A stretch of 64,000 nt of DNA, from the NCBI RefSeq assembly GCF_039537965.1, contig NZ_BAABBM010000001.1, forward strand, positions 124,001 to 188,000. Direction: 5' to 3'. The notes under the pieces are model-generated. The model ran no database searches and had not been told where the DNA came from. It saw nothing but the letters and a program-made list of their open reading frames with translations. How positions within the stretch are numbered: the first letter of the stretch is position 1; every line of letters begins with the position of its first letter. This stretch comes from Sphingomonas limnosediminicola (GTDB taxonomy: Bacteria > Pseudomonadota > Alphaproteobacteria > Sphingomonadales > Sphingomonadaceae). Position numbers and translations under genes: made by a program. Below, one piece after another: positions 1 through 64,000 of this stretch.

Positions 1-81
1 CTGATTGCCGTAGCCCAGGATCGCCACCCGCTTTCCGACGAGCGGGGTGAGGTCGATGTCGGCGTCTCGAAGCATCTCCAT
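1..81 (-). CDS. ilvC: Ketol-acid reductoisomerase, N-terminal fragment
   Basis: The reverse strand reads 27 codons from an ATG at position 81 to the window edge, ending in VGKRVAILGYGNQ. This is the N-terminal Rossmann strand and glycine loop of acetohydroxyacid isomeroreductase, which binds NADPH in valine and isoleucine synthesis. Only the first 27 residues lie in the window, so the catalytic part cannot be checked. It lies 9 bp downstream of miaA on the same strand. A second in-frame ATG two codons later is possible, and the Shine-Dalgarno is weak. Confidence 0.8.
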   Translation of the reverse strand, partial: MEMLRDADIDLTPLVGKRVAILGYGNQ

Positions 82-90
82 TCGCGCCGC

Positions 91-1026
91 CTAGGCCTTT
101 GCAATCAGCAGTTCTAGCGCGCGGGGCAACGCCGATGGTTCGAGGGGGTCGGTAAACCGCGGCCAGTCGGCAGGCGGCTGGTGAGCGAACCAGGTATATT
201 GCCGTTTGGCATATCGCCGCGTCGCTTGCTGGCCGGCGGCAACGGCCTCGTCGAGACTGGTTTCGTCCGAAAGATAGGCCGCGATCTCCCGCACGCCGAT
301 TGCGCGCATGACCGGCTGGCTCGAATTTAGGCCCCTCTCGAGCAGCGAACGCACCTCGTGAACAGCGCCTTGTTCGATCATCGCTGCAAATCGCGCATTG
401 CACCGCGCATACAGCCAATCGCGGGGCGGCAAGAGAATCAGCGCCTTGAGGTCAACCTGATCTGCGATCCCGCCCTCGCGGCGCTGCTGCCAATCGGCTA
501 GGGATTTGCCGGTCGAAAGAACCACCTCGAGTGCTCGGGCGACGCGGGTTGAATCGTTTTCACCCAAGCGAGCGGCCCCAAGCGAATCAAGCTTCCCCAA
601 GCGCCTACGATTGTCCTGAACTGACGCTTCCCGAACCTGCGTTCTAACTTCGGTGGAGATGGCAGGAATAGGCGCTATCCCATTGAGCAAAGTGCGAAGA
701 TAAAGACCACTCCCACCCGTCAGGATCGGGAGCCGGCCACTCGATTGAATTTCCGAGATTTCGACTTTCGTCCGCTCTGCCCAGTCGGCAGCGGAGCATG
801 CCTCCGCGCCATCCAGGTAGCCATAGAGCCGATGTTCGGCCTGGCTGAGTTCTTCGGCGGTGGGTGCTGCGCTCAGCACCGGCAGGTCCCGATAGACCTG
901 CGCACTGTCGGCGTTCACGATGACGCCGCGAGTCCGCTTGGCGAAAGCCAGTGCAAGTGCCGACTTGCCGCTCGCGGTCGGTCCCGCAATTAAGGCGAGC
1001 GGAGGTTTGTGCACACTGATGGCCAT
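91..1026 (-). CDS. miaA: tRNA dimethylallyltransferase MiaA
   Basis: The 311-residue protein transfers a dimethylallyl group to A37 of tRNAs that read UNN codons. The P-loop GPTASGKS lies near residues 15-22. NADSAQVYR and the substrate loop TGGSGLYLR follow, then the C-terminal KRQYTWFAHQ typical of MiaA. The frame is open for another 80 codons upstream, but that stretch is antisense to serB. The ATG at 1026 gives the family's normal N-terminus and length. This start shares an 8-bp palindrome with the start of serB, so the two genes diverge with overlapping ends. ilvC follows on the same strand. Confidence 0.95.
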   Translation of the reverse strand: MAISVHKPPLALIAGPTASGKSALALAFAKRTRGVIVNADSAQVYRDLPVLSAAPTAEELSQAEHRLYGYLDGAEACSAADWAERTKVEISEIQSSGRLPILTGGSGLYLRTLLNGIAPIPAISTEVRTQVREASVQDNRRRLGKLDSLGAARLGENDSTRVARALEVVLSTGKSLADWQQRREGGIADQVDLKALILLPPRDWLYARCNARFAAMIEQGAVHEVRSLLERGLNSSQPVMRAIGVREIAAYLSDETSLDEAVAAGQQATRRYAKRQYTWFAHQPPADWPRFTDPLEPSALPRALELLIAKA

Positions 1027-1897
1027 TGCGACGTTGATAGCAGCCGGACGGCTCGATGACAGATTGGTGGAGCGCGCGCTCGGCCTTCTACGCGAGATCG
1101 ACCCCAAAGCCAGTTTCAGCCACTGGATCGACGAAGGCGATGCGGCCGATCTTCGCTTCGCCGGCGATCCGAAGGCGGCGCGGTGGGTGCTCGAACCGCT
1201 CGGCCGGGTCGACATCGCCGTCCAGCCGGAGGAGCCACGCTGGAAGAAGCTGCTGGTCGCCGACATGGATTCGACGATCGTTGGGCAGGAATGCCTCGAC
1301 GAGCTTGCTGATTATGCGGGACTGAAGGCCGAGGTGGCCGGAATCACCGACCGAGCAATGCGCGGCGAGCTAGACTTCAGCGGCGCGCTCCGGGAACGCG
1401 TTCGATTGCTAGCCGGTCTCGATCAAGGGGCGCTGGGATTGTGCCTTAAGGAACGGGTGGAAGTCACTGAAGGCGCTGAGACTCTCGTCCAAACGATGCG
1501 GGCTGGCGGAGCCAGCTGCCTGCTGGTCTCAGGCGGCTTTCTGTCTTTCGCCGAGCCGATCGCGAAGGCGGTCGGCTTTGATCGCGTTAAGGCGAACCGC
1601 CTCGTATTCGCAGGCGGCAAGCTCAGTGGGGATGTCGGAGACCCGATTGTCGACGCGATGGCCAAGCGCGATTCGCTCATCGAGGTACGCGAGCAACTCA
1701 AGCTAGAACCATCGGAAGTGCTCGCCGTGGGCGACGGCGCGAATGACAAGCTGATGATTGAGGAAGCGGGACTAGGCGTGGCTTTCAAGGGCAAGCCGGT
1801 GCTCGTCGAAGCGGCCGACGCGACGCTCAACCATCACGGGCTGGACGCGCTTCTTTGGGTTCAGGGGGTTCGGCGCCGTGACTGGTATAAAGGCTGA
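1019..1897 (+). CDS. serB: Phosphoserine phosphatase SerB
   Basis: This 292-residue HAD hydrolase carries out the last step of serine synthesis. The nucleophile motif DMDST is at residues 82-86, followed by the Ser/Thr motif SGGF, the Lys region and GDGANDKLMI near the C-terminus. The N-terminal 75 residues correspond to the shortened ACT-like region of alphaproteobacterial SerB. The ATG at 1019 lies within the start region of divergent miaA. The frame is open further upstream, but there it reads antisense to miaA. The stop precedes the stop of the converging Sel1/SPOR gene by 2 bp. Confidence 0.93.
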   Translation: MAIATLIAAGRLDDRLVERALGLLREIDPKASFSHWIDEGDAADLRFAGDPKAARWVLEPLGRVDIAVQPEEPRWKKLLVADMDSTIVGQECLDELADYAGLKAEVAGITDRAMRGELDFSGALRERVRLLAGLDQGALGLCLKERVEVTEGAETLVQTMRAGGASCLLVSGGFLSFAEPIAKAVGFDRVKANRLVFAGGKLSGDVGDPIVDAMAKRDSLIEVREQLKLEPSEVLAVGDGANDKLMIEEAGLGVAFKGKPVLVEAADATLNHHGLDALLWVQGVRRRDWYKG

Positions 1898-1899
1898 GC

Positions 1900-2790
1900 C
1901 TACTTTCCCGGCACCGGGAAGCATGCTTGCCCGCGCGCGGACAGTGATGCGCATGCGGAAGCAGCCGACGCGCGGCTGGGGTAGGGGCCGACCTGCAACC
2001 GCGTAACGGGTCCCGCCACCACATAATATGGCTGCTTGCCCGCTAGGCCGCCCGACAGCTTTTGGAACAGGCTCTGCGCGCCAGCGTGATGCGAAAAGGC
2101 GCCGAGCTGAATCCGCCAGCCGCCGGTCACGGCCGCACTCGCCACAGGCGGTGACACTGCGGGCGACAGCTTGGGCTGAGTAACCTGCGGGGGGGTGGGT
2201 TTCTTCACCTTCGTGCCCGGCGACGGCGCGCTCTTCGCTTTCGCCATCGCGAGTGCGACGCCCTTCCTGCGTTGGTCTAGGGGCATTAGCCCGTCGAGTT
2301 GCGTCAGGGTCTCTTGCGCGGGCGCGAGCCCCTGCGCTGCCGCCCTGCTGACGAGCGCATATCCTAGCACGCGGTCTCGCTTCACCGCGTCCCCGTTGAA
2401 CAACGCCGTGCCGTAGACGAGCATGGCTCTGGCATCGCCCTTGTCGGACGCGGTCTTCAGCCACTTGATGCCGGCCTCGCGGTCGCCATTCTCGAACAGC
2501 AACAGGCCGAGCGTCGTCTGCGCGTCGACATGGCCTTTCTTGGCGGCGCGCTCGAACCAGTTCTTGGCTGCGGCGAGATTGATGGGGACGCCGCGCCCCA
2601 GCCGATAAGCCTGGCCGAGATTGAAGGCGGCATCGACATCGCCGCGTTCAGCGAGCGGACGCCAAATCGCTACAGCGCCGGCATAATCGGCACGCTGCCA
2701 AGCCGCGATTCCACTTTTCACGCTTTGTGCAGACAGTGGCGCTAGGGCCACGCCGATCAGGGCCACCGCAACCAAGTGTTTCATAATCAT
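1900..2790 (-). CDS. Sel1-repeat and SPOR-domain exported protein
   Basis: The 296-residue protein starts with a signal peptide (MIMKHLVAVALIGVALAPLSAQ). Tandem Sel1/TPR-like repeats at about residues 35-170 include AAFNLGQAYRLGRG and DAQTTLGLLLFENGD. A Lys/Pro-rich linker leads to a C-terminal SPOR domain (WRIQLGAFSHH to QACFPV, about 225-293). SPOR domains bind denuded septal peptidoglycan, so a periplasmic division-site role is plausible. The start at 2790 has TAGGA at good spacing; an ATG two codons later is an alternative. It diverges from the parA gene, whose operon encodes a second SPOR protein. Confidence 0.85.
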   Translation of the reverse strand: MIMKHLVAVALIGVALAPLSAQSVKSGIAAWQRADYAGAVAIWRPLAERGDVDAAFNLGQAYRLGRGVPINLAAAKNWFERAAKKGHVDAQTTLGLLLFENGDREAGIKWLKTASDKGDARAMLVYGTALFNGDAVKRDRVLGYALVSRAAAQGLAPAQETLTQLDGLMPLDQRRKGVALAMAKAKSAPSPGTKVKKPTPPQVTQPKLSPAVSPPVASAAVTGGWRIQLGAFSHHAGAQSLFQKLSGGLAGKQPYYVVAGPVTRLQVGPYPSRASAASACASLSARGQACFPVPGK

Positions 2791-2924
2791 CGCTATTCCT
2801 ACCCGACGCGACTGTAGCGGCGAGCGACTTATCCTCAAATAGAGTCGTAGCAATGTTAACCAGATTTTAGAGGTAAAGGTGCCACTCACCAGATGAACAG
2901 GCGTCAATGGGCGAGGGGATAAGC

Positions 2925-3647
2925 ATGCGCGTTCTGGCTATGGCATCGCAGAAGGGCGGGTCCGGTAAAACGACTCTGTCCGGCCATCTTGCGGTGCAAG
3001 CGCAGATGTCTGGGGCGGGTCCCGTTTGCCTCATCGACATCGATCCGCAAGGCAGCCTTGCCGACTGGTGGAACGAGCGAGAAGCCGAGATGCCGGCTTT
3101 TGCACAGACGACGGTCGCCCGCCTTGCGAGCGATCTCGAAGTGCTTCGCCAGCAGGGCTTCCGCCTGGCCGTCATCGACACGCCGCCGGCGATCACCATG
3201 GCGATCCAAAGCGTCATCGCTGTTGCCGAACTCATCGTCATCCCGACTCGCCCGAGCCCGCACGACCTTCGCGCCGTTGGTGCGACGGTTGATCTCTGCG
3301 ATCGGGCCGGCAAGCCGTTGATCTTCGTTGTCAACGCGGCAACGCCGAAAGCTAAGATCACTTATGAAGCCGCCGTCGCGCTTTCGCAGCACGGCACTGT
3401 TGCTCCAGTCACCCTTCATCACCGCACGGACTTTGCCGCCTCGATGATCGACGGCCGCACCGTGATGGAGATCGATCCGGGTGGCCGCTCGGCCAAGGAA
3501 GTCGTCGAGCTGTGGGATTATATCTCGGATCGTCTCGAAAAGAATTTCCGGCGCACTGTGTTCGCAGCGCCGGGTGCAGCGCCGGGCATCGCCGCGGCCA
3601 GTCCGCGTCCGGTCGGTGGCTTCGGTCGCCGCGTCGTCGGTCAGTAA
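2925..3647 (+). CDS. ParA-family ATPase (orphan)
   Basis: This 240-residue deviant Walker-type ATPase has the P-loop KGGSGKTT with signature lysine at its N-terminus, the Walker A' region IDIDPQGS and the Walker B region VIDTPP. ParA ATPases position DNA or protein cargo through nucleotide-dependent DNA binding. The cognate parB is absent. The next gene encodes a ribbon-helix-helix protein, as in ParF/ParG-type systems. The start at 2925 is chosen because GAGGGG lies 8 bp upstream; an in-frame ATG six codons earlier is less likely. The C-terminal 30 residues are Ala/Pro/Gly-rich and probably flexible. Confidence 0.9.
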   Translation: MRVLAMASQKGGSGKTTLSGHLAVQAQMSGAGPVCLIDIDPQGSLADWWNEREAEMPAFAQTTVARLASDLEVLRQQGFRLAVIDTPPAITMAIQSVIAVAELIVIPTRPSPHDLRAVGATVDLCDRAGKPLIFVVNAATPKAKITYEAAVALSQHGTVAPVTLHHRTDFAASMIDGRTVMEIDPGGRSAKEVVELWDYISDRLEKNFRRTVFAAPGAAPGIAAASPRPVGGFGRRVVGQ

Positions 3648-3659
3648 GGAGCCGACCCA

Positions 3660-4289
3660 GTGGACCCCAAGCCCTTCGCTTCTCTCTCCTCCGGACTTCT
3701 CGCCCGCAAGGGTGCAGCTCGCCCGGCCATGCGTCCGCAAGGTTTCGGCGGCCAGGTCGCCGGCGGCAATCTAGAAGATCTTGGATGGAACGACATGGGG
3801 TTCGAGCCCCCTAAGCCGGCCGCGACTCCGCGAGATGAAGAACACGATGCCTTTGGCGAAGATATCGTCGAGCACCCGCGAGCGATTCACCCCACAGGGC
3901 TCACGCCAATCAATTCACCAGTTCACACACAGCAAGCGGAGATTATCGACCGTTTGAACGTTGATGACGGCGAAGAAATCGACGAAACTGCCGAGCTCTA
4001 TGAACAATCAGAAGCTCAGCCGGAATCAGTTCCGGCCGTCGTTCCTGTCGCTGCTCACGCTGCTGTGTCGACACCTAAGCGTGCACCTCGCTCTCGTGCT
4101 GCCCCTGGCAGCAAGGGCAAGGCTGCTTTCACGCTTCGGCTCGATCCGGAGCGCCACCTCAAGCTGCGACTCGCATGTGCCGTTGATGGGCGTTCAGCCC
4201 AGCAGATCGTCACCGCTGCGCTCGACCAGTTTCTGGAAGCGATGCCGGACCTCGATACCTTGGCCAACAAGGCCAAACCTAAGGGGTAA
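3660..4289 (+). CDS. Ribbon-helix-helix protein, putative ParA partner
   Basis: The 209-residue protein begins at GTG 3660, with AAGGAG overlapping the parA stop. Residues 1-145 are acidic and Pro/Ala-rich, predicted disordered. About residues 150-195 read as a ribbon-helix-helix fold: strand AAFTLRLD, then helices around HLKLRLACAVDG and RSAQQIVTAALDQFLE. ParG-type centromere proteins share this layout of a mobile N-terminus and a C-terminal RHH, and they also follow a ParA gene. The family name is not recognised. A DNA-binding partner or adaptor for the ParA is inferred from position and fold. Confidence 0.75.
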   Translation: MDPKPFASLSSGLLARKGAARPAMRPQGFGGQVAGGNLEDLGWNDMGFEPPKPAATPRDEEHDAFGEDIVEHPRAIHPTGLTPINSPVHTQQAEIIDRLNVDDGEEIDETAELYEQSEAQPESVPAVVPVAAHAAVSTPKRAPRSRAAPGSKGKAAFTLRLDPERHLKLRLACAVDGRSAQQIVTAALDQFLEAMPDLDTLANKAKPKG

Positions 4290-4293
4290 CAGT

Positions 4294-5616
4294 ATGTCCC
4301 GGCACACTCGCTTCGGCCCAGCGCTTTCGCTGGTTGCATTAGCCTCCATCATGAGCGGCTGCGCGGCTCCGTCGAGCCATGTCAGCAGCGCTTCCTTCGG
4401 CGGCAAGACGAATGGGGAGGTCGGTCTCGCGGTCCGCGCGCTAGCGGCCCTCAGCGCCAACAATGTCCCGGCCGCGATCGATTTCGCCGAGCGCGCGGTG
4501 CAAAAGACTCCCGACGACGCCGGTTTCCGCGCGCTCCTTGGAAGCGCCTATTTTGCCGGCGGCCGCTTCAAGTCGGCCGAGCAGGCATACAAGGACTCGC
4601 TGTCCATCTATTCGAACCAGCCGCAGGTCGTCCTGAAGCTGGCGTTGGTCGAGATCGCTCTCGGCAAGAGCAACGAAGCGCTCGGCTTCCTCGAAGCCGG
4701 CCGCGGCGTGCTCGACCCAGCCGATTACGGTCTGGCGGTGGCGCTTGCCGGACGTCCGAACGATGCGATCCAGGTCCTGGAGCCAGCCGCTCGCCGGTCC
4801 GACGCCGACGCTCGCGTCCGCCAGAACCTGGCGCTTGCATACGCGTTCGCCGGTGATTGGACGAATGCCCGTACCGTCGCCTCGCAGGACGTTCCCGCCG
4901 ACCAGCTCGACACGCGTATCCATCAGTGGATGCAGATGGCGACGCCGGGGAAGGAATCGACGGCCGTCGCTTCGCTGGTTGGCGTGACGCCGGCTGCAAT
5001 CGATCCGGGTCAGCCGACGCGCTTGGCGCTCAACAAGACCAATAGCGACACGCGCATGGCTTCGGCTGTGCCTGTTGCTCCGGCCCCCGCGCCGGCTCCA
5101 GTACCGCAGGAGCAGTTCGCTGCCGCCATTTCGGCGCCCGCGCCGGTCGAGGCTGCTCCGGCAGCGGTTGCTCCGGTTGAAATGGCGCAGGCTGCGCCGC
5201 CGCCGGCTGCCGAGCCGTTCGCTTATGTTTCGCCCAAGTCGAAGAAGACGCCGGCTCTTAAGTCGGAGAAGGTGAAGCAGGCATCTGCTTTGCCCAAAAA
5301 GCCGGGCCAGGTGCAGACAGCTTCGCTTCGTCGCGGCAACTCGCGCGCGGTGGTCCAGCTCGGCTCCTACAGCAATTCGAAGAGCGTCCTGACGGCGTGG
5401 AATGCGGCTGCTCGCCGCTACCGCTCGCTGCAGGAATATGCGCCGGTAAGCGCTCGCTTCTCCAGTCAGCGGGGCACGTTCTACCGCTTGTCGGTGCAGG
5501 GCTTCGGCAGCGTCAATGAGGCTGCTGCTCTTTGCTCGTCGCTGCGGCGTTCGGGCGGAAGCTGCTTCGTCCGCTACGTCGCGGGCGATGCGCCGGTCGA
5601 AATCGCCTCGCGCTAA
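4294..5616 (+). CDS. TPR and SPOR-domain lipoprotein
   Basis: The 440-residue protein begins 4 bp after the RHH gene. It has a lipoprotein signal (LASIMSGC, acylated Cys23), TPR-type repeats at about residues 45-220 (AIDFAERAVQKTPDDAGFRALLGSAYFAGG and its neighbours, in short helical pairs), a Pro/Ala-rich linker and a C-terminal SPOR domain (VVQLGSYSNS to SCFVR, about 355-428). It is therefore likely an envelope-anchored, septum-targeted scaffold. Its stop overlaps the converging pyrB stop by 4 bp. The frame is open upstream of 4294, but that part overlaps the RHH gene and lacks the signal peptide start. Confidence 0.85.
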   Translation: MSRHTRFGPALSLVALASIMSGCAAPSSHVSSASFGGKTNGEVGLAVRALAALSANNVPAAIDFAERAVQKTPDDAGFRALLGSAYFAGGRFKSAEQAYKDSLSIYSNQPQVVLKLALVEIALGKSNEALGFLEAGRGVLDPADYGLAVALAGRPNDAIQVLEPAARRSDADARVRQNLALAYAFAGDWTNARTVASQDVPADQLDTRIHQWMQMATPGKESTAVASLVGVTPAAIDPGQPTRLALNKTNSDTRMASAVPVAPAPAPAPVPQEQFAAAISAPAPVEAAPAAVAPVEMAQAAPPPAAEPFAYVSPKSKKTPALKSEKVKQASALPKKPGQVQTASLRRGNSRAVVQLGSYSNSKSVLTAWNAAARRYRSLQEYAPVSARFSSQRGTFYRLSVQGFGSVNEAAALCSSLRRSGGSCFVRYVAGDAPVEIASR

Positions 5617-6503
5617 GCGGGGCGACCGACCAGCATTTCCAGGCAAGCCATTCGTACGGCCACGCCCATTTCAACCTGAAGGGTTATGAGCGAGCGTTGA
5701 GGATCGTCCGCGATCTGCGGGTCGATCTCGACGCCGCGGTTCATCGGTCCGGGGTGCATAACGACTGCACCCGGCGCTGCGCGGGTCAGCCGCTCGGCCG
5801 TGAGTCCATAGCGCTGCAGATACTCGCCCGGGGCGTCGCCAAGATCTTCTTCGAGGCGTTCGCGCTGCACCCGAAGCATCATCACGACGTCTGAACCCTC
5901 AATCGCATCATCAACAGATCGTTGCGGAATTTCGTCAGGCAGAAGGTTCGGGGGCCCCGCCAGCCGAACCTCGGCGCCAAGGCGCGGAAGAAGCTTGGCA
6001 TTGGAACGAGCAACGCGGCTGTGCCGGATGTCGCCGCAGATTGCGACCTTGAGCCCTTTGAGCCGGCCGAAGCGGTGCTTGATCGTCGCGGCGTCGAGAA
6101 GTGCTTGGGTAGGGTGCTCGTTCGTCCCGTCGCCGGCATTGATGACAGGCGCCTCCATGATCTCGGCGACGATCCCCGGCGCGCCGTTGTCGCGATGGCG
6201 GATGACGAGTGCGTCCGGGCGCATCGCGTTGAGCGTCTGCGCCGTATCCTCCAGCGTCTCACCCTTTTTGACCGAAGAATGTTCGACCGAGAGCGAAATC
6301 GCGGAGGCGCCTAGGCGATGTGCTGCCGTTGCGAACGACATCGCTGTCCGCGTTGAGTTTTCGTAGAAGACGTTGAAAACGATGCGCCCCCTGAGCGCTT
6401 CGCTCGAAATGCTGCGGCGATTGGCACCGAAGAATCGATCCGCGCTCTCAAGAATGCCGGCGATCTGGTCGTCGGTCAGCGAATCGATGGAAAGCAGGTC
6501 CAC
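5613..6503 (-). CDS. pyrB: Aspartate carbamoyltransferase catalytic chain
   Basis: PyrB condenses carbamoyl phosphate with aspartate in pyrimidine synthesis. The carbamoyl-phosphate loop ENSTRT, the active-site segments HRDNGAPG and HPTQALLD, and the C-terminal HPGPMNRGVEI are intact. The most likely start is GTG 6503 (VDLLSIDSLTDDQ), 11 bp after the ruvX stop. It gives 296 residues, slightly short for the family, and has no clear Shine-Dalgarno, so translation may depend on coupling to ruvX. No ATG gives a better N-terminus. No regulatory-chain gene pyrI is seen nearby. Confidence 0.92.
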   Translation of the reverse strand: MDLLSIDSLTDDQIAGILESADRFFGANRRSISSEALRGRIVFNVFYENSTRTAMSFATAAHRLGASAISLSVEHSSVKKGETLEDTAQTLNAMRPDALVIRHRDNGAPGIVAEIMEAPVINAGDGTNEHPTQALLDAATIKHRFGRLKGLKVAICGDIRHSRVARSNAKLLPRLGAEVRLAGPPNLLPDEIPQRSVDDAIEGSDVVMMLRVQRERLEEDLGDAPGEYLQRYGLTAERLTRAAPGAVVMHPGPMNRGVEIDPQIADDPQRSLITLQVEMGVAVRMACLEMLVGRPA

Positions 6504-6514
6504 GAGGGCGCGAC

Positions 6515-6997
6515 TTATTGGGGACGTTGCAGGTTGGCCAGTGCGTCGATCGCGCCCTGGAGGATATGCGCTGCCGCGAGAGCGTCCACTTTCTCCGCAC
6601 GCTTCGCCCGGCTGACGTCGGCGTCGATCATCGCGCGTTCCACCGCCTGCGTCGACCAGCGCTCGTCCCACAGGAGTGTCGGCAGATCCAGGGCAGAGGC
6701 ATTCCTTGCAAAAGCGCGGACCGATTGCGTTCGCGGGCTGTCGGTACCGTCCATATTCAACGGTAAACCAATGACTAAGCCGACGATGCTCTGACTATCG
6801 ATGAATTTCCGCAAGCTCAGGAGGTCCTGCGTGAACTTCGTTCGCCGGACCGTTTCCGCGGGGCCGGCGAAGTGCCAACCCCCATCGCAAATCGCGAGGC
6901 CGATCGTCTTGGTGCCGACGTCGAGTCCGGCGAGCTTGCCGCCATCGGGAAGCGCAGCGGCGAAGTCGCTCACGTCGGCGGTGATCACTGATGCCAC
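6515..6997 (-). CDS. ruvX: RuvX/YqgF pre-16S rRNA nuclease family
   Basis: The 160-residue RNase H-fold protein carries [15 protein letters not shown] at the N-terminus, GLPLNMDG in the middle and [10 protein letters not shown] plus a conserved Asp in [10 protein letters not shown] toward the C-terminus, which supply the acidic metal ligands. In E. coli, YqgF processes the 5' end of 16S rRNA. The first 20 residues precede the usual family start. The start overlaps the end of the DUF3089 hydrolase by 13 bp, and pyrB follows 11 bp after the stop, so the three genes probably form one transcript. Confidence 0.92.
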
Positions 6998-8091
6998 ACA
7001 GCAAGCCTCCGTTCCGCGTCGCGCCGGATCGCACCCCAGAACAAGGCATAGTCGTAAACGTGATAATTGTTGCCGGGCAGGACGTAGCGGCCAAGCGCCG
7101 GTATCTTTCCGTCCAGAAGCAGCAGCCCTTTGTCACAGTGAGCGCCGACCGCGCCGGGCAAAAGGCTAGCCGACATCAGGTTTCCACTTGGAACAAGCGT
7201 TCCAGGGTTCAGGTCCGGCGTCGCCGTGCCGTTCCGTGATCCGCTGATCGGGTTGACACACAGCAGGTCCTGGCGCCGCCGTTCCGCGCCGGAGAAACCT
7301 GAGGATTTCTCGTAAGAGTTGAGCACAAGTTCCGGATTTGCCGGGTCGGCGAAGCTTAGCCAGGACAATATGCAGCCTGTTTGCAGGTCGGTCCTGCATG
7401 GCGGCAAGCCGAGCGCCGGGGCGTCGGCGGTTGTGCTGACCGGCCAGCCGATGACGTAGGCTGCGACGATCCGGCTTGCGATCGGCTTGCCGGCGATTTT
7501 GTCCTTGAGCAGCCGCTCGAGATGAAGAGCGCCCTGGCTATGCCCGGCGAGGATGATGGGCCGGTCGCCGGCCTCTTTGACGAATTGGTCGAACGCCGCC
7601 GACACATCCGAATAGGCAAGATCGAGTGCCTTCTTCGCGTCCGCGCTGTCGAGCAGGAATGCGCCAAATGCGGCCTGTCGATAACGCGGTGCCCACACCT
7701 CGCCCGCGGCGTTGAACGCGCTGCCCTGGCTCTGGACGAAAAGGTTCGTGCGGAAGCCGGTGTCCCGGCCGGCGTCGACCGGCGCGTTCCACCGGTCGCG
7801 GTCGAGATAAGTCGTCGGATGGATATAGAAGATTGCCGCGTCGCCCGTTCGGTCCTGCCCCATGCCGTCGGGGAGCCACCTGGACGGGTCATTGGCCGTT
7901 CCAGGCCGCGCGATCCAGCTCTCCGCCTTCGCATAGTCGGGCCCTCCGCCAGCTGCCGCGGCCTCAAAATGGCCGCGCGGGATCGCGCTCTTGATCAGCA
8001 CACGGTCGCCGAACTGAAAAATCGCAAAGGCCGCAGCCACCGCGAGCAAGATCAGAACGAAGATCACCATCAGGAATCGGCGGGCACACAT
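6985..8091 (-). CDS. DUF3089-type alpha/beta hydrolase, membrane-anchored
   Basis: The 368-residue protein has a hydrophobic N-terminal anchor (residues 6-26), then an alpha/beta-hydrolase core. [17 protein letters not shown] and the nucleophile elbow GHSQG (about residue 190) are hallmarks of DUF3089 proteins. [14 protein letters not shown] near the C-terminus supplies the catalytic-His region. The substrate is unknown. The protein is probably anchored in the inner membrane with the hydrolase domain in the periplasm. It is the first gene of the minus-strand ruvX-pyrB run. Confidence 0.8.
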
Positions 8092-8239
8092 GGCGCGGCG
8101 CCTAGGTTACCGGCCTGACCGCCGCAAGCAGACCGCAATCGTCGCCTTCGGCGGACATGGCCTTTGTGCCGCATGCATCCGCACCGATCGGCCTTCCGTA
8201 CCTTCTGCGCAGACTGATCTGCAGGAGGAGGAAGTGATC

Positions 8240-8782
8240 ATGAAGATTAGCCCATTGATCGTACTTGCAAGTGCGCTGACCATCGCCCCGGCTGCCCAGG
8301 CGAAGAATCCAATGGTCGGTGGCGCAGCGATGTATCCGACCAGGAACATCGTCGAAAATGCCGTGAACTCGAAGGATCACACGACGCTCGTTGCCGCCGT
8401 CAAGGCTGCCGGTCTGGTTGACAGCCTGGCGAGCAAAGGCCCGTTCACGGTCTTCGCGCCGACGAATGCCGCCTTTGCCAAGCTCCCGCGAGGAACCGTC
8501 GACACGCTTCTGAAGCCCGAGAACAAAGGCCAGCTGACGAGCGTGCTGACCTACCACGTCGTTCCCGGCCGCTACACCTCCGGTCAGATCGCAGCGCTGG
8601 CCGCGCATCATCACGGCACCGCGACCTTAAAGACGGCTCAGGGCGAAAATCTGATGTTTCGCAAGTCGGGGGCCGGCTGGTCGGTCATTGATGCCAAGGG
8701 GAACAAGGCGCGCATCACCATCGCCAATGTCATGCAATCGAACGGCGTGATCCACGTCATCGACAAAGTGTTGATGCCCTAA
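8240..8782 (+). CDS. Fasciclin-domain secreted protein
   Basis: The 180-residue protein has a signal peptide (cleavage after AQA) and one fasciclin (FAS1) domain. TLVAAVKAAGLVDSL, GPFTVFAPTNAAFAKLP and LTYHVVPG form the first half, and ITIANVMQSNGVIHVIDKVLMP is the classic FAS1 C-terminus. FAS1 domains are adhesion modules. The ATG at 8240 follows a very strong AGGAGGAGGAA. The ECF sigma, RskA-like anti-sigma and msrB genes come next on the same strand. In mycobacteria, FAS1 proteins MPT70/MPT83 are SigK/RskA targets, so regulation by the neighbouring sigma factor is likely. Confidence 0.9.
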   Translation: MKISPLIVLASALTIAPAAQAKNPMVGGAAMYPTRNIVENAVNSKDHTTLVAAVKAAGLVDSLASKGPFTVFAPTNAAFAKLPRGTVDTLLKPENKGQLTSVLTYHVVPGRYTSGQIAALAAHHHGTATLKTAQGENLMFRKSGAGWSVIDAKGNKARITIANVMQSNGVIHVIDKVLMP

Positions 8783-8832
8783 CGTTTCTCGGCCTGGCGA
8801 GCGCTCCGCCGGGCCAGGGCGGGAGGAGTGCA

Positions 8833-9480
8833 ATGACTGATCTCACGGCTTGCGCGTCTTCCGCCCACTTTCACTTTCGGCTGTCTTTCGGATCGGGCAT
8901 GATGCTCAACATGGACAGCCCGGTGAGCCAGCGGCACGGCCGCGATTCTTCGGAGCTTGCCGGGTTATTGCGCGCCGTTTCTGGCGGCGACCACCGCGCA
9001 TTCGCGATGCTGTACGACCGTACTTCCGCGAAGCTATACGGGATTTGCCTGCGCCTGATGGGCAGCGAGGCCGAGGCGCAGGACGTGCTTCAGGAAGCCT
9101 ATGTGAAGATCTGGAGCAACGCCGGCCGCTTCGATCTGGAAAAGGCCAGCCCGATCACTTGGCTTGCGGTCGTCGCGCGGAACAAGGCTATTGACCGCCT
9201 ACGCCAGAAGTTGCCCGCTGCGGGCGGTATCGAAGACGCGGCGGAAGTCGAAGACGACACACCGTCGGCCTTCGAACTGGTGACCGCGCGGCAGGACGCC
9301 AGCCGCCTCGCCGACTGCCTCGACGAACTTGACGAGCAGCCGCGCGCGGCGATCCGGTCGGCGTTTCTCGACGGTCTCAGCTATCCTGAGCTGGCGGAGC
9401 GCGATTCAGTCCCGCTGGGGACGGTGAAGAGCTGGATCCGGCGCGGCCTCCAGCGGCTTCGGGGGTGCCTCGAGCGATGA
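8833..9480 (+). CDS. ECF RNA polymerase sigma factor, SigK-like
   Basis: The protein is 215 residues from ATG 8833, which has GGAGGAG at good spacing. Region 2 (AFAMLYDRTSAKLYGICLRL, then DVLQEAYVKIW and WLAVVARNKAIDRLR) and region 4 (AAIRSAFLDGLSYPELAER, VPLGTVKSWIRRGLQRLR) are complete. Residues 1-30 precede the usual domain start. A later ATG at about residue 23 or 27 is possible but has a poorer ribosome site. The stop overlaps the anti-sigma start (ATGA). It likely drives its own locus, including the upstream fasciclin gene. Confidence 0.9.
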   Translation: MTDLTACASSAHFHFRLSFGSGMMLNMDSPVSQRHGRDSSELAGLLRAVSGGDHRAFAMLYDRTSAKLYGICLRLMGSEAEAQDVLQEAYVKIWSNAGRFDLEKASPITWLAVVARNKAIDRLRQKLPAAGGIEDAAEVEDDTPSAFELVTARQDASRLADCLDELDEQPRAAIRSAFLDGLSYPELAERDSVPLGTVKSWIRRGLQRLRGCLER

Positions 9481-10169
9481 GCAACGAGCAAAGGGAACTG
9501 GCAGGCGAATATGCTCTTGGCGTCCTGACCGGCGAAGAGCTTCGCCGCGCCCGGGCGCTGCTTCAAAGCGACCAGTCCTTCCGGGCGGAAGTGGCTTATT
9601 GGACGGGCAGGCTAACGCCGATGCTTGACGAGGTCGCCGATGCCCAGCCGCCCAACCAGCTATGGCGACGGATCGCCGCGTCGCTGCCGGTCGCCGCGGA
9701 TTCTACGAACGTCGTCCAGCTCAATCAGCGCGTCACGCTGTGGCGGTCGGTCTCTGCCGCCATGACGGCAGTCGCCGCCGGCCTCGCGTTGGTCCTGCTG
9801 TTCCGCCCCGAAGCGGTCGTACGGCCCGTGGGGCCGCCGATGGTGGCCATGCTCGGTGATCAGCAAAAGCAGATGCGCGTGATGGCGAGCTGGAATCCGA
9901 ACGGACGGCAGCTGGTGCTAGCGGCCGCCGGGGACATGCCCAGCGACCCGAAGCATTCGCACGAGCTGTGGATCATCCCCTCCGGTGGCAAACCAAGATC
10001 GCTCGGGACCATGCCGGGCAAGCAGATGCACATGCAACTCGCCGACGCCCTTGCCGAGCTGATGCGCGAGGGCGCGACCATCGCGATCACCGTCGAGCCG
10101 CCGGGAGGGTCGCCGACTGGCGATCCTACCGGGCCGGTCGTTGCATCGGGCAAGCTTGAGAATAGCTAA
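9477..10169 (+). CDS. Anti-sigma factor, RskA-like
   Basis: The 230-residue membrane protein starts in the ATGA overlap with the sigma gene. Residues 1-70 form the cytoplasmic anti-sigma region (ELAGEYALGVLTGEELRRARALL, split over two helices). One membrane span covers about 90-109. The outer part (KHSHELWIIPSGGKPRSLGTM, then TIAITVEPPGGSPTG) is the RskA/anti-sigma-K C-terminal domain. It should hold the sigma factor until a periplasmic signal or proteolysis releases it. The first domain lacks a clear HxxxCxxC zinc motif, as in RskA. Confidence 0.88.
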   Translation: MSNEQRELAGEYALGVLTGEELRRARALLQSDQSFRAEVAYWTGRLTPMLDEVADAQPPNQLWRRIAASLPVAADSTNVVQLNQRVTLWRSVSAAMTAVAAGLALVLLFRPEAVVRPVGPPMVAMLGDQQKQMRVMASWNPNGRQLVLAAAGDMPSDPKHSHELWIIPSGGKPRSLGTMPGKQMHMQLADALAELMREGATIAITVEPPGGSPTGDPTGPVVASGKLENS

Positions 10170-10227
10170 GTGCATCCGAACCGAACTTCGCTGCGTATCT
10201 CGGCTGAAGTCACAAAGGATTGTGAGG

Positions 10228-10716
10228 ATGGAAAAGAGGATCGACCGCCGTACCGCGATTGGCGCAGTGGGCGCGGCGGTGGCGGGGCTAACGTTTCTGC
10301 GCATGCCCGGCCGATCGGACGCTGCGACCTTCAAGGTTGTGCATTCGGATGCCGAGTGGAAGCGGATGCTCGGTCCACAGCGCTATTACGTGCTACGGCA
10401 GGCAGGGACCGAACGGCCTTTCACAAGCCCGCTGTTGAAAGAGCATCGCAAGGGACTGTTCGTCTGCGCCGGCTGTTCCCAGCCGCTGTTTAGCTCAGCG
10501 ACGAAGTTCGAGAGCGGAACCGGGTGGCCGAGTTTCTGGAAAGCGTTGCCGGGGTCCATCCAAGAGAGAGCCGACCGGAGCCTCGTCTTCGAGCGCACCG
10601 AAACGCTCTGTTCGCGGTGCGGCGGTCACCTTGGACACGTGTTCAACGACGGGCCGAGGCCGACAGGTCTTCGCTATTGCATGAACGGATTGGCGCTGAG
10701 TTTCCGCGCGGCGTGA
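10228..10716 (+). CDS. msrB: Tat-exported methionine-R-sulfoxide reductase MsrB
   Basis: The 162-residue enzyme reduces methionine-R-sulfoxide. It starts at ATG 10228 (AAGGAT-TGTGAGG upstream). RIDRRTAIG followed by a hydrophobic stretch is a twin-arginine signal, so it acts in the periplasm. Zinc ligands are Cys80/Cys83 (CAGC) and Cys128/Cys131 (CSRC). The catalytic cysteine is Cys151 in RYCMN, and SGTGWPSF and GHLGHVFNDGP are also present. Its place after a sigma/anti-sigma pair suggests it belongs to that envelope stress response. The start lies 58 bp after the anti-sigma stop. Confidence 0.92.
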   Translation: MEKRIDRRTAIGAVGAAVAGLTFLRMPGRSDAATFKVVHSDAEWKRMLGPQRYYVLRQAGTERPFTSPLLKEHRKGLFVCAGCSQPLFSSATKFESGTGWPSFWKALPGSIQERADRSLVFERTETLCSRCGGHLGHVFNDGPRPTGLRYCMNGLALSFRAA

Positions 10717-10834
10717 GCGGTCATACTGGTTGGAGTTTCTTCACCAACCTATGTTAGACCTTCCCCAATCGCAGTATCGTGTGAAGAGGCAAACGGCGTG
10801 ATGCGGGGGCCTTCCATCCTTGGAAGACTGGACG

Positions 10835-11419
10835 ATGACCAAGCGTTCCGTGCCGACCCCACCGCAACCGGAGCCGCGTCGTGAGCCACGGCGAGCCGTC
10901 GATCTTGCTGGCTTCGCGCTGCTCGAGGACGGCTCGACGCTCGAGTTAGCGCTGACTGATCTCTCCTACGACGGATGCCAGGTTAAGACCGATGAGGTCC
11001 TGGAGCCGGGCACGAAGCTTAAGCTGTCGGTGGTTCGGCTCGGAGCGCTCGATGCCTACGTGCGCTGGTGCGCTGACGGGAGGGCAGGGCTCAGCTTCAA
11101 CCCAGACGCCAGCTTCGAGCGGGAAGTAGCGCCGCGCAAATACGACCGTATCGAGCTTGCGGCGGAGGTCCAGCTTCGGCGCGTGGGCCGGCAGAAATAC
11201 CAGGGCCGGACGTTCGACGTCTCGCCCAAGGGCTGCAAGGTCGAGTTTATCGAGCGCCCGCGTGCCGGCGAGATGCTGTGGATCGGCTTCGACGGTCTCG
11301 ATCCTGTCGAGGCCGAAGTCCGCTGGATCGACGGCTTCTTCGGTGGGGTCGAGTTCGTGCGGCCGATCTATCCGGCCGTGTTCGACCTGCTGTTAGCGCG
11401 GCTCGGCGCCTCAGCCTGA
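10835..11419 (+). CDS. Tandem PilZ-domain protein
   Basis: The 194-residue protein carries two PilZ-like domains, the c-di-GMP receptor fold. In the first, an Arg-rich segment (RREPRR, residues 15-20) precedes DLSYDG, which fits the D/NxSxxG motif. In the second, RKYDR (fitting RxxxR) precedes DVSPKG. Both copies keep plausible nucleotide-binding residues. ATG 10835 has GGAAG upstream; a TTG five codons earlier is an alternative. It stands alone, before a strong stem-loop, so its effector is unknown. Confidence 0.85.
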   Translation: MTKRSVPTPPQPEPRREPRRAVDLAGFALLEDGSTLELALTDLSYDGCQVKTDEVLEPGTKLKLSVVRLGALDAYVRWCADGRAGLSFNPDASFEREVAPRKYDRIELAAEVQLRRVGRQKYQGRTFDVSPKGCKVEFIERPRAGEMLWIGFDGLDPVEAEVRWIDGFFGGVEFVRPIYPAVFDLLLARLGASA

Positions 11420-11425
11420 ATAGAA

Positions 11426-11459
11426 GAAGGCGGCCACGGATCGCTCCGTAGCCGCCTTC
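11426..11459. terminator. Bidirectional stem-loop terminator
   Basis: GAAGGCGGC-C-ACGGA pairs with TCCGT-A-GCCGCCTTC around a TCGC loop: 14 pairs with one internal mismatch. It lies between the ends of the converging PilZ and DUF4402 genes. T-rich stretches flank it on both sides, so it can serve both strands. Confidence 0.75.
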
Positions 11460-11479
11460 ATTCTCTGGTCTAATTGAGC

Positions 11480-11998
11480 TTACTGGTAATTGGCGGTCAC
11501 ATCGAACTGGCCGACATACAGGCCGCTCGCCTGATTCGCGCCGATGACGAAGTCGCCGCCGACGTAGACGGTGAACTTGCCGCCGACCGGAATCGTGACG
11601 GTCGGTTGTGCCGACACGGCGTCCAGCTTCAGGGTGGCCGCAAGGGTTTGCGTGCCGTTTGAAATCACGCCGCCGGCCGGCTGAGACAGCGAAATCTGCG
11701 CGGTGTTGCCCGGAGTGCCGGCGCCCTCGAAGATGCCGCGGCTGAACGTGCCGGGAAGCAGTACCACCTTGCTAGCGGCGGTCGTACGAGCACCGCTGTC
11801 CGCATCGACCGAAACAGTGTCGGTTACGAGGAAGTCCGGGGCAACCGTACCGAAGTCGAGATCAGCCTTGTTCACAAGCGTCAGCGACTGAAGCACCGTA
11901 CCCTTGGCGTCGGCGGTGACTGTGTATGGACCGGCAAGAGCCGGCGTCGCGACGACAAGGGTTGCAGCCGCAGCCGCCAGATTAACATGAAAACGCAT
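11480..11998 (-). CDS. DUF4402-type secreted protein
   Basis: The 172-residue protein starts at 11998 with GGGGAA upstream and a signal peptide ending in ATPALAG. The mature part is beta-rich: LDFGTVAP, a Gly/Thr-rich middle and the terminal pattern VGGDFVIGANQASGLYVGQFDVTANYQ. This YVGxFxVTVxY-type ending is typical of DUF4402 pilin-like surface proteins. Function is unknown; an extracellular or pilus-like role is a family guess. It is a single gene converging on the PilZ gene. Confidence 0.75.
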   Translation of the reverse strand: MRFHVNLAAAAATLVVATPALAGPYTVTADAKGTVLQSLTLVNKADLDFGTVAPDFLVTDTVSVDADSGARTTAASKVVLLPGTFSRGIFEGAGTPGNTAQISLSQPAGGVISNGTQTLAATLKLDAVSAQPTVTIPVGGKFTVYVGGDFVIGANQASGLYVGQFDVTANYQ

Positions 11999-12336
11999 CT
12001 TGATTCCCCACTTAGCAATTGACCAGGGCAAGATGGCATCAGGGTTTCAAAACAGATTGAAGACACAGGGTTGGCGACAAATTAACCCTCTTCGCAAACC
12101 TTTTTGAGCGCCGCGCGTGTCATTTTCCCGAGGAGAAGCCCGTTGGTTACCGTCATCGTAACCGCAATCCTTTGACACTTTTCTGAAAGCGCGATTGAGC
12201 CTTGCGGCAAACGGGACCGATTAACCGCGCGTTTCCCTCGTTCGCTGTCCACGTTTGAGTCGCTTGCCGCCCTGGGGCGCCGCCGCTATCCGCCTCGCCC
12301 AAGCATCGCTGTGCGATGCGTCCAAATGGAAAAGCC
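11999..12336. promoter_or_regulatory. Intergenic region with two inverted repeats
   Basis: No credible gene lies in this 338-bp gap between the divergent DUF4402 and gatC genes. Two repeats stand out. GGTTAC-N7-GTAACC at 12145-12163 looks like an operator. GCATCGC-TGT-GCGATGC at 12303-12319 is a perfect 7-bp hairpin ending 17 bp before the gatC start. Either could regulate a flanking gene; no experiment or family pattern ties them to one. Confidence 0.4.
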
Positions 12337-12624
12337 ATGTCAGTCACGAATGAACAGGTCCGCCACATCGCGCGGCTCGCCCGGATCGCGATGAGCGATG
12401 ATGAGCTGGAGCGCCTGCTGCCGGAGCTCAACAATATCCTCGGCTGGGTCGAACAGCTCGGCGAGGTCGACACCGGCGGGGTCGAGCCACTGACCGCGGT
12501 GATCGACCAAAAGCTGCGCCTTCGCGACGATGTCGTGAACGACGGCAACATCCGTGGCGATGTCCTCGCCAATGCGCCCGAGGCGCAGCACGGCTTTTTT
12601 GCAGTCCCCAAGGTGATCGAGTGA
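12337..12624 (+). CDS. gatC: Asp/Glu-tRNA amidotransferase subunit C
   Basis: This 95-residue subunit stabilises GatA in the GatCAB complex, which converts Glu-tRNA-Gln (and Asp-tRNA-Asn) to the amide. Typical features are [27 protein letters not shown] and the LRDDVV segment; the C-terminus ends in FFAVPKVIE as usual. ATG 12337 has GGAAAA upstream; an ATG seven codons earlier lies inside the hairpin and is less likely. Its TGA overlaps the GTG start of gatA. Confidence 0.95.
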
Positions 12625-14093
12625 GCGAGCTGACCTCAAGGACGATCGCCGGGCTTCGTGATGGCTTCCGTGCCGGTGAATTCACCGCGCGGGAAATCGC
12701 CGAGAGCTTCAACGCGGCCGTAGCGGCGTCGAAGGCGCTGAATGCCTACACGGTCGTGACGCCGGAAGACGCGCTCGCCGCCGCGGACGCTGCCGACAAG
12801 GCGAAAGGTTCAGGCGATTTGCCGCTGCTTGCCGGGATCCCGCTGGGCATCAAGGATTTATTCGCGACCCGCGGCGTCGACACCACGGCTGGTAGCAACA
12901 TCCTCAAGGGGTTCAGGCCGCCTTACGAAAGCACCGTCACCGCCAATTTGCGCAAGGCCGGCGCGGGCATGCTGGGCAAGCTCAACATGGATGAGTTCGC
13001 GATGGGCTCGTCAAACGAGACCAGCGCTTATGGTCCGGTGATCAGCCCGTGGCGTCGGAAGGACAGCAATGTCGGCCTGACGCCGGGCGGCTCGTCGGGT
13101 GGCTCGGCGGCTGCGGTGGCGGCCGGCATTGCTCCAGGGGTGACCGGCACCGACACCGGCGGCTCCATTCGCCAGCCGGCGGCCTTCGTCGGCATTTGCG
13201 GCATCAAGCCCACCTATGGCCGCTGTTCGCGCTGGGGCGTCGTCGCCTTCGCAAGCTCGCTGGACCAGGCGGGACCGATGGCCAAGACCGTCCGCGATTG
13301 CGCGATCCTGCTCGAGGCGATGGCCGGCTTCGACCCCAAGGATTCGACCTCGCTCGACCTGAAGGTGCCGCAGTGGGAGGCGAACCTGTCGAGCGATCTT
13401 CGCGGCAAGCGGGTCGGCATCCCGAAGGAATATCGCATCGACGGCGTCCCGGCGGAGATCAACGCCCTTTGGGACCGCGGAATCGAATGGCTGAAGGACG
13501 CCGGCGCGACGCCGGTCGAGATCAGCCTGCCGCACACGAAATATGCGCTTCCGACCTACTACATCATTGCGCCGGCAGAGGCGTCGTCGAACCTCGCCCG
13601 CTATGACGGCGTTCGCTACGGCCTGCGCGTCGAGGGCGTGAAGTCACTCGACGACATGTACGCCGCGACCCGCGCAGCGGGTTTCGGTGCGGAAGTGAAG
13701 CGGCGCATCATGATCGGCACGTATGTACTCTCTGCCGGCTTCTACGACGCCTATTTTACCAAGGCTCAGAAGGTGCGCGCCCTGATCAAGCAGGATTTCC
13801 GCAAGGCGTTCGAGCAGTGCGACGTGATCCTAACGCCGACCGCGCCGTCCGCCGCTTTCGGGATCGGCGAGACAACCGATCCGCTGGCGATGTATCTCAA
13901 CGATGTGTTCGCCGTGCCTGCGAGCCTCGCCGGACTGCCGGCAATGTCGGTTCCCGGTGGATTGGACGGGCAGGGCCTCCCGCTTGGCCTGCACCTCATT
14001 GGCAACGAGCTGGACGAGCAGACGGTGCTGAACGCGGGGCTGGCGGTCGAGGAACGCGCGGGCTTCACCGCGAAGCCGGACAAGTGGTGGTAG
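12621..14093 (+). CDS. gatA: Glutamyl-tRNA amidotransferase subunit A
   Basis: The 490-residue amidase subunit releases ammonia from glutamine for GatB. The amidase signature is intact: Lys in [21 protein letters not shown] with the cis-Ser, and the nucleophile Ser in [13 protein letters not shown] 12621 overlaps the gatC stop (GTGA). C-terminal [13 protein letters not shown] and the LGLHLIG segment are also typical. The gene is the middle member of gatCAB. Confidence 0.96.
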
Positions 14094-14095
14094 TG

Positions 14096-15574
14096 ATGGC
14101 AGACGCAGCAGCACCTTTCCGCATCAAGGGCGAAACCGGCGACTGGGAGGTCGTGATCGGCCTCGAAGTCCACGCGCAGATTACCGCCACCGCTTCCAAG
14201 CTTTTCTCCGGCGCCGCGACGGCTTTCGGGGCCGAGCCGAACACGCAGGTGAGCCTCGTCGACGCGGCGATGCCGGGCATGCTTCCCGTCCCCAACCGCG
14301 AGTGCCTCCGTCAGGCGGTTCGTACGGGAATGGCGCTCGACGCCAAGATCAACCGCTGGAGCCGCTTCGACAGGAAGAACTACTTCTACGCCGACCTGCC
14401 GCAGGGCTATCAAATCTCTCAACTCTATCACCCGATAGTCGGCGAGGGCGAGGTCGAGATCCTCCTCGACGACAAGGACGAGAGCAGCGGCAAGCGTATC
14501 GGCATCGAGCGCATCCACGTCGAACAGGACGCGGGCAAGCTGATGCACGACCAGCATCCGACCATGAGCTACGTCGACCTCAACCGCAGCGGCGTCGCGT
14601 TGATGGAGATTGTCTCTCGTCCGGACATGCGTTCACCCGCCGAGGCAGGCGCTTACCTGCGAAAGCTCCGGGCCATCCTGCGCTACGTCGGCTCGTGCGA
14701 CGGCAATATGGAAGAAGGCTCCATGCGTGCCGACGTGAACGTCAGCGTGCGCAAGCCCGGCGAAGAGTTTGGCACGCGCACGGAGACGAAGAACGTCAAC
14801 TCGGTCCGCTTCGTCATGGCCGTCGTCGAGCACGAAGCGAAGCGCCAGGTCAAGCTGATCGAAGGCGGCGGCACCGTGCCGCAGGAAACCCGCCTGTTCG
14901 ATCCCGACAAAGGCGTAACCCGCTCGCTGCGCTCCAAGGAAGACGCCCACGATTACCGTTATTTTCCGGACCCCGACCTGCTGCCGGTCGAGCTCGACGA
15001 TGCTTTCCTGGAGGAATGCCGTTCGAGCCTGCCCGAGCTGCCGGACGCTAAGCGCAAGCGTTACGAGGGCGTGGGCCTGACGCCCTACAATGCCAGCGTA
15101 CTGACTGCTGAGGTTGAAACGGCGCGCTGGTTCGACAGCCTGCTCGACGCTGACGCCGAGCCGAAGCAGGCGGCCAACTGGGTAGTCGCCGAGCTGTTCG
15201 GCGCGCTCAATCGCCGTGGCGAAAGCATCGTCGACACGCCGATCTCCCCTGAGGAAGCCGCCGAACTCCTGAAACTAGTCGCCGATGGCACGATCAGCGG
15301 AACGATCGCCAAGCAGGTGTTCGAGATCATGCTGGAGACCGGCGAAGCGCCGTCGAAGATCGTCGAAGAGCGTGGCCTGAAGCAGACCAGCGACACCGGA
15401 GCGATCGATGCCGAGATCGATAAGATCCTGGCCGCGAATGCTGACAAGGTTGAGCAGTACAAGGCAGGCAAGGAAGCGCTCTTCGGCTTCTTCGTCGGCC
15501 AGACGATGAAGGCCATGGCCGGCAAGGCCAACCCGCAGGTCGTCAACGAACGGCTGCGGGCAAAGCTTTCCTAG
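14096..15574 (+). CDS. gatB: Asp/Glu-tRNA amidotransferase subunit B
   Basis: The 492-residue kinase/amidotransferase subunit binds and activates mischarged tRNA. It contains [13 protein letters not shown] at the N-terminus, [31 protein letters not shown], and [13 protein letters not shown]. The C-terminal helical and tail domain (YqeY-like) ends in [16 protein letters not shown] 14096 starts 2 bp after the gatA stop. The in-frame extension upstream overlaps gatA and is not used. The full operon suggests Gln-tRNA is made indirectly, as usual in alphaproteobacteria. Confidence 0.96.
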
Positions 15575-15606
15575 CCACAAGCTTAGGCGGAGAAGCGACG
15601 GAGCCT

Positions 15607-17250
15607 ATGCGTATCTCTTTGTTGGCCGCCGCTGCGGCGCTCTTTGCAGCTCCTTCTGTCGCGCAGCCGCAGGCTCCGCCGAAGCTTCTCGTCGTCATCT
15701 CGGTCGACCAGTTTTCCGCGAACCTCTGGGACGAATACCGGACGAATTTCACGGGCGGCTTTGCGAAGCTCGCGCAGGGGGCGGTGTTCCACAACGGCTA
15801 TCAAAGCCATGCGGCGACCGAGACCTGTCCCGGCCATTCGACGATCCTGACCGGCGCTCATCCGGCGCGGAGCGGCATTGTCTCCAACACCTGGATCGAC
15901 CAGTCCGTGCAGCGGTCTGACAAGGACGTCTATTGCGCGGAGGACGAGCGGGCTCCGGGGAGCAGTTCCAGCTCCTACACCGTCTCGCCGATTCACCTGA
16001 TGGTGCCGACCCTCGGCGAGCTGATGAAGCAGGCGCGTCCCGGCACCCGCAGCGTTGCTGTGTCGGGCAAGGACCGGGCGGCCGTGATGATGTCAGGCCA
16101 TGTCGTCGACCAGCGCTGGTACTGGACCGGCCAGAAGTTCGCGACGGACAACAAGTCGGCGGCAGTTCCGCTCGTGGCCGGCAAGGTGAACGCGCTTGCC
16201 GCGGCCGGTCTCGCTATGGATCGTCCGCCGCTGGAGCCGACATCATTTTGCCAGGCGAAAGCGCGAGAGCTTCCGATTCAGGGCGGCGGCAAGCCCGTCG
16301 GCGCCGGCCGTCTTGCCCGCAAGGCAGGCGACCAGGCTGCCTTCCGCGCCTCGCCCGAAATGGATGGCGATACGCTCGCGCTCGCAGCCGGGTTGGTCGA
16401 CGAAATGCAACTCGGCCGTGGCGCCGATCCCGACATTCTGGCGGTTAGCCTGTCGGCAACGGATTATGTCGGCCACACCTATGGCACCGAAGGCGAGGAG
16501 ATGTGCCTTCAGCTCACCGAGCTCGATCGAGAGCTCGGCGACTTCTTCGCGATGCTTGAAAGCCGCGGGATCGATTATGCCGTTGCGCTAACCGCGGATC
16601 ATGGCGGGCTCGACGTGCCTGAGCGGCTGCAGACCGTCGGCGTAAAGGACGCCGGCCGAGTCGACCCGGCGCTTAGTCCGGCGACAATGGGCGCGACGCT
16701 GGTCAAGCAGCTGGGGCTTAGCGGCCCGGGGCTGTTCGGAACCGGTTCGTTCGGCGACTTCTGGGTCGACAAGAGCCTGACGCTTGGCCAGCAAACGCGC
16801 CTCCTTGGCGCCGCCGTCGCCGCATACCGGAAGCATCCCCAGGTCGAGGCGGTCTATACGGCGAAGCAGATCGCCGCGACGCCCATGCCGAGGGGATCGC
16901 CGGTGAACTGGACGATCCTGCAAAAGCTTCGGGCCAGCTACTATCCCGGCCGCTCCGGCGACTTCCTGGTCGTCCTCAAGCGCGACATCACGCCGATTGC
17001 GGACACCAGCCGATACGTCGCCACGCACGGCAGTGTGTGGGACTATGACCGCCGGGTGCCGGTCATCTTCTGGCGCAAGGGATTGACCGGAGGAGGGGAG
17101 GCGCCGGTCGACACGGTCGACATCATGCCGACGCTCGCCGCGTGGATGGGCGTCCCAATCGCGCCTGGCTCGGTCGATGGCGTTTGCGTTGCCAGTGTTG
17201 CGTCCTGCCCGGCGGCGAGTGCCTCACGACCGGAACGAGGCTCCCGCTAA
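15607..17250 (+). CDS. Alkaline phosphatase, PhoK/PafA type
   Basis: The 547-residue secreted enzyme has a signal peptide (residues 1-19). The nucleophile is Thr73 in TETCPGHST rather than Ser. Asn94 (VSNTW), Lys155 and Arg157 (SGKDR) keep the same spacing as Thr89, Asn110, Lys171 and Arg173 of PhoK from Sphingomonas. Metal-binding ADHGG lies near residue 333 and THGS near 475. This type belongs to the phosphodiesterase-like branch of alkaline phosphatases. CGGAG precedes ATG 15607. It stands alone after gatB. Confidence 0.9.
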   Translation: MRISLLAAAAALFAAPSVAQPQAPPKLLVVISVDQFSANLWDEYRTNFTGGFAKLAQGAVFHNGYQSHAATETCPGHSTILTGAHPARSGIVSNTWIDQSVQRSDKDVYCAEDERAPGSSSSSYTVSPIHLMVPTLGELMKQARPGTRSVAVSGKDRAAVMMSGHVVDQRWYWTGQKFATDNKSAAVPLVAGKVNALAAAGLAMDRPPLEPTSFCQAKARELPIQGGGKPVGAGRLARKAGDQAAFRASPEMDGDTLALAAGLVDEMQLGRGADPDILAVSLSATDYVGHTYGTEGEEMCLQLTELDRELGDFFAMLESRGIDYAVALTADHGGLDVPERLQTVGVKDAGRVDPALSPATMGATLVKQLGLSGPGLFGTGSFGDFWVDKSLTLGQQTRLLGAAVAAYRKHPQVEAVYTAKQIAATPMPRGSPVNWTILQKLRASYYPGRSGDFLVVLKRDITPIADTSRYVATHGSVWDYDRRVPVIFWRKGLTGGGEAPVDTVDIMPTLAAWMGVPIAPGSVDGVCVASVASCPAASASRPERGSR

Positions 17251-17353
17251 ACACCTAAAATCGCAGCGCTTTTCTTTAAGCTGTGTTTAATGCATGCTAG
17301 CGCACGATGTATGCGTAGGGGCGGCATGCGTGCGCACCCCTCGGAGGGGAACG

Positions 17354-18142
17354 ATGGATTGGAAGCCTGCCGTCGCAGCCGTCCTAGCAGCGAGTTTCGC
17401 GACCAGCGCTTGCGTGCAGACCAAGCAATATGCCGACCTCCAGTTCACGCCTCCGCAGGGTGACTACAAGCTTCTCGTCCTTCGCCCCGACGTTACCGTC
17501 GGCTCGCTGACCACCGGCGGGATGGTCGAGCCGCGGGCCGACTGGACCGACCAGGCCCGCGCCAGCATCGTCGATGCGCTGAAGGCGCAGCAGGCCAGCC
17601 ACGGCGGCAAGGTCACGATCATCGAGCGCCGCACCGAACTACCGGGCGTGACGCCGCAGGAGCTCGCTGACGTCGAGCGGCTGAACGGCGCGGTCGCGGA
17701 ATCGATCGTCGTTCACAAATATCTGGGCGACTACCTCCCGACCAAGCGGGGCAAGGGACTCGACTGGACGCTCGGGCAGGATGCGGTCAGGCTGGGGCAG
17801 AAGACCGGCTACGACTACGCCCTTTTCATGCATGCGGAGGACCAGGTCGCTTCGGGCGGCAGGATTGCGCTTGGCGTGATCGGCCTTGCCGGCTGCGTCG
17901 TCGGGTTTTGCGCGCCCAACGTGGGGGGCGCAGAGCAGCTCGACTACGCCTCGTTGGTGGATCTCAGGACCGGCGAGGTCGTGTGGTTCAACGTCGTCAT
18001 CGCCAGCAGCCAGGCGCCCGGCATCAAATTCGGCGACCTTCGCACGCCGCAGGGAGCGACGCAGATGGTCGAACGGCTGCTTGGCCGGATGCGGCCCGGC
18101 GACGCAGTCCGCCGCCCCTCATCGCCGAAAGAATCACGCTGA
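17354..18142 (+). CDS. Lipoprotein of unknown function
   Basis: The 262-residue protein has a lipoprotein signal (AASFATSAC, Cys20) and starts at ATG 17354 behind GGAGGGG. A second hydrophobic stretch at about residues 173-193 includes GVIGLAGCVVGFC. No known domain was recognised. The end of the gene is coupled to the M48 protease (TGATG), so the two probably act together in the envelope. The Shine-Dalgarno lies in a short CCCC-N5-GGGG inverted repeat, which could modulate translation. No other clue to function was seen. Confidence 0.75.
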   Translation: MDWKPAVAAVLAASFATSACVQTKQYADLQFTPPQGDYKLLVLRPDVTVGSLTTGGMVEPRADWTDQARASIVDALKAQQASHGGKVTIIERRTELPGVTPQELADVERLNGAVAESIVVHKYLGDYLPTKRGKGLDWTLGQDAVRLGQKTGYDYALFMHAEDQVASGGRIALGVIGLAGCVVGFCAPNVGGAEQLDYASLVDLRTGEVVWFNVVIASSQAPGIKFGDLRTPQGATQMVERLLGRMRPGDAVRRPSSPKESR

Positions 18143-19365
18143 TGTGCCTGTGCTGCGCCATGATCTCGCGGCGCTCGATGCTCGGTGGCGGCGCTGCGAT
18201 CGCCGCATTGCTTCACGCCGGCGTCGCTAGTGCGCGCATCCGCCCGCAGGATATGGCCGCATTGGTTGGGCCCGGATTCAAGCCGACCGAGCGCGACGAA
18301 ATGGGTCTGTGGAAGGAGATGGATCGCGCGGAGGAGGAGATCGCGGGGTCGAACCTCCTCATCCAGGATCCCCGGCTAACCGGATATCTGAAGCACCTGA
18401 TCGGAACGGTCGGGGGACCGGCGGCGCAGGACTTCCGCATCTATCTGGCGCACATTCCCGACTTCAACGCGATGATGTTCCCGAGCGGCTTCGCGGTCGT
18501 CTTCACTGGCTTGTTGCTGAGGATGCGCAACGAGGCGCAGCTTGCCGGCGTCATCGCCCATGAGTCCGGCCATTTCCTCCGCCGCCACATGATCCGTTCC
18601 TGGCGCGACCAGAAGCGCAAGACTGACATCTTCGCGGTTGGCGCGATGCTCGCGGGTGTCGGTGGAGCGGGGGCGGGCGTCTATCTTGGCGACTATGTCC
18701 AGCTGGCCCAACTCGGCACCCTGCTGTCGCTGTTCCGGTACAGCCGGGCGATGGAGGCCGAAGCCGATGCCATGGGCGCCAAGCTCATCGCCGAGACGGG
18801 CTACCCGCCGATGGAAATGGCGAGCATCTGGGAGCAGTTGATCGGCGAGGAGACTGCAACGGCCCGTTATCGCGGAAAGAACCGCCGCCGCGGCTCTCTG
18901 TTCGACACGCACCCGTCGGAGGGCTCACGCCTAGTCGACCTGCGAGCCGACGCCGCCGAGCTGACGGTGCCCGGCAACGCCTATGACGCCGGGCGGGTGC
19001 GTTATCTGTCGATGATCAATGGAATCCGGCCGATGCTCCTCGATGATCAGGTCAAGCTCAATGATCCGGGCGGCAGCCAGTATTTGATCGAGACGCTCGC
19101 GCAGGATGGATGGAATGGCCTGCTGCGCTTCTACGAGGGCGAAGTGTGGCGGCTGCGTAATCGGCCGGGCGATCAGCTCCGCGCGAGCCAGAGCTATGCA
19201 GTGGCCGTCGTTTATCCCGACGCTCCCGCCGATGCGTGGCGCTGGCATGGCATCTCGCTGATGAAGCAGGGCCGCACCACGGAGGCGAAGGCGGCCTTTG
19301 CCCGCTACCTCACCATGAAGCCCGATGCGCCCGATGCCGCCTGGGTTCGGCAGATGGCCGGATGA
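18142..19365 (+). CDS. M48-family metalloprotease with Tat-like signal
   Basis: The 407-residue protease carries HESGH (His140, Glu141, His144) and the third-ligand region AMEAEADAMG (Glu205/207), with APPM-like substrate helices around. The N-terminus ISRRSMLGGGAAIAALL resembles a twin-arginine signal. A C-terminal TPR-like region (ASQSYAVAVVYPDAPADAWRWHG and GRTTEAKAAFARYL) is like that of BepA/YfgC. An outer-membrane or periplasmic quality-control role is inferred. Its start overlaps the stop of the preceding lipoprotein gene by 1 bp, and the next lipoprotein begins inside its stop (ATGA). Confidence 0.88.
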   Translation: MCLCCAMISRRSMLGGGAAIAALLHAGVASARIRPQDMAALVGPGFKPTERDEMGLWKEMDRAEEEIAGSNLLIQDPRLTGYLKHLIGTVGGPAAQDFRIYLAHIPDFNAMMFPSGFAVVFTGLLLRMRNEAQLAGVIAHESGHFLRRHMIRSWRDQKRKTDIFAVGAMLAGVGGAGAGVYLGDYVQLAQLGTLLSLFRYSRAMEAEADAMGAKLIAETGYPPMEMASIWEQLIGEETATARYRGKNRRRGSLFDTHPSEGSRLVDLRADAAELTVPGNAYDAGRVRYLSMINGIRPMLLDDQVKLNDPGGSQYLIETLAQDGWNGLLRFYEGEVWRLRNRPGDQLRASQSYAVAVVYPDAPADAWRWHGISLMKQGRTTEAKAAFARYLTMKPDAPDAAWVRQMAG

Positions 19366-19994
19366 GACAGACGTCGATGCGATTTCCGGTAGTCCTCTCC
19401 GCGGCAGTTGCCCTGTCCGGCTGCTCCAGTCTCGGGTCCGGCGAATATGGCTTTAGCTCCTATGGCCTTGTCCGCGTCGAGCGCGTCCGTGTCGGCGATG
19501 GGCAGATGACCGTCGTCGCACCGCGCTATTACAACCGCCACCGGCGGATCCTTTTCTCCGATGTCTCGGACGTTGAGGACTGGACGCTCAACGGCCCGAT
19601 CCTGGACGGGATCAGCTTCGTCAGCGGCATGAAGAACAATCGCGAGCTGGTCCGTCAGCGGCACAGCGCCGACCAGCAGGTGCCGCGGTTCCGGTCCGAC
19701 ATGACCCCGCCGGAGATTACGGCGATGCTCGAAAGCCTATATCGCGTGAAGGGCGGCGCGGTTCAGCTCAACACGCTGTCGCTTCAGCCACGCTTGTTCC
19801 TAGGCGCCAATGGCTTTCAGTGGGATTATGAGCATCTCGACACGGACGAGCTATGGCGCAAGGGGAGGGCGGTCGGCGCCGTCATCGATGGCAAGCTCTA
19901 CCTCATCCTCATGGATGCGGCGCGCTCACATTATTACGATGCGACGCTTCCCGACTTCGAATCGATTGTCGCCTCGGCACAGCGCAACGGTTAG
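19362..19994 (+). CDS. Lipoprotein of unknown function
   Basis: This 210-residue protein starts in the ATGA overlap with the M48 gene; an ATG five codons later is also possible. VALSGC is a lipobox (Cys21 from the first start). The mature part has no recognised domain; it contains VSDVEDWTLNGPILDGISFVSG (split by strand breaks) and a Tyr-rich C-terminal region. The coupling suggests co-translation with the protease. The stop overlaps the end of the converging proline-rich ORF. Confidence 0.75.
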   Translation: MRQTSMRFPVVLSAAVALSGCSSLGSGEYGFSSYGLVRVERVRVGDGQMTVVAPRYYNRHRRILFSDVSDVEDWTLNGPILDGISFVSGMKNNRELVRQRHSADQQVPRFRSDMTPPEITAMLESLYRVKGGAVQLNTLSLQPRLFLGANGFQWDYEHLDTDELWRKGRAVGAVIDGKLYLILMDAARSHYYDATLPDFESIVASAQRNG

Positions 19995-20170
19995 CCGACT
20001 GGCGAAATCGGTCCCGGCGACGGGGTCGTGCCTGGCGACGGAGGCGTGGGCACATCGATGTCCGGTCCCTGCGGCGGCGTTTCGGGCGGTGGCTCGGTCG
20101 GTTGGCCTGGCTGACTTGGCTCGACGGGCGTCTGCGGCGGTGTTTCGGGAAACGGCGGAAGCTGTTGCAT
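19991..20170 (-). CDS. Small proline-rich protein (59 aa)
   Basis: A reverse-strand ORF from ATG 20170 encodes 59 residues, of which about a third are proline, starting MQQLPPFPETPPQTP and ending PSPGPISPVG. It has a strong AAGGAG seven bases before the start, so translation is likely despite the short length. There is no signal peptide or membrane span. The repeated E-x-P-P-Q/T pattern suggests a disordered binding peptide. It converges on the lipoprotein gene with overlapping stops. Function is unknown. Confidence 0.6.
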   Translation of the reverse strand: MQQLPPFPETPPQTPVEPSQPGQPTEPPPETPPQGPDIDVPTPPSPGTTPSPGPISPVG

Positions 20171-20213
20171 TAGTTATCTCCTTACCGAATGCAACGCGGC
20201 GGGCCGCTGCGGG

Positions 20214-20241
20214 TTGCCCGGCGGGCCATCCTTGCTATAGG
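20214..20241 (+). promoter_or_regulatory. Putative promoter of the split tRNA-Leu
   Basis: TTGCCC at 20214-20219 and TATAGG at 20236-20241 are separated by 16 bp and lie 18 bp before the tRNA-like sequence at 20259. The arrangement fits a sigma-70 promoter. Its presence before the broken copy suggests this end is the original chromosomal tRNA locus. Confidence 0.45.
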
Positions 20242-20258
20242 CGGCGCCTTCTTGGGCC

Positions 20259-20297
20259 GCGCGCGTGGCGGAACTGGTAGACGCGCTGGATTTAGGT
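20259..20297 (+). pseudogene. tRNA-Leu 5'-half fragment
   Basis: These 39 bases match the first half of the intact tRNA-Leu at 21527 except for one base in the D loop: acceptor strand GCGCGCG, D arm, and anticodon stem and loop up to TTTAGGT. The next bases are ACAAG instead of TCCAG, so the anticodon stem cannot close. Variable arm, T arm and 3' acceptor are missing. The break falls inside the anticodon arm, a common site for integrase crossover. Confidence 0.85.
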
Positions 20298-20564
20298 ACA
20301 AGTGTACGAACTGGGACATTTGACACATCGGGAGTGTCTCAAAACGTGGAATTTCCGCCATTTCTCACACAAATTGAGAATGACGTTCCGGGGGCGCGCT
20401 GGATACGGTGGGGGGGTAGCAAAAAATCCCCCATTTTCGCCAGATTTTGCCGATCAAATCATAGGGGCTGTGCGGAACTGGAAATCTAATCCAGTGCGCC
20501 TAGAGCGAGCGAATGCACTCTTGTCCATGTTGGCCTAGTGGCAGGAATGGGTGGAAAGCTGCCA

Positions 20565-21215
20565 TCAACTGCCTCCGTTTGCTTGCTCGTTTTGGCGAGT
20601 GAGTAGGTCAATCGCGGGGCGAGCGACCTCGATGTTGTGACAGGCTTCCGGATGTCGAGAGAACAGGTCGGCTAAACCACTCAAGACTAATCGGAACCGA
20701 TTTACAGTCGCCTCTTCGGGTCGACCCCGTCCGGATCCGATAACGCCCAAAGCCAGTGCGACCTCGGTTGCCACCTCGCGGCTAAGCCCGCTCCAGTCGG
20801 TCGGGGTTCCGGTGACCAGCTCCATAGGGTCGACATTCAGTGCGTGAGCGATGCGCTCAAGCCAGTCGAGTGACATGCGACGCTCACCCTTTTCTAGTCT
20901 TTCAATCTGCTGCGGCGAGGTCGTCGGTCGGCATCGTTCGGCGAGCTGTGGACGAGATAGACCCGACGCCTCCCGCAGCCGCTGGATGTTGGCGGCGACG
21001 CGGTCAGACAAGCGAACGGCAGTTCGCGCAGCGGGTGGATCGTCCTCAAGCCCGAACGTCTCGACTAAGCAAGCAGCCTCGTCGAGTTTAAGCGAGCGCT
21101 TGCCCGCGTAGAGCTCCACGACGCGGCTGTCCGCTAAGTTGAGAGCCCTTGCGATCTCGATGTTCCGAACGCCTCGTTCGCGAAGTCGGAACAGCAGTTC
21201 GCTCGTCGTCAGCAT
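20565..21215 (-). CDS. Double-HTH XRE-type transcriptional regulator
   Basis: From ATG 21215 the protein has 216 residues. An N-terminal HTH-like segment (RNIEIARALNLADSRVVELY) is followed by a clear XRE/Cro domain at about residues 65-125 (LREASGLSRPQLAERC and QQIERLEKGERRMS). The C-terminal 80 residues are helical and unassigned. A GTG at 21299 would add 28 residues; neither start has a strong Shine-Dalgarno. It is the only gene of the tRNA-bounded insert, so it may control that element. Confidence 0.75.
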   Translation of the reverse strand: MLTTSELLFRLRERGVRNIEIARALNLADSRVVELYAGKRSLKLDEAACLVETFGLEDDPPAARTAVRLSDRVAANIQRLREASGLSRPQLAERCRPTTSPQQIERLEKGERRMSLDWLERIAHALNVDPMELVTGTPTDWSGLSREVATEVALALGVIGSGRGRPEEATVNRFRLVLSGLADLFSRHPEACHNIEVARPAIDLLTRQNEQANGGS

Positions 21216-21459
21216 GCAGAATGATTGCCGCAGCGCAGCTCGGGCATCAAGTGGTGGCGGATAGTCTCGCCTCTTGGCGTTCGAAAGCTCCCTAGCCACT
21301 GAGGCGGGCAGGAGGGCGCTAAATCATTGATAGTCATGGAGTTTCAACGTGCCGCGCGACAGTGACTAAATCCCAGACAGAAAACTTTCGATCACCGAAT
21401 TGGCGTATCGGGGGGGTACAACTTGAACTAAACTGTTGTGATTGAACGGTTTCCATGTC

Positions 21460-21489
21460 CCCCCCGGGGGGGGTAAAGGGCGCCTTTAC
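21460..21489. repeat. Two abutting perfect palindromes
   Basis: Seven C followed by eight G (21460-21474) forms a GC-only palindrome. It runs directly into GTAAAGGCGCCTTTAC (21474-21489), a perfect 16-bp palindrome. They lie about 40 bp before the intact tRNA-Leu, at the right end of the insert. They could be a recombination or protein-binding site. Confidence 0.6.
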
Positions 21490-21526
21490 GAGTTAGTGAC
21501 CACCGTTTAGGAGGCACCGCAACACC

Positions 21527-21611
<85 letters not shown>

Positions 21612-21709
21612 TTTCTGCTGACGGCCTGTCAAAGCGACAGGCTTGCACGGAACCGGCAGTCCCCAGGGGCAGCCCCCAGCGACAGAATTCATATCGGGAC
21701 TTTAGAAAC

Positions 21710-23305
21710 GTGACCATCAAGACCGTCGAGACCGAAAACGAGGGCCTCAAGCGCGCCTTCATGCTGACCATCCCCGCCAAGGACATCGAGGCGAAGGTCG
21801 ATCAGGAAGTGAAGCGGATTGCGCCGCAGGTGCGTATGCCCGGCTTCCGTCCCGGCAAGGTGCCGCCGAACCTCATCCGCAAGATGCATGGCGACAGCCT
21901 GCGTGGCGACGCGCTCAACAGTGCGGTCCAGGAGGGAGTTCAGCAGCTTCTCGCCGAGCAGAACATTCGCCCGGCGCTTCAGCCGCAGGTCGAGCTCGAC
22001 GAGGGCTACGAGCCCGGTAAGGACGCCGAGATTCGCGTCAGCCTCGAGGCGCTTCCCGATGTGCCCGCTGCGCAAATCGACGGTCTCAAGATCGAGCGTC
22101 TGACGGTCGACGTTGACGATTCCGCGGTCGACGAGCAGATCAAGCAGCTCGCCGGCGCGAACAAGAGCTGGGAAGACGCCCCGAAGAAGCATGCTGCCGC
22201 GACCGGCGACCTCGTCGTCATGGACTTCGAGGGCGGAGTCGACGGCAAGCCGTTCGAGGGCGGCAAGGGCGAGGACATGTCGGTCGAGCTCGGCTCGGGC
22301 CGGCTGATCCCTGGCTTCGAAGAGCAGCTGACCGGCGCCAAGGCCGGCGATACCCGCGAGGTCAAGGTGACCTTCCCCGACGATTACCCGGTCGCTGACC
22401 TGGCCGGAAAGGCGGCGGTGTTCGCCGTCACGGTGAAGGGTGTGAAGACGGCCGGCGAAACCAAGGTGGACGACGACTTCGCAAAGGCGCTCGGCCTCCA
22501 GAGCCTTGAGCAGCTGACGGGCCTCATCCGCGGCCAGCAGGAGCAGGAGCTCAACGGCCTCACCCGGACCCACATGAAGCGCCAGCTCCTCGACCAGCTT
22601 GCCGAGCGTCACGATTTCGAAGTGCCGCAGTCGATGGTCGATGCCGAGCATGAGAACATCCTCAACCAGCTTCGCCACGAGGCGAGCCATGAGGAAGACG
22701 AGAAGGCCGCGCTGGCTGAGATCGAAAAGGATGCGGCCGAGTATCGCCGCATCGCCGAGCGCCGCGTGCGCCTCGGCCTGCTACTGTCGGAGATCGGCGG
22801 CGCCAACGGCGTCGAGGTCAGCGAGCAGGAAATGCGCAACCTCATCGTCCAGGCTGCCCAGCAGTATCAGGGTGAGCAGCGCGAGCGCTTCCTCCAGCTC
22901 GTTCAGCAGGAACCGATGTTCGCGGCTCAGCTGCGCGCGCCGCTCTACGAGGACAAGGTCGTCGACTTCCTGTTCTCGAAGGCCGACGTGACGGACCGTA
23001 GGTCCACGCGCGAACAGATCGAAGCCGATCTCGAAAGCGAAGAAGGGCATATCCACGGTCCGGGCTGCGGTCACGACCACAGCCACGAGAAGCCGAAGGC
23101 CAAGAAGGCTGCGCCGAAGAAGGCCAAGGGGGGAGCCGCTGTTGCCGAAGAGCCAGCCAAGGGCCCGGTCGAAAGCAAGGGCGCGAAGCCGAAGCCGGCC
23201 AAGCCGGTGAAGGACGGCGCCGGAAGCAAGGCTCCGGAAGCCAAAGCCGAGGCCAAGCCCGCCGCCAAGAAGGTGCCGGCGAAGAAGGCCACCAAGAAGG
23301 GTTGA
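21710..23305 (+). CDS. tig: Trigger factor with His-rich, Lys/Ala-rich tail
   Basis: Trigger factor is the ribosome-bound chaperone and peptidyl-prolyl isomerase. The ribosome-binding region (RMPGFRPGKVPPNLI), the FKBP-type PPIase core (GDLVVMDFEG to FPDDYP) and the C-terminal helical domain are present. From GTG 21710 it is 531 residues, about 100 more than usual. The extra tail has a His-rich segment (GHIHGPGCGHDHSH, about residues 447-460) and then Lys/Ala/Pro repeats. The frame stays open back into the tRNA, but that part is not translated. The TGA overlaps the next start. Confidence 0.93.
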   Translation: MTIKTVETENEGLKRAFMLTIPAKDIEAKVDQEVKRIAPQVRMPGFRPGKVPPNLIRKMHGDSLRGDALNSAVQEGVQQLLAEQNIRPALQPQVELDEGYEPGKDAEIRVSLEALPDVPAAQIDGLKIERLTVDVDDSAVDEQIKQLAGANKSWEDAPKKHAAATGDLVVMDFEGGVDGKPFEGGKGEDMSVELGSGRLIPGFEEQLTGAKAGDTREVKVTFPDDYPVADLAGKAAVFAVTVKGVKTAGETKVDDDFAKALGLQSLEQLTGLIRGQQEQELNGLTRTHMKRQLLDQLAERHDFEVPQSMVDAEHENILNQLRHEASHEEDEKAALAEIEKDAAEYRRIAERRVRLGLLLSEIGGANGVEVSEQEMRNLIVQAAQQYQGEQRERFLQLVQQEPMFAAQLRAPLYEDKVVDFLFSKADVTDRRSTREQIEADLESEEGHIHGPGCGHDHSHEKPKAKKAAPKKAKGGAAVAEEPAKGPVESKGAKPKPAKPVKDGAGSKAPEAKAEAKPAAKKVPAKKATKKG

Positions 23306-24240
23306 GCGAGATCGAGCTCGCCTGTTCCGATTTCGACGCCGCGCTGGATCTGCTGCGCGGCGCGGGACTGAGGCTCGACTGCATCTATCCTGCCGACGAA
23401 CCGTATGGCGCCGTTCTTTCTAAGGACGGCGCCTGCGTTCGGCTGACCAGCAAGCCCGGGGCGCCAGCGCCGATCAGCGAACTCCCGCCGTTCGAACCCG
23501 CGTTCGTCTTCACGCCTGCCGGCGGAGGGTCAGGGGTCGGACGCGCCGGGATGCTCTATCGCGACCTGATCCCGTCGCGCTTGGGCGGGCGCTACATCGC
23601 GTCTCACATCTCCATCCGGGAAGGCGGGCCGGTCGCCGACTGGGTCCACTTCCACCGCATCGCGGTACAGGCGCTCTTCGTCGCCAGCGGTTGGGTTCGC
23701 GTCGTCTATGAAGACCAGGGGGAGCCCTTCGTGCTTTCAGCCGGCGATCTGGTTCTGCAGCCGCCAGGCATCCGTCACCAGGTGCTCGAGAGCTCGCCCG
23801 GCCTGGAAGTCATCGAGTTCGCGGCACCGGCTTTGCACGCGACCTTCGCCGACCACGAGATGAGCCTTCCCAATGGCGCGGTGAACGCCGGGCGTGATTT
23901 TTCCGGTCAGCACTTTCTCCGCCACGTGGCGAAAGAGACGCCGTGGACCGCATTCCACGGCGTCGAAGCCAAGGAGTCGGGCTTGGCCCTTGCGACCGGA
24001 GGAATCGCCGACGCACGCGTCATTCGGCCAGGCGATGCATCGACCATCGACTTTGCTGCACACGACGGCGAGCTGGTTTTCGGCTTCGTCCTGGAAGGTT
24101 CCGCCGAGCTGACGCATGGCGGGTCGCGCCAGATCGGCCCCGCCGACGCTTTTGTCATTCCGCCGACCGACAACTGGAGCCTGCGCGAAATGGCGGGCGA
24201 CTTCCGCCTTCTTCGCGTAACGACAAGCCGCCTCGGCTGA
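23302..24240 (+). CDS. Double-cupin domain protein
   Basis: The 312-residue protein probably starts at TTG 23302, overlapping the tig stop (TTGA). Residues 1-60 resemble half of a glyoxalase/VOC fold. A first cupin follows at about 100-180 (WVHFHRIAVQALFV, VLSAGDLVLQPPGIRHQVLE) and a second at about 225-310 (LVFGFVLEGSAELTHGG, IGPADAFVIPPTDNWSL). The first cupin keeps His residues that could bind a metal. The substrate is unknown. Its coupling to tig is probably transcriptional convenience. Confidence 0.75.
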   Translation: MSEIELACSDFDAALDLLRGAGLRLDCIYPADEPYGAVLSKDGACVRLTSKPGAPAPISELPPFEPAFVFTPAGGGSGVGRAGMLYRDLIPSRLGGRYIASHISIREGGPVADWVHFHRIAVQALFVASGWVRVVYEDQGEPFVLSAGDLVLQPPGIRHQVLESSPGLEVIEFAAPALHATFADHEMSLPNGAVNAGRDFSGQHFLRHVAKETPWTAFHGVEAKESGLALATGGIADARVIRPGDASTIDFAAHDGELVFGFVLEGSAELTHGGSRQIGPADAFVIPPTDNWSLREMAGDFRLLRVTTSRLG

Positions 24241-24298
24241 TATTCCCTTGACGGTTCAAACGCCTCTATAGCCGCCACACGAGACTGAGGGGGATTGA

Positions 24299-25237
24299 TT
24301 GGACCGTCCGGACGAACCGCGCATCGCCGTGCTGCTGCCCTGCTACAATGAGGAAGCGGCGATCGGTCAGACCGTCCGCGGCTTCCGCGAAGCACTGCCC
24401 GGTGCGACCGTCTACGTCTATGACAACAACAGCCGTGACCGAACTCGCGAGATCGCGGCGGAAGCCGGCGCGGTCGTCCGAACCGAGCGCCAGCAGGGCA
24501 AGGGCAATGTTGTCCGTCGCATGTTCGCCGACATCGACGCCGACGTTTACGTCATGGCCGACGGTGACCTCACTTACGACCCGAAGGCTGCACCGGCGAT
24601 GGTCGATCTTCTCCTGGCAGACCAGCTCGACATGATCGTCGGAACCCGCAAGCACGAGGAGAAAGAAGCCTATCGCGGCGGCCACGTGCTTGGAAACAAG
24701 CTCTTCACCGGCATCCTGGCCGGTCTGTTCGGCCGCAGCTTCAGCGATATCTTCTCTGGTTATCGCGTCTTCTCGCGCCGGTTCGTGAAGAGCTTTCCTG
24801 TGCTCTCGTCGGGTTTCGAAATCGAAACCGAGATGAGCGTCCATGCGCTCGAACTGCGGATGCCGGTGGGCGAGATCGAGACCAACTACGGAGCGCGGCT
24901 CGAGGGATCGCACTCGAAGCTGTCCACCTTCTCGGACGGATGGCGGATCCTGCGCACGATCTCGACCCTCTACCGGGTTGAGCGGCCGGTGCTTTTCTAC
25001 GGCTCGATCGGCGCCTTGTTGCTGGCCGTGGCCATCATGCTCGCGATCCCGCTGATCGTGACATATTTACACACCGGACTGGTCCCGCGCCTCCCGACTG
25101 CCATCCTGGTCACCGGAATGACGGTGATTGCGGTGCTCTGTTTCTTCGCCGGGCTCATCCTCGACACCGTGACGAGGGGACGAAGGGAAGTGCGGAGGCT
25201 CGCTTACCTGTCGTTGGCAGCCCCGAACCGGGTGTAA
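24299..25237 (+). CDS. Family 2 glycosyltransferase, membrane-bound
   Basis: The 312-residue protein likely starts at TTG 24299 behind GAGGGGG. The GT-A fold shows LLPCYNEEAAIGQTV, YDNNSRDRT and the metal-binding DGD (MADGDLTYD). DIFSGYRVFSRRFVKSFP resembles dolichyl-phosphate-mannose synthase types. Two C-terminal membrane spans cover about 235-260 and 270-292. It probably moves a sugar to a polyprenyl phosphate or lipid in the inner membrane. The acceptor is unknown. Confidence 0.85.
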   Translation: MDRPDEPRIAVLLPCYNEEAAIGQTVRGFREALPGATVYVYDNNSRDRTREIAAEAGAVVRTERQQGKGNVVRRMFADIDADVYVMADGDLTYDPKAAPAMVDLLLADQLDMIVGTRKHEEKEAYRGGHVLGNKLFTGILAGLFGRSFSDIFSGYRVFSRRFVKSFPVLSSGFEIETEMSVHALELRMPVGEIETNYGARLEGSHSKLSTFSDGWRILRTISTLYRVERPVLFYGSIGALLLAVAIMLAIPLIVTYLHTGLVPRLPTAILVTGMTVIAVLCFFAGLILDTVTRGRREVRRLAYLSLAAPNRV

Positions 25238-25335
25238 CTTTCCTGCATCACCGCCGCGCAATTGTGTCGGCTGCGTGACAATCCGGCCTTCCTGCGCCCT
25301 GTAAGGTCAGTTAGCTTCGCGCCTTCGATGTGAGA

Positions 25336-25352
25336 CCCGGCAGGGGGCCGGG
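25336..25352 (+). promoter_or_regulatory. Leader hairpin before the TonB receptor
   Basis: CCCGGC-AGGGG-GCCGGG is a perfect 6-bp hairpin 18 bp before the receptor ATG and just ahead of its GGGGG Shine-Dalgarno. It could affect translation or mRNA stability. No riboswitch consensus was recognised in the 132-bp leader. Confidence 0.35.
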
Positions 25353-25369
25353 CGCAACACGGGGGAAAT

Positions 25370-28237
25370 ATGAAGCGGACCACGATCCTTCGCGCCAGCG
25401 TGGCATTTGCTGCTCTGGCTACCGCAACTACTGAGGCCCAGGCGCAAAGCACGCTTCCGCCGCCCGACGTTGCAACCGGACAGGCGTCGCCAGCCGGACC
25501 GGCTGCCGCCGCTCCCTCCGAAGGCGATATCGTCATCACCGGTTCGCGCATCCGCCGCAATCCGCTCGATCTCGACGCTCCGCGCGTCTTCATCGACCAG
25601 GCCGATATCGCCAAGACCGGCCTCAACTCCGTCAACGACGTCCTTCAGCGCCTGCCGAGCTCCGGCGGCGGTCTCAACAGCAAGTTCAACAACTCCGGCA
25701 ACCTCGGCAATCCGCCTGACGGCGGCGGCGTCGGCGCCGGTGCCGCCGAAGTCGACCTCCGCTATCTCGGCTCGCGCCGCGTTCTCGTGCTGGTCGATGG
25801 CCTTCGCTACGTGAACGGCGCTTCGGCCTCCGGCGTCCCGGGTTCGACCGATCTCAACTCCATCCCGGAGAGCGCGATCGAGCGCGTCGAAGTGCTGCAG
25901 GACGGCGCGTCGGCGATTTACGGCTCCGACGCCATTGCGGGCGTCGTCAACATCATCACCAAGCACCGCCAGAAGGGCTTCATCGGAAGCGCCCAGGCGA
26001 GCGGCTACTGGCAGGAAGGCGACGGCTTCACCCAGAATTACCAGCTGAGCTGGGGCAACGGCAGCAGCGGACCGCTACAGGTCGTCGTCGGCGGCAACTA
26101 TGTGAAGCAGAAGGGCGTCTCGGCAGGCGATCGCGCGATCTCCGCTTTCCCCGCGCCCTATGCGACGAGCTGCTTTGCGGGCGGCTGCTCCAGCTTCCTG
26201 CCGAACGGCCGCTATACCGGTGCGATCTTCCCCAATGGCGACGACGAAACGCTGATCAGCGCACCGACCAGCACTCCGACGATCGGGAATTTCCGCGACT
26301 TTAACAGCCCGGCCGATCGCTTCAACTTCGCGCCCTACAACTATCTCCAGATTCCGCTGGAGCGGTTCGGTGTGTTTGCCAATCTGAAGTATGACCTGTC
26401 GGCGGACATTCACTTCTCCGCCAAGGGCATCTGGAACCGGCGCAAGTCGTCGAACCAGGCCGCCCCGCTGCCATTCGGCATCGGTGTCGCCGCCGGCATT
26501 ACCCCGGTCCTCGACAACACGACGATCGACGCCAGCAACCCCTACAATCCGTTTGGCGTGACGCTCGATTCGAGCAACTTCGACTTCATCCTTCGTCGCT
26601 TCGTCGAAGGCGGCCCGCGCCGATTCTACCAGACCGTCGACACTGCCTATGGCGTTGCGACGCTCGATGGCCGGTTCAGCCTGCTGAACCAAGATTGGTA
26701 CTGGGACATCAACGGCATCTACGGCCAGAACAAAGCCAAGCAGACGATGTACGGCAACATCAACTCGAACAATCTGCGGATTGCTTTGGGTCCTGTAGCC
26801 ACGTGCGCCGCAACCGCGGGCTGCGTGCCATTCAACTTCTTCGGCGGCGCTGGGTCCATCACGCAGTCGATGATGGACTATGTGACGTTCGTTCAGCACG
26901 ACAAGAGCAAGCAGAAGACCTGGGACTTCACGGGCAACCTGTCGGGTAAGCTGTTCGAGTTGCCGGGCGGTCCCCTCGGTCTCGCGCTCGGCGTCGAATA
27001 TCGTGACCTGAGCGGCAGCTTCACTCCGGATCCGATCGTTGCGGCCGGCTTTAGCTCTGACATTCCGGCGCAGCCGACCGGCGGCAAGTACAACGTCAAG
27101 GAGGCCTACGCGGAGATCAATGCGCCGCTGCTCTCCAACCTGCCGGGAGCCGAGCTCCTCGAGCTTAACGCGGCAGCGCGCATCTCCGACTATTCGACCT
27201 CGGGTTCGACCACGACCTTCAAGGGGGGGGTGAACTGGAAGCCGGTCAAGGTGCTCCGCCTGCGCGGCTCGTACGCCGAAGGTTTCCGCGCCCCGTCGAT
27301 CGGCGAATTGTTCGGAAGCCAGTCACGCTTCGACCAGGCGATCAGTGATCCCTGCTCGAACGACAGCACTGCGCCGCGTACGTTCCTCAACGACCCGACC
27401 GTGCGCGCGAACTGCATCGCGGCCGGCGTTCCGGCCGGCGGCACCTATCAGCAGGCAAACCCGCAGATCTCGGTGCTAGTCGGTGGCAACGAGAACCTCA
27501 AGCCGGAAACATCGAAGAGCTGGGTATTCGGCGGCGTGCTGAGCCCGGCCGCGTTCCCGGGTCTCTCGATCGAGTACAACCACTACAACATCAAGATAAA
27601 CGGTGCGATTCAGTCGGTTGACGCCAACGTCACGCTGACGAATTGCGTCGTGTTGAACGACCCGACTGCTTGCGCTCTGGTCAGCCGCGCTTCGCCCAGC
27701 GGCCAGCTCACCCAGGTGGTTGGCCTGTTACAGAATATCGCGTCGATCAGCACCAAGGGTAACGACCTCAACGTTGCTTACCGCTTCCCGAAGAACCGCT
27801 TCGGCACCTTCGGCTTCACCTGGAACAACACGTGGCTCGAGAAATTTGATGTCGTCGTGCCGATCCAGGGCGGCACGCAGCTGATCGATCGCCTCGGCAC
27901 GGAGCAAGGTAGTCCGTCGCAGGGCTTCCCGAAGTGGAAGTCGATTGTCGCTCTCGATTGGGACACCGACGAGTTCGGCGCGACGGTCACCGGGCGCTAC
28001 GTCTCGCACCTTCTCGAAGCTGACCAGCACGTGATGGGCGACCGTATGTACACCGATCTTCAGCTCCGCTGGTCACCGCGCTTCTGGGGCGACCGGATCA
28101 GCGCGGCCGTCGGTGCGAACAACCTGTTCAACATCAAGACGCCGGGTTGCAACACCTGCGACCTGAACAACATGGATCCGACGATGTACGATGTTCCGGG
28201 CCGCTATTTCTACGCTCGGATCGGTGTGAAGTACTGA
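25370..28237 (+). CDS. TonB-dependent outer-membrane receptor
   Basis: The 955-residue protein has a signal peptide (ending TEAQAQ), a Pro/Ala linker and the plug start [16 protein letters not shown]. The plug continues with [14 protein letters not shown] and [28 protein letters not shown] long beta-barrel ends in [13 protein letters not shown] with the aromatic C-terminus needed for outer-membrane insertion. There is no clear TonB-independent marker for the substrate. The loop-rich 900-1000-residue form is common in sphingomonads, often for peptides or glycans. GGGGGAAAT precedes the start; a terminator follows. Confidence 0.93.
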
Positions 28238-28262
28238 GACTGAAGCAGTTCGTCACGGAAGG

Positions 28263-28299
28263 GGGCGGTCCGGTTCATTCCGGGCCGCCCTTCTCTTTT
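28263..28299 (+). terminator. Rho-independent terminator after TonB receptor
   Basis: GGGCGG-T-CCGG pairs with CCGG-G-CCGCCC around a TTCATT loop, followed by TTCTCTTTT. It starts 25 bp after the receptor stop and separates it from clpP. Confidence 0.8.
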
Positions 28300-28410
28300 A
28301 GCCGTCCCGCGGTTGGCTCGGATGGGGCGGCCAATAGAAGCCTAGCCGCCTTGAACCTTTCCCTTTTCGCGCCGATGTAGGTGCCACAAGCAACAAAGGA
28401 TCCGCTTCCC

Positions 28411-29067
28411 GTGATTGACCATCAGGACATCGTTTCGCAGCTCGTCCCCATCGTTATCGAGCAATCCAACCGGGGCGAGCGCAGCTTCGACATCTATTCG
28501 CGGCTGCTGCGCGAACGCATCGTCTTCATCACGGGCGCGGTCGAGGACCACATGGCCTCGCTCGTCACCGCCCAGCTGTTGTTCCTTGAATCGGAAAACC
28601 CGAAGAAGGACATCTTCATGTACATCAACAGCCCGGGCGGCGTGGTCACCGCGGGGCTCGCGATCCACGACACGATGCAATACATCCGGCCGAAGATCAG
28701 CACGGTCTGCATCGGCCAGGCCGCGTCGATGGGCAGCTTCCTGCTCGCCGCCGGTGAGCCGGGCATGCGCGTCGCGCTGACCAACAGCCGCATCATGGTC
28801 CACCAGCCGTCGGGCGGCGCCCAGGGCATGGCCTCGGACATCGAGATCCAGGCGCGCGAGATCCTGCGCATGCGCCAGCGCCTGAACGAGCTCTACGCCA
28901 AGTATACGGGTCAATCGATCGAGGACATCGAGAAGGCCATGGACCGCGACAAGTTCCTCGAAGCGGACGAGGCGAAGGCGTTCGGCCTCATCGACGAAGT
29001 CTTCGACAAGCGCCCCGACGCGGGCGAGGATGCCGGCACCGGGGCCGGAGACGTCACCCCGGCCTAA
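28411..29067 (+). CDS. clpP: ATP-dependent Clp protease proteolytic subunit
   Basis: The ClpP peptidase has its Ser in [12 protein letters not shown], His in IMVHQPSGG and a downstream Asp. [22 protein letters not shown] is the usual substrate-groove region. GTG 28411 (218 residues) has AAGGA upstream; a GTG ten codons earlier lacks one. In most alphaproteobacteria tig, clpP and clpX are adjacent. Here four genes' worth of DNA separates clpP from tig, and clpX does not follow. The C-terminal 20 residues are Gly/Ala/Asp-rich. Confidence 0.93.
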
Positions 29068-29082
29068 AGCAATCGGTAATGG

Positions 29083-29109
29083 AGCGCCCGGCGTTGGCCG
29101 CCGGGCGCT
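29083..29109. terminator. Stem-loop between clpP and a converging gene
   Basis: AGCGCCCGGCG pairs perfectly with CGCCGGGCGCT (11 bp) around TTGGC, 15 bp after the clpP stop and 10 bp from the end of the minus-strand gene. There is no long T tract, but its position fits a shared terminator. Confidence 0.6.
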
Positions 29110-29119
29110 GGACTTCGGA

Positions 29120-29596
29120 TTATCGCGTAAACACCAGCACTTCTGTGGGCGCGCCCTTCATGCCGACATATGTGCGCTTCAGCGTCAGTTGCTTGCCGTC
29201 AGCGGAGATGGTCGCGACCGACTTGACGGTCGTCTTGCCCTTCAAGCTCGACGTCGCCCTGATCTCCCGTCCGCTCACGCAGGTCAGGCTGACGCTGTCG
29301 GCGTTAGGGCTTCCGGTCATAGGGACGGTCTTACCGTCGCAGCCCGCCGAGTAAGCAAGGCTCATGTCCTTGCCTTTCCCGTTCTTGCCGCTCGACTTGA
29401 GCGAGAGCTTGCCGCCCGAAAAGTCGTAGATCCGCGTCTCGCTCATTTCCTTGCCCGCAGCGCCCCATTTGGATGCCTTGGCATTAAGGTGCCAAGTTCC
29501 GTTCCAAAGCTTGCCGTCAGGCGGCGATGCGTTTGCGGCCGACACGGAAAACATGCCTGAAGCCAAAGTGAGCAAAAGCGTCGAATGTCTGATCAT
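29120..29596 (-). CDS. Small secreted protein of unknown function
   Basis: The 158-residue protein has a signal peptide (cleavage near SAANA) and starts at 29596 behind GGGGGAAGG. The mature part starts with DGKLWNGTWHLNAKASKWG and is built of Lys-rich beta strands (GGKLSLKSSGKNGKGKD), suggesting a small beta-barrel such as a lipocalin-like fold. No family was recognised with certainty. It diverges from the amidohydrolase gene, with an operator-like palindrome between them. Confidence 0.65.
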   Translation of the reverse strand: MIRHSTLLLTLASGMFSVSAANASPPDGKLWNGTWHLNAKASKWGAAGKEMSETRIYDFSGGKLSLKSSGKNGKGKDMSLAYSAGCDGKTVPMTGSPNADSVSLTCVSGREIRATSSLKGKTTVKSVATISADGKQLTLKRTYVGMKGAPTEVLVFTR

Positions 29597-29684
29597 GGCC
29601 TTCCCCCGAAATAGAGAAACAGGCCGCCGACCGACTCGGTTTGGCGACCTTGGACCTATACGGCGCCCCGATGACGCCGGTAAG

Positions 29685-29700
29685 TGAACGTTGGTTCACG
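29685..29700. promoter_or_regulatory. Operator-like palindrome
   Basis: GTGAAC-GTTG-GTTCAC is a perfect 6-bp inverted repeat with a 4-bp spacer. It lies in the 124-bp gap between divergent genes and ends 20 bp before the amidohydrolase start. This form suits a dimeric repressor such as a TetR-type protein, but no regulator gene is adjacent. Confidence 0.45.
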
Positions 29701-29720
29701 AGTGAGATGGGGGATCTGCG

Positions 29721-30998
29721 ATGATATGTCGGTTGGCTCTGGCCGCGGCCGCGGCGCTATTGTCCGGATCGCTGGCTTCCGCCCAAACGCTCGATGTCCG
29801 TGCAGGCCGGCTTATTGATCCCCAGGCTGCGCGGGTCCTGACCGACCAGCGAATCTACATCATGGACGGAAGGATCGTCTCGGTTGCGCCCTGGAAAGCT
29901 GCGGATGGGCCAGCCGCCGTCGACTGGTCCGGCTACACCGTGTTGCCCGGCCTGATCGACCTCCACACGCACATTGCCGACGGCGCCACCGAGAGTAACG
30001 ATCCCGCCGATCCCCTGAAGAAAACGGAAGCCGCGACTATCCTCAAGGCCGTACCTGCGGCGATGACGATGCTCCGCGCCGGCTTCACCACCGTGCGTGA
30101 CGTCGGCGTCTATCGGGGGCTCACGGATGTCGCGCTCCGCGACGTGATCAATGCTGGAGACGTCCAGGGTCCACGCATGTTCGTCGCGGGCGGATACATC
30201 ACGACGCCGGGGGGAGGCGGGGAGATCGACGCGCTCGCCCACGACATCCCGATTCCCGAAGCCTTCCGCATGGGCGAGGTTCACAATGCGGCCGATGCCC
30301 GCGACCGCGCGCGATACTTCCTCGATCACGGCGCCGACTTTATCAAGCTGATCGCGACCGGCGCGGTGCTCGCGATCGGGAGCGAGCCCGGCGCGCTGGA
30401 ACTCTCGCCCGAAGAGATGAAGGCCGCGTGCGACGAGGCGAAGCTGCGTGGCAGCTACTGTATCGCCCACGCCCATGGCGCCGAGGGCATCAAGGCCGCC
30501 ATCCGCGCCGGCGCGCGCACCATCGAGCATGCCAGCTACCTCGACGCGGAAGGCATTGCGCTCGCCAAGAAGTACGGCGTCTGGCTCGACATGGACATCT
30601 ACAACGGCGACTGGATCGAGGAGGTCGGCACCAAGCAAGGCTGGCCCGCCGAATATCTCCGCAAGAATCGCGAGACCACCAACGTCCAGCGCCGGGGCTT
30701 CGCCGCCGCCGTCAAAGCAGGCGCCAAGCTGACCTTTGGCACCGACGCCGCCGTCTATCCCTACGGCCTCGGCGGACGGCAGTTCGCCTACATGGTCCGC
30801 TACGGCATGACGCCGATGCAGGCCATTCAGGCCGCGACGACGGAAGCGGCGCGGGCGCTCGACAAGGAAGGACAGTTGGGATCGCTTGTGCCTGGGGCGT
30901 ACGGCGACCTCATTGCTGTCCGCGGCGACCCGCTCACCGACATCCGCCTGCTCGAAAAGGTCGACGGCGTCGTGAAGGCAGGGAAGTTGATTCACTAG
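29721..30998 (+). CDS. Secreted amidohydrolase (imidazolonepropionase/prolidase-like)
   Basis: The 425-residue metal-dependent hydrolase has a signal peptide (ending SLASAQ). The metal pair HTH lies in LPGLIDLHTHIADG. The probable carboxylated Lys is in FIKLIATGAV, the His residues in IAHAHG and TIEHASYL, and the last Asp in TFGTDAAV. This set matches exported Xaa-Pro dipeptidase/aryldialkylphosphatase-like amidohydrolases. The peptide or lactam substrate is not evident. It is transcribed away from the small secreted protein, with a palindrome just ahead. Confidence 0.87.
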   Translation: MICRLALAAAAALLSGSLASAQTLDVRAGRLIDPQAARVLTDQRIYIMDGRIVSVAPWKAADGPAAVDWSGYTVLPGLIDLHTHIADGATESNDPADPLKKTEAATILKAVPAAMTMLRAGFTTVRDVGVYRGLTDVALRDVINAGDVQGPRMFVAGGYITTPGGGGEIDALAHDIPIPEAFRMGEVHNAADARDRARYFLDHGADFIKLIATGAVLAIGSEPGALELSPEEMKAACDEAKLRGSYCIAHAHGAEGIKAAIRAGARTIEHASYLDAEGIALAKKYGVWLDMDIYNGDWIEEVGTKQGWPAEYLRKNRETTNVQRRGFAAAVKAGAKLTFGTDAAVYPYGLGGRQFAYMVRYGMTPMQAIQAATTEAARALDKEGQLGSLVPGAYGDLIAVRGDPLTDIRLLEKVDGVVKAGKLIH

Positions 30999-31070
30999 TA
31001 CCGGGGCTGGCCTCCCGCAGTGCGCGTGCAAGCGACAGCTAAGGGATGCACCGTCAATTCACTGGCCCCT

Positions 31071-31104
31071 AAAAAAAGGGCGGGAGTGCCTGAGCACCCC
31101 CGCC
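31071..31104 (-). terminator. Rho-independent terminator, minus strand
   Basis: On the reverse strand GGCGGGGGTGC pairs with GCACTCCCGCC around TCAG (one mismatch) and is followed by CTTTTTTT, a textbook terminator. No minus-strand gene lies immediately upstream, so it may be left from a lost gene or may stop antisense transcription. Its right arm overlaps the start of a decayed plus-strand gene. Confidence 0.7.
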
Positions 31105-31647
31105 GGAGCCGATCGACTTCGCGCCCGTCCCGCGCTGGCGCAACCGTCGCGGCGGCTGGTCGGAGCAGACCCAGCGCGACTTTATCGCTTGCCTTCAGCG
31201 CACCGGCTCCGTTGCTGCCTCGGCGCGCGTGGTCGGCATGACCCCCAGCACGGCCTATCGCCTGCTCACGGTCGAGGGCGCGGAAAGCTTCGCCTGGGAC
31301 AAGGCCTTTGAGAAAGATCTAGGGCGGCTGCGCGAAGATTCGCTCGATCGCGCGCTCAACGGGGCGCTCGTCCCGGTGTACGCAAGGGACGGCTGGTCCG
31401 CGTCGAGCATCGCCGCAGCGACCGTCTCGAGATCGCCTTGCTCGGCAACCGCAACCGCAACATCGACTGGTACCGCCAAGGCGCGCTACGCCGTCACGTC
31501 TTCAAGATGGAATTGAAGGCTTCGGACGAGCAATGAGCGGAGAAAAGGCGGCGCGAAGAAGAAGCGGAGCGCGTCTACGACGAGGAGCTGCAGCGCATGC
31601 TCGACAAGGCCAAAGCCATGAGCGCGCCGCGCATTCCGCGGCTCTAA
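31092..31647 (+). pseudogene. Decayed HTH-containing gene
   Basis: A coding trace can be followed across frames. It begins near TGAGCACC (ATG lost). A run of five C instead of four breaks the frame. It reads FAPVPRWRNRRGGWSEQTQ and an HTH-like RTGSVAASARVVGMTPSTAY, then shifts frame after LVPVY (near 31380) into RKGRLVRVEHRRSDRL. An in-frame TGA follows DEQ near 31535, and the remnant ends in MSAPRIPRL at the TAA 31645. At least four lesions make it non-functional. The protein family is not named with certainty. Confidence 0.75.
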
Positions 31648-31696
31648 AGTCACAGGAAAAGTGCCGCTCACCGTGACCTTAATGACCGCAAGCCAT

Positions 31697-31711
31697 GTTC
31701 CTCTCTTGTTC
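31697..31711. promoter_or_regulatory. LexA (SOS) box of recA
   Basis: GTTC-CTCTCTT-GTTC fits the alphaproteobacterial LexA operator GTTC-N7-GTTC exactly. It lies 98 bp before the recA start and is followed by GGTGGAAC. It predicts SOS induction of recA. Confidence 0.8.
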
Positions 31712-31808
31712 TGGTGGAACAAATGCGATACGCAAACCCATCGACGCGGAGGCTCGGCCGCTTGAAATGCTCATTTGAGCGCTTGCATTGATGAGGGAGT
31801 CAGCGGAC

Positions 31809-32888
31809 ATGGCGGCACAATTGAAAGTCATCGGTAACACAATGGAATCCCCCAGTATGGATCGGCAGAAGGCGCTCGAAGCGGCGCTCGCCCAGATTGA
31901 TCGCGCGTTCGGCAAGGGCTCGGCAATGAAGCTCGGCAGCCGGGAGAAAATGGAGGTCGAGACGATCTCGACCGGAAGTCTCGGTCTCGACATCGCGCTT
32001 GGCGTCGGCGGTCTTCCGCGCGGACGTGTCATTGAGATTTACGGACCCGAAAGCTCGGGCAAGACGACGCTGGCCCTGCACGCGATTGCCGAAGCGCAGC
32101 GCGGCGGCGGAACGGCGGCCTTCGTGGATGCCGAGCATGCGCTCGACCCGGCCTATGCCAAGAAGCTCGGCGTCGACATCGACGAGCTGATCGTGTCGCA
32201 GCCGGATACCGGCGAGCAGGCGCTCGAGATCGTCGACACGCTCGTGCGGTCGAACGCGATCGACGTGCTGGTGGTGGACTCGGTCGCGGCGCTGGTGCCG
32301 CGTGCCGAGATCGAAGGCGAGATGGGCGACAGCCACGTCGGCCTTCAGGCACGCCTGATGAGCCAGGCGCTGCGCAAGCTGACCGGCTCGATCAGCCGTT
32401 CGCAATGCATGGTTATCTTCATCAATCAGGTACGGATGAAGATCGGTGTCATGTACGGCAATCCGGAAACGACGACGGGCGGTAACGCGCTCAAATTCTA
32501 CGCGTCTGTCCGTCTCGACATCCGCCGCACGGGCCAGATCAAGGACCGCGACGATATCATCGGCAACACGACGCGCGTGAAGGTCGTGAAGAATAAGGTC
32601 GCGCCGCCGTTCAAGCAGGTCGAATTCGATATCATGTACGGCGAGGGCGTGTCGAAGGTCGGCGAAATCCTCGACCTCGGCGTCAAGGCCGGACTGGTCG
32701 AGAAGTCGGGCGCCTGGTTCAGCTATGATTCAATCCGGATTGGTCAGGGCCGCGAGAACGCCAAGACCTATCTCAAGGAAAATCCCGACGTCGCGCAGCG
32801 GATCGAGAATGCCATTCGCGGCAAGACTGAAGAAGTCGGCGAAGCGCTGATGGTCGGTCCGAGCGACGAAGGCGACGCTGCCGAATAA
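31809..32888 (+). CDS. recA: Recombinase RecA
   Basis: The 359-residue recombinase has Walker [10 protein letters not shown], Walker [10 protein letters not shown], loop L1 around [22 protein letters not shown] (split here by the MAW motif position) and loop L2 in [17 protein letters not shown]. The acidic C-terminus ends in [11 protein letters not shown] 31809 has GAGGGAG upstream; ATG 31791 and TTG 31788 are poorer. The LexA box upstream implies SOS control. The gene ends 3 bp before the stop of the converging MFS gene. Confidence 0.97.
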
Positions 32889-32891
32889 GCT

Positions 32892-34157
32892 TTAGCCGAA
32901 ATCCTCGGGCACGCAGGGCGGCTCTTCGCGGGACTCGATCCGTGCGAAGAGCCGCTTTGGTTCCGTCAGCAGGATGAGGATGAAGCCACCCGTCGCGCAT
33001 AGTGCCGTTCCGATCACGAACGGGCCGGGCGTCCCATCGAACTGCTGTCCGATGACGAACCCGATCGCCGCAGCGCCGACAGTGCTCACGACCCCCTGGA
33101 CGGAGGAAGCTGTGCCGGCGATCGGCGCCATGTTTTCCATCGCCAGCGTGCCGAGATTCGACGAGGCGAATGCGAAACTGCCCATCGTTAACCCCTGCAG
33201 CACAATGAAGGTCCAGATCGTTTCCTGGCCCGTGATCAAGACCATCGCGTGGACCGCCGTGATCAGCGCGAGAGCGAGCGAAGCGGTATGACCCACGCGG
33301 CGGAGCCCGAACCGGCCCACGATGCGCGAATTGAGATAGGACGCTACCGCCATCGGTGCTGCGATGCTGGCAAAGACGAGGCCGATAAAGCGGCCTTCAT
33401 GAAAGGCATCGAAGACGATCTGCTGGATCGAGGAGATGTAGGCGATCAGCGCCGAGAAGCTGACCGTCATCGCCAGCGTGTATCCCAGCGACTTGCGGTC
33501 GCGCAGGGTCTCCAGCATTGCCCGGCCCATCGACTGGAATTCCAGTGACCGCCGAAACTCCGGGTGGAGCGTCTCGGGCAGGCGCAGCCAGGACCAGGCG
33601 AGCATGATGAGCGCATAAGCGCCGAGAACGATGAAGATAGCCCGCCACGACGCTACGAGCAGGATCAGTTGGCCAATGTTGGGCGCCAGTACGGGGACCA
33701 GCATGAAGGTCATGAAGACGAGGCTCATGACGCGGGCCATTGCTTCCGCTTCGAACAGGTCGCGGACCATGGCGATGACGAGCACGCGGGTCACCGCGGC
33801 CGAAGCGCCCATCGCCGCTCGCCCAGCGATCAGCAGCGGGAAACTCCCGGCGAATCCGCACAGCAGCGCGAACAAGCCGTACAGCGCCACGCCGATGGCG
33901 AGTGTCGGCTTACGTCCGAAACGGTCCGAAATCGGGCCCCATACGAGCTGCGTGGATGCGAAGCCCAGGAAGTAGGCGATCACGATCAGCTGCCGGTCGT
34001 TTTCGCGTGCAATGCCGAGCGATCGGCCGATGTCGGGAAGCGCCGGGATCATCGCATCGATTGCGAAGGCGTTGAGCGCCATTAGACCGGCGAGCATCAC
34101 CGTCATCTCGCGCGCGCCGGGGCGCTTCACGCCGTCCTGAAAAGCCGAGTCGAACAT
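32892..34157 (-). CDS. MFS multidrug efflux transporter, Bcr/CflA type
   Basis: The 421-residue protein has 12 predicted membrane spans. AIDAMIPALPDIGRSLG in the first helix, the motif-A loop GPISDRFGRKPTL and the antiporter-type GRAAMGASAAVTRVL helix match the Bcr/CflA drug-resistance family. It likely exports drugs in exchange for protons. The start at 34157 (MFDSAFQDG) gives the normal N-terminus; the longer frame overlaps the promoter of the divergent M24 peptidase. Confidence 0.9.
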   Translation of the reverse strand: MFDSAFQDGVKRPGAREMTVMLAGLMALNAFAIDAMIPALPDIGRSLGIARENDRQLIVIAYFLGFASTQLVWGPISDRFGRKPTLAIGVALYGLFALLCGFAGSFPLLIAGRAAMGASAAVTRVLVIAMVRDLFEAEAMARVMSLVFMTFMLVPVLAPNIGQLILLVASWRAIFIVLGAYALIMLAWSWLRLPETLHPEFRRSLEFQSMGRAMLETLRDRKSLGYTLAMTVSFSALIAYISSIQQIVFDAFHEGRFIGLVFASIAAPMAVASYLNSRIVGRFGLRRVGHTASLALALITAVHAMVLITGQETIWTFIVLQGLTMGSFAFASSNLGTLAMENMAPIAGTASSVQGVVSTVGAAAIGFVIGQQFDGTPGPFVIGTALCATGGFILILLTEPKRLFARIESREEPPCVPEDFG

Positions 34158-34222
34158 GGGAGCGCGCCTGCTGGCCGATTGGGCGGAGCCGTGCAACAGT
34201 AGCGCGGCAGGAGGGCACACGA

Positions 34223-35485
34223 ATGATTCACGCGCGCATCAACCGGCGTCGATTGCTGCAGGGCGGGGCGGCGGTTGCCGCCGTAACGACGGTGCCACTG
34301 ACCCGGGTCATGGCACAGGCGGCCGCCGAGCTACCTTCGATACGGATCCCGCCGCCCATTTCGAGCGCGGAGCGCGTGGCGCGGCTCGCGAAGGCGCGAA
34401 CGCTGATGCAGAAGGCCGGCATGGGCGCGGTCATCGTCGAGGCTGGGCCGAGCCTCGACTACCTGACCGGCATCCAATGGTGGCGCAGCGAGCGGTTGAC
34501 CGCGGTCGTCATTCCAGCGGTCGGCAAGCCGATTGTGGTCACGCCATTCTTCGAGGAGCCGAGCATCAAGGAGATGCTCGACGTCCCGGCCGAAATTCGC
34601 ACTTGGCAGGAGGACGAGGAGCCGCTGAAGCTCGTCGCCGATTTCCTGCGCGAGCGCGGCGTCGCGAAGCAGCCGATCGGCTTCGAGGAAACCAGCCGGT
34701 TTTTCATCGAGGACAGGCTGCAGAAGCAGCTTCCGGCAACGCAGATCGTCAGCGCGAACCCAGTCATTCGGGCCCAGCGGATGATTAAGTCGCCTGCCGA
34801 GCTAGCGCTGATGCAGGCCGCGGCGGACATCACGCTCGCATCCCTGCGCTATGCCGGTCAACGCACTCGCGAAGGGATGACTCCAGCCGATATCGATGCG
34901 CTCATCGGCGCGGCGCACAAAAAGCTCGGCGGTGCGTACGACGGAGGGCTCGTCCTGATTGGCGAGGCCTCTGCCTATCCGCACGGGAGCCACAAGCCGC
35001 AGTCGGTGAAGCGCGGCGAGGTCGTCCTGATGGACGTCGGCTGCTCCGTCCACGGCTATCAGTCGGACATCTCACGTAGCTTCATCTTCGGCGCCGACCC
35101 GACACCCGAGCAGAGTAAGGTCGCGTCACAAGTGCGGCGGGGACAGGATATTGCGATGGCCGCAGCGAAGGTCGGGGCACCCGCGGGCAGCGTCGATGAC
35201 GCCGTCCGCCATGCCTACGAAAGCTGGGGCTATGGTCCGGGCTACAAGCTGCCGGGAACACCGCATCGCACGGGCCATGGGATCGGCATGGAAGGGCACG
35301 AACCGGTTAACCTGGTGCACGGCGAAATGACGGCGCTCGCGCCCGGCATGTGCTTCTCGAATGAGCCGGGCATCTATCTGCCCGGCAAGTTCGGCATCCG
35401 CTTCGAGGACTGTTTCCACATGACAGCGAGCGGACCGAAGTTCTTCACAACGCCGCCGGTAAGCATGGACCGGCCGTTCGACTAA
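34223..35485 (+). CDS. Tat-exported M24 family Xaa-Pro peptidase
   Basis: The 420-residue protein begins with INRRRLLQGGAAVAA, a twin-arginine signal. The M24 pita-bread domain keeps its metal ligands: Asp in LMDVGCSVHG, Asp in QSDISRSF, His in HRTGHGIGMEGH, Glu in NEPGIYLPG and Glu in RFEDCF. An N-terminal creatinase-like domain covers about residues 50-190. It probably cleaves Xaa-Pro peptides in the periplasm. AGGAGGG precedes ATG 34223. The amidohydrolase at 29.7 kb may act on similar peptides. Confidence 0.9.
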   Translation: MIHARINRRRLLQGGAAVAAVTTVPLTRVMAQAAAELPSIRIPPPISSAERVARLAKARTLMQKAGMGAVIVEAGPSLDYLTGIQWWRSERLTAVVIPAVGKPIVVTPFFEEPSIKEMLDVPAEIRTWQEDEEPLKLVADFLRERGVAKQPIGFEETSRFFIEDRLQKQLPATQIVSANPVIRAQRMIKSPAELALMQAAADITLASLRYAGQRTREGMTPADIDALIGAAHKKLGGAYDGGLVLIGEASAYPHGSHKPQSVKRGEVVLMDVGCSVHGYQSDISRSFIFGADPTPEQSKVASQVRRGQDIAMAAAKVGAPAGSVDDAVRHAYESWGYGPGYKLPGTPHRTGHGIGMEGHEPVNLVHGEMTALAPGMCFSNEPGIYLPGKFGIRFEDCFHMTASGPKFFTTPPVSMDRPFD

Positions 35486-35488
35486 GCG

Positions 35489-36328
35489 GTGGCCGAGCCA
35501 ACGCCAGCATCGCCCGATTGGGCGAAAGCCAGCGGGGATGTCTGGGCCCGGCGCTGGCAGCAAACTGACCGCGGCCTTGAACCGCTGCAGGCGCCGCTGG
35601 TGTTGGCAGTCGCTGAGCGGGCGCGTGGCGGTTCGTTCAAAGCCTTCGACATCGGCTGCGGCCCGGGTTCGACGACCATCGCCATGGCCGAGACATTTCC
35701 CGAAGCAGCGATCATCGCCTGCGACATCTCGGAGGCCCTCGCCAAGGTTGCACGCCAGCGAACGGCGGAAATTGAGCGCGTGCAGGTCATCGTGGGCGAC
35801 GCCGAGGCGGTCGTGGCAACGCAAGCTCCCGTGGACGTCTTCTTCTCGCGTCACGGCGTCATGTTCTTCTCCGATGCGGTTCAGGCGTTTCGCACCATAC
35901 GCGGCGCTGCGAGCGACAGCGGGTCATTGGTCTTCTCCTGCTTCCAGCACTGGGATCTCAATCCCTGGGCGTCCGAGCTTGCCCGCGCGGCGGCGGGCAA
36001 ATCCTTGCCGGAGCCCGGGAGGGAGCCCGGCGGCTTCGCTTTCGCCGACCCGGTTTACGTCGAGCAGTTGCTCAGCGCTTCAGAATGGCGCGATGCCGAA
36101 TGTCGCGCGGTGCAGTTCAGCTACACCATGGGTGAGGGCGATAGTCCGGTCGAAGACGCGCTCTCCTTCACGACCGAGATCGGCCCGGCCGCGCGTGTTC
36201 TGGAATCACTGCCAGAAGGCGAGCGAGATGCCGCCGTCGACCGGATGCGCGACGTCATCGAGCGGCATGTTGACGGCAATGCGGTCGTGTTTCCCTCCGC
36301 GGCGTGGATCTGGAGGGCGACCGCCTAG
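35489..36328 (+). CDS. SAM-dependent methyltransferase
   Basis: The 279-residue protein probably starts at GTG 35489, 3 bp after the peptidase stop. FDIGCGPGSTTIAMAETFP is the class I SAM-binding motif; IIACDIS and VIVGDAE are motifs II and III-like. FFSRHGVMFFSD resembles trans-aconitate-type methyltransferases, but the substrate cannot be told. Its stop overlaps the stop of the converging symporter gene (CTAG). Confidence 0.85.
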   Translation: MAEPTPASPDWAKASGDVWARRWQQTDRGLEPLQAPLVLAVAERARGGSFKAFDIGCGPGSTTIAMAETFPEAAIIACDISEALAKVARQRTAEIERVQVIVGDAEAVVATQAPVDVFFSRHGVMFFSDAVQAFRTIRGAASDSGSLVFSCFQHWDLNPWASELARAAAGKSLPEPGREPGGFAFADPVYVEQLLSASEWRDAECRAVQFSYTMGEGDSPVEDALSFTTEIGPAARVLESLPEGERDAAVDRMRDVIERHVDGNAVVFPSAAWIWRATA

Positions 36329-37641
36329 AAATGGTCCTCCACGGGGCCGGTGCGCTTCACGTGAGACGGGGCGTGCGGCGGCTCGATGTCGGCGGGCTCT
36401 TCCGGATCCAGTGTGCCTTCCCAGCGTGCCACGATGGTGGCGGCAACCGCGTTGCCGACGACGTTGGTTGCCGATCGGCCCATATCGAGGAAGTGATCGA
36501 CTGCGAGGATAAGGAGCAGGCCGGCTTCCGGAATGCGGAACATCGACATCGTGGCCGCGATCACGACTAGGCTTGCGCGCGGGACGCCGGCCATGCCCTT
36601 CGACGTGATCATCAGCACCAAGAGCATCGTGATTTCCTGGCCGATGGTGAGGTCGATGCCATAGGCCTGCGCGATGAAGATCGTCGCGAAGGTCATGTAC
36701 ATCATCGACCCGTCGAGGTTGAACGAATAGCCGAGCGGGAGGACGAAGCTCGCGATGCGCGGCGGGACGCCGAAACGGTCCAGCGCCTCGAGCGTGCGTG
36801 GGTAGGCGGCCTCGCTCGAAGCCGTCGAGAAAGCGAGCACGACCGGGTCTCTGATGTAACGGACGAGGTGTCTCGTGCGCGCGCCGACTATCACGAACGC
36901 TGCGCCGATCAGCACGGCCCAAAGGATCGCCAGGCCTAGGTAGAAGCTGCCGACGAACATGCCCAAGGTCGCAATGATTTGCGGTCCGCGCTCAACAAGG
37001 GCGCTGGCGACCGCGGTGAAGACCGCGAAGGGCGCGAGCCGCATCACATAGTCAGTGACCTGCAGCATCACCTTCACCAGCGCCTCGACGCCGCGGACGA
37101 TTGGCTTGCCCTTTTCGCCGACGGCGGTGAGCGCGACGCCGAAGAAGATCGAGAAGATGACGATCGGCAAAATCTCGTTCGTGCTCATGGCGTCGAAGAT
37201 CGAGGCGGGCACGAGGTGGGTGATGAAATCCTTGAGATTGAACGCGGCGGTTTCGACTCCGCTAGCGGTATTGGCCGGCGGGATCGGCAGGTTGAGGCCG
37301 ATACCCGGGTGGAGCAGCGTGACGAGGATTAGACCCAGAGTCAGGGAAACCAGGCTGGCGAGAATGAACCAGCCGATGGATCGAATGCCCACGCGGCCAA
37401 GCGCGGCCACGTCGCCCATGTGGGCAATGCCCGCCACCAGGGTCGAGAAGACCAACGGCGCGATGATCATCTTGATGAGGCGCAGGAACAGCGCCGTGAC
37501 GATGCTGAGGTAATCGGCGATGCTCCTCAGCCGCTCGGCGCTGGCTGGCGTGCCGTCGTCGATCGCCGCGTTGGTCGCCCAGCCCGCAATGATACCCAGC
37601 ACCAGCGCAAGCAGGATAAACCTGGTCAGCTTCTTCGCCAT
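36325..37641 (-). CDS. Dicarboxylate/amino acid:cation symporter
   Basis: The 438-residue member of the DAACS (GltP/DctA) family has the re-entrant-loop motif SSEAAYP and GYSFNLDGSMMYM, the NMDGT-equivalent sodium site written here as NLDGS. DMGRSATNVVGNAVA lies in the eighth helix. It imports dicarboxylates or acidic amino acids with Na+ or H+. GGGGA precedes the start at 37641. The tail is rich in Pro and Glu. The gene converges on the methyltransferase. Confidence 0.93.
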   Translation of the reverse strand: MAKKLTRFILLALVLGIIAGWATNAAIDDGTPASAERLRSIADYLSIVTALFLRLIKMIIAPLVFSTLVAGIAHMGDVAALGRVGIRSIGWFILASLVSLTLGLILVTLLHPGIGLNLPIPPANTASGVETAAFNLKDFITHLVPASIFDAMSTNEILPIVIFSIFFGVALTAVGEKGKPIVRGVEALVKVMLQVTDYVMRLAPFAVFTAVASALVERGPQIIATLGMFVGSFYLGLAILWAVLIGAAFVIVGARTRHLVRYIRDPVVLAFSTASSEAAYPRTLEALDRFGVPPRIASFVLPLGYSFNLDGSMMYMTFATIFIAQAYGIDLTIGQEITMLLVLMITSKGMAGVPRASLVVIAATMSMFRIPEAGLLLILAVDHFLDMGRSATNVVGNAVAATIVARWEGTLDPEEPADIEPPHAPSHVKRTGPVEDHF

Positions 37642-37724
37642 TCCGTTCCCCTTCGCCGCGAACCCAAGCCGGTGGCCATCGCGCCGTCAAGCTTCACAGC
37701 AGCTGTTGCGGTAGGCTAGGGCGC

Positions 37725-38708
37725 GTGTCGATGGCTGCCGAGGACGACAAGGAACGGAGCGTGCTCGAATTCGGGCGCGATATCCTGCACGACGAGGCGC
37801 GGGCGCTCGACGAGCTTGCGGACAGCCTGGGCGACGAGTTTGAGCGCGCGGTCGACCTGATCCTTGGTTGCCGCGGAAAGCTGATCGTCAGCGGCCTTGG
37901 CAAATCCGGCCACGTCGGCCGCAAGATCGCCGCGACGTTCGCGTCGACGGGGACGACGTCGATCTTCCTGCACCTCGCCGAGGCGATCCACGGCGATCTC
38001 GGCATGGCGGCGAACGGCGATGTCGCGATCCTGATCTCGCAGAGCGGCGAGACCGCCGAATTGGAGCCGGTCATCGATCATTTCAAGCGGGTCGCTATTC
38101 CGGTCATCGCGATCACGGGCAACAATGGCTCGATTCTGGCAGAGGCCGCCGCGGCGCCGCTCGTCCTGCCGCATTGGCAAGAGGTTGGGCCGGAAGCGGT
38201 TGCGCCCACGACCTCGACGACCATGACCCTGGCGCTGGGCGATGCCTTGGCGATGACGGTCATGCGTCAGAAGGGCTTCACGCGGACAGACTTCGGGCGC
38301 CTTCATCCGGGCGGCTCGCTGGGTGCGCGGCTAAAGCCGGTGAGCAGGTTGATGCATGGCGGCGATGCGCTTCCTCTCACGTCGGCGGGAAGTTCGATGC
38401 ATGATGCAATCGTCGAAATGTCGGCGAAGCGCCTCGGCGTCATCGGGGTGACCGACGAGAGCGGGCACCTCGTCGGAGTCATCACCGATGGCGATCTCCG
38501 CCGGAACATGGAGCGCGGGCTCGATCACACCGCCGCGGAGTTCATGACCCGCGACCCGAAGACGATCGCGTCGGATGCGCTGATCGACGACGCGCTCACG
38601 CTGTTTGAGGAAAACCGCATCACGGCGCTGTTCGTCGTCGACGAGGACGATGGCGGTAAGGTTCCGGTCGGCGTGCTGCACATCCACGATTGCCCACCGC
38701 CGCGATGA
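37725..38708 (+). CDS. kdsD: Arabinose-5-phosphate isomerase KdsD/KpsF
   Basis: The 327-residue enzyme makes D-arabinose 5-phosphate for KDO. An N-terminal SIS domain (KLIVSGLGKSGHVGRKIAATF, split around Lys-Ser, and ILISQSGETAEL) is followed by two CBS domains (MHGGDALPLTSAG to DGDLRRNME and FMTRDPKTIASDALI to FVVDEDDGG). FGRLHPGGSLG bridges them. The start may be GTG 37725 or ATG 37731. It heads the plus-strand cluster kdsD-kdsB-HAD-kdsA and is joined to kdsB by ATGA. Confidence 0.93.
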   Translation: MSMAAEDDKERSVLEFGRDILHDEARALDELADSLGDEFERAVDLILGCRGKLIVSGLGKSGHVGRKIAATFASTGTTSIFLHLAEAIHGDLGMAANGDVAILISQSGETAELEPVIDHFKRVAIPVIAITGNNGSILAEAAAAPLVLPHWQEVGPEAVAPTTSTTMTLALGDALAMTVMRQKGFTRTDFGRLHPGGSLGARLKPVSRLMHGGDALPLTSAGSSMHDAIVEMSAKRLGVIGVTDESGHLVGVITDGDLRRNMERGLDHTAAEFMTRDPKTIASDALIDDALTLFEENRITALFVVDEDDGGKVPVGVLHIHDCPPPR

Positions 38709-39502
38709 ACAGCGTCATTCTGATCCCGGCGCGCTACCAGTCGTCGCGCTATCCAGGGAAACCGCTGGTCGATCTCAAGGGAGTCGGCGGCGCGCCCAAA
38801 CCACTGATCCAGCGTAGCGTCGAGGCCGCGCGCCGCGTCCAGGGCGTGTCGGGTGTCTTCGTGGTGACCGACGACGAGAGGATCGCCGACGCGTGCAAAG
38901 GGTTCGGCGTCGGCGTCATCATGACTTCCCCCGAATGCCGTAACGGGACGGAGCGCTGCGCGGAGGCACTGGCCTCGCTTCACGACCCGGATCTCGTCAT
39001 CAACTTCCAGGGTGATGCGCTGCTGACTCCGCCGGGTTTCGTCGAGGCGCTGATCGACCGCATGCGCGATGACAGCGATGCGATGGTGGCGACACCAGCG
39101 TTGCGGCTGAGGAGCAACGATGTCCGCGCTTTGCAGGCGGAAGAACAAGCCGGGCGCGTAGGAGGCACGTCTGTCGTGATCGACGATCAAGATCACGCGC
39201 TTTACTTCTCGAAGCGGCTGATCCCGCATTTGCCCGGCGGAACGCTCGGGGGAGAGATGTCGCCGGTTCGCCTCCACGTCGGCGTCTACGCCTATCGGCC
39301 GCAGGCGCTCGACCGCTATGTCGCGACGCCGGTCAGCGAGCTGGAAACATTGGAGGGGCTGGAGCAACTCCGCTTTCTCGTCGCTGGGATACCCGTCGCC
39401 GTCGTCGACGTGGCTACGCCCCCATTCGCGCTCCGCGAGCTCAACAATCCAGAGGACGTGGCGCCCATCGAGCAGGCGCTCGTGGAGGCCGGGCTCGAAT
39501 GA
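38705..39502 (+). CDS. kdsB: CMP-KDO synthetase family (KdsB)
   Basis: The 265-residue nucleotidyltransferase activates KDO with CTP. IPARYQSSRYPGKPL is the CTP-binding N-terminus, and LETLEGLEQLRFL the C-terminal KdsB helix. The metal motif usually written QGDEP reads Gln102-Gly-Asp-Ala105-Leu; Asp104 is kept. This variant is seen in some alphaproteobacterial and capsule-type cytidylyltransferases, so the exact sugar could be KDO or a derivative. ATG 38705 overlaps the kdsD stop, and its own stop overlaps the HAD start. Confidence 0.88.
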   Translation: MNSVILIPARYQSSRYPGKPLVDLKGVGGAPKPLIQRSVEAARRVQGVSGVFVVTDDERIADACKGFGVGVIMTSPECRNGTERCAEALASLHDPDLVINFQGDALLTPPGFVEALIDRMRDDSDAMVATPALRLRSNDVRALQAEEQAGRVGGTSVVIDDQDHALYFSKRLIPHLPGGTLGGEMSPVRLHVGVYAYRPQALDRYVATPVSELETLEGLEQLRFLVAGIPVAVVDVATPPFALRELNNPEDVAPIEQALVEAGLE

Positions 39503-40302
39503 GCTTCTGGGATGCGCTAGATCCCAAGTACCGGCTGATCCTCTGCGATGTATGGGGCGTCGTTCACGATGGCGTGAACCTTTATCCGGGCGCGTCCGAA
39601 CGCTTGACGCAGTGGCGTGAGCAAGGTCGCTGCGTGATTCTGCTTACCAACGCGCCGCGCACGGCCGAAGCGGTGGATCAGCAACTCGTGCGCATCGGGC
39701 TGCCCTGCGCCGCTTATGATTTCGTCGCCACGAGCGGAGAGGCGGGTATCGAGACGCTGGTCGGGCTCGACCGGCCCGTGGGCTTCATCGGCACCGCCGG
39801 CGATCGCGAGATATTGGAAGGCCGCGGCGTTCGCATCGCTGACGGGGAAGATTTCACCGATCTTGCCTGCACCGGCGTGACTGAGCAGCGGCCGCGCGCA
39901 GAAGACTATCGCGCCGATCTCGAACGATGGGCGGATCGCGACGTGCACATGCATTGCCTGAACCCGGACCGCCTCGTTATCCGGGGCGGCGTTCCGGAGG
40001 CATGCGCCGGTGCGATAGCGGACCTTTATGCCATGCTCGGCGGGCGGGTCACCTGGTACGGCAAGCCGCACGACACGATTTACCGCCACGCTCTTCACCT
40101 CGCCGGCAATCCGCCGAAGGATGAAGTGCTTGCGGTCGGTGACGGGCTTCAGACCGACGTTCTCGGCGCGGCGCGCATGGGCTTCGATACGGTGTTCGTG
40201 ACCGGCGGAATTCACGCCGGCGAGCCATTTCCGGAGAATTTTGCAGCGGAGAACGGTCTTGGCGACTGGGAGCCGGTGGCGGTTGTCGACGGGCTCGCCT
40301 AG
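39499..40302 (+). CDS. HAD hydrolase, class IIA (TIGR01459-like)
   Basis: The 267-residue protein has the HAD nucleophile region LILCDVWGVVHDG (Asp17), motif II LLTNAPR, Lys in VTWYGKPHDTIY and the acidic GDGLQTDVLGA. The large cap between motifs II and III marks class IIA, related to p-nitrophenyl phosphatases and NagD. It is coupled by ATGA to kdsB and sits 9 bp before kdsA. The usual KDO-8-phosphate phosphatase KdsC is not in the cluster, so this protein is a candidate for that step. This is inferred from position only. Confidence 0.8.
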   Translation: MSFWDALDPKYRLILCDVWGVVHDGVNLYPGASERLTQWREQGRCVILLTNAPRTAEAVDQQLVRIGLPCAAYDFVATSGEAGIETLVGLDRPVGFIGTAGDREILEGRGVRIADGEDFTDLACTGVTEQRPRAEDYRADLERWADRDVHMHCLNPDRLVIRGGVPEACAGAIADLYAMLGGRVTWYGKPHDTIYRHALHLAGNPPKDEVLAVGDGLQTDVLGAARMGFDTVFVTGGIHAGEPFPENFAAENGLGDWEPVAVVDGLA

Positions 40303-40311
40303 ATAGACTCC

Positions 40312-41163
40312 ATGCAACTCTGTGGACGTGACGTCGGGCTCGACCAGCCCTTGTTCCTGATCGCCGGACCCTGTGTGGTCGAAAGCGAGGAGCTTCAGCT
40401 GCGGACGGCGGAAACCTTGAAGCGCATCGCCGACCGGCTCGGCATTCTGTTTATTTTCAAGTCGAGCTTCGACAAGGCCAACCGCTCATCCGACAAGAGC
40501 TTTCGCGGCCCCGGCATGGATGAGGGCCTGCGCATCCTTTCGAAGGTGCGCCACGAACTCGGCGTCCCGATCCTGACCGACGTGCACGACATCCCGCAGG
40601 TCGAGCCGGTCGCGGCCGTCGTGGACGTGCTCCAGACCCCCGCGTTCCTGGCGCGGCAGACCGACTTCATTCACGCCGTCGCGGCATCGGGTAAGCCGGT
40701 GAACATCAAGAAGGCGCAGTTCATGGCGCCGGGCGATATGAAGAACGTCGTCGAGAAGGCGCGCAGCGCCGCGCAGGCCGCCGGCGTCAACCGAGAGACG
40801 ATCATGGTCTGCGAGCGCGGCGTGTCGTTTGGCTACAACAATCTCGTCAGCGACATGCGCAGCCTGTCGATCATGCGCGAGACCAACTGTCCGGTGGTGT
40901 TCGACGCGACCCATTCGGTGCAGCTGCCCGGTGGGCAGGGGACCAGCTCCGGCGGTCAGCGGGAGTTCGTTCCGGTGCTCGCACGAGCCGCAGTGGCGGC
41001 GGGCGTGTCCGGGCTGTTCATGGAAACGCACCCCGACCCGGCCAATGCAATGTCCGATGGGCCCAACGCCTGGCCGCTCGATCGGATGGAAAGCCTGCTG
41101 ACTACGCTCGTCGAGCTCGACAAACTGGTGAAAAGCAGGGGCTTCGAGGAAGTGTCCCTCTAG
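40312..41163 (+). CDS. kdsA: KDO-8-phosphate synthase KdsA
   Basis: The 283-residue enzyme joins phosphoenolpyruvate to arabinose 5-phosphate. [13 protein letters not shown] has Cys21 at the position that defines the metal-dependent class; metal-independent KdsA has Asn there. [25 protein letters not shown] and [14 protein letters not shown] are typical. The stop overlaps that of the converging flippase gene by 4 bp. Confidence 0.95.
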
Positions 41164-42473
41164 GCCGTTGTCGGTTTCCTCGGCCGCACGCGGCGATGCT
41201 CTCGCAGAAGTTGCCAGATCATGACCGACGTCGTCGCGACATTGCCGAGCGTGAACGCGATGGCCGCGCCGATGAGGCCGAAGCGCCAGCAAAGCGGTGC
41301 GACGATCAGGAAGTAGCTAACCGTACCGATGAGGCGCGCGGTGAGCGGCGCGTCCGGCCGGTCGAGCGTGTAAAGCATCGGTGGAAGCGGGAAGCTCAGC
41401 ACGCCGAGGAACGGCACCAGCATGAGGACGACGAGCGCCTCATAGGCGCCGAGGAACTGCTTTCCGAACAGGAACCCGACCAGCGGTTTCCCGCCAACGA
41501 GCAGAATGAGGATCGCAATGAGCGCCATGCCGCCCGCGAGCGCGGTAACACGGAACATCAGCTTCCATGGCTTCTTCGAGGTTAGATCCATCCGAACAAC
41601 CTCAGGATAGAAGGCCTTGGCGAGCAGCTCCGCCGGCTTGGCCGCGGCGTCGGATAGGGCCGAAGCCACACGGAACAGGGCAGCGCCGGCTGGACCGAGA
41701 AGACCGCCGACCACGACGCGCGCGATAGGACCCCACGCCGCCTGTACGCTGGCCGTCAGGTTGACATGGATGGCGAAGCGCCAAGCACCGGGCAGCCGCT
41801 CGGGTTTCAACGTCGGCCGAATACCTTCGAGGAGCCCGCGCCGCCTCAGCTCACGCCAGGCGAGGAACCACAGATAAAGGTCGCCCGCGAGGTCAGTGAC
41901 ATACCAGATGCCGACCCACGTGCCGAACGGGGCCCCGGCAAAATAAGCGGTGCTCACAAGCGCGATGCGGCTGATCGGCGTCGCCGTGCTTTGCCAGCTG
42001 ATGAGGTCGAAGCGGTCGAGCGCGCGAAGAACGCCGCTCGGCGTCGCCGCTCCCATGGTGGGAAGCAACGTGCAGTAGAGCATCGCGAGCCAAAGATTGC
42101 CGGACTGGATGCCGACCCACGTTGCAACCAACGGCAGGATCGCCACCGCGACCAGCATGCCGCCGACGCCGCTGATCGCATCCAGCGCGAACGCGAAGCC
42201 GGTCGACGTCTTGAAGTCCTCTTCCTCGCCGTGGAGCGCCTTACCGCCGTAGCGGACGATCAGGTGCCATGACTGGAACTTGCTGAGCCCGCTGACGGCC
42301 TTGGCGTAGCTCGTGATGAGGATCAGTGCGCCGAAGGCGAGTACGCCGAGCGCGTGGGCGGCGAGCGACAGGGTCGCGATACCCGCAATCGCCGCCACCA
42401 CCCGCGAAATCGCGAGATAACTGCTGTTTTTCAGCAGCGACCGGAAATGCTGGTCTTTGAACCAGTGCCTCAT
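41160..42473 (-). CDS. Polysaccharide flippase (oligosaccharide repeat transporter)
   Basis: The 437-residue protein has about 12 predicted membrane spans and the MATE/Wzx-like organisation. The N-terminus [22 protein letters not shown] and the middle [25 protein letters not shown] are typical of lipopolysaccharide/capsule O-unit flippases. It probably moves undecaprenyl-linked sugar units across the inner membrane. Its position against the KDO genes suggests a shared surface polysaccharide. ATG 42473 has GAGGCGG upstream. Confidence 0.82.
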
Positions 42474-42523
42474 TGCCGCCTCGCCTAGACGAGACGGCAA
42501 CGCCTGTCAGTCCATTTGCCGCG

Positions 42524-44551
42524 TCAGACGGGCTCCGGCACTTTCTGCTGGATTACCTTATCGGCAAGGGGCCCATTGAGTTCGGCCAAATGATCGAACT
42601 CTGCCTCGTAGGTGGCGAGACCTTGGCTCTGCGATCTGAGCTCCGCTTCCAGGCCCGACAACTCGGCCTCCGGAATGAGCGCCTCGACACGATCCCAGCC
42701 CGTCCAGCCATCTCGCGGCGCCATGCCCAGCATCTGACCGCGCCGGCCGGCGACGGCAGACGTAACGCGGCTGGTCGCGCTCGACGGGCAAACGACGGTC
42801 AGCTTGTGCATCGGTTCGAGGAGGTGCGGCTGTGCCGCGGCGAGCGCCTCCTGCATCGCGATCCTTCCCGCAAGCCGGAAGGCCAGCTCCGAGCTGTCGA
42901 CGCTGTGGTAGCTGCCGTCGATCAGCGACACGGCGCAATCGACGACCTGGAAGCCCAGCGGGCCCTTGATCATGGCTTCGCGCACGCCGTCCTCGACCGC
43001 GGGGATCCATTGCTTGGGGACCGAACCGCCGTGGATTTTCTCCTCGAAATGGAAGCCCGAGCCGCGCGGCAGCGGCTTCACTTCGATGATCACGTCGCCG
43101 AACTGGCCGTGGCCGCCCGACTGCTTCTTGTGGCGGCCTTTCTGCGTGACGGGCTTGCGGATGGATTCACGGTAACCGACGCTCGGCGGATGGCTTTTCA
43201 CCTCGACGCCGTAGCGGCGCTTCAGGCGGCCGATGACGGTATTGAGGTGCTCGTCGTTGACGCCTCTCAACCGAATTTCGTGCGTCGCCTCGTCATGCTC
43301 GACGATGAGACCGCCATCCTCTTCGAGCAGCCTTTGAAGCGCGCCTGACAGCTTTACGTCGTCCTTTCGATCAGCAGGCTCGATCGCCATCGCGCAATTG
43401 CGCGCGGGATAAGTGATCTCCACCGGCGGCGGCAACTTGCCGGTGGATAGCCATTCGCCGGCCCTGACGTTGTCGATTTTCGCGGCCGCCACGACATCGC
43501 CGTCGTGCGCCTCGGTGACTTTTTGCGTTTTCTCGCCTTGCACCTTGAACAGGGATCCGGCGCGGGCGTGTTCGCCGCTTTCCGACTTGAGGTCTGAACC
43601 TTCGCGGATATTCCCGCCTAGCGCCCGGCTGAGCGCGAGCCGGCCGATCGAGCCATGCAGCACCTTGAAAACGTAGAGCGACGGATCGGTAAGGCCCAAC
43701 CGGCTCGTGGCGGCTTCGGCGGAAGGCGCCTCATGCCGAAGCGCTTTGAGCAGGCGTCTCACGCCCCAAGAACTGCTGGCCGAGCCGAAGAGGACCGACA
43801 CTCCCAGGCTTTCGCCCGTTTCGCGCGCGAGGTCCTGGAAGACCTTCTGCGGCGCCGGGGTTTCGTCCATCAGCAATTGCTCAAGAAGCTCGTCGTCGTG
43901 GTCGGCGAGCTGTTCGAGCATGTGCGTCCGGGCTTCGATCTCGCGGCTTTGCAGTTCGCTCGGAATCCCGATCCGTTCGGATTCCTGGCCGGCCCGATAT
44001 TTGAACGCGCGTTCGAGCGCGAGGTCGACGAAGCCGCTGACTTTCTCGCCGTCCCAGATGGGTACCTGCCGGGCGATCAGCGGTGAAACGCTCATCGGCT
44101 GGAGCGCTGAAAGCAGGTCGCGCACCCGGCCGTGCGCCTGGTCGATGCGATTGACGAAGATGAGATGCGGAATGCCGAGTTCATCCAGCGCGCGCAGGGC
44201 AGGCGCCGCCAGTGGTGCTCGAGCCGGGTCAGGATCGACGACGACGATCGCGACATCGGCAATCGCCAGCGCCCGCGCGCCGTCGGCGGCGAAGCCGACC
44301 GAGCCTGGGCAATCGAGGATGGCGAACTGGTCGCCGAGATATTCAAAATTGTAGAGATTGAGCTCGGTCGAGCCGCCGCGCTGTCGCGCCTCCGGGCTCG
44401 AATCGCCGATGCTGGAGCCGTTGGCCGTCGATCCTAATCGATCGGTGGCGCCGGCTGCGAACAGCATGGCCTCCGCCAGACTTGTCTTTCCCGCGCCGGC
44501 AGGTCCTACCAGCGCGATTACTCGGGTGCCTTTGAATGGTTGTCCGGCCAT
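42524..44551 (-). CDS. Elongation factor G-like GTPase (second EF-G type)
   Basis: The 675-residue protein keeps the EF-G layout: G domain, domain II, III, IV (GVEVKSHPPSVGYRESI) and V. G1 is GPAGAGKTS and G4 NRID. The G3 motif reads DCPGS at residues 80-84, so the catalytic His of DxPGH is replaced by Ser84. It is therefore not the housekeeping fusA, and GTP hydrolysis may be slow. EF-G paralogues of this kind are known but poorly defined. It stands alone, 257 bp from the YihY gene. Confidence 0.85.
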   Translation of the reverse strand: MAGQPFKGTRVIALVGPAGAGKTSLAEAMLFAAGATDRLGSTANGSSIGDSSPEARQRGGSTELNLYNFEYLGDQFAILDCPGSVGFAADGARALAIADVAIVVVDPDPARAPLAAPALRALDELGIPHLIFVNRIDQAHGRVRDLLSALQPMSVSPLIARQVPIWDGEKVSGFVDLALERAFKYRAGQESERIGIPSELQSREIEARTHMLEQLADHDDELLEQLLMDETPAPQKVFQDLARETGESLGVSVLFGSASSSWGVRRLLKALRHEAPSAEAATSRLGLTDPSLYVFKVLHGSIGRLALSRALGGNIREGSDLKSESGEHARAGSLFKVQGEKTQKVTEAHDGDVVAAAKIDNVRAGEWLSTGKLPPPVEITYPARNCAMAIEPADRKDDVKLSGALQRLLEEDGGLIVEHDEATHEIRLRGVNDEHLNTVIGRLKRRYGVEVKSHPPSVGYRESIRKPVTQKGRHKKQSGGHGQFGDVIIEVKPLPRGSGFHFEEKIHGGSVPKQWIPAVEDGVREAMIKGPLGFQVVDCAVSLIDGSYHSVDSSELAFRLAGRIAMQEALAAAQPHLLEPMHKLTVVCPSSATSRVTSAVAGRRGQMLGMAPRDGWTGWDRVEALIPEAELSGLEAELRSQSQGLATYEAEFDHLAELNGPLADKVIQQKVPEPV

Positions 44552-44807
44552 GCGACTCTCCCTTCGTCCGGTTCACGGGCGCTCGAGTCGCTCTCTCCGA
44601 GGCGCTCGGGCGCCTATCTGGAAACTTCCACCGTCCGCCTGTTTTCGGCGGTTGGCAAGGGGGGTCGTTACGGACCCGGCGCAGTTCGTCGCGGAACGCT
44701 TTCGCGCGAACCGAGGTTGTGCGGCGGATGGTCGAACAACCAGCGCAGTTGACAGGCGACCGCCCGGCTGTCGGGCTGGCTAAACACTCGCTAACAATGG
44801 TCTGATC

Positions 44808-45857
44808 ATGGCCGACCAGCCGGAAATCATCGATCCCCACGGCCACCTCGCGGATGCGCCGTCCGAAATGCCGAAGGCGGCGTGGAAGCAAATCCTTGCG
44901 CGCACCTACAAGCGCACATGGGACGACAATGTCGGGCTCGTTGCCGCTGGTGTTGCCTTCTACGGCTTCTTCGCCTTGCTCTCGCTGCTTGGGTTAATCG
45001 TCCTCGTCTACGGTTTCTTCGCCGATCGCGGCAACGTGGTCGAGCATATGCGGGTTCTGACCGCGATCCTTCCCAACGACGTCGCGACGCTGATTGGCGA
45101 CCAGCTCATGACCGCCGTTCGGTCGTCCGAGGGCATTAAAGGCCTCGGCATCCTTCTGGCAATCGTCGTTGCTCTTTACGGCGGGTCCAACGGCGCTGCC
45201 GCGGTGATTACGGCACTCAACATCGCCTATGAGGAAAAGGACACTAGGAGCCTGCTGAGGTTCTACGTCCTCGCCGTTTCGATGACCGTGATTGCCGTTG
45301 TCGTCGCTTTGGTAGCGCTTGCAGGCACCGCCGCCTTGGCATTGCTGCAGGAGATTTTGCCCCAGGCGTCCCCGGCGCTGATCACCGTCGGCGAAGTCGG
45401 AGGCTATGTGCTGCTCGCCTTCATTGCAGCGGGCATCGCATCGGTGCTCTATCGCTTTGGCCCGGCACGAGAGAATGCGAAATGGCGGTGGATTACGCCG
45501 GGCTCATTGTTCTCGGCCATTTCTTGGCTCATCCTGACCGCCCTGTTCGGCGTCTACCTCAGCTATTTCACCGATTATGACGCGAGCTACGGGTCTCTCG
45601 CCGCGGCGGTGGCGTTGCTGACCTGGATGTATTTCTGCGCTTATGCCTTCGTCTTCGGCGCCGAGCTTAACAGCGAGATCGAGCATCAGACGGCGAAGGA
45701 CAGCACTACCGGCCTTCCCAAGCCGTTAGGCGAGCGCGGCGCCTGGGCCGCCGACAATGTCGCAACGGACGAAACCGCGCAGGACCGGCCGGAGGAGGTA
45801 AGGGAAGGGGAACGTCTTACGCAGGCGTCCCCCACAATCGCCGAAAAGGAAAATTAG
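44808..45857 (+). CDS. YihY/BrkB family inner-membrane protein
   Basis: The 349-residue protein has six membrane spans in the YihY (formerly RNase BN) pattern. DNVGLVAAGVAFYGFFALLSLL, SNGAAAVITALNIAYEEKDTRS and SLAAAVALLTWMYFCAYAFVFGAELNSEIEHQ mark the family, the last two segments each broken by a turn. The C-terminal 50 residues are acidic and hydrophilic. Function is uncertain; transport or lipid-related roles have been suggested for the family. The stop overlaps that of rpoH by 3 bp. Confidence 0.87.
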   Translation: MADQPEIIDPHGHLADAPSEMPKAAWKQILARTYKRTWDDNVGLVAAGVAFYGFFALLSLLGLIVLVYGFFADRGNVVEHMRVLTAILPNDVATLIGDQLMTAVRSSEGIKGLGILLAIVVALYGGSNGAAAVITALNIAYEEKDTRSLLRFYVLAVSMTVIAVVVALVALAGTAALALLQEILPQASPALITVGEVGGYVLLAFIAAGIASVLYRFGPARENAKWRWITPGSLFSAISWLILTALFGVYLSYFTDYDASYGSLAAAVALLTWMYFCAYAFVFGAELNSEIEHQTAKDSTTGLPKPLGERGAWAADNVATDETAQDRPEEVREGERLTQASPTIAEKEN

Positions 45858-46762
45858 GCCGCGGGAAGCAGCCGGCGCTCGCCCGCAAGCCGTAGCAGGG
45901 CAGCCTGCAGCTTTTCGAACGCGCGAACCTCGATCTGGCGGATGCGCTCTCGGCTGACGCCATAGACCTGGCTCAATTCCTCGAGAGTCTTCGGTTCGTC
46001 GGCCAGACGGCGTTCCATCAAGATATGCTTCTCGCGATCGTTCAGGCTTTCAAGCGCGCTGACCAAAAGGTCATGGCGTACTTGGCTTTCCTCGTCCTCG
46101 GCGATCAGCTCGTCCTGCAGCGGGCCGCTGTCGACCAGGAAGTCCTGCCACTGACTCTCGCCGCCCTCATCGCCCTTCAGGGAAACGTTGAGGCTGGTGT
46201 CGCCGCCCATGCCCATGCGGCGGTTCATCGAGATCACCTCGTCCTCGGTGACCCCGAGGTCGGTGGCGATCTTGGTGACGTCTGCCGGCTTGAGGTCGCC
46301 TTCTTCGAACGCGTCGATCTGATTCTTCATCCGGCGGAGGTTGAAGAACAGTTTCTTCTGCGCCGCGGTGGTGCCCATCTTCACGAGGCTCCACGAGCGC
46401 AGGATGAATTCCTGGATAGAGGCGCGGATCCACCACATGGCATAGGTCGCGAGACGGAAGCCGCGTTCCGGCTCAAACTTCTTCACGCCCTGCATCAGGC
46501 CGATATTGCCTTCGCTGATCAGCTCACTGACCGGCAGGCCATAGCCCCGGTAGCCCATGGCGATCTTCGCCACGAGCCGCAGGTGCGAGTTGACGAGCTT
46601 CGCCGCAGCCTCGGTATCGCCATGCTCGCGCCAGCGCTTGGCGAGCATATATTCTTCCTCGGGGCTGAGGATCGGAAACTTCTTGATCTCTGCGAGATAG
46701 CGGTTGAGTCCGGCCTCCCCACCGGACGCGGGGAGCGAGACAATCCCTTTATTGGTAGCCAT
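45854..46762 (-). CDS. rpoH: Heat-shock sigma factor RpoH
   Basis: The 302-residue sigma-32 protein has region 2 (LVAKIAMGYRGYGLPVSELISEGNIGLM) and the RpoH box QKKLFFNLRRMK, which marks RpoH against other sigma factors. Region 4 ends with VYGVSRERIRQIEVRAFEKL. It directs heat-shock transcription. ATG 46762 (MATNKGIVSLP) gives the family N-terminus; a longer frame adds 17 basic residues. rluD lies 69 bp upstream on the same strand. Confidence 0.95.
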   Translation of the reverse strand: MATNKGIVSLPASGGEAGLNRYLAEIKKFPILSPEEEYMLAKRWREHGDTEAAAKLVNSHLRLVAKIAMGYRGYGLPVSELISEGNIGLMQGVKKFEPERGFRLATYAMWWIRASIQEFILRSWSLVKMGTTAAQKKLFFNLRRMKNQIDAFEEGDLKPADVTKIATDLGVTEDEVISMNRRMGMGGDTSLNVSLKGDEGGESQWQDFLVDSGPLQDELIAEDEESQVRHDLLVSALESLNDREKHILMERRLADEPKTLEELSQVYGVSRERIRQIEVRAFEKLQAALLRLAGERRLLPAA

Positions 46763-46831
46763 CTTTCTTCGTCTTCTCCCTTTGGCAGGGCAGCCCGATA
46801 AGACGGGAAACATGCCCTAGCGAGTTAAACC

Positions 46832-47779
46832 TTATACACCAAGCGCGTTGAACAGTTCCTGCATGTCAGGCGGCATGGGACTGGAGAACGATAACCTGCT
46901 TTTCGTCACCGGATGGGTAAATCCAAGCTCGGTGGCGTGCAGCGCCTGCCGGTGAAATTTCAGTTCCTTCAACAGTTTGCCATGCGTCTTTGAGCGGCCA
47001 TAGACGGGATCGCCAAGTAGCGGGTGCCCGATCGAGGCCATGTGGACGCGAACCTGATGCGTTCGACCGGTCTCCAGCCGACATTCGACGAGCGACGCGT
47101 CGCGGAGCACTTTCAGAAGCTTCCAGTGGGTCACCGCGCGCTTGCCGCGGCCTTCCTCGACAATGGCGATTTTCTTCCGGTTCGCCGTCGACCGCGCGAG
47201 GTGCGCATCGACGGTGCCCTCGCTCGTCTTCGGAGAACCGCTAACAATCGCCAGGTAGCGCCGGTCGATCGAATGGGCCGCGAATTGCTTCGCGAGACCT
47301 TCGTGAGCGACATCGGTCTTGGCGACGACCAGCAGCCCTGACGTGTCCTTGTCGATGCGATGGACAATGCCGGGCCGAGCAACGCCGCCGATGCCCGACA
47401 ACGATCCTCCGCAATGGTGTAGCAGTGCGTTGACGAGCGTCCCGTCGAAATTGCCGGCGGCCGGGTGGACGACCAGTCCGGCAGGCTTGTCCACGACCAG
47501 CAGATATTCGTCCTCGAAAACGATCTTCAGCGGAATGTCCTGCGGCACGTTGTGAGCAGGCGCCGGTTCAGGAACCGCGACGATGAATTGTTCGTCCCCA
47601 CGAACCTTGGTCGCAGGGTCGCGCACTGGCTTGCCTTCACACTCGACGGCGCCGCTGCGAATCAATGATTTCAACCGCTCGCGCGATAGGGCCGGGGCGG
47701 CAACGGCGAGCGCGCGATCGAGGCGCCAGCCCGCGTGAACGGGCTGCAGGCGAATATCGATCGTCTGACTACCCCCCAC
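46832..47779 (-). CDS. rluD: Ribosomal large-subunit pseudouridine synthase RluD
   Basis: The 315-residue enzyme makes pseudouridines in helix 69 of 23S rRNA. An N-terminal S4 domain (LDRALAVAAPALSRERLKSLI, split) precedes the catalytic motif HRIDKDTSGLLVVAK with the conserved Asp. ETGRTHQVRVHM and GHPLLGDPVYG are typical of RluC/D. The start is probably GTG 47779, without a clear Shine-Dalgarno. It diverges from chpT 87 bp away. Confidence 0.93.
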   Translation of the reverse strand: MGGSQTIDIRLQPVHAGWRLDRALAVAAPALSRERLKSLIRSGAVECEGKPVRDPATKVRGDEQFIVAVPEPAPAHNVPQDIPLKIVFEDEYLLVVDKPAGLVVHPAAGNFDGTLVNALLHHCGGSLSGIGGVARPGIVHRIDKDTSGLLVVAKTDVAHEGLAKQFAAHSIDRRYLAIVSGSPKTSEGTVDAHLARSTANRKKIAIVEEGRGKRAVTHWKLLKVLRDASLVECRLETGRTHQVRVHMASIGHPLLGDPVYGRSKTHGKLLKELKFHRQALHATELGFTHPVTKSRLSFSSPMPPDMQELFNALGV

Positions 47780-47866
47780 GGAGGTGAATATGGGTTCGTA
47801 CGCCGGCAGTTCAATCCCCGGGTCGGTAAACAGGTCTTAACCTTGTCTGGTGTTCAAGACTGCCCC

Positions 47867-48520
47867 ATGAACCTTAGCGAAATGAACGCCGTCGATCTCG
47901 CCAGCCTCTTATGCTCGCGGCTTTGCCACGACCTGATGTCGCCCGTCGGGGCGCTTAATAACGGAATCGAGCTGCTCGCCGACGAGACCGATCCCGACAT
48001 GCGCGAGAAGTGCCTTGAGCTGCTGGCTGACAGCGCCCGGGCATCGGCGAACAAGCTGAAATTCTTCCGCCTTGCGTTCGGCGCGGCCGGCGGCTTCGGC
48101 GAGGAAGTCGACACGCATGAGGCACAGGCTGCGCTCGAAGGCGTCTTCGGGCCCGAGCGGCGGATCGAGCTTGGCTGGGTCGTCAACGAAGGCAAGCTTC
48201 CCAAGGGCGCCGTAAAGCTCCTCCTCAATCTGGCGCTGCTCGCCGGCGATGCGCTGGTCCGTGGTGGTCGGCTGGATGTCGGCGCCGAACGCCAGGACGG
48301 GAACATCGAACTGGTTATCCGGGCCGAAGGACCGCGCATCCTCCTCGATCCAGTCTTGCGCGAAACGCTGGCGACGGGCGGCAGCGGCGGCGCGGTGGAG
48401 CCGCGTGCAGCGGGCGCCTGGCTGGCGCATAGCCTCGCGGCGGAAGCGGGCGGCACGATCCAGCTGTCTGACGTGTCGAGCCCGTTCCTCCTGATTGGCG
48501 CCGTGCTTCCCCGGCAATAA
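47867..48520 (+). CDS. chpT: Histidine phosphotransferase ChpT
   Basis: The 217-residue protein carries LCHDLMSPVGALNNGIELL with the phosphorylatable His21. The C-terminal part resembles a degenerate HATPase fold without ATP motifs. In Caulobacter ChpT relays phosphate from CckA to CtrA and CpdR for cell-cycle control. ATG 47867 fits the family N-terminus (VDLASLLCSRLCHD). It lies 118 bp before cheA on the same strand; whether it is co-transcribed is unclear. Confidence 0.9.
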   Translation: MNLSEMNAVDLASLLCSRLCHDLMSPVGALNNGIELLADETDPDMREKCLELLADSARASANKLKFFRLAFGAAGGFGEEVDTHEAQAALEGVFGPERRIELGWVVNEGKLPKGAVKLLLNLALLAGDALVRGGRLDVGAERQDGNIELVIRAEGPRILLDPVLRETLATGGSGGAVEPRAAGAWLAHSLAAEAGGTIQLSDVSSPFLLIGAVLPRQ

Positions 48521-48638
48521 TCGCCCGCCGGATGTGCAGGTCCTCCTGCGGTAAGGATTCTCGCCCTCAAGGATAACGGGGCTTTAACACCTACGCGGCA
48601 ATAAGCCCTTTGTTGCAGCGCTGGGGACTTTACGTTCA

Positions 48639-50975
48639 ATGGACGACCTGATTGCCGATTTCGTAGCCGAATGCCGCGAAATGCTTGAGGCATTGGGCGG
48701 GGAAATCGTCGCCTGGGAAGCGCAGCCCGATGACCGCGCGCGCCTCGATAGCATCTTCCGCTTTGTCCATACGGTGAAGGGCAATTGCGGCTTCTTCGAA
48801 TTTCCGCGCCTTGAGGCGCTGAGCCACGCTGCCGAAGACGCGCTCGCCGACGTTCGCGCCGGCCGCCGCGTTCCTGACGCAGCGCTAGTGAATGCCGTCC
48901 TCGGCATCATCGACCGTATTGCAGAGATGGTTGCCGCCATCGACGCCGGTGAAGACATGCCGTTTGGCGACGATAGCGCCCTGATCGCGGCGCTTGCGCC
49001 AGGTGCGGAAGGACCGGCCGTTCAGTCTGTTGTCCTCGAGGGTCAGGGGAAGGCCGCCGCCGCTCCGCGCACGATCCGCCTTTCCATCGAATTGCTCGAC
49101 CGTGTGATGAGTACCGTTTCCGACATGGTGCTCGCCCGCAACGAACTTGCCCGCAGGCTTCGCGAATCCCAGGCAGAGGTGTCGGTAGACGGAGCGTTCG
49201 AGCGCTTGTCTTCGATCATCGCCGAAATGCGCGACGCCATCACGCGGACGCGCATGCAGCGGATCGAAAACCTGTTCGTCGGCCTGCCGCGCATGGTCCG
49301 CGACCTATCGGCGGAACTCGGCAAGCAGGTGTTGGTCGATGTCGAGGGCGGTGACGTCGAACTCGATCGCGAAATGATCGAGATGATCCGCGATCCGTTA
49401 ACCCATATCATCCGCAACGCTGTGGACCACGGGATCGAAAAACCGATCGACCGGCACAAGGCGGGCAAGCGCGAGATCGGGCTTCTCTCGGTGTCGGCGC
49501 GTCAGTCGGGCAATCAAATCCTGATTGACATCCACGACGATGGCCGCGGGATCGACGGCAAGAAGCTGGTCGAGAATGCGATCGCCAACAAGGTGATCGA
49601 CAAGGAACGGGCAGCTCAACTTAACGAACGCGAACGGCTGGCGCTGATCTTCGAAGCGGGCCTTTCGACTGCGAAGGAAGTAACCTCCATCTCGGGCCGC
49701 GGCGTCGGCATGGACGTTGTTCGCTCCAACGTCGAACGGATCGGCGGCATCGTCGAAGTCGACAGCAGGCCGGGCGAGGGGACGCGAATGACGCTCCGCG
49801 TACCGCTGACGCTCACCATCATTCCCGCGCTCACCGTTTCCGTCGGCAACCAGAGCTTCGCCATTCCGCGCTCGGCGATCGAGGAGATCGTCCGCGCCAA
49901 CGGCGAGTCCGTCACGCTCGAGCATCTCGGCGGCGCCGGAGTCGCAACCATCCGCGGCCGCCGTGTGCCGGAAGTCAGCCTGGCGACCATCCTTGGGCTC
50001 GACAGCGAGGTCGATGAGCAGGACCGCCGCCTGATCGTTCTCCGACCCGCCGGCGGCGACGTTTACGCGCTGTCGGTCGACCGCATTCACGACCATGAAG
50101 AACTTGTCGTGAAGCCAGCCGCCCCGGCTGTCATGGCGACCGGCCTCTACGCGGGAACGACGCTTGCGGACGATGGCAGTCCGATCCTGCTGTTTGATCC
50201 CGCAGGTCTCGCAGAAGTTGGCGGCGTCAAGCTGGAAGCGCAGGAACGCGCCGCGCGCATTGCCGAAGGTCCTGCCGAAGCCGCGTCGAAGGCGACCGCG
50301 GTCCTCCTGTTCCGCGGACTGGACGGCGGCCGCCGAGCGCTCCGTCTCGCCATCGTCGACCGCATCGAAGAAGTTCCGGCCAGGGCCATTCGCAAGTCCG
50401 CGGGCCAATTGCGCGTGCAGGTCGGAGAAGCGATCCTTCCCCTGGCCGGCGCAACATCCGAGCAGATCGGCAAGGAAAAGGTCCGGATATTTCGGCTGAA
50501 CGATGGCGCGCATGAGATCGGCTACGCGTTCACCGAGGTCCTCGACTTTGCCGCGATCGAGAGCGAAGTCATCCACGCGGATCGTCCGGGCGAAGTCAGC
50601 GGCGTCTCACTCATCAATGGCGAGCCGGCCGAACTTGTGGACGGCCACTGGCTGTTCTCCAATCACGTCGGCGCAGTAGCGCAATCCAGCCAGCAACTCG
50701 TCTGCCGCATTCCTTGCTGGGATCCATGGATGCAGAACATGCTGCGTCCGCTGATCGAAGCCGCAGGCTATCGCGTCGTCAGCGATGCCGAGGAAGAGGA
50801 GGCCGACGTGGTCATCGCTTCGCTCGGTGAAGAGCTGGCGGAAGACGCCGGCGAAAAAACCATCTGGCTGCGTTCGGAGCCCGAGCCCGCGCACAAGAAG
50901 GACGACAGCATCTATCGCTACGATCGTGCCGGGCTGCTGACGGCGCTCAAGTTCGCAGCGGGGAGGGCCAAGTGA
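48639..50975 (+). CDS. cheA: Chemotaxis histidine kinase CheA
   Basis: The 778-residue kinase has an Hpt domain with phospho-site His44 (FVHTVKGNCGFF), a dimerisation domain (about 145-210), an HATPase domain (HIIRNAVDHGIE, DDGRGID, SGRGVGMDVV) and a CheW-like domain (about 400-530). The P2 CheY/CheB-binding domain is missing. After the CheW domain come a second CheW-like region (about 550-660) and a C-terminal piece that looks like a receiver without its Asp. The stop overlaps the cheW start (GTGA). Confidence 0.92.
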   Translation: MDDLIADFVAECREMLEALGGEIVAWEAQPDDRARLDSIFRFVHTVKGNCGFFEFPRLEALSHAAEDALADVRAGRRVPDAALVNAVLGIIDRIAEMVAAIDAGEDMPFGDDSALIAALAPGAEGPAVQSVVLEGQGKAAAAPRTIRLSIELLDRVMSTVSDMVLARNELARRLRESQAEVSVDGAFERLSSIIAEMRDAITRTRMQRIENLFVGLPRMVRDLSAELGKQVLVDVEGGDVELDREMIEMIRDPLTHIIRNAVDHGIEKPIDRHKAGKREIGLLSVSARQSGNQILIDIHDDGRGIDGKKLVENAIANKVIDKERAAQLNERERLALIFEAGLSTAKEVTSISGRGVGMDVVRSNVERIGGIVEVDSRPGEGTRMTLRVPLTLTIIPALTVSVGNQSFAIPRSAIEEIVRANGESVTLEHLGGAGVATIRGRRVPEVSLATILGLDSEVDEQDRRLIVLRPAGGDVYALSVDRIHDHEELVVKPAAPAVMATGLYAGTTLADDGSPILLFDPAGLAEVGGVKLEAQERAARIAEGPAEAASKATAVLLFRGLDGGRRALRLAIVDRIEEVPARAIRKSAGQLRVQVGEAILPLAGATSEQIGKEKVRIFRLNDGAHEIGYAFTEVLDFAAIESEVIHADRPGEVSGVSLINGEPAELVDGHWLFSNHVGAVAQSSQQLVCRIPCWDPWMQNMLRPLIEAAGYRVVSDAEEEEADVVIASLGEELAEDAGEKTIWLRSEPEPAHKKDDSIYRYDRAGLLTALKFAAGRAK

Positions 50976-51412
50976 ATACGCTTCTTTTGGTCGTGACGAT
51001 TGCTGGTGAGCGCGTTGCGCTGCCGGCCGCCGCCGTTGAATCCGTGGTCGAGCTGGAAGCGCTGATCCCGGTACCGCGCGCCGCGCCACACATCGCCGGA
51101 CTTTCGGCGCTTCGCAGCCGGGTGCTGACGGTCGTCGATTGCATGCGATCGCTCGAACTTGGCGCGACCGACTGTTCCGATGGCATTCGCGAGGCGGCAG
51201 TCGTCGAGCTCGACGGCCATCATTACGCGCTCATCGTCGATCTTGTCGAAGACGTCGTCGAAGCTGCTTCCGATCCGGCACCGATTCGCGCGGCCATGGA
51301 AGCAGGCTGGGAACGCGTCTCGCAAGGCATGGTCGAAACCGAAATCGGGCCGCTGTTGCTGGTCGACGTTGCGGCTCTCGTTGCCGGTGCCGAGACCAAG
51401 GCGGCGGCTTAA
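50972..51412 (+). CDS. cheW: Chemotaxis coupling protein CheW
   Basis: The 146-residue CheW-fold protein starts at GTG 50972 within the cheA stop. LLLVVTIAGERVALPAAAVESVVEL and HIAGLSALRSRVLTVVDC are the conserved strands that bridge receptors and CheA; the C-terminus is Ala-rich. No receptor gene occurs nearby. Confidence 0.88.
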   Translation: MNTLLLVVTIAGERVALPAAAVESVVELEALIPVPRAAPHIAGLSALRSRVLTVVDCMRSLELGATDCSDGIREAAVVELDGHHYALIVDLVEDVVEAASDPAPIRAAMEAGWERVSQGMVETEIGPLLLVDVAALVAGAETKAAA

Positions 51413-51468
51413 GCTCTTCGTTACCCTTAGCGTTTAATCAGACGGCATCGAAGCGGGGAATGCCAAGC

Positions 51469-51834
51469 ATGAAAAGTTGTTTGATTGTCGACGACTCCAA
51501 GGTGATCCGTAAGGTCGCCCGGCATATCCTCGAGACGCTCGAGTTCGAGGTGGAGGAAGCGGGGGACGGACAGGAAGCCCTTTCGCGTTGCGAAGCCAAG
51601 ATGCCCGACGTCGTGCTGCTCGATTGGAACATGCCCGTCATGAGCGGCATGGAATTCCTCAAGATGCTTCGCCAGCGCGGTCATTCCGACCAGCCGAAGG
51701 TCGTGTTCTGCACGACCGAGAACGACATGGCGCACATCCGCGCGGCGCTCGAAGCGGGCGCCGACGAATATGTGATGAAGCCGTTCGACCGTGAGACGCT
51801 TCACATCAAGCTTCAGCTCGTCGGCGTAGCGTAA
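51469..51834 (+). CDS. cheY: Response regulator CheY
   Basis: The 121-residue single receiver domain has the acidic pair DD (residues 8-9), phospho-site Asp52 in LLDWNMPVMSG, Thr in FCTTEND and Lys in YVMKPFD. There is no output domain. ATG 51469 has GGGGA at good spacing; ATG 51460 would be too close to it. It is the third gene of the che operon. Confidence 0.92.
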   Translation: MKSCLIVDDSKVIRKVARHILETLEFEVEEAGDGQEALSRCEAKMPDVVLLDWNMPVMSGMEFLKMLRQRGHSDQPKVVFCTTENDMAHIRAALEAGADEYVMKPFDRETLHIKLQLVGVA

Positions 51835-51843
51835 GCCCCTGGG

Positions 51844-52956
51844 GTGGAGCGGGCGCTCGCCAGATCGCGGGACCGCTTCGAAGGAGCGCGACCGCGCAGC
51901 AAGCCGATCAGGCTAATGATCGTCGACGATTCAACGGTAGCGCGCGCGGTTTTGTCGCGCATGATCGAAGCCGACCCCGCATTCGAAATCGTCGCAGTCG
52001 CTGGAACCGCGGAGCACGCGATCGAGGCGCTGGACCAGGTCCGCGTCGACGTAGTGCTGCTCGACCTCGAGATGCCTGGAGCCGGCGGGCTCGAAGCGCT
52101 GCCCAAGGTTATCGCCGCCGCTGCGGGTGCCAAGGTCATGATCGTCTCCTCGCTGGCCGAGGAAGGTGCCGAGCAAACCGTCGCGGCGCTGGCCAAGGGT
52201 GCGGCGGACACGCTGCCCAAGCCCGGCAAGGGCAATTTCTACGGCCGCTTCTCGGAAGTGCTGATCGGCAAGCTCAAGGCTCTGGGGCACGCGGCAGCGC
52301 CGATCCTCGAGCCCGCACCGCAGCGTTCGTTGAGCGCGCAGCCGCCGCTTCGAGCGATGCCCAGCGACCCGATCGATATTCTCGCGATTGGCGCCTCGAC
52401 GGGCGGCATTCATTCGCTGGGCGCATTCTTTCATTCGCTGCCCAAGAAGATCGGCGTACCGATCCTGGTGACGCAGCATCTTCCGGGGCCGTTCATGCCG
52501 GTCTTCGCGCGCCAGCTCGGCGTCGTCGCGCATCGCGAATGCCTTGTCGCACAAGATGGCATGCAGATCCGCGCCGACCGTATCTACGTTGCGCCGGGGG
52601 ACGCGCATCTGACGCTTGAGCCGGCGGGCAAGTCCATTGTCATTCGCCTCACTCACGGACGCACGGCGAGCGGGTGCATGCCGTCCGTCGATCCGATGTT
52701 CGCGTCGATCGGCGCCGTCTACGGCTCAGGCGCTGTTGGCGTCATCCTGACGGGGATGGGCCGCGACGGCGTTGAAGGCGCTGCACGGATGGTCGCCTGC
52801 GGCGGTTCCGTCATCGCGCAGGACGAGGCGAGCAGCGCGGTCTGGGGCATGCCTAAGGCCGTGCTGGACGCCGGTCTCGCCTGCGCTGTCTTGCCGCCGG
52901 ACAAGATTGCGCGGCGTGTCGCTTCCCGAACCGAGGAGCAGCCTGGGTGCAAATAA
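51844..52956 (+). CDS. cheB: Protein-glutamate methylesterase CheB
   Basis: The 370-residue enzyme demethylates chemoreceptors. It has a receiver domain (LMIVDDST, Asp74 in LLDLEMPG) and a C-terminal esterase domain with GASTGG (Ser), TQHLPGPF (His) and GMGRDG (Asp). GTG 51844 is a likely start, 9 bp after cheY. The stop overlaps cheR by 10 bp. Confidence 0.93.
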   Translation: MERALARSRDRFEGARPRSKPIRLMIVDDSTVARAVLSRMIEADPAFEIVAVAGTAEHAIEALDQVRVDVVLLDLEMPGAGGLEALPKVIAAAAGAKVMIVSSLAEEGAEQTVAALAKGAADTLPKPGKGNFYGRFSEVLIGKLKALGHAAAPILEPAPQRSLSAQPPLRAMPSDPIDILAIGASTGGIHSLGAFFHSLPKKIGVPILVTQHLPGPFMPVFARQLGVVAHRECLVAQDGMQIRADRIYVAPGDAHLTLEPAGKSIVIRLTHGRTASGCMPSVDPMFASIGAVYGSGAVGVILTGMGRDGVEGAARMVACGGSVIAQDEASSAVWGMPKAVLDAGLACAVLPPDKIARRVASRTEEQPGCK

Positions 52957-53819
52957 GCGACAGTTCCAGCCGGATCCTGGCCGGCCTGCTCGAGGCGCGT
53001 ACCGGCCAACAGCTAACGTTAAGCCGCCGCTGGCGGATTGAGACGGCCCTCTCCTCGCTCATGCGTGAACGCGGGATCGGGACGCTCGACGAACTCATCA
53101 CCATCCTCGTCATGGGCAAGGAGCCAAGTTTGTCGCAGCAGGTCGTCGAAGCGTTGCTCAACAACGAAACCTATTTCTTCCGCGACCGCGCGCCGTTCGA
53201 CCTGCTCCAACGCTATGCGCTGCCGGAACTCGCCAAGCGCCGCAGCGGGACGAAGCGCCTCCGCATCTGGTCCGCCGGCTGCTCGACAGGACAGGAAGTC
53301 TATTCGCTGTCGATGCTCTTCGCCGAAGAGCCGGAGAAGTGGGCAGGCTGGACGATCGATATCCTGGGCACGGATGTCTCGACGTCGTGCGTGGAGCGGG
53401 CGCGCCTTGGCGCTTACAGCCAGTTCGAAGTTCAGCGCGGGCTCGGCATCAACCAGATGATCAAATGGTTCGAGGAGTCCGGCGACGGATGGCGGGCCGT
53501 GGAAAGCCTGCGCAAGCCGCTGCGCTTCCAGGTTCACAATTTGCTCGAACCGCCGCCACACCCGATGGGATTCGACATCGTCCTTTGCCGCAACGTTCTC
53601 CTCTACCTGAACCCGGAAAAGAAGACGCTCGCCTTCGAGCGCATCGCCGCCGGCATGGCGGAGGACGGTTGGCTGATGCTCGGCGCCGGTGAAACGGTGA
53701 TCGGACAGACGAACAAGCTCGGCGCCGACGTTGAAGCGCGCGGCCTGTACCGCCTCACCGGCGACGGCAGCCGCGTCGAAAAACGCATCGGGACCGATCG
53801 GCGCGCCATCGGGGGTTGA
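52947..53819 (+). CDS. cheR: Chemotaxis protein methyltransferase CheR
   Basis: The 290-residue methyltransferase has an N-terminal helical domain (about 10-75, ending in NNETYFFRD) and a SAM-binding domain with IWSAGCSTGQEVYSL and ILGTDVSTSC. FDIVLCRNVLLYL is the conserved CheR motif IV. GTG 52947 overlaps the cheB end. It completes cheA-W-Y-B-R; cheD and receptor genes are absent. Confidence 0.93.
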   Translation: MQISDSSSRILAGLLEARTGQQLTLSRRWRIETALSSLMRERGIGTLDELITILVMGKEPSLSQQVVEALLNNETYFFRDRAPFDLLQRYALPELAKRRSGTKRLRIWSAGCSTGQEVYSLSMLFAEEPEKWAGWTIDILGTDVSTSCVERARLGAYSQFEVQRGLGINQMIKWFEESGDGWRAVESLRKPLRFQVHNLLEPPPHPMGFDIVLCRNVLLYLNPEKKTLAFERIAAGMAEDGWLMLGAGETVIGQTNKLGADVEARGLYRLTGDGSRVEKRIGTDRRAIGG

Positions 53820-53835
53820 CCCAACAGCCATTGCC

Positions 53836-54534
53836 GTGTGCCATTGCGCCGTGCTCGACTGCATCGACCTTCCATCACCGAACTTCGATGACCGGCTGCT
53901 GCCGGTCTCGATGATCGTGCTTCATTACACGGGGATGCCGGACGGGCAGGGGGCGCTTGACCGCTTGCGGTCGCCGGATGCCAAGGTTTCCTGTCATTAT
54001 CTCGTCGACGAAGACGGGACGATCTATCGCTTGGTCGACGAGGACAAGCGCGCCTGGCACGCCGGCAAGTCGCGCTGGCGCGGGATGACGGACGTCAATT
54101 CGGCAAGCGTCGGCATTGAGATCGTCAATCCCGGCCACGAGTTCGGCTATCGTGAATTCCCCGACGAGCAGATCGCCTCGCTCATCCCGCTCGTCGCCGA
54201 CATCAAGGAACGGCACGGGATCGGGCGCGGCAACGTCGTCGGCCATTCCGACGTCGCTCCGGCGCGCAAGGAGGATCCGGGCGAGCTGTTTCCCTGGCAT
54301 GCTCTCGCAAAGCGGCGGCTCGCACTGCCCAGCCCGACGCGCGACCTGATCGACCCCTATTGGACCGACGCCGGCTTCCTCCTCGCACTCGAGCGCTTCG
54401 GCTACGACGTCACGGACGAGAAGAAGGCCGTGATCGCCTTCCAGCGCCGCTTCCGCCCGGACCTGATCGACGGCGTCATCGACGGCGAGTGCCGGGCGAA
54501 GTTGCTCGCGCTGCTGCTGCCGCGCCCGCAATAA
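53836..54534 (+). CDS. N-acetylmuramoyl-L-alanine amidase (AmpD/AmiD-like)
   Basis: The enzyme cleaves between muramic acid and the peptide stem. The amidase_2 domain has zinc ligands in MIVLHYTGM (His) and GHSDVAPARKEDPG (His and Asp); AWHAGKSRW is also typical. The C-terminal 50 residues (TDEKKAVIAFQRRFRP) resemble a peptidoglycan-binding domain. No signal peptide is seen, so it is cytoplasmic or anchored some other way. The start is uncertain: GTG 53836 or GTG 53851, neither with a clear Shine-Dalgarno. Confidence 0.87.
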   Translation: MCHCAVLDCIDLPSPNFDDRLLPVSMIVLHYTGMPDGQGALDRLRSPDAKVSCHYLVDEDGTIYRLVDEDKRAWHAGKSRWRGMTDVNSASVGIEIVNPGHEFGYREFPDEQIASLIPLVADIKERHGIGRGNVVGHSDVAPARKEDPGELFPWHALAKRRLALPSPTRDLIDPYWTDAGFLLALERFGYDVTDEKKAVIAFQRRFRPDLIDGVIDGECRAKLLALLLPRPQ

Positions 54535-54576
54535 GATGGTGAAGTAAGCGAAGTTCACACGGCGCAGGGGGTCGAA

Positions 54577-54881
54577 ATGGGTGTCCTTCCACTTCCTTCA
54601 CTTGTTGACCTTGCGTCGAGGTAAGCGGCGGACGGGAGGCGTGGCAAGCGATCAAGGGCTACGACCTAGACGGCCCAGTATCGATCGATGATCGACGGAC
54701 GATCTACCGGCATCTGGTGACGGCATTGGGCGTCAATCAAGTCTGGGCGGCGAACATGCCCGTGTCAAAAAAGATTGCCGATGGGCTGGGGATCAAGCCG
54801 ATCCAGCCGGACAATATCAGTAAGGAATTTCTTGCCGATGTGGACAGCTGTGAGTCGATCTTCATTCCGGAGAAGGCATGA
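54577..54881 (+). pseudogene. Frameshifted gene remnant
   Basis: An ATG at 54577 with GGGGG upstream opens a 15-codon frame (MGVLPLPSLVDLASR) that ends at TAA 54622. From about 54606 another frame is open for about 90 codons to TGA 54879. It encodes GREAWQAIKGYDLDGPVSID and, later, LGIKPIQPDNISKEFLADVD, with no start codon near its beginning. One frameshift would join them. The protein was not recognised. The rest of the gap to 54962 shows no gene. Confidence 0.5.
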
Positions 54882-54962
54882 TCGCGACTGCATCTCGGCG
54901 AGGCGCAATCGATCACCTCAGTGAGGCATGATGCGGGGACGCAGACGCGCCCCCGCGAAGTG

Positions 54963-55403
54963 TCATTTCCTGTAATTCAATTCCTGCAGAAGCATCGAGC
55001 CGCCCAAGTGGCGGAACTTGGCGCGAGCGCCGCTCTGTGCATCTTCCTGTCGCGCACTCGTCGCGAGATATGCGTTCATCTCTTTGGACCGAGCCTCGTC
55101 CTCTGCCACGTTGGTCAGGTGGTCCGAAATCGTGACCAGATAAAGGTCCGGCTCTCCGGCGCGCTTATTGACGTTGGAGAGAATGTAGTAATTTTTGATC
55201 CAGCCTTTCGACTTCGCGAAATCCTCTGTCTTGCGATAGGCACCCGCAAGATGATCGGCATAGTCGCCGGCGTGACCGTCATCGATCGAAACTTCCGCGA
55301 CGGTCCAGTAGTTGCCACCCTGCAGCGGGAATTCCTGAGCGCTCGCTGGAACGGCATAGGCCATCGAGGCCGCGCCAAGCGCGACCAGCATCGATCTGAA
55401 CAT
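54963..55403 (-). CDS. Secreted protein of unknown function
   Basis: The 146-residue protein has a signal peptide (MFRSMLVALGAASMAYAVPASAQ, cleaved after ASA) and starts at 55403 behind AGGGGAA. The mature part (YWTVAEVSIDDGHAGDYADHL, then LYLVTISDHLTNVAEDEA) is about 120 residues and may be a dimeric alpha/beta-barrel-like fold. No catalytic motif was seen. It is a single gene. Confidence 0.7.
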   Translation of the reverse strand: MFRSMLVALGAASMAYAVPASAQEFPLQGGNYWTVAEVSIDDGHAGDYADHLAGAYRKTEDFAKSKGWIKNYYILSNVNKRAGEPDLYLVTISDHLTNVAEDEARSKEMNAYLATSARQEDAQSGARAKFRHLGGSMLLQELNYRK

Positions 55404-55719
55404 AGATTTTCCCCTTAACTGCGGGACGATCGCCCGCACCCGGGCGGCGCGCAATGAGGGCATAGCTGCCCAGGATCGACCACCCCTCTTGGGTTGAACC
55501 ACTCTTTTCGAGATAACGCAAAGTTAATCGATTTGACGCCGGGTCGCGATGACTTGAGTGGGGCAATTCCGCGCACCCACGAATTTCTGCTTTCAGACCC
55601 GTTTTTGCCCTCGGGCCATTGTCTTCCTTCCACACAAAACTGCCGTGGCAGGTTTCGACCCAAAGCTGCCACTGCGCCGTTGACTGGCAACGGACCCATC
55701 CTTCCCCTATATCGCGCTT
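55404..55719. other. Intergenic region before rnpB
   Basis: No credible gene was found in this 316-bp gap between a minus-strand gene and the RNase P RNA. TTGACT at 55680 and TATATC at 55708 resemble promoter boxes for rnpB, but their 22-bp spacing is too long to be sure. Confidence 0.4.
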
Positions 55720-56105
55720 GCCAGAGGGCCGGGCGGCCGCGGGGAAGCTTGCTTCCACGAGGAAAGTCCGGGCTCCACGGAACTACGGTGCCGGGTAACG
55801 CCCGGCGGTTGGCCAATAGCTTCGTGCGAAGGCGGATCAGGGATAGTGCCACAGAAAGGACACCGCCCGGCTTCGGCCAGGTAAGGTCGAAAGGGTGCGG
55901 CAAGAGCGCACCGCGGTCCCGGCAACAGGGCCGGCACGGTAAACCCCACCGGGTGCAAGACCGAATAGGGGCGGCATATGGGCCTGGTTCCGGCCCGTCG
56001 CCCGGGTTGGTTGCTTGAGGGGCGGGGCAACCCGTCTCCTAGATGAATGGTCGCCCAGTCACGCTTCGGCGCGACGGACAGAACCCGGCTTACAGGCCCT
56101 CTGGC
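55720..56105 (+). ncRNA. rnpB: RNase P RNA, bacterial class A
   Basis: The ribozyme matures the 5' ends of tRNAs. Helix P1 forms from GCCAGAGGGCC at 55720-55730 and GGCCCTCTGGC at 56095-56105, a perfect 11-bp pair about 386 nt apart. The universally conserved GAGGAAAGTCCGGGCTCC lies near 55760, and ACAGAACCCGGCTTA near 56080; these form P4 and neighbouring core. The intervening hairpins fit an A-type RNA. It is followed by the J-domain gene on the same strand. Confidence 0.95.
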
Positions 56106-56164
56106 AAATTCGTCGATTCGCGCGCTCGCCATATGGTGGACGGCACCCTACACCGCAGGAAGTC

Positions 56165-56701
56165 ATGGCTCGGCAGAACAGATCGGACGATTGGGGCTTC
56201 CCCCGCTGGCGGTCCTACGGGGACAAGGGACGGCATGCGGCAAGAATCCGGCTGTGCGACCGCGAAGGCTGCACGGAAGTCGGCGACAGGCCCGCGCCCA
56301 AGGCGCCGAACAGCCCGGAGCGCTGGTATTTCTGCGAGAGCCACGCCGCCGAGTACAACCGGAATTGGAATTATTTCGCCGGGCTCACCGCCGAGGAAGC
56401 GGCGAAGCGCGCGGCGGACGAAGAGAGCGATGCCTCGGCATTCAAGAAGTCAGCGCACTGGAGCTGGGGTGGGCCGGGCGACGGCAGCCGCAGCCGCGAC
56501 GAGATGCGCGCCTTGAGCGCGCTAGACCTCGACAGCGACGCCGACTTCACCGCGATCAAGGCCGCGCATCGCAAGCTGGTGAAAGAAACCCACCCGGACG
56601 CCAATCGCGGCGACGAGGAGGCCGCCAAGCGGTTCAAGCAGGTGCAGGCCGCCTACGACGTACTGAAGAAGGCGGAAGAGCGGAAGAACGCCAAGGCCTA
56701 G
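56165..56701 (+). CDS. C-terminal J-domain protein
   Basis: The 178-residue protein starts at ATG 56165 with AGGAAG upstream. The N-terminal 80 residues (ARIRLCDREGCTEVGD and YFCESHAAEYNRNWNYF) include a Cys/His set that may bind zinc. The J domain lies at the C-terminus (about 120-175), with the HPD motif in KETHPDAN. It should stimulate a DnaK partner. This C-terminal-J form is common next to other genes in alphaproteobacteria. Confidence 0.88.
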   Translation: MARQNRSDDWGFPRWRSYGDKGRHAARIRLCDREGCTEVGDRPAPKAPNSPERWYFCESHAAEYNRNWNYFAGLTAEEAAKRAADEESDASAFKKSAHWSWGGPGDGSRSRDEMRALSALDLDSDADFTAIKAAHRKLVKETHPDANRGDEEAAKRFKQVQAAYDVLKKAEERKNAKA

Positions 56702-56704
56702 GAA

Positions 56705-57118
56705 CTAGTCCTGTTTGGGGGGCGGGCTGCGCCTCTCGCCCTGCCGCCGGTCACTGCGCCTGCGATCGGGAAGCGCGCCTCTCGGCTGGTTGGACCTGCG
56801 GCGATCGGTCTTACGGCGTTCCGCCTTGCGCCGGTTGCCTTTCGCGCCATCGTCGCGCGGCAGATCGTCGACGTCGATTACCACATTGTCCGCGGCCAGG
56901 TTCGATTCGAGGAGCTTGGCTTTCGCGGCCGAGACGATCAGCGGCAAATGAGCTCTGACGAACTCGCTTCGGTCGCGGTCGGACATGCCGGATGCTTTTT
57001 CAAAGCCGACGTATGCGCCGATCGCCTGCTGCGAGATGCACACGGAGCGAAGCTTACCTTCGATCCAGATTTCGACCAATGTATCCGCCCCGCTGGATCG
57101 GATTGAGTCGTTTTCCAT
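56705..57118 (-). CDS. Unknown protein with Arg-rich repeat tail
   Basis: The 137-residue protein starts at ATG 57118 (GGGGAG upstream); a GTG at 57163 is possible. The first 85 residues have a regular helical/strand pattern (VEIWIEGKLRSVCISQQAIGAY, split here, and FVRAHLPLIVSAAKAKLLESN). The last 45 residues repeat RRK/RRS-x-DRR units (ERRKTDRRRSN, DRRRSDRRQGERR), which suggests RNA, DNA or membrane binding. The family was not recognised. It is next to the sufE gene on the same strand. Confidence 0.65.
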   Translation of the reverse strand: MENDSIRSSGADTLVEIWIEGKLRSVCISQQAIGAYVGFEKASGMSDRDRSEFVRAHLPLIVSAAKAKLLESNLAADNVVIDVDDLPRDDGAKGNRRKAERRKTDRRRSNQPRGALPDRRRSDRRQGERRSPPPKQD

Positions 57119-57194
57119 TTCGCTCCCCGGCGCCGGGCCATTCCGGCTCGACGATGTTGCCACAAGGGTCGTTAATCTTCCATTTGCGGATGCG

Positions 57195-57614
57195 TCAGGC
57201 GGTCTGCGCGTATCGTTCCGCAGTGCTCTTCACGAGCGCGATCATGTTGGGGATGCCCTGCGTCCGATTGGCGCTGAGATGCTTCGAAAGCTCGAAGGGC
57301 GCTAGCGCTGCAGCGACGTCCAGCTGCGCGACTTCGACCGCAGGCTTGTCCTGCACCGAGCTCAGCACGAGCGCGACGATGCCCTTGGTGATGGCCGCGT
57401 TGCTATCGGCAAGGAAATGCAGCCGGCCGTCCTTCGCCGTCGGATAGACCCACACGGACGCTGAGCAGCCACGGACCTTGGTGGCGTCGGTCTTCAGGGG
57501 CTCGGGCATTGGCTCGAGCTGACGCCCGAGATCGATCAGCAGCCGATAGCGGTCCTCCGCCTCGACCAGCTGATATTCCTCGAGGATGTCATGGAGGGCA
57601 GGGAGGCCAGACAT
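57195..57614 (-). CDS. sufE: Sulfur acceptor protein SufE
   Basis: The 139-residue protein takes persulfide sulfur from SufS for Fe-S cluster assembly. The acceptor Cys50 sits in KVRGCSASVW, the SufE signature. The N-terminus LPALHDILEEYQLVEAEDRY and the ANRTQGIPNMIALV end are usual. No other suf genes are in the window. Confidence 0.93.
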   Translation of the reverse strand: MSGLPALHDILEEYQLVEAEDRYRLLIDLGRQLEPMPEPLKTDATKVRGCSASVWVYPTAKDGRLHFLADSNAAITKGIVALVLSSVQDKPAVEVAQLDVAAALAPFELSKHLSANRTQGIPNMIALVKSTAERYAQTA

Positions 57615-57631
57615 GGCCGCGACCTACACGC

Positions 57632-57883
57632 CTAGCGGTCGCGGAGCGACTCGATTTCCTTGGCGAGGCTATTCTCTTTCTCGACGGTGATGCGCTCGAG
57701 AACCTTTATGCGCTCCTTGAGCTCCTGCACTTCCTCGCGAAGGCGGAGCGTCTCCGGACCATCGACCGGCGCATCGCCCCGCATCTCCCTCATCGAGCGG
57801 GAGGGGATGCCCATTTTGTGCTTCACGATGCTGAAGATGAACACCATCGCGATGATGACGATGACAAACTCTGGCGGGTTCAT
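57632..57883 (-). CDS. Small membrane coiled-coil protein, psp operon (83 aa)
   Basis: One N-terminal membrane span (PEFVIVIIAMVFIFSIV) is followed by a hydrophilic coiled coil ending in LKERIKVLERITVEKENSLA and EIESLRDR. The tail matches the module shared by its neighbours and by PspC. It overlaps the upstream gene by ATGA, so it is translationally coupled. The likely role is in the phage-shock membrane complex. The family is not named. Confidence 0.7.
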   Translation of the reverse strand: MNPPEFVIVIIAMVFIFSIVKHKMGIPSRSMREMRGDAPVDGPETLRLREEVQELKERIKVLERITVEKENSLAKEIESLRDR

Positions 57884-58170
57884 TGCGGGTTTTCTCCGGT
57901 CGGAATGCGGGCGTGTTCGCGAAGCGCTTCGATCTGCGCGGCGGTCTGAGCGCCGCCATCCGTGGCAATCTGCTCAAGGACCCGCAAACGCGCTTCGATG
58001 CGTTCGACGTGAGAGGCGTATTGCGCGGCTTTTTCGGCAGTCTGCTGGGCGATCAGCGCTCCCATCTTTTCCTTGTGCAGCAGCCAGCGCTGAAAGGCGC
58101 TCAGGGCCACGCCGCCAAGAACCGGAATCGCCACCACGATGACGAAAAAGATGAGAAGCGAGGGATCCAT
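57880..58170 (-). CDS. Small membrane coiled-coil protein, psp operon (96 aa)
   Basis: The 96-residue protein has a membrane span (LLIFFVIVVAIPVLGGVAL), a short basic stretch and a coiled coil (AEKAAQYASHVERIEARLRV, then LEQIATDGGAQTAAQIEALR). It is very similar in the tail to the next two genes upstream, suggesting tandem duplication. The stop overlaps the following gene. It is probably an extra PspB-like element. Confidence 0.72.
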   Translation of the reverse strand: MDPSLLIFFVIVVAIPVLGGVALSAFQRWLLHKEKMGALIAQQTAEKAAQYASHVERIEARLRVLEQIATDGGAQTAAQIEALREHARIPTGENPQ

Positions 58171-58178
58171 GGCGAACT

Positions 58179-58463
58179 CTACCTGTTGCCGGCGGAGACG
58201 TCGGTCAGGGTTCTGGGGCGATCGCGCAGCGCTTCGATCTGCGCCGCCGTCTCAACGCCGCGATCCGTGACGATCTGCTCAAGAACGCGAAGACGCTCCT
58301 CTACCCGTTCCATATGCTGCGCATATTGAGCGCTTTTCTCGGCAGCGAGGTTGGTCTGTGAGTCCATCTGTTTCTCTTTCAGACGAAGCCACATCTTGAA
58401 CGGCGCAATGCCGATCGCGGCGAGCGGGATCAGTACCCAGATCCAGCTGGCGATATTATCCAT
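58179..58463 (-). CDS. Small membrane coiled-coil protein, psp operon (94 aa)
   Basis: From ATG 58463 (GGGGCAGA upstream) the protein has 94 residues: membrane span WIWVLIPLAAIGIAPF, the linker KMWLRLKEKQ, and coiled coil AEKSAQYAQHMERVEERLRV followed by LEQIVTDRGVETAAQIEALR. It is the closest paralogue of its two neighbours. A longer frame to 58520 would add 19 residues overlapping the gene upstream. Confidence 0.72.
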   Translation of the reverse strand: MDNIASWIWVLIPLAAIGIAPFKMWLRLKEKQMDSQTNLAAEKSAQYAQHMERVEERLRVLEQIVTDRGVETAAQIEALRDRPRTLTDVSAGNR

Positions 58464-58516
58464 TCTGCCCCGTCTCCGTGCTGCTTCGAGTGATGTCGTG
58501 GTGGCGGATTCGCAAA

Positions 58517-58819
58517 TCAAGCATCGGGCGATACCGCGGACTTGCTGCCGACCCGGCGCACCGGCTGTCGCAGCGCCTCGATCTGCGCCGCGGTATCGGC
58601 GCCGCGATCGGTGACGATCTGTTCAAGTACGCGCACCCGGTCTTCGAGCTCATAAGAGCGTGATGCGTATTGGGCGGCCTTCTCGGCGGCATTGCCAGCT
58701 TCGACCTCAAGCCTCTTTTCGCGATACCTGAACCAGCGGTTGGCAATGACCATCAGCAGGATGGTCGGCAGACCGACGACGATCAGCGCGAGGATGATGA
58801 TTCCGAACTGGTCGTGCAT
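58517..58819 (-). CDS. Small membrane coiled-coil protein, psp operon (100 aa)
   Basis: The 100-residue protein has a span (GIIILALIVVGLPTILLMVI), a basic stretch WFRYREKR and coiled coil AEKAAQYASRSYELEDRVRV followed by LEQIVTDRGADTAAQIEALR. It is directly downstream of the next psp gene, with start and stop abutting. It is a paralogue of the two genes that follow. Confidence 0.72.
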   Translation of the reverse strand: MHDQFGIIILALIVVGLPTILLMVIANRWFRYREKRLEVEAGNAAEKAAQYASRSYELEDRVRVLEQIVTDRGADTAAQIEALRQPVRRVGSKSAVSPDA

Positions 58820-59164
58820 TCATTGTCTCCGCGTGTCGGTGTGGGCGAGGGCTTCGATTTCCTTGCTGAGCTTGGTCGGCTCGTCGGTAACGATGCGCTC
58901 GACATTTTGCAGCCGGTCCTTGATCGAGCCGAGCTCGGCGCGGAGCTGCGCATTTTCGGTCGTGAGCAGCTTGATCCGCTCGATCGATTCCTGGTCGGTC
59001 TTAGGGTGGATCGGCATGCCCCAGCTGTTCTGAAGCGGATAGCCGTTCTTGATCCTAAGCCAGGTGTGCAGAAGCGAACCGCCAACGCCGAGAGCGACGA
59101 TAATCACCACCAGGGGCAGGATCCTCATCACGAAGTTAAATACCTGGACGACTTCCGGATCCAT
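58820..59164 (-). CDS. Small membrane coiled-coil protein, psp operon (114 aa)
   Basis: The 114-residue protein has a span (IVALGVGGSLLHTWLRI and preceding residues), a hydrophilic linker and a coiled coil (ENAQLRAELGSIKDRLQNVE, then RIVTDEPTKLSKEIEALA). The tail module is the same as in its neighbours but the N-terminal part differs, so it is a more distant member. It lies 21 bp after pspC. Confidence 0.7.
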   Translation of the reverse strand: MDPEVVQVFNFVMRILPLVVIIVALGVGGSLLHTWLRIKNGYPLQNSWGMPIHPKTDQESIERIKLLTTENAQLRAELGSIKDRLQNVERIVTDEPTKLSKEIEALAHTDTRRQ

Positions 59165-59185
59165 GACTTCCCCCTTTATGCTCGG

Positions 59186-59632
59186 TTAGCGCAGCTGCTC
59201 GATCTCTCGCGCCAGCGAGCGGTTTTCGGTCGTCACATAGCTTTCGATGTCGGCGAGGCGGCGATCGATGTCCTTGAACCGCGACCTGATGTCGCCGGCA
59301 GCGCGCTTCGGCGAAGCGCGGACGCCCTGCCAGAACTTGCGGTCTTCGCGATCTTCGTAGTCGAGCGTTGTCGGCTTGGTCGGCGCAACCCAGCCCGCAA
59401 TGAAGTAAAAGGGCAGGACGCCACCGCCGCTCATAAAAACGGCGGCCAGGAAGCAGATCCGGACGAGCGCGACGTCGAAACCCGTGTAATCGGCGATGCC
59501 GGCGCAGACGCCCATCACCTTGCCGTGCTGCTTGTCGCGATAGAAGCGCGTGCGGCTGGCCGGCTGCTCCGTCATGTACCGGTCGCGGCCTGGATCGTAG
59601 CGATGCTCAGGAAGGGGATAGTCGTCGACCAT
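59186..59632 (-). CDS. pspC: Phage shock protein C (PspC) domain protein
   Basis: The 148-residue protein contains a PspC domain (HGKVMGVCAGIADYTGFDVALVRI, interrupted here, and FYFIAGWVAPTKP) with two hydrophobic helices. The C-terminus carries a coiled coil (IDRRLADIESYVTTENRSLA, EIEQLR) that E. coli PspC lacks in this form. In E. coli PspB and PspC sense envelope stress and bind PspA. It is 3 bp after pspB. A downstream ATG (residue 20) is an alternative start. Confidence 0.88.
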   Translation of the reverse strand: MVDDYPLPEHRYDPGRDRYMTEQPASRTRFYRDKQHGKVMGVCAGIADYTGFDVALVRICFLAAVFMSGGGVLPFYFIAGWVAPTKPTTLDYEDREDRKFWQGVRASPKRAAGDIRSRFKDIDRRLADIESYVTTENRSLAREIEQLR

Positions 59633-59635
59633 CGC

Positions 59636-59905
59636 TTATTCTCCGTCCGCCAGAAGGCGCTGGTTGTCGCGGCCAGGGAGGCACTGCTGCCGCCAGTTCG
59701 GGTTCTCCGCCGTCATGATGCGCTCGATGGTGCAGAGGCGGTCGTCGAGCCGCCGGGCCGCGTCATGAAGCTCGTCTAGCAGCTTCTCATCGCCCGAGGT
59801 CAGCGTAGCGGCAGTCTTCCACTTGGTGACGTAGTGAAAGATCAGCCATGGCAGGCCGATGAACAGTGCCACAATGGCAAAGATCGGAATCAAGTCGTGA
59901 TCCAT
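59636..59905 (-). CDS. pspB: Phage shock protein B (PspB)
   Basis: The 89-residue protein has an N-terminal span (IPIFAIVALFIGLPWLIFHYV) followed by a coiled coil ending in TIERIMTAENPNWRQQ, the PspB hallmark. It works with PspC to control PspA. The 14 residues after NPNWRQQ are extra. It lies 6 bp after pspA and 3 bp before pspC. Confidence 0.87.
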   Translation of the reverse strand: MDHDLIPIFAIVALFIGLPWLIFHYVTKWKTAATLTSGDEKLLDELHDAARRLDDRLCTIERIMTAENPNWRQQCLPGRDNQRLLADGE

Positions 59906-59911
59906 ATTCTC

Positions 59912-60580
59912 TTACTTCCCCTTGGCCTTCAGCGCGGCCTTCATGGCTTCAAGCTCGGCATCCACCGACTCTGAAGCCCTCAGCTCGGCAATTTCTTCTT
60001 CGAGGCTCTTCGGCCCCGTCATACCCAATGCGTCGGCGCGGCCTTCGGCAAAGTCGGCACGGCGCTCGAGAATCTCGAACTTGGAGAACGCATCCTCGGT
60101 GCGGCTACCGTTCAAAAGCTCGCGAGCCCTGCCGCGCGTAACGGCGCTTTCGAACCGCGATTGGATCGCGTTCTGGCGCGCACGGGCTTCGCGAAGCTTG
60201 CCCTGCAGCTTGGAGATGTCCGCCTCGTAGCTTCTGAGCGTATCGTCGATGGTCTTGATCTCGCCGCGGAGGCCTTCGCCCATGTCGGCGGCCTTCTGGC
60301 GCTCGATCAGCGCAGCCTTGGCGAGGTCCTCCCGGTCCTTTGACAGCGCGAGCTCGGCCTTTTCAGTCCAGCCTGCCTGCAGTTCCTCGAGACGCGACAG
60401 CGCGCGGCGCATTTCCTTGCCGTCAGCGATGCAGCGCGCGGCCGAGGCGCGAACCTCGACCAAAGTCTCCTCCATTTCGAGGATGACCATTCGGATCATC
60501 TTCGCCGGGTCTTCCGACCGGTCGAGCATCTCGGTGATGTTCGCCGCGAAGATATCCCGAGTCCGGGAAAAGATACTCAT
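59912..60580 (-). CDS. pspA: Phage shock protein A (PspA)
   Basis: The 222-residue PspA/IM30 protein starts with the amphipathic helix MSIFSRTRDIFAANITEMLD and the ESCRT-III-like coiled coils (EDPAKMIRMVILEMEETLVE, split; IQSRFESAVTRGRARELL). In E. coli it inhibits PspF and, under stress, assembles on the inner membrane. The C-terminal region ends in AMKAALKAKGK. It is the first gene of the minus-strand operon and is preceded by a sigma-54 promoter. Confidence 0.94.
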   Translation of the reverse strand: MSIFSRTRDIFAANITEMLDRSEDPAKMIRMVILEMEETLVEVRASAARCIADGKEMRRALSRLEELQAGWTEKAELALSKDREDLAKAALIERQKAADMGEGLRGEIKTIDDTLRSYEADISKLQGKLREARARQNAIQSRFESAVTRGRARELLNGSRTEDAFSKFEILERRADFAEGRADALGMTGPKSLEEEIAELRASESVDAELEAMKAALKAKGK

Positions 60581-60629
60581 TCAGTCACTCCGGTAATCGA
60601 ATTAGGGCCCTAAACTTGCCTCTTCCCTA

Positions 60630-60645
60630 TGCAGGCGTCGTGCCA
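60630..60645 (-). promoter_or_regulatory. Sigma-54 promoter of the psp operon
   Basis: On the reverse strand TGGCACG-ACGC-CTGCA fits the -24/-12 consensus TGGCACG-N4-TTGCA with one mismatch and correct spacing. It lies 50 bp before the pspA start and faces it. The opposite gene, pspF, encodes the matching activator. Upstream, TGGTGG-N6-CCACCA (60720-60737) is a candidate activator-binding site. Confidence 0.8.
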
Positions 60646-60768
60646 GAATCGCACACTCGGCTGATTTTCAATATTTTTGCTATTTTTCGAGGGGAATTCA
60701 CCTGAAAATCCTTGCCAAATGGTGGGATTTGCCACCAACAGTCGGGCAGTTTTCGGGTTGAAGGGCAG

Positions 60769-61824
60769 ATGGAGCGGGCGGATCAATTCATCGGGCAGAG
60801 CCTGCCGTTTCTCGACGCGGTCGAGCGTGCCAGCCGTGCCGCGCCGCTCAACCGCCCGGTGCTCGTCATCGGCGAGCGTGGAACGGGCAAGGAGCTGATT
60901 GCCGAGCGCCTTCATCACTTGTCGCCGCGATGGGCCGGACCGCTGATCATCATGAATTGCGCGGCGCTTCCCGAGAATCTCATCGAGGCGGAGCTGTTCG
61001 GGCACGAGGCGGGGAGCTTTACCGGCGCGGCGAAGACACGCCATGGCCGCTTCGAGGAAGCTGACGGCGGCACCCTGTTCCTCGATGAGCTCGGTACCTT
61101 GTCGATGCCTGCGCAGGATCGTCTGCTGCGCGCGGTCGAATATGGCGAAATCACGCGGATCGGTGCCTCCAAGCCGATTACCGTGGACGTGCGCATCGTC
61201 GCGGCAACCAATGAAAATCTTCCCGCGCAGGTTGACCGTGGAAAATTCCGCGCCGACCTTCTCGACCGGCTTTCCTTTGAGGTGATCACACTTCCCCCCT
61301 TGCGGGTGCGCCAGGGCGACATCCCAGTGCTTTCGGAGCATTTCGGGCGTCGGATGGCCGTGGAGCTGGACTGGCCCAACTGGCCAGGCTTCAGCTCGCG
61401 CGCCGTGGCGGCCCTTGAGAATTATTCTTGGCCCGGAAATGTGCGCGAGCTCAGGAACGTGGTCGAGCGCGCGGTTTATCGCCACGAGGATCCCGAGCGC
61501 CCAATCGACGAGATTACCTTTGACCCATTTTATTCGCCCTGGAGTCCGGTGGGATCGGCGGCCGTCCAGGCGGGGTCAGTAACGCAGGATTCCGACACAA
61601 GCGAAGAGCCAGCGCAGGCGCTTCACCTTGTTTCTGCCGCCCCGGAAGCAATCTCTACCAATGACTTCCGCGGCGCCGTATCGGCGTACGAGCGCCAGCT
61701 TCTCGAGGACGCGCTACGCCGCAATCGTTTCAATCAGCGGGCGACGGCGGCGGCACTAGGCCTCAGTTATGACCAGCTGCGGCACGCACTGAAGCGGCAC
61801 AAGCTGCAGGACACCGCGGCTTAG
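60769..61824 (+). CDS. pspF: Phage shock operon activator PspF (sigma-54 dependent)
   Basis: The 351-residue activator has Walker A GERGTGKE, the sigma-54 contact loop GSFTGA (residues 82-87, Ala replaced by Ser83), Walker B GGTLFLDELGTL and the arginine region NVRELRNVVERAVYR. A Fis-type HTH (ATAAALGLSYDQLRHALKRH) ends the protein. No N-terminal sensor domain precedes the AAA+ module, as in PspF. It diverges from pspA. ATG 60769 (AGGGCAG upstream) is chosen over an earlier in-frame ATG. Confidence 0.92.
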   Translation: MERADQFIGQSLPFLDAVERASRAAPLNRPVLVIGERGTGKELIAERLHHLSPRWAGPLIIMNCAALPENLIEAELFGHEAGSFTGAAKTRHGRFEEADGGTLFLDELGTLSMPAQDRLLRAVEYGEITRIGASKPITVDVRIVAATNENLPAQVDRGKFRADLLDRLSFEVITLPPLRVRQGDIPVLSEHFGRRMAVELDWPNWPGFSSRAVAALENYSWPGNVRELRNVVERAVYRHEDPERPIDEITFDPFYSPWSPVGSAAVQAGSVTQDSDTSEEPAQALHLVSAAPEAISTNDFRGAVSAYERQLLEDALRRNRFNQRATAAALGLSYDQLRHALKRHKLQDTAA

Positions 61825-61853
61825 CCGGTTGGACCGTCTTAATGCCGCGGTGT
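61811..61853. terminator. Long inverted repeat between converging genes
   Basis: ACACCGCGGC (61811-61820) pairs perfectly with GCCGCGGTGT (61844-61853) across a 23-bp loop. It spans the pspF stop and the gap to the converging PuuD-like gene, so it may act as a bidirectional terminator. There is no T tract. Confidence 0.45.
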
Positions 61854-61863
61854 GCCCCTAGCC

Positions 61864-62436
61864 TTAGTGCGCGTTGGTCATCGCCAGCAGCATCGGGATC
61901 GACAGCAGGGTGTTCGTCCGCGAGAAAATCATCGCGGTCCGCGCTGCCTTCGCCTTGGCGGCGTCCTCTGCCGGAACGATACCCAGCGCCTTCTTCTGGT
62001 TCGGCCAGATGATCGCCCAGACATTGAAGGCCATGATCAGCGCCAGCCACATGCCGATGCCGATCAAACGCGCAGGCTCTTGAAGCATCAGCGCTTCCTT
62101 CAGCTCGCTGTACGACCAGGCCAGCAGCAGGCCGGTCAGCACGGTGAACGCGGCGCCCCAGCGGAAATAGAACAGAGCGGCCGGCGCGATGTACTTCGAC
62201 ACGCCCGGCTTCAGCTCCGCGGGAACGCTGGGCATGGTCGGGATTTGCACGAAGTTGAAGTAGTAGAGCAGGCCAATCCACGTGATGCCGAAGAAGACGT
62301 GGCCCCACTGCAAAAGACCGTTCAGCAGCTCTCCCGTAGGCGCGCGATAGCCCGAATCCGGGAAGACGATGAGCAGCACCGCCAGCGCAAGCCCGGCGAA
62401 CAGTACCAGTCCCAGATTTTCGAAAAATTTCCCCAT
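61864..62436 (-). CDS. PuuD-like urate hydroxylase membrane domain protein
   Basis: The 190-residue membrane protein starts at 62436 behind GAGGGGG. WGHVFFGITWIGLLYYFNFVQIPTM is typical of the PuuD (DUF989) membrane domain, with four or five spans overall. The cytochrome c domain of full-length PuuD is missing, so it may not oxidise urate by itself. No purine-degradation genes are nearby. The activity is unproven. Confidence 0.72.
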   Translation of the reverse strand: MGKFFENLGLVLFAGLALAVLLIVFPDSGYRAPTGELLNGLLQWGHVFFGITWIGLLYYFNFVQIPTMPSVPAELKPGVSKYIAPAALFYFRWGAAFTVLTGLLLAWSYSELKEALMLQEPARLIGIGMWLALIMAFNVWAIIWPNQKKALGIVPAEDAAKAKAARTAMIFSRTNTLLSIPMLLAMTNAH

Positions 62437-62593
62437 ATCCACCCCCTCGTCGCAAACGATCGTTTCGCTGTCGTTTCTAGGGTTGAAATTCCGGCGCGCG
62501 CAAGCATGTGGCAAGTCCAAGGGGCGGGGGCCTTTCGTGGAGCTTCGTCGCGGCTGCGGCGTTTCTCCGACAGTTCAAGGAGTTGCCCTGAAA

Positions 62594-63253
62594 ATGCCCT
62601 TCCAGCTGCCCGACCTTCCATTCGCCAAAGATGCCCTTGCGCCGGTCATGTCGGCCGAAACCCTCGAATTTCATTGGGGGAAGCATCACCGCGCTTACGT
62701 CACCAAGACCAACGAGCTGATCGCCGACCAGCAGCAACTCAGCGGCGCATCGCTGATCGACGTCGTCCGCGACGCTAAGTCCGCGGGCAACAACAAGCTG
62801 TTCAACAACAGCGCGCAGCTGTGGAACCACAGCTTCTTCTGGCAATGCCTCGCGCCGTCGCAGGGACAGAAGCCGAGTGGCAGGCTTGCCGAGCTGATTT
62901 CCGATGCGTTCGGCAGCGAGGAGCAGCTGCTCCAGAAGCTACAGGAAGAAGCGGTCAATCACTTCTCCAACGGCTGGGCATGGCTCGTGCTCGATCGCGA
63001 TCTCCTGAAGATTACGTCGCTCCACGACGCGGACACGCCGATCGTTCACGAGGGCATGGTGCCGCTCTTCACGCTCGATGTGTGGGAGCATGCTTATTAC
63101 ATCGACTATCGCAACGAGCGGCCGCGCTTTGCGCAGACGGTGCTGTCGAGCATCGTGAACTGGGACTTCGTTGCCCAAAACCTCGACGGTAAGGGCTTCG
63201 ATCGCGCCAACCAGGAAGGGTCCGAAGCCCGGTCGCCGGAGCTGACGACCTGA
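62594..63253 (+). CDS. sodB: Superoxide dismutase, Fe/Mn family
   Basis: The 219-residue enzyme removes superoxide. Metal ligands are His in LEFHWGKHH, His in NHSFFWQCL, Asp in LDVWEHAYY and His in the same motif. The N-terminus FQLPDLPFAKDALAPVMSAET is the usual one. The C-terminal 20 residues are extra. Iron is likely from the context, though metal specificity is not provable here. The open frame upstream of ATG 62594 is not used. Confidence 0.94.
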   Translation: MPFQLPDLPFAKDALAPVMSAETLEFHWGKHHRAYVTKTNELIADQQQLSGASLIDVVRDAKSAGNNKLFNNSAQLWNHSFFWQCLAPSQGQKPSGRLAELISDAFGSEEQLLQKLQEEAVNHFSNGWAWLVLDRDLLKITSLHDADTPIVHEGMVPLFTLDVWEHAYYIDYRNERPRFAQTVLSSIVNWDFVAQNLDGKGFDRANQEGSEARSPELTT

Positions 63254-63291
63254 CCTTGCAATAAGCTCACCCGCCCTGCCATAGCTGTTGC

Positions 63292-64000
63292 ATGGGGGCG
63301 GGTGAGGCAAGACGGCCGTGGGTCGCTCGAGCCGGCGCGGCAGTGCTGCGCTTGGCCCTCGCATTTCTCCTTTTCATCCTCGTCCTGCTGCTGATCCTCC
63401 GCGCCGCCGCATCGCTGCGCGAGCAAGACGTAGCGCCGCCGAAGGAGACGATGCGCTTCCAGACACCGCTTGGCGGTGTTGCCGCGCGTGTCAGCGGTCC
63501 GGCGAACGGGCCGCCGATCATCCTGGTCCACGGGACTGCCGCGTGGAGCGGTTTCTGGAGCGAGATTGCCACGCATCTGGCGCAGCGTGGCTGGCGGGTG
63601 GTGGCGATCGATTTGCCGCCCTTCGGGTGGTCCGATCACGATGCGGCGGGTCGTTACGATCGTGTAAGTCAGGCGAAACGGTTGTCGGCGGTCGCCGCGG
63701 CGCTGGGGAAGCCTCCGATCATTTTGGGTCACAGCTTTGGCGCCGGATCGGTGACGGAATTGGCGCTGAGGCATCCCGAGCAGCTCCGAGGCGTCGTGCT
63801 CGTCGATGCCGCGTTGGGCGAACTTGATCCGAAGTCGGAAACTACCACCGCCAAGGCGTTGGAATTCAATCCGCTTGCGCAGGTCACGGCCGCTGCCGCG
63901 ATCACCAATCCGAACGCGGTCGAGCCCTTCCTGCGATCGATGATCTACCGCAAGGATCAGGCGCATAAAAGGATTCCGGTGCTGCGCGAGCCAATGCAGC
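63292..64000 (+). CDS. Alpha/beta hydrolase, membrane-anchored (C-terminus missing)
   Basis: From ATG 63292 the frame is open to the window edge (236 codons). A basic N-terminus leads into one membrane span (AFLLFILVLLLILRAA, about residues 24-40). The alpha/beta-hydrolase core follows: LVHGTAAWSGFW (oxyanion), DLPPFGWSDH and the nucleophile elbow LGHSFGAG. The Asp and His of the triad would lie partly beyond the edge. The substrate is unknown. It begins 38 bp after sodB. Confidence 0.82.
   Translation, partial: MGAGEARRPWVARAGAAVLRLALAFLLFILVLLLILRAAASLREQDVAPPKETMRFQTPLGGVAARVSGPANGPPIILVHGTAAWSGFWSEIATHLAQRGWRVVAIDLPPFGWSDHDAAGRYDRVSQAKRLSAVAAALGKPPIILGHSFGAGSVTELALRHPEQLRGVVLVDAALGELDPKSETTTAKALEFNPLAQVTAAAAITNPNAVEPFLRSMIYRKDQAHKRIPVLREPMQ

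Follow-up and report, generated by a model that had tools for sequence, protein, structure and literature searches.

Organization of the psp locus

What do five additional small genes contribute to a psp operon? For studies of how PspB and PspC detect membrane damage, standard systems offer one copy of each to mutate. In the window analyzed here, a 64,000-nucleotide stretch of contig NZ_BAABBM010000001.1 from Sphingomonas limnosediminicola, the minus strand reads pspA-pspB-pspC-V-W-X-Y-Z followed by a sufE-like gene, where V, W, X, Y, and Z encode single-span proteins with a common tail of ~34 residues (57632-59164). With one tail re-used on many anchors, span, linker, and tail are naturally separated here, and the sensor could be an assembly of many exchangeable components. 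The features of the locus are as follows.

60712..61824, plus strand: pspF, sigma-54 activator, divergent from pspA (TIGR02974, E 3e-146, above cut-off); its start codon is the choice of the ORF finder and the true start may be internal
60629..60645, minus strand: sigma-54 -24/-12 promoter-like site TGGCACGACGCCTGCAT, upstream of pspA
59912..60580, minus strand: pspA (TIGR02977, E 2.9e-77, above cut-off)
59636..59905, minus strand: pspB, tail RLDDRLCTIERIMTAENPNW (TIGR02976, E 2.4e-23, above cut-off)
59186..59632, minus strand: pspC, tail RRLADIESYVTTENRSLAREIEQLR (TIGR02978, E 1.4e-36, above cut-off)
58820..59164, minus strand: V, 114 aa, single membrane span, conserved GYPL..WG motif, module tail
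58517..58819, minus strand: W, 100 aa, single span, AEKAAQYA motif, module tail
58179..58463, minus strand: X, 94 aa, W type, from an ATG start (the listed ORF has a TTG start and extends to 58520)
57880..58170, minus strand: Y, 96 aa, W type as assigned by clustering with relatives
57632..57883, minus strand: Z, 83 aa, single span, tail KERIKVLERITVEKENSLAKEIESLRDR
57195..57614, minus strand: sufE-like gene at the border of the array (PF02657, E 1.7e-34)

PspF, PspA, PspB, and PspC each score above the NCBIfam equivalog cut-off and stand in the usual psp order, and it is nearly certain that the architecture is an expanded one in which an array of small genes has been added to the psp operon. 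Enterobacterial pspABC (PF06667, PF04024; TIGR02976, TIGR02978) likewise has a divergent pspF, a sigma-54-type site, and the order pspA-pspB-pspC, but the window has five added tail proteins that fall below the family cut-offs, a number that rises to as many as eight in relatives. Spurious open reading frames were considered and ruled out by codon scores, by pN below pS, and by cross-genus conservation.

The spacing between successive genes, starting with pspA and ending with Z, is 6, 3, 21, 0, 53, 8, and -4 nt. Array gaps across the loci of the family (n=321) have a median of 11 nt, with 130 at or below zero (121 of these being -1 or -4) and nine above 100. Upstream of pspA, a sigma-54-type site was found in 36/45 loci of the same genus and 17/33 other loci of the same family versus 60/1920 shuffles, when sites had to match nine or more of the 11 consensus bases and to have the GG and GC, with a reach of 400 bases that misses sites lying farther away. 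In the window, TGGCACGACGCCTGCAT resembles the -24/-12 consensus of sigma-54 promoters and is a putative promoter. A scan of positions 57000-60900 revealed no sigma-70-like site. Terminator-like matches in the whole region numbered 6 against 3.5 expected, and the two on the operon strand (59412-59428 and 57842-57866) are both within genes. We infer that pspA through Z are packed as a single putative transcription unit.

Comparison of the C-terminal tails

A tail profile made exclusively from other genera and searched against all six frames of the S. limnosediminicola genome matched V through Z at E values of 1e-13 to 3e-9, after which came PspC (E 0.02), one unrelated match, and PspB (E 0.09); the T protein of this genome, described below, was not reported by the tail profile. 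Tail profile A1 comprised 31 of 56 diverse tails after a selection by hand that dropped, among others, PspB rows and tails carrying additional residues, and the PspB and PspC profile sets held the sequences found by pattern in 72 and 50 of the 78 family loci, respectively. The concern that an alignment of these tails might share only heptads did not materialize: in 10 of 12 pairs no heptad-preserving shuffle equalled the real score, the exceptions being PspB-Z and PspB-PspC. By this sequence statistic a generic coiled coil is excluded for V, W, Z, and PspC, and for PspB when compared with V or W. The initial annotation had placed one module in all seven genes downstream of pspA, which holds for V through Z and PspC; PspB is linked by the shuffles to V and W, and its link to Z or PspC is marginal. 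For T, no link to PspB (0.071) or PspC (0.19) was detected.

The best scores of V through Z against the PspB models are 23.4 bits with a cut-off of 51.7 (TIGR02976) and 15.6 with a cut-off of 25.6 (PF06667), and the PspC domain PF04024 has no match in them at E up to 1. None of the five exceeds any Pfam or NCBIfam cut-off, the matches in these collections being weak and partial ones to PspB and PspC models plus weak ones to coiled coils. Over the tail block, profiles of the small proteins fitted the PspC tail as well as or better than they fitted PspB, and the C-terminal tails of V through Z are homologous to the PspC tail and belong to its family. Enterobacterial PspB likewise consists of a single span and a helical tail, and the tails in the window are related to the PspC C-terminus; the window proteins differ from enterobacterial PspB and PspC in their distinct linkers, GYPL and AEKAAQYA. 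The description of the small proteins as variant PspB-like subunits fits their predicted single N-terminal span and cytoplasmic helical domain. Since the profiles favor PspB no more than the PspC tail, and since most located relatives outside Sphingomonadaceae are separate from psp and are genes other than pspB, the small proteins are better called a PspB/PspC-tail family of four types.

A homology search with W returned 5386 homologues at E up to 0.001, with no Pfam domain among the 120 matches listed. Sequence searches of the PDB found no match for PspB or PspC, and the sole match for W was a designed protein-origami chain. A recurrent part of an envelope-stress operon in a large environmental family is therefore near-invisible in annotations.

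Types, gene order, and predicted topology

Louvain clustering of phmmer scores assigned 324 of 334 proteins, a set that includes four proteins from another family of the order (f8) and five from second psp loci, to four main types designated V, W, Z, and T. Two of the ten proteins outside these types are PspC-like and come from f8. Type V is marked by GYPL..WG, type W by AEKAAQYA, and type T by a tail corresponding to only the first half of the module. The V motif is near-invariant and directly follows the membrane span, and it could represent a membrane-surface or ligand site.

The final gene of the array is Z in 42/45 same-genus loci and T in 31/33 of the other same-family loci, and type strings recur across the 78 loci, VWZ appearing in 10 and VVWZT in 8. 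T is absent from every main locus in the genus of the window (45 loci); it is found there in a second locus, pspA2-pspC2-T, in 5/5 of the second loci fetched, that of S. limnosediminicola included (L086-L090). In the latter (L086, G000:C1:1330000-1342000), PspC2 has a PspC-type tail and T a half-length one.

A clear first span was present in 290 of the 324 proteins, the 34 omitted being partly genes with a late predicted start, and 288 of the 290 have more K/R in the 15 residues after the span than before it. From this excess, the predicted topology is N-out/C-in; for V through Z, hydropathy and charge, together with the AlphaFold models of V and W, predict a single N-terminal span and a cytoplasmic helical domain. 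Across the small proteins, spans and linkers are more variable than the tail. AlphaFold models W as a single helix over residues 2-83 (mean pLDDT 76.9, pTM 0.34) and V as two helices, 3-39 and 57-113, with the GYPL linker between them (mean pLDDT 77.9, pTM 0.32).

The three W-type proteins of the window, W, X, and Y, share 44-51% mutual identity. The tree places X with a gene from genome G022 (100/95), outside the group holding W and Y (94/95), and joins W and Y to one gene each from genome G035 (99/90 and 100/96); these cross-genome pairings indicate that the three paralogues predate the divergence from the G022 and G035 relatives. Comparison of every gene with its top match per genome in seven relatives, pairs that are not always orthologous, gave pN below pS throughout. 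Identity to the best match in these relatives is 0.35-0.83 for the small proteins, mostly below 0.72, and 0.65-0.85 for PspB, PspC, and SufE.

Distribution in Sphingomonadaceae

Loci were located by pspA in 44 cases from the same genus, 33 from elsewhere in the family (hand-picked, about one per genus), and 18 from other families of the order. The family count is 78 loci with the window included and with G012, whose operon lies over two contigs, left out. Genes were called with a codon-weighted caller trained mainly on G+C-rich genes of the family, locus L071 coming mostly from a greedy caller, and four 58-aa ORFs with no tail were left out of the array counts. On this basis, all 78 family loci have from one to eight small genes, and 77 have two or more. 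Same-genus loci carry 2 (9 loci), 3 (13), 4 (13), 5 (8), or 6 (2) small genes, and loci of other genera carry 1 (1 locus), 3 (2), 4 (8), 5 (13), 6 (4), 7 (4), or 8 (1). The initial annotation had called for a survey of psp operons in Sphingomonadales, and with the array in every one of the first-read family loci it is a family-wide feature; its claim of an expanded psp operon, with extra genes that have the PspC/PspB tail and are packed with pspA, is borne out by the tail profile, the spacing, and these loci. The resulting family-wide sequence set is usable for covariation.

Within the fetched stretches, pspF is present in 77/78 family loci, and a sufE homologue in 73/78 family loci and 12/18 loci of other families, its adjacency not being constant. 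The array mostly lies between pspC and sufE. The sufE-like gene is probably a recurrent neighbor outside Psp function.

A survey independent of the gene caller, run with an E threshold of 0.001, found the tail in 189/199 genomes of the family, 171 of them with two or more by hand count; some of these genomes fed the profile, and only those of the same genus were fully held out. Of the ten family genomes lacking a tail match, 8 lack a pspA match as well at this E threshold. Eleven extra loci were read, chosen for zero or one tail match per genome. The two pspA-bearing genomes with no tail match (G538 and G553) have, in one case, B, C, and T and, in the other, B and C only, and in the remaining nine we found Z (G518 and three genomes of genus g56) or Z and T (five genomes). 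As one family genome has pspA-B-C with none of the four types and another has only T, the array is dispensable for some Psp systems of the family.

Relatives outside the family and away from psp

Among 40 genomes from other families of Sphingomonadales, 23 have a tail match: 19 carry a single copy and 4 carry two. These proteins are 71-90 aa in length with one span and the tail (profile E 8e-9 to 4e-15), the same organization as in the window, but they usually occur in one copy and mostly away from pspA: where the position relative to pspA is known (17/23), the copy is beside pspA in 3, all from f8, and elsewhere in 14. Of the 18 psp loci read from these families, two (L099 and L103, both f8) contain a single tail gene alongside a short gene with a PspC domain. 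The remaining 16 yielded no array; the caller is weak there, giving nothing at L102 and partial results at several loci. In L099 and L103 the gene after pspC encodes the short PspC-domain protein, which has no tail (PF04024, 1.3e-13).

A class-wide search of 289 genomes at E up to 1e-4 returned matches only in five members of the family and in G378, a distant alphaproteobacterium. Twelve stretches around tail genes were read, eleven from other families and one from G378; one of these is psp (L238), three f8 copies are directly downstream of rpoD, and the rest have varied neighbors. The f8 stand-alone proteins directly 3' of rpoD, recognized by its sigma-70 domains, are those of L232, L239, and L241. 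In G378 (L240, 3227-3709), two adjoining small tail-like genes sit beside dUTPase and a coaBC-type gene; no psp gene was noticed in this stretch, and it is possibly a second, separate small expansion. With stand-alone relatives beside rpoD or dut, the tail module is not confined to psp. In the tree, two of the three copies from f8 psp loci cluster with the stand-alone ones of that family (94/92), which suggests that f8 recruited the module into psp independently; a constraint test for one clade gave p-AU 0.15, so that a single origin is not rejected.

Possible roles of the array

We are evenly balanced on the reading that V through Z are added docking or partner-switch subunits of Psp, held on extra membrane anchors. 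On this reading, pspA-pspB-pspC-V-W-X-Y-Z would form a single transcript made by sigma-54 RNA polymerase with PspF, and every small protein would be anchored in the inner membrane, its N-terminus on the outer side and its helical tail in the cytoplasm. The tails of V through Z could then pair with those of PspC and PspB or with PspA, which would set the threshold and increase the PspA sites at the membrane, and the different spans and linkers (GYPL in V, AEKAAQYA in W) would allow different membrane disturbances to feed one switch. In Yersinia, the available text reports that when the system is on, the PspC tail is bound to PspA and PspF is thereby freed, and it is on this binding that we propose the array as membrane-anchored copies of the PspC-tail switch; a Yersinia paper is also cited under a title stating that cytoplasmic PspB-PspC contacts silence the response. 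In E. coli, according to the portions of PMC3068692 available, a putative PspC leucine zipper is required for interaction with PspA, PspB self-association and PspB-PspC contact map to putative membrane regions, a PspB leucine-zipper mutant keeps PspC binding and loses ArcB binding, and one topology puts part of PspC on the periplasmic side. These membrane-region contacts, the periplasmic placement of part of PspC, and the retention of PspC by the zipper mutant weaken a simple tail-tail pairing, and the tails may serve partners other than each other. Both tail-tail and tail-PspA binding are offered here as hypotheses. The AlphaFold models of V and W, which are monomers and carry no partner information, are plain long helices and give no support for any specific docking. 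Also counting against the docking reading are the marginal link of PspB to Z and PspC, the missing link of T to either, the two family genomes with pspA but with T alone or none of the types, and the stand-alone relatives outside psp. The many-part sensor or larger PspA scaffold suggested in the initial annotation is plausible as a hypothesis. A more detailed version, which we consider doubtful, is that the four-type anchor set competes through the common tail for PspC and PspA, with the mix tuning both the disturbances that release PspF and the size of the PspA assembly.

Alternatively, the array could consist of membrane-protecting stress effectors resembling E. coli PspD and PspG, in which the tail only recruits the protein to PspA or PspC and takes no part in sensing. 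Further Psp proteins are encoded at the end of the E. coli psp operon, the position occupied by the small genes here, and the greater variability of spans and linkers relative to the tail would fit such a role, as would the mostly faster evolution of the small proteins relative to PspB and PspC. The module, however, is most like the regulatory PspC tail, and no PspB/PspC-type tail is known in PspD or PspG; we regard this explanation as unlikely. It is improbable that dosage or drift accounts for the array, that is, that the genes are tandem duplicates acting as redundant spacers or extra copies with little division of labor. The copy number of 1 to 8 across 78 loci agrees with such a history, as do those of the 11 low-match loci with only Z, Z and T, T alone, or none, but the types are distinct, their order recurs across genera, each has its own motifs, and pN is below pS.

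Distinctly improbable is an adaptor role in which each tail joins Psp to a different membrane or cytoplasmic partner with no pairing to PspC or PspA. The stand-alone relatives outside psp speak for it, as does the loss of ArcB and retention of PspC by the E. coli PspB leucine-zipper mutant in the available text of PMC3068692; against this, the tail is the conserved part across the small proteins, which suggests one common partner, and the presence or absence of the array follows pspA. That these are unrelated coiled-coil membrane proteins, chance neighbors with generic heptads only, can hardly be right. Their small size, helical character, and weak generic coiled-coil Pfam matches are what this would predict, but the heptad-preserving shuffles exclude it for V, W, Z, and PspC, and the cross-genus tail profile and the recurrent types across loci speak against it more broadly.

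The array had been thought undescribed, and no description of it was found among the open-access psp papers listed by full-text searches. One clause in the available text of Ravi et al. 2024 (PMC11237479) does state that PspB duplicates occur in psp operons, with AOL22920.1 as the example, and the same text notes possible fusions in which PspC carries a divergent PspB at its C-terminus. Both resemble the situation described here, while the array itself, the four types, the fixed slot, the family-wide spread, and the stand-alone relatives are found only in the present analysis as compared with that text. A Popp-type survey (PMC9239133) describes multiple PspA and PspC paralogues, and its available portions contain no PspB arrays. 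The novelty is thus slightly smaller than the initial annotation had it.

Zymomonas is a sphingomonad by taxonomy. Available portions of the reports on psp in Zymomonas mobilis (PMC3495753, PMC8645129) only name ZMO1061-ZMO1065, with the small-gene array unmentioned. They describe pspA, pspB, and pspC as upregulated under ethanol or xylose stress, the rise under ethanol stress being given in PMC3495753, which suggests that a sphingomonad psp system answers membrane stress.
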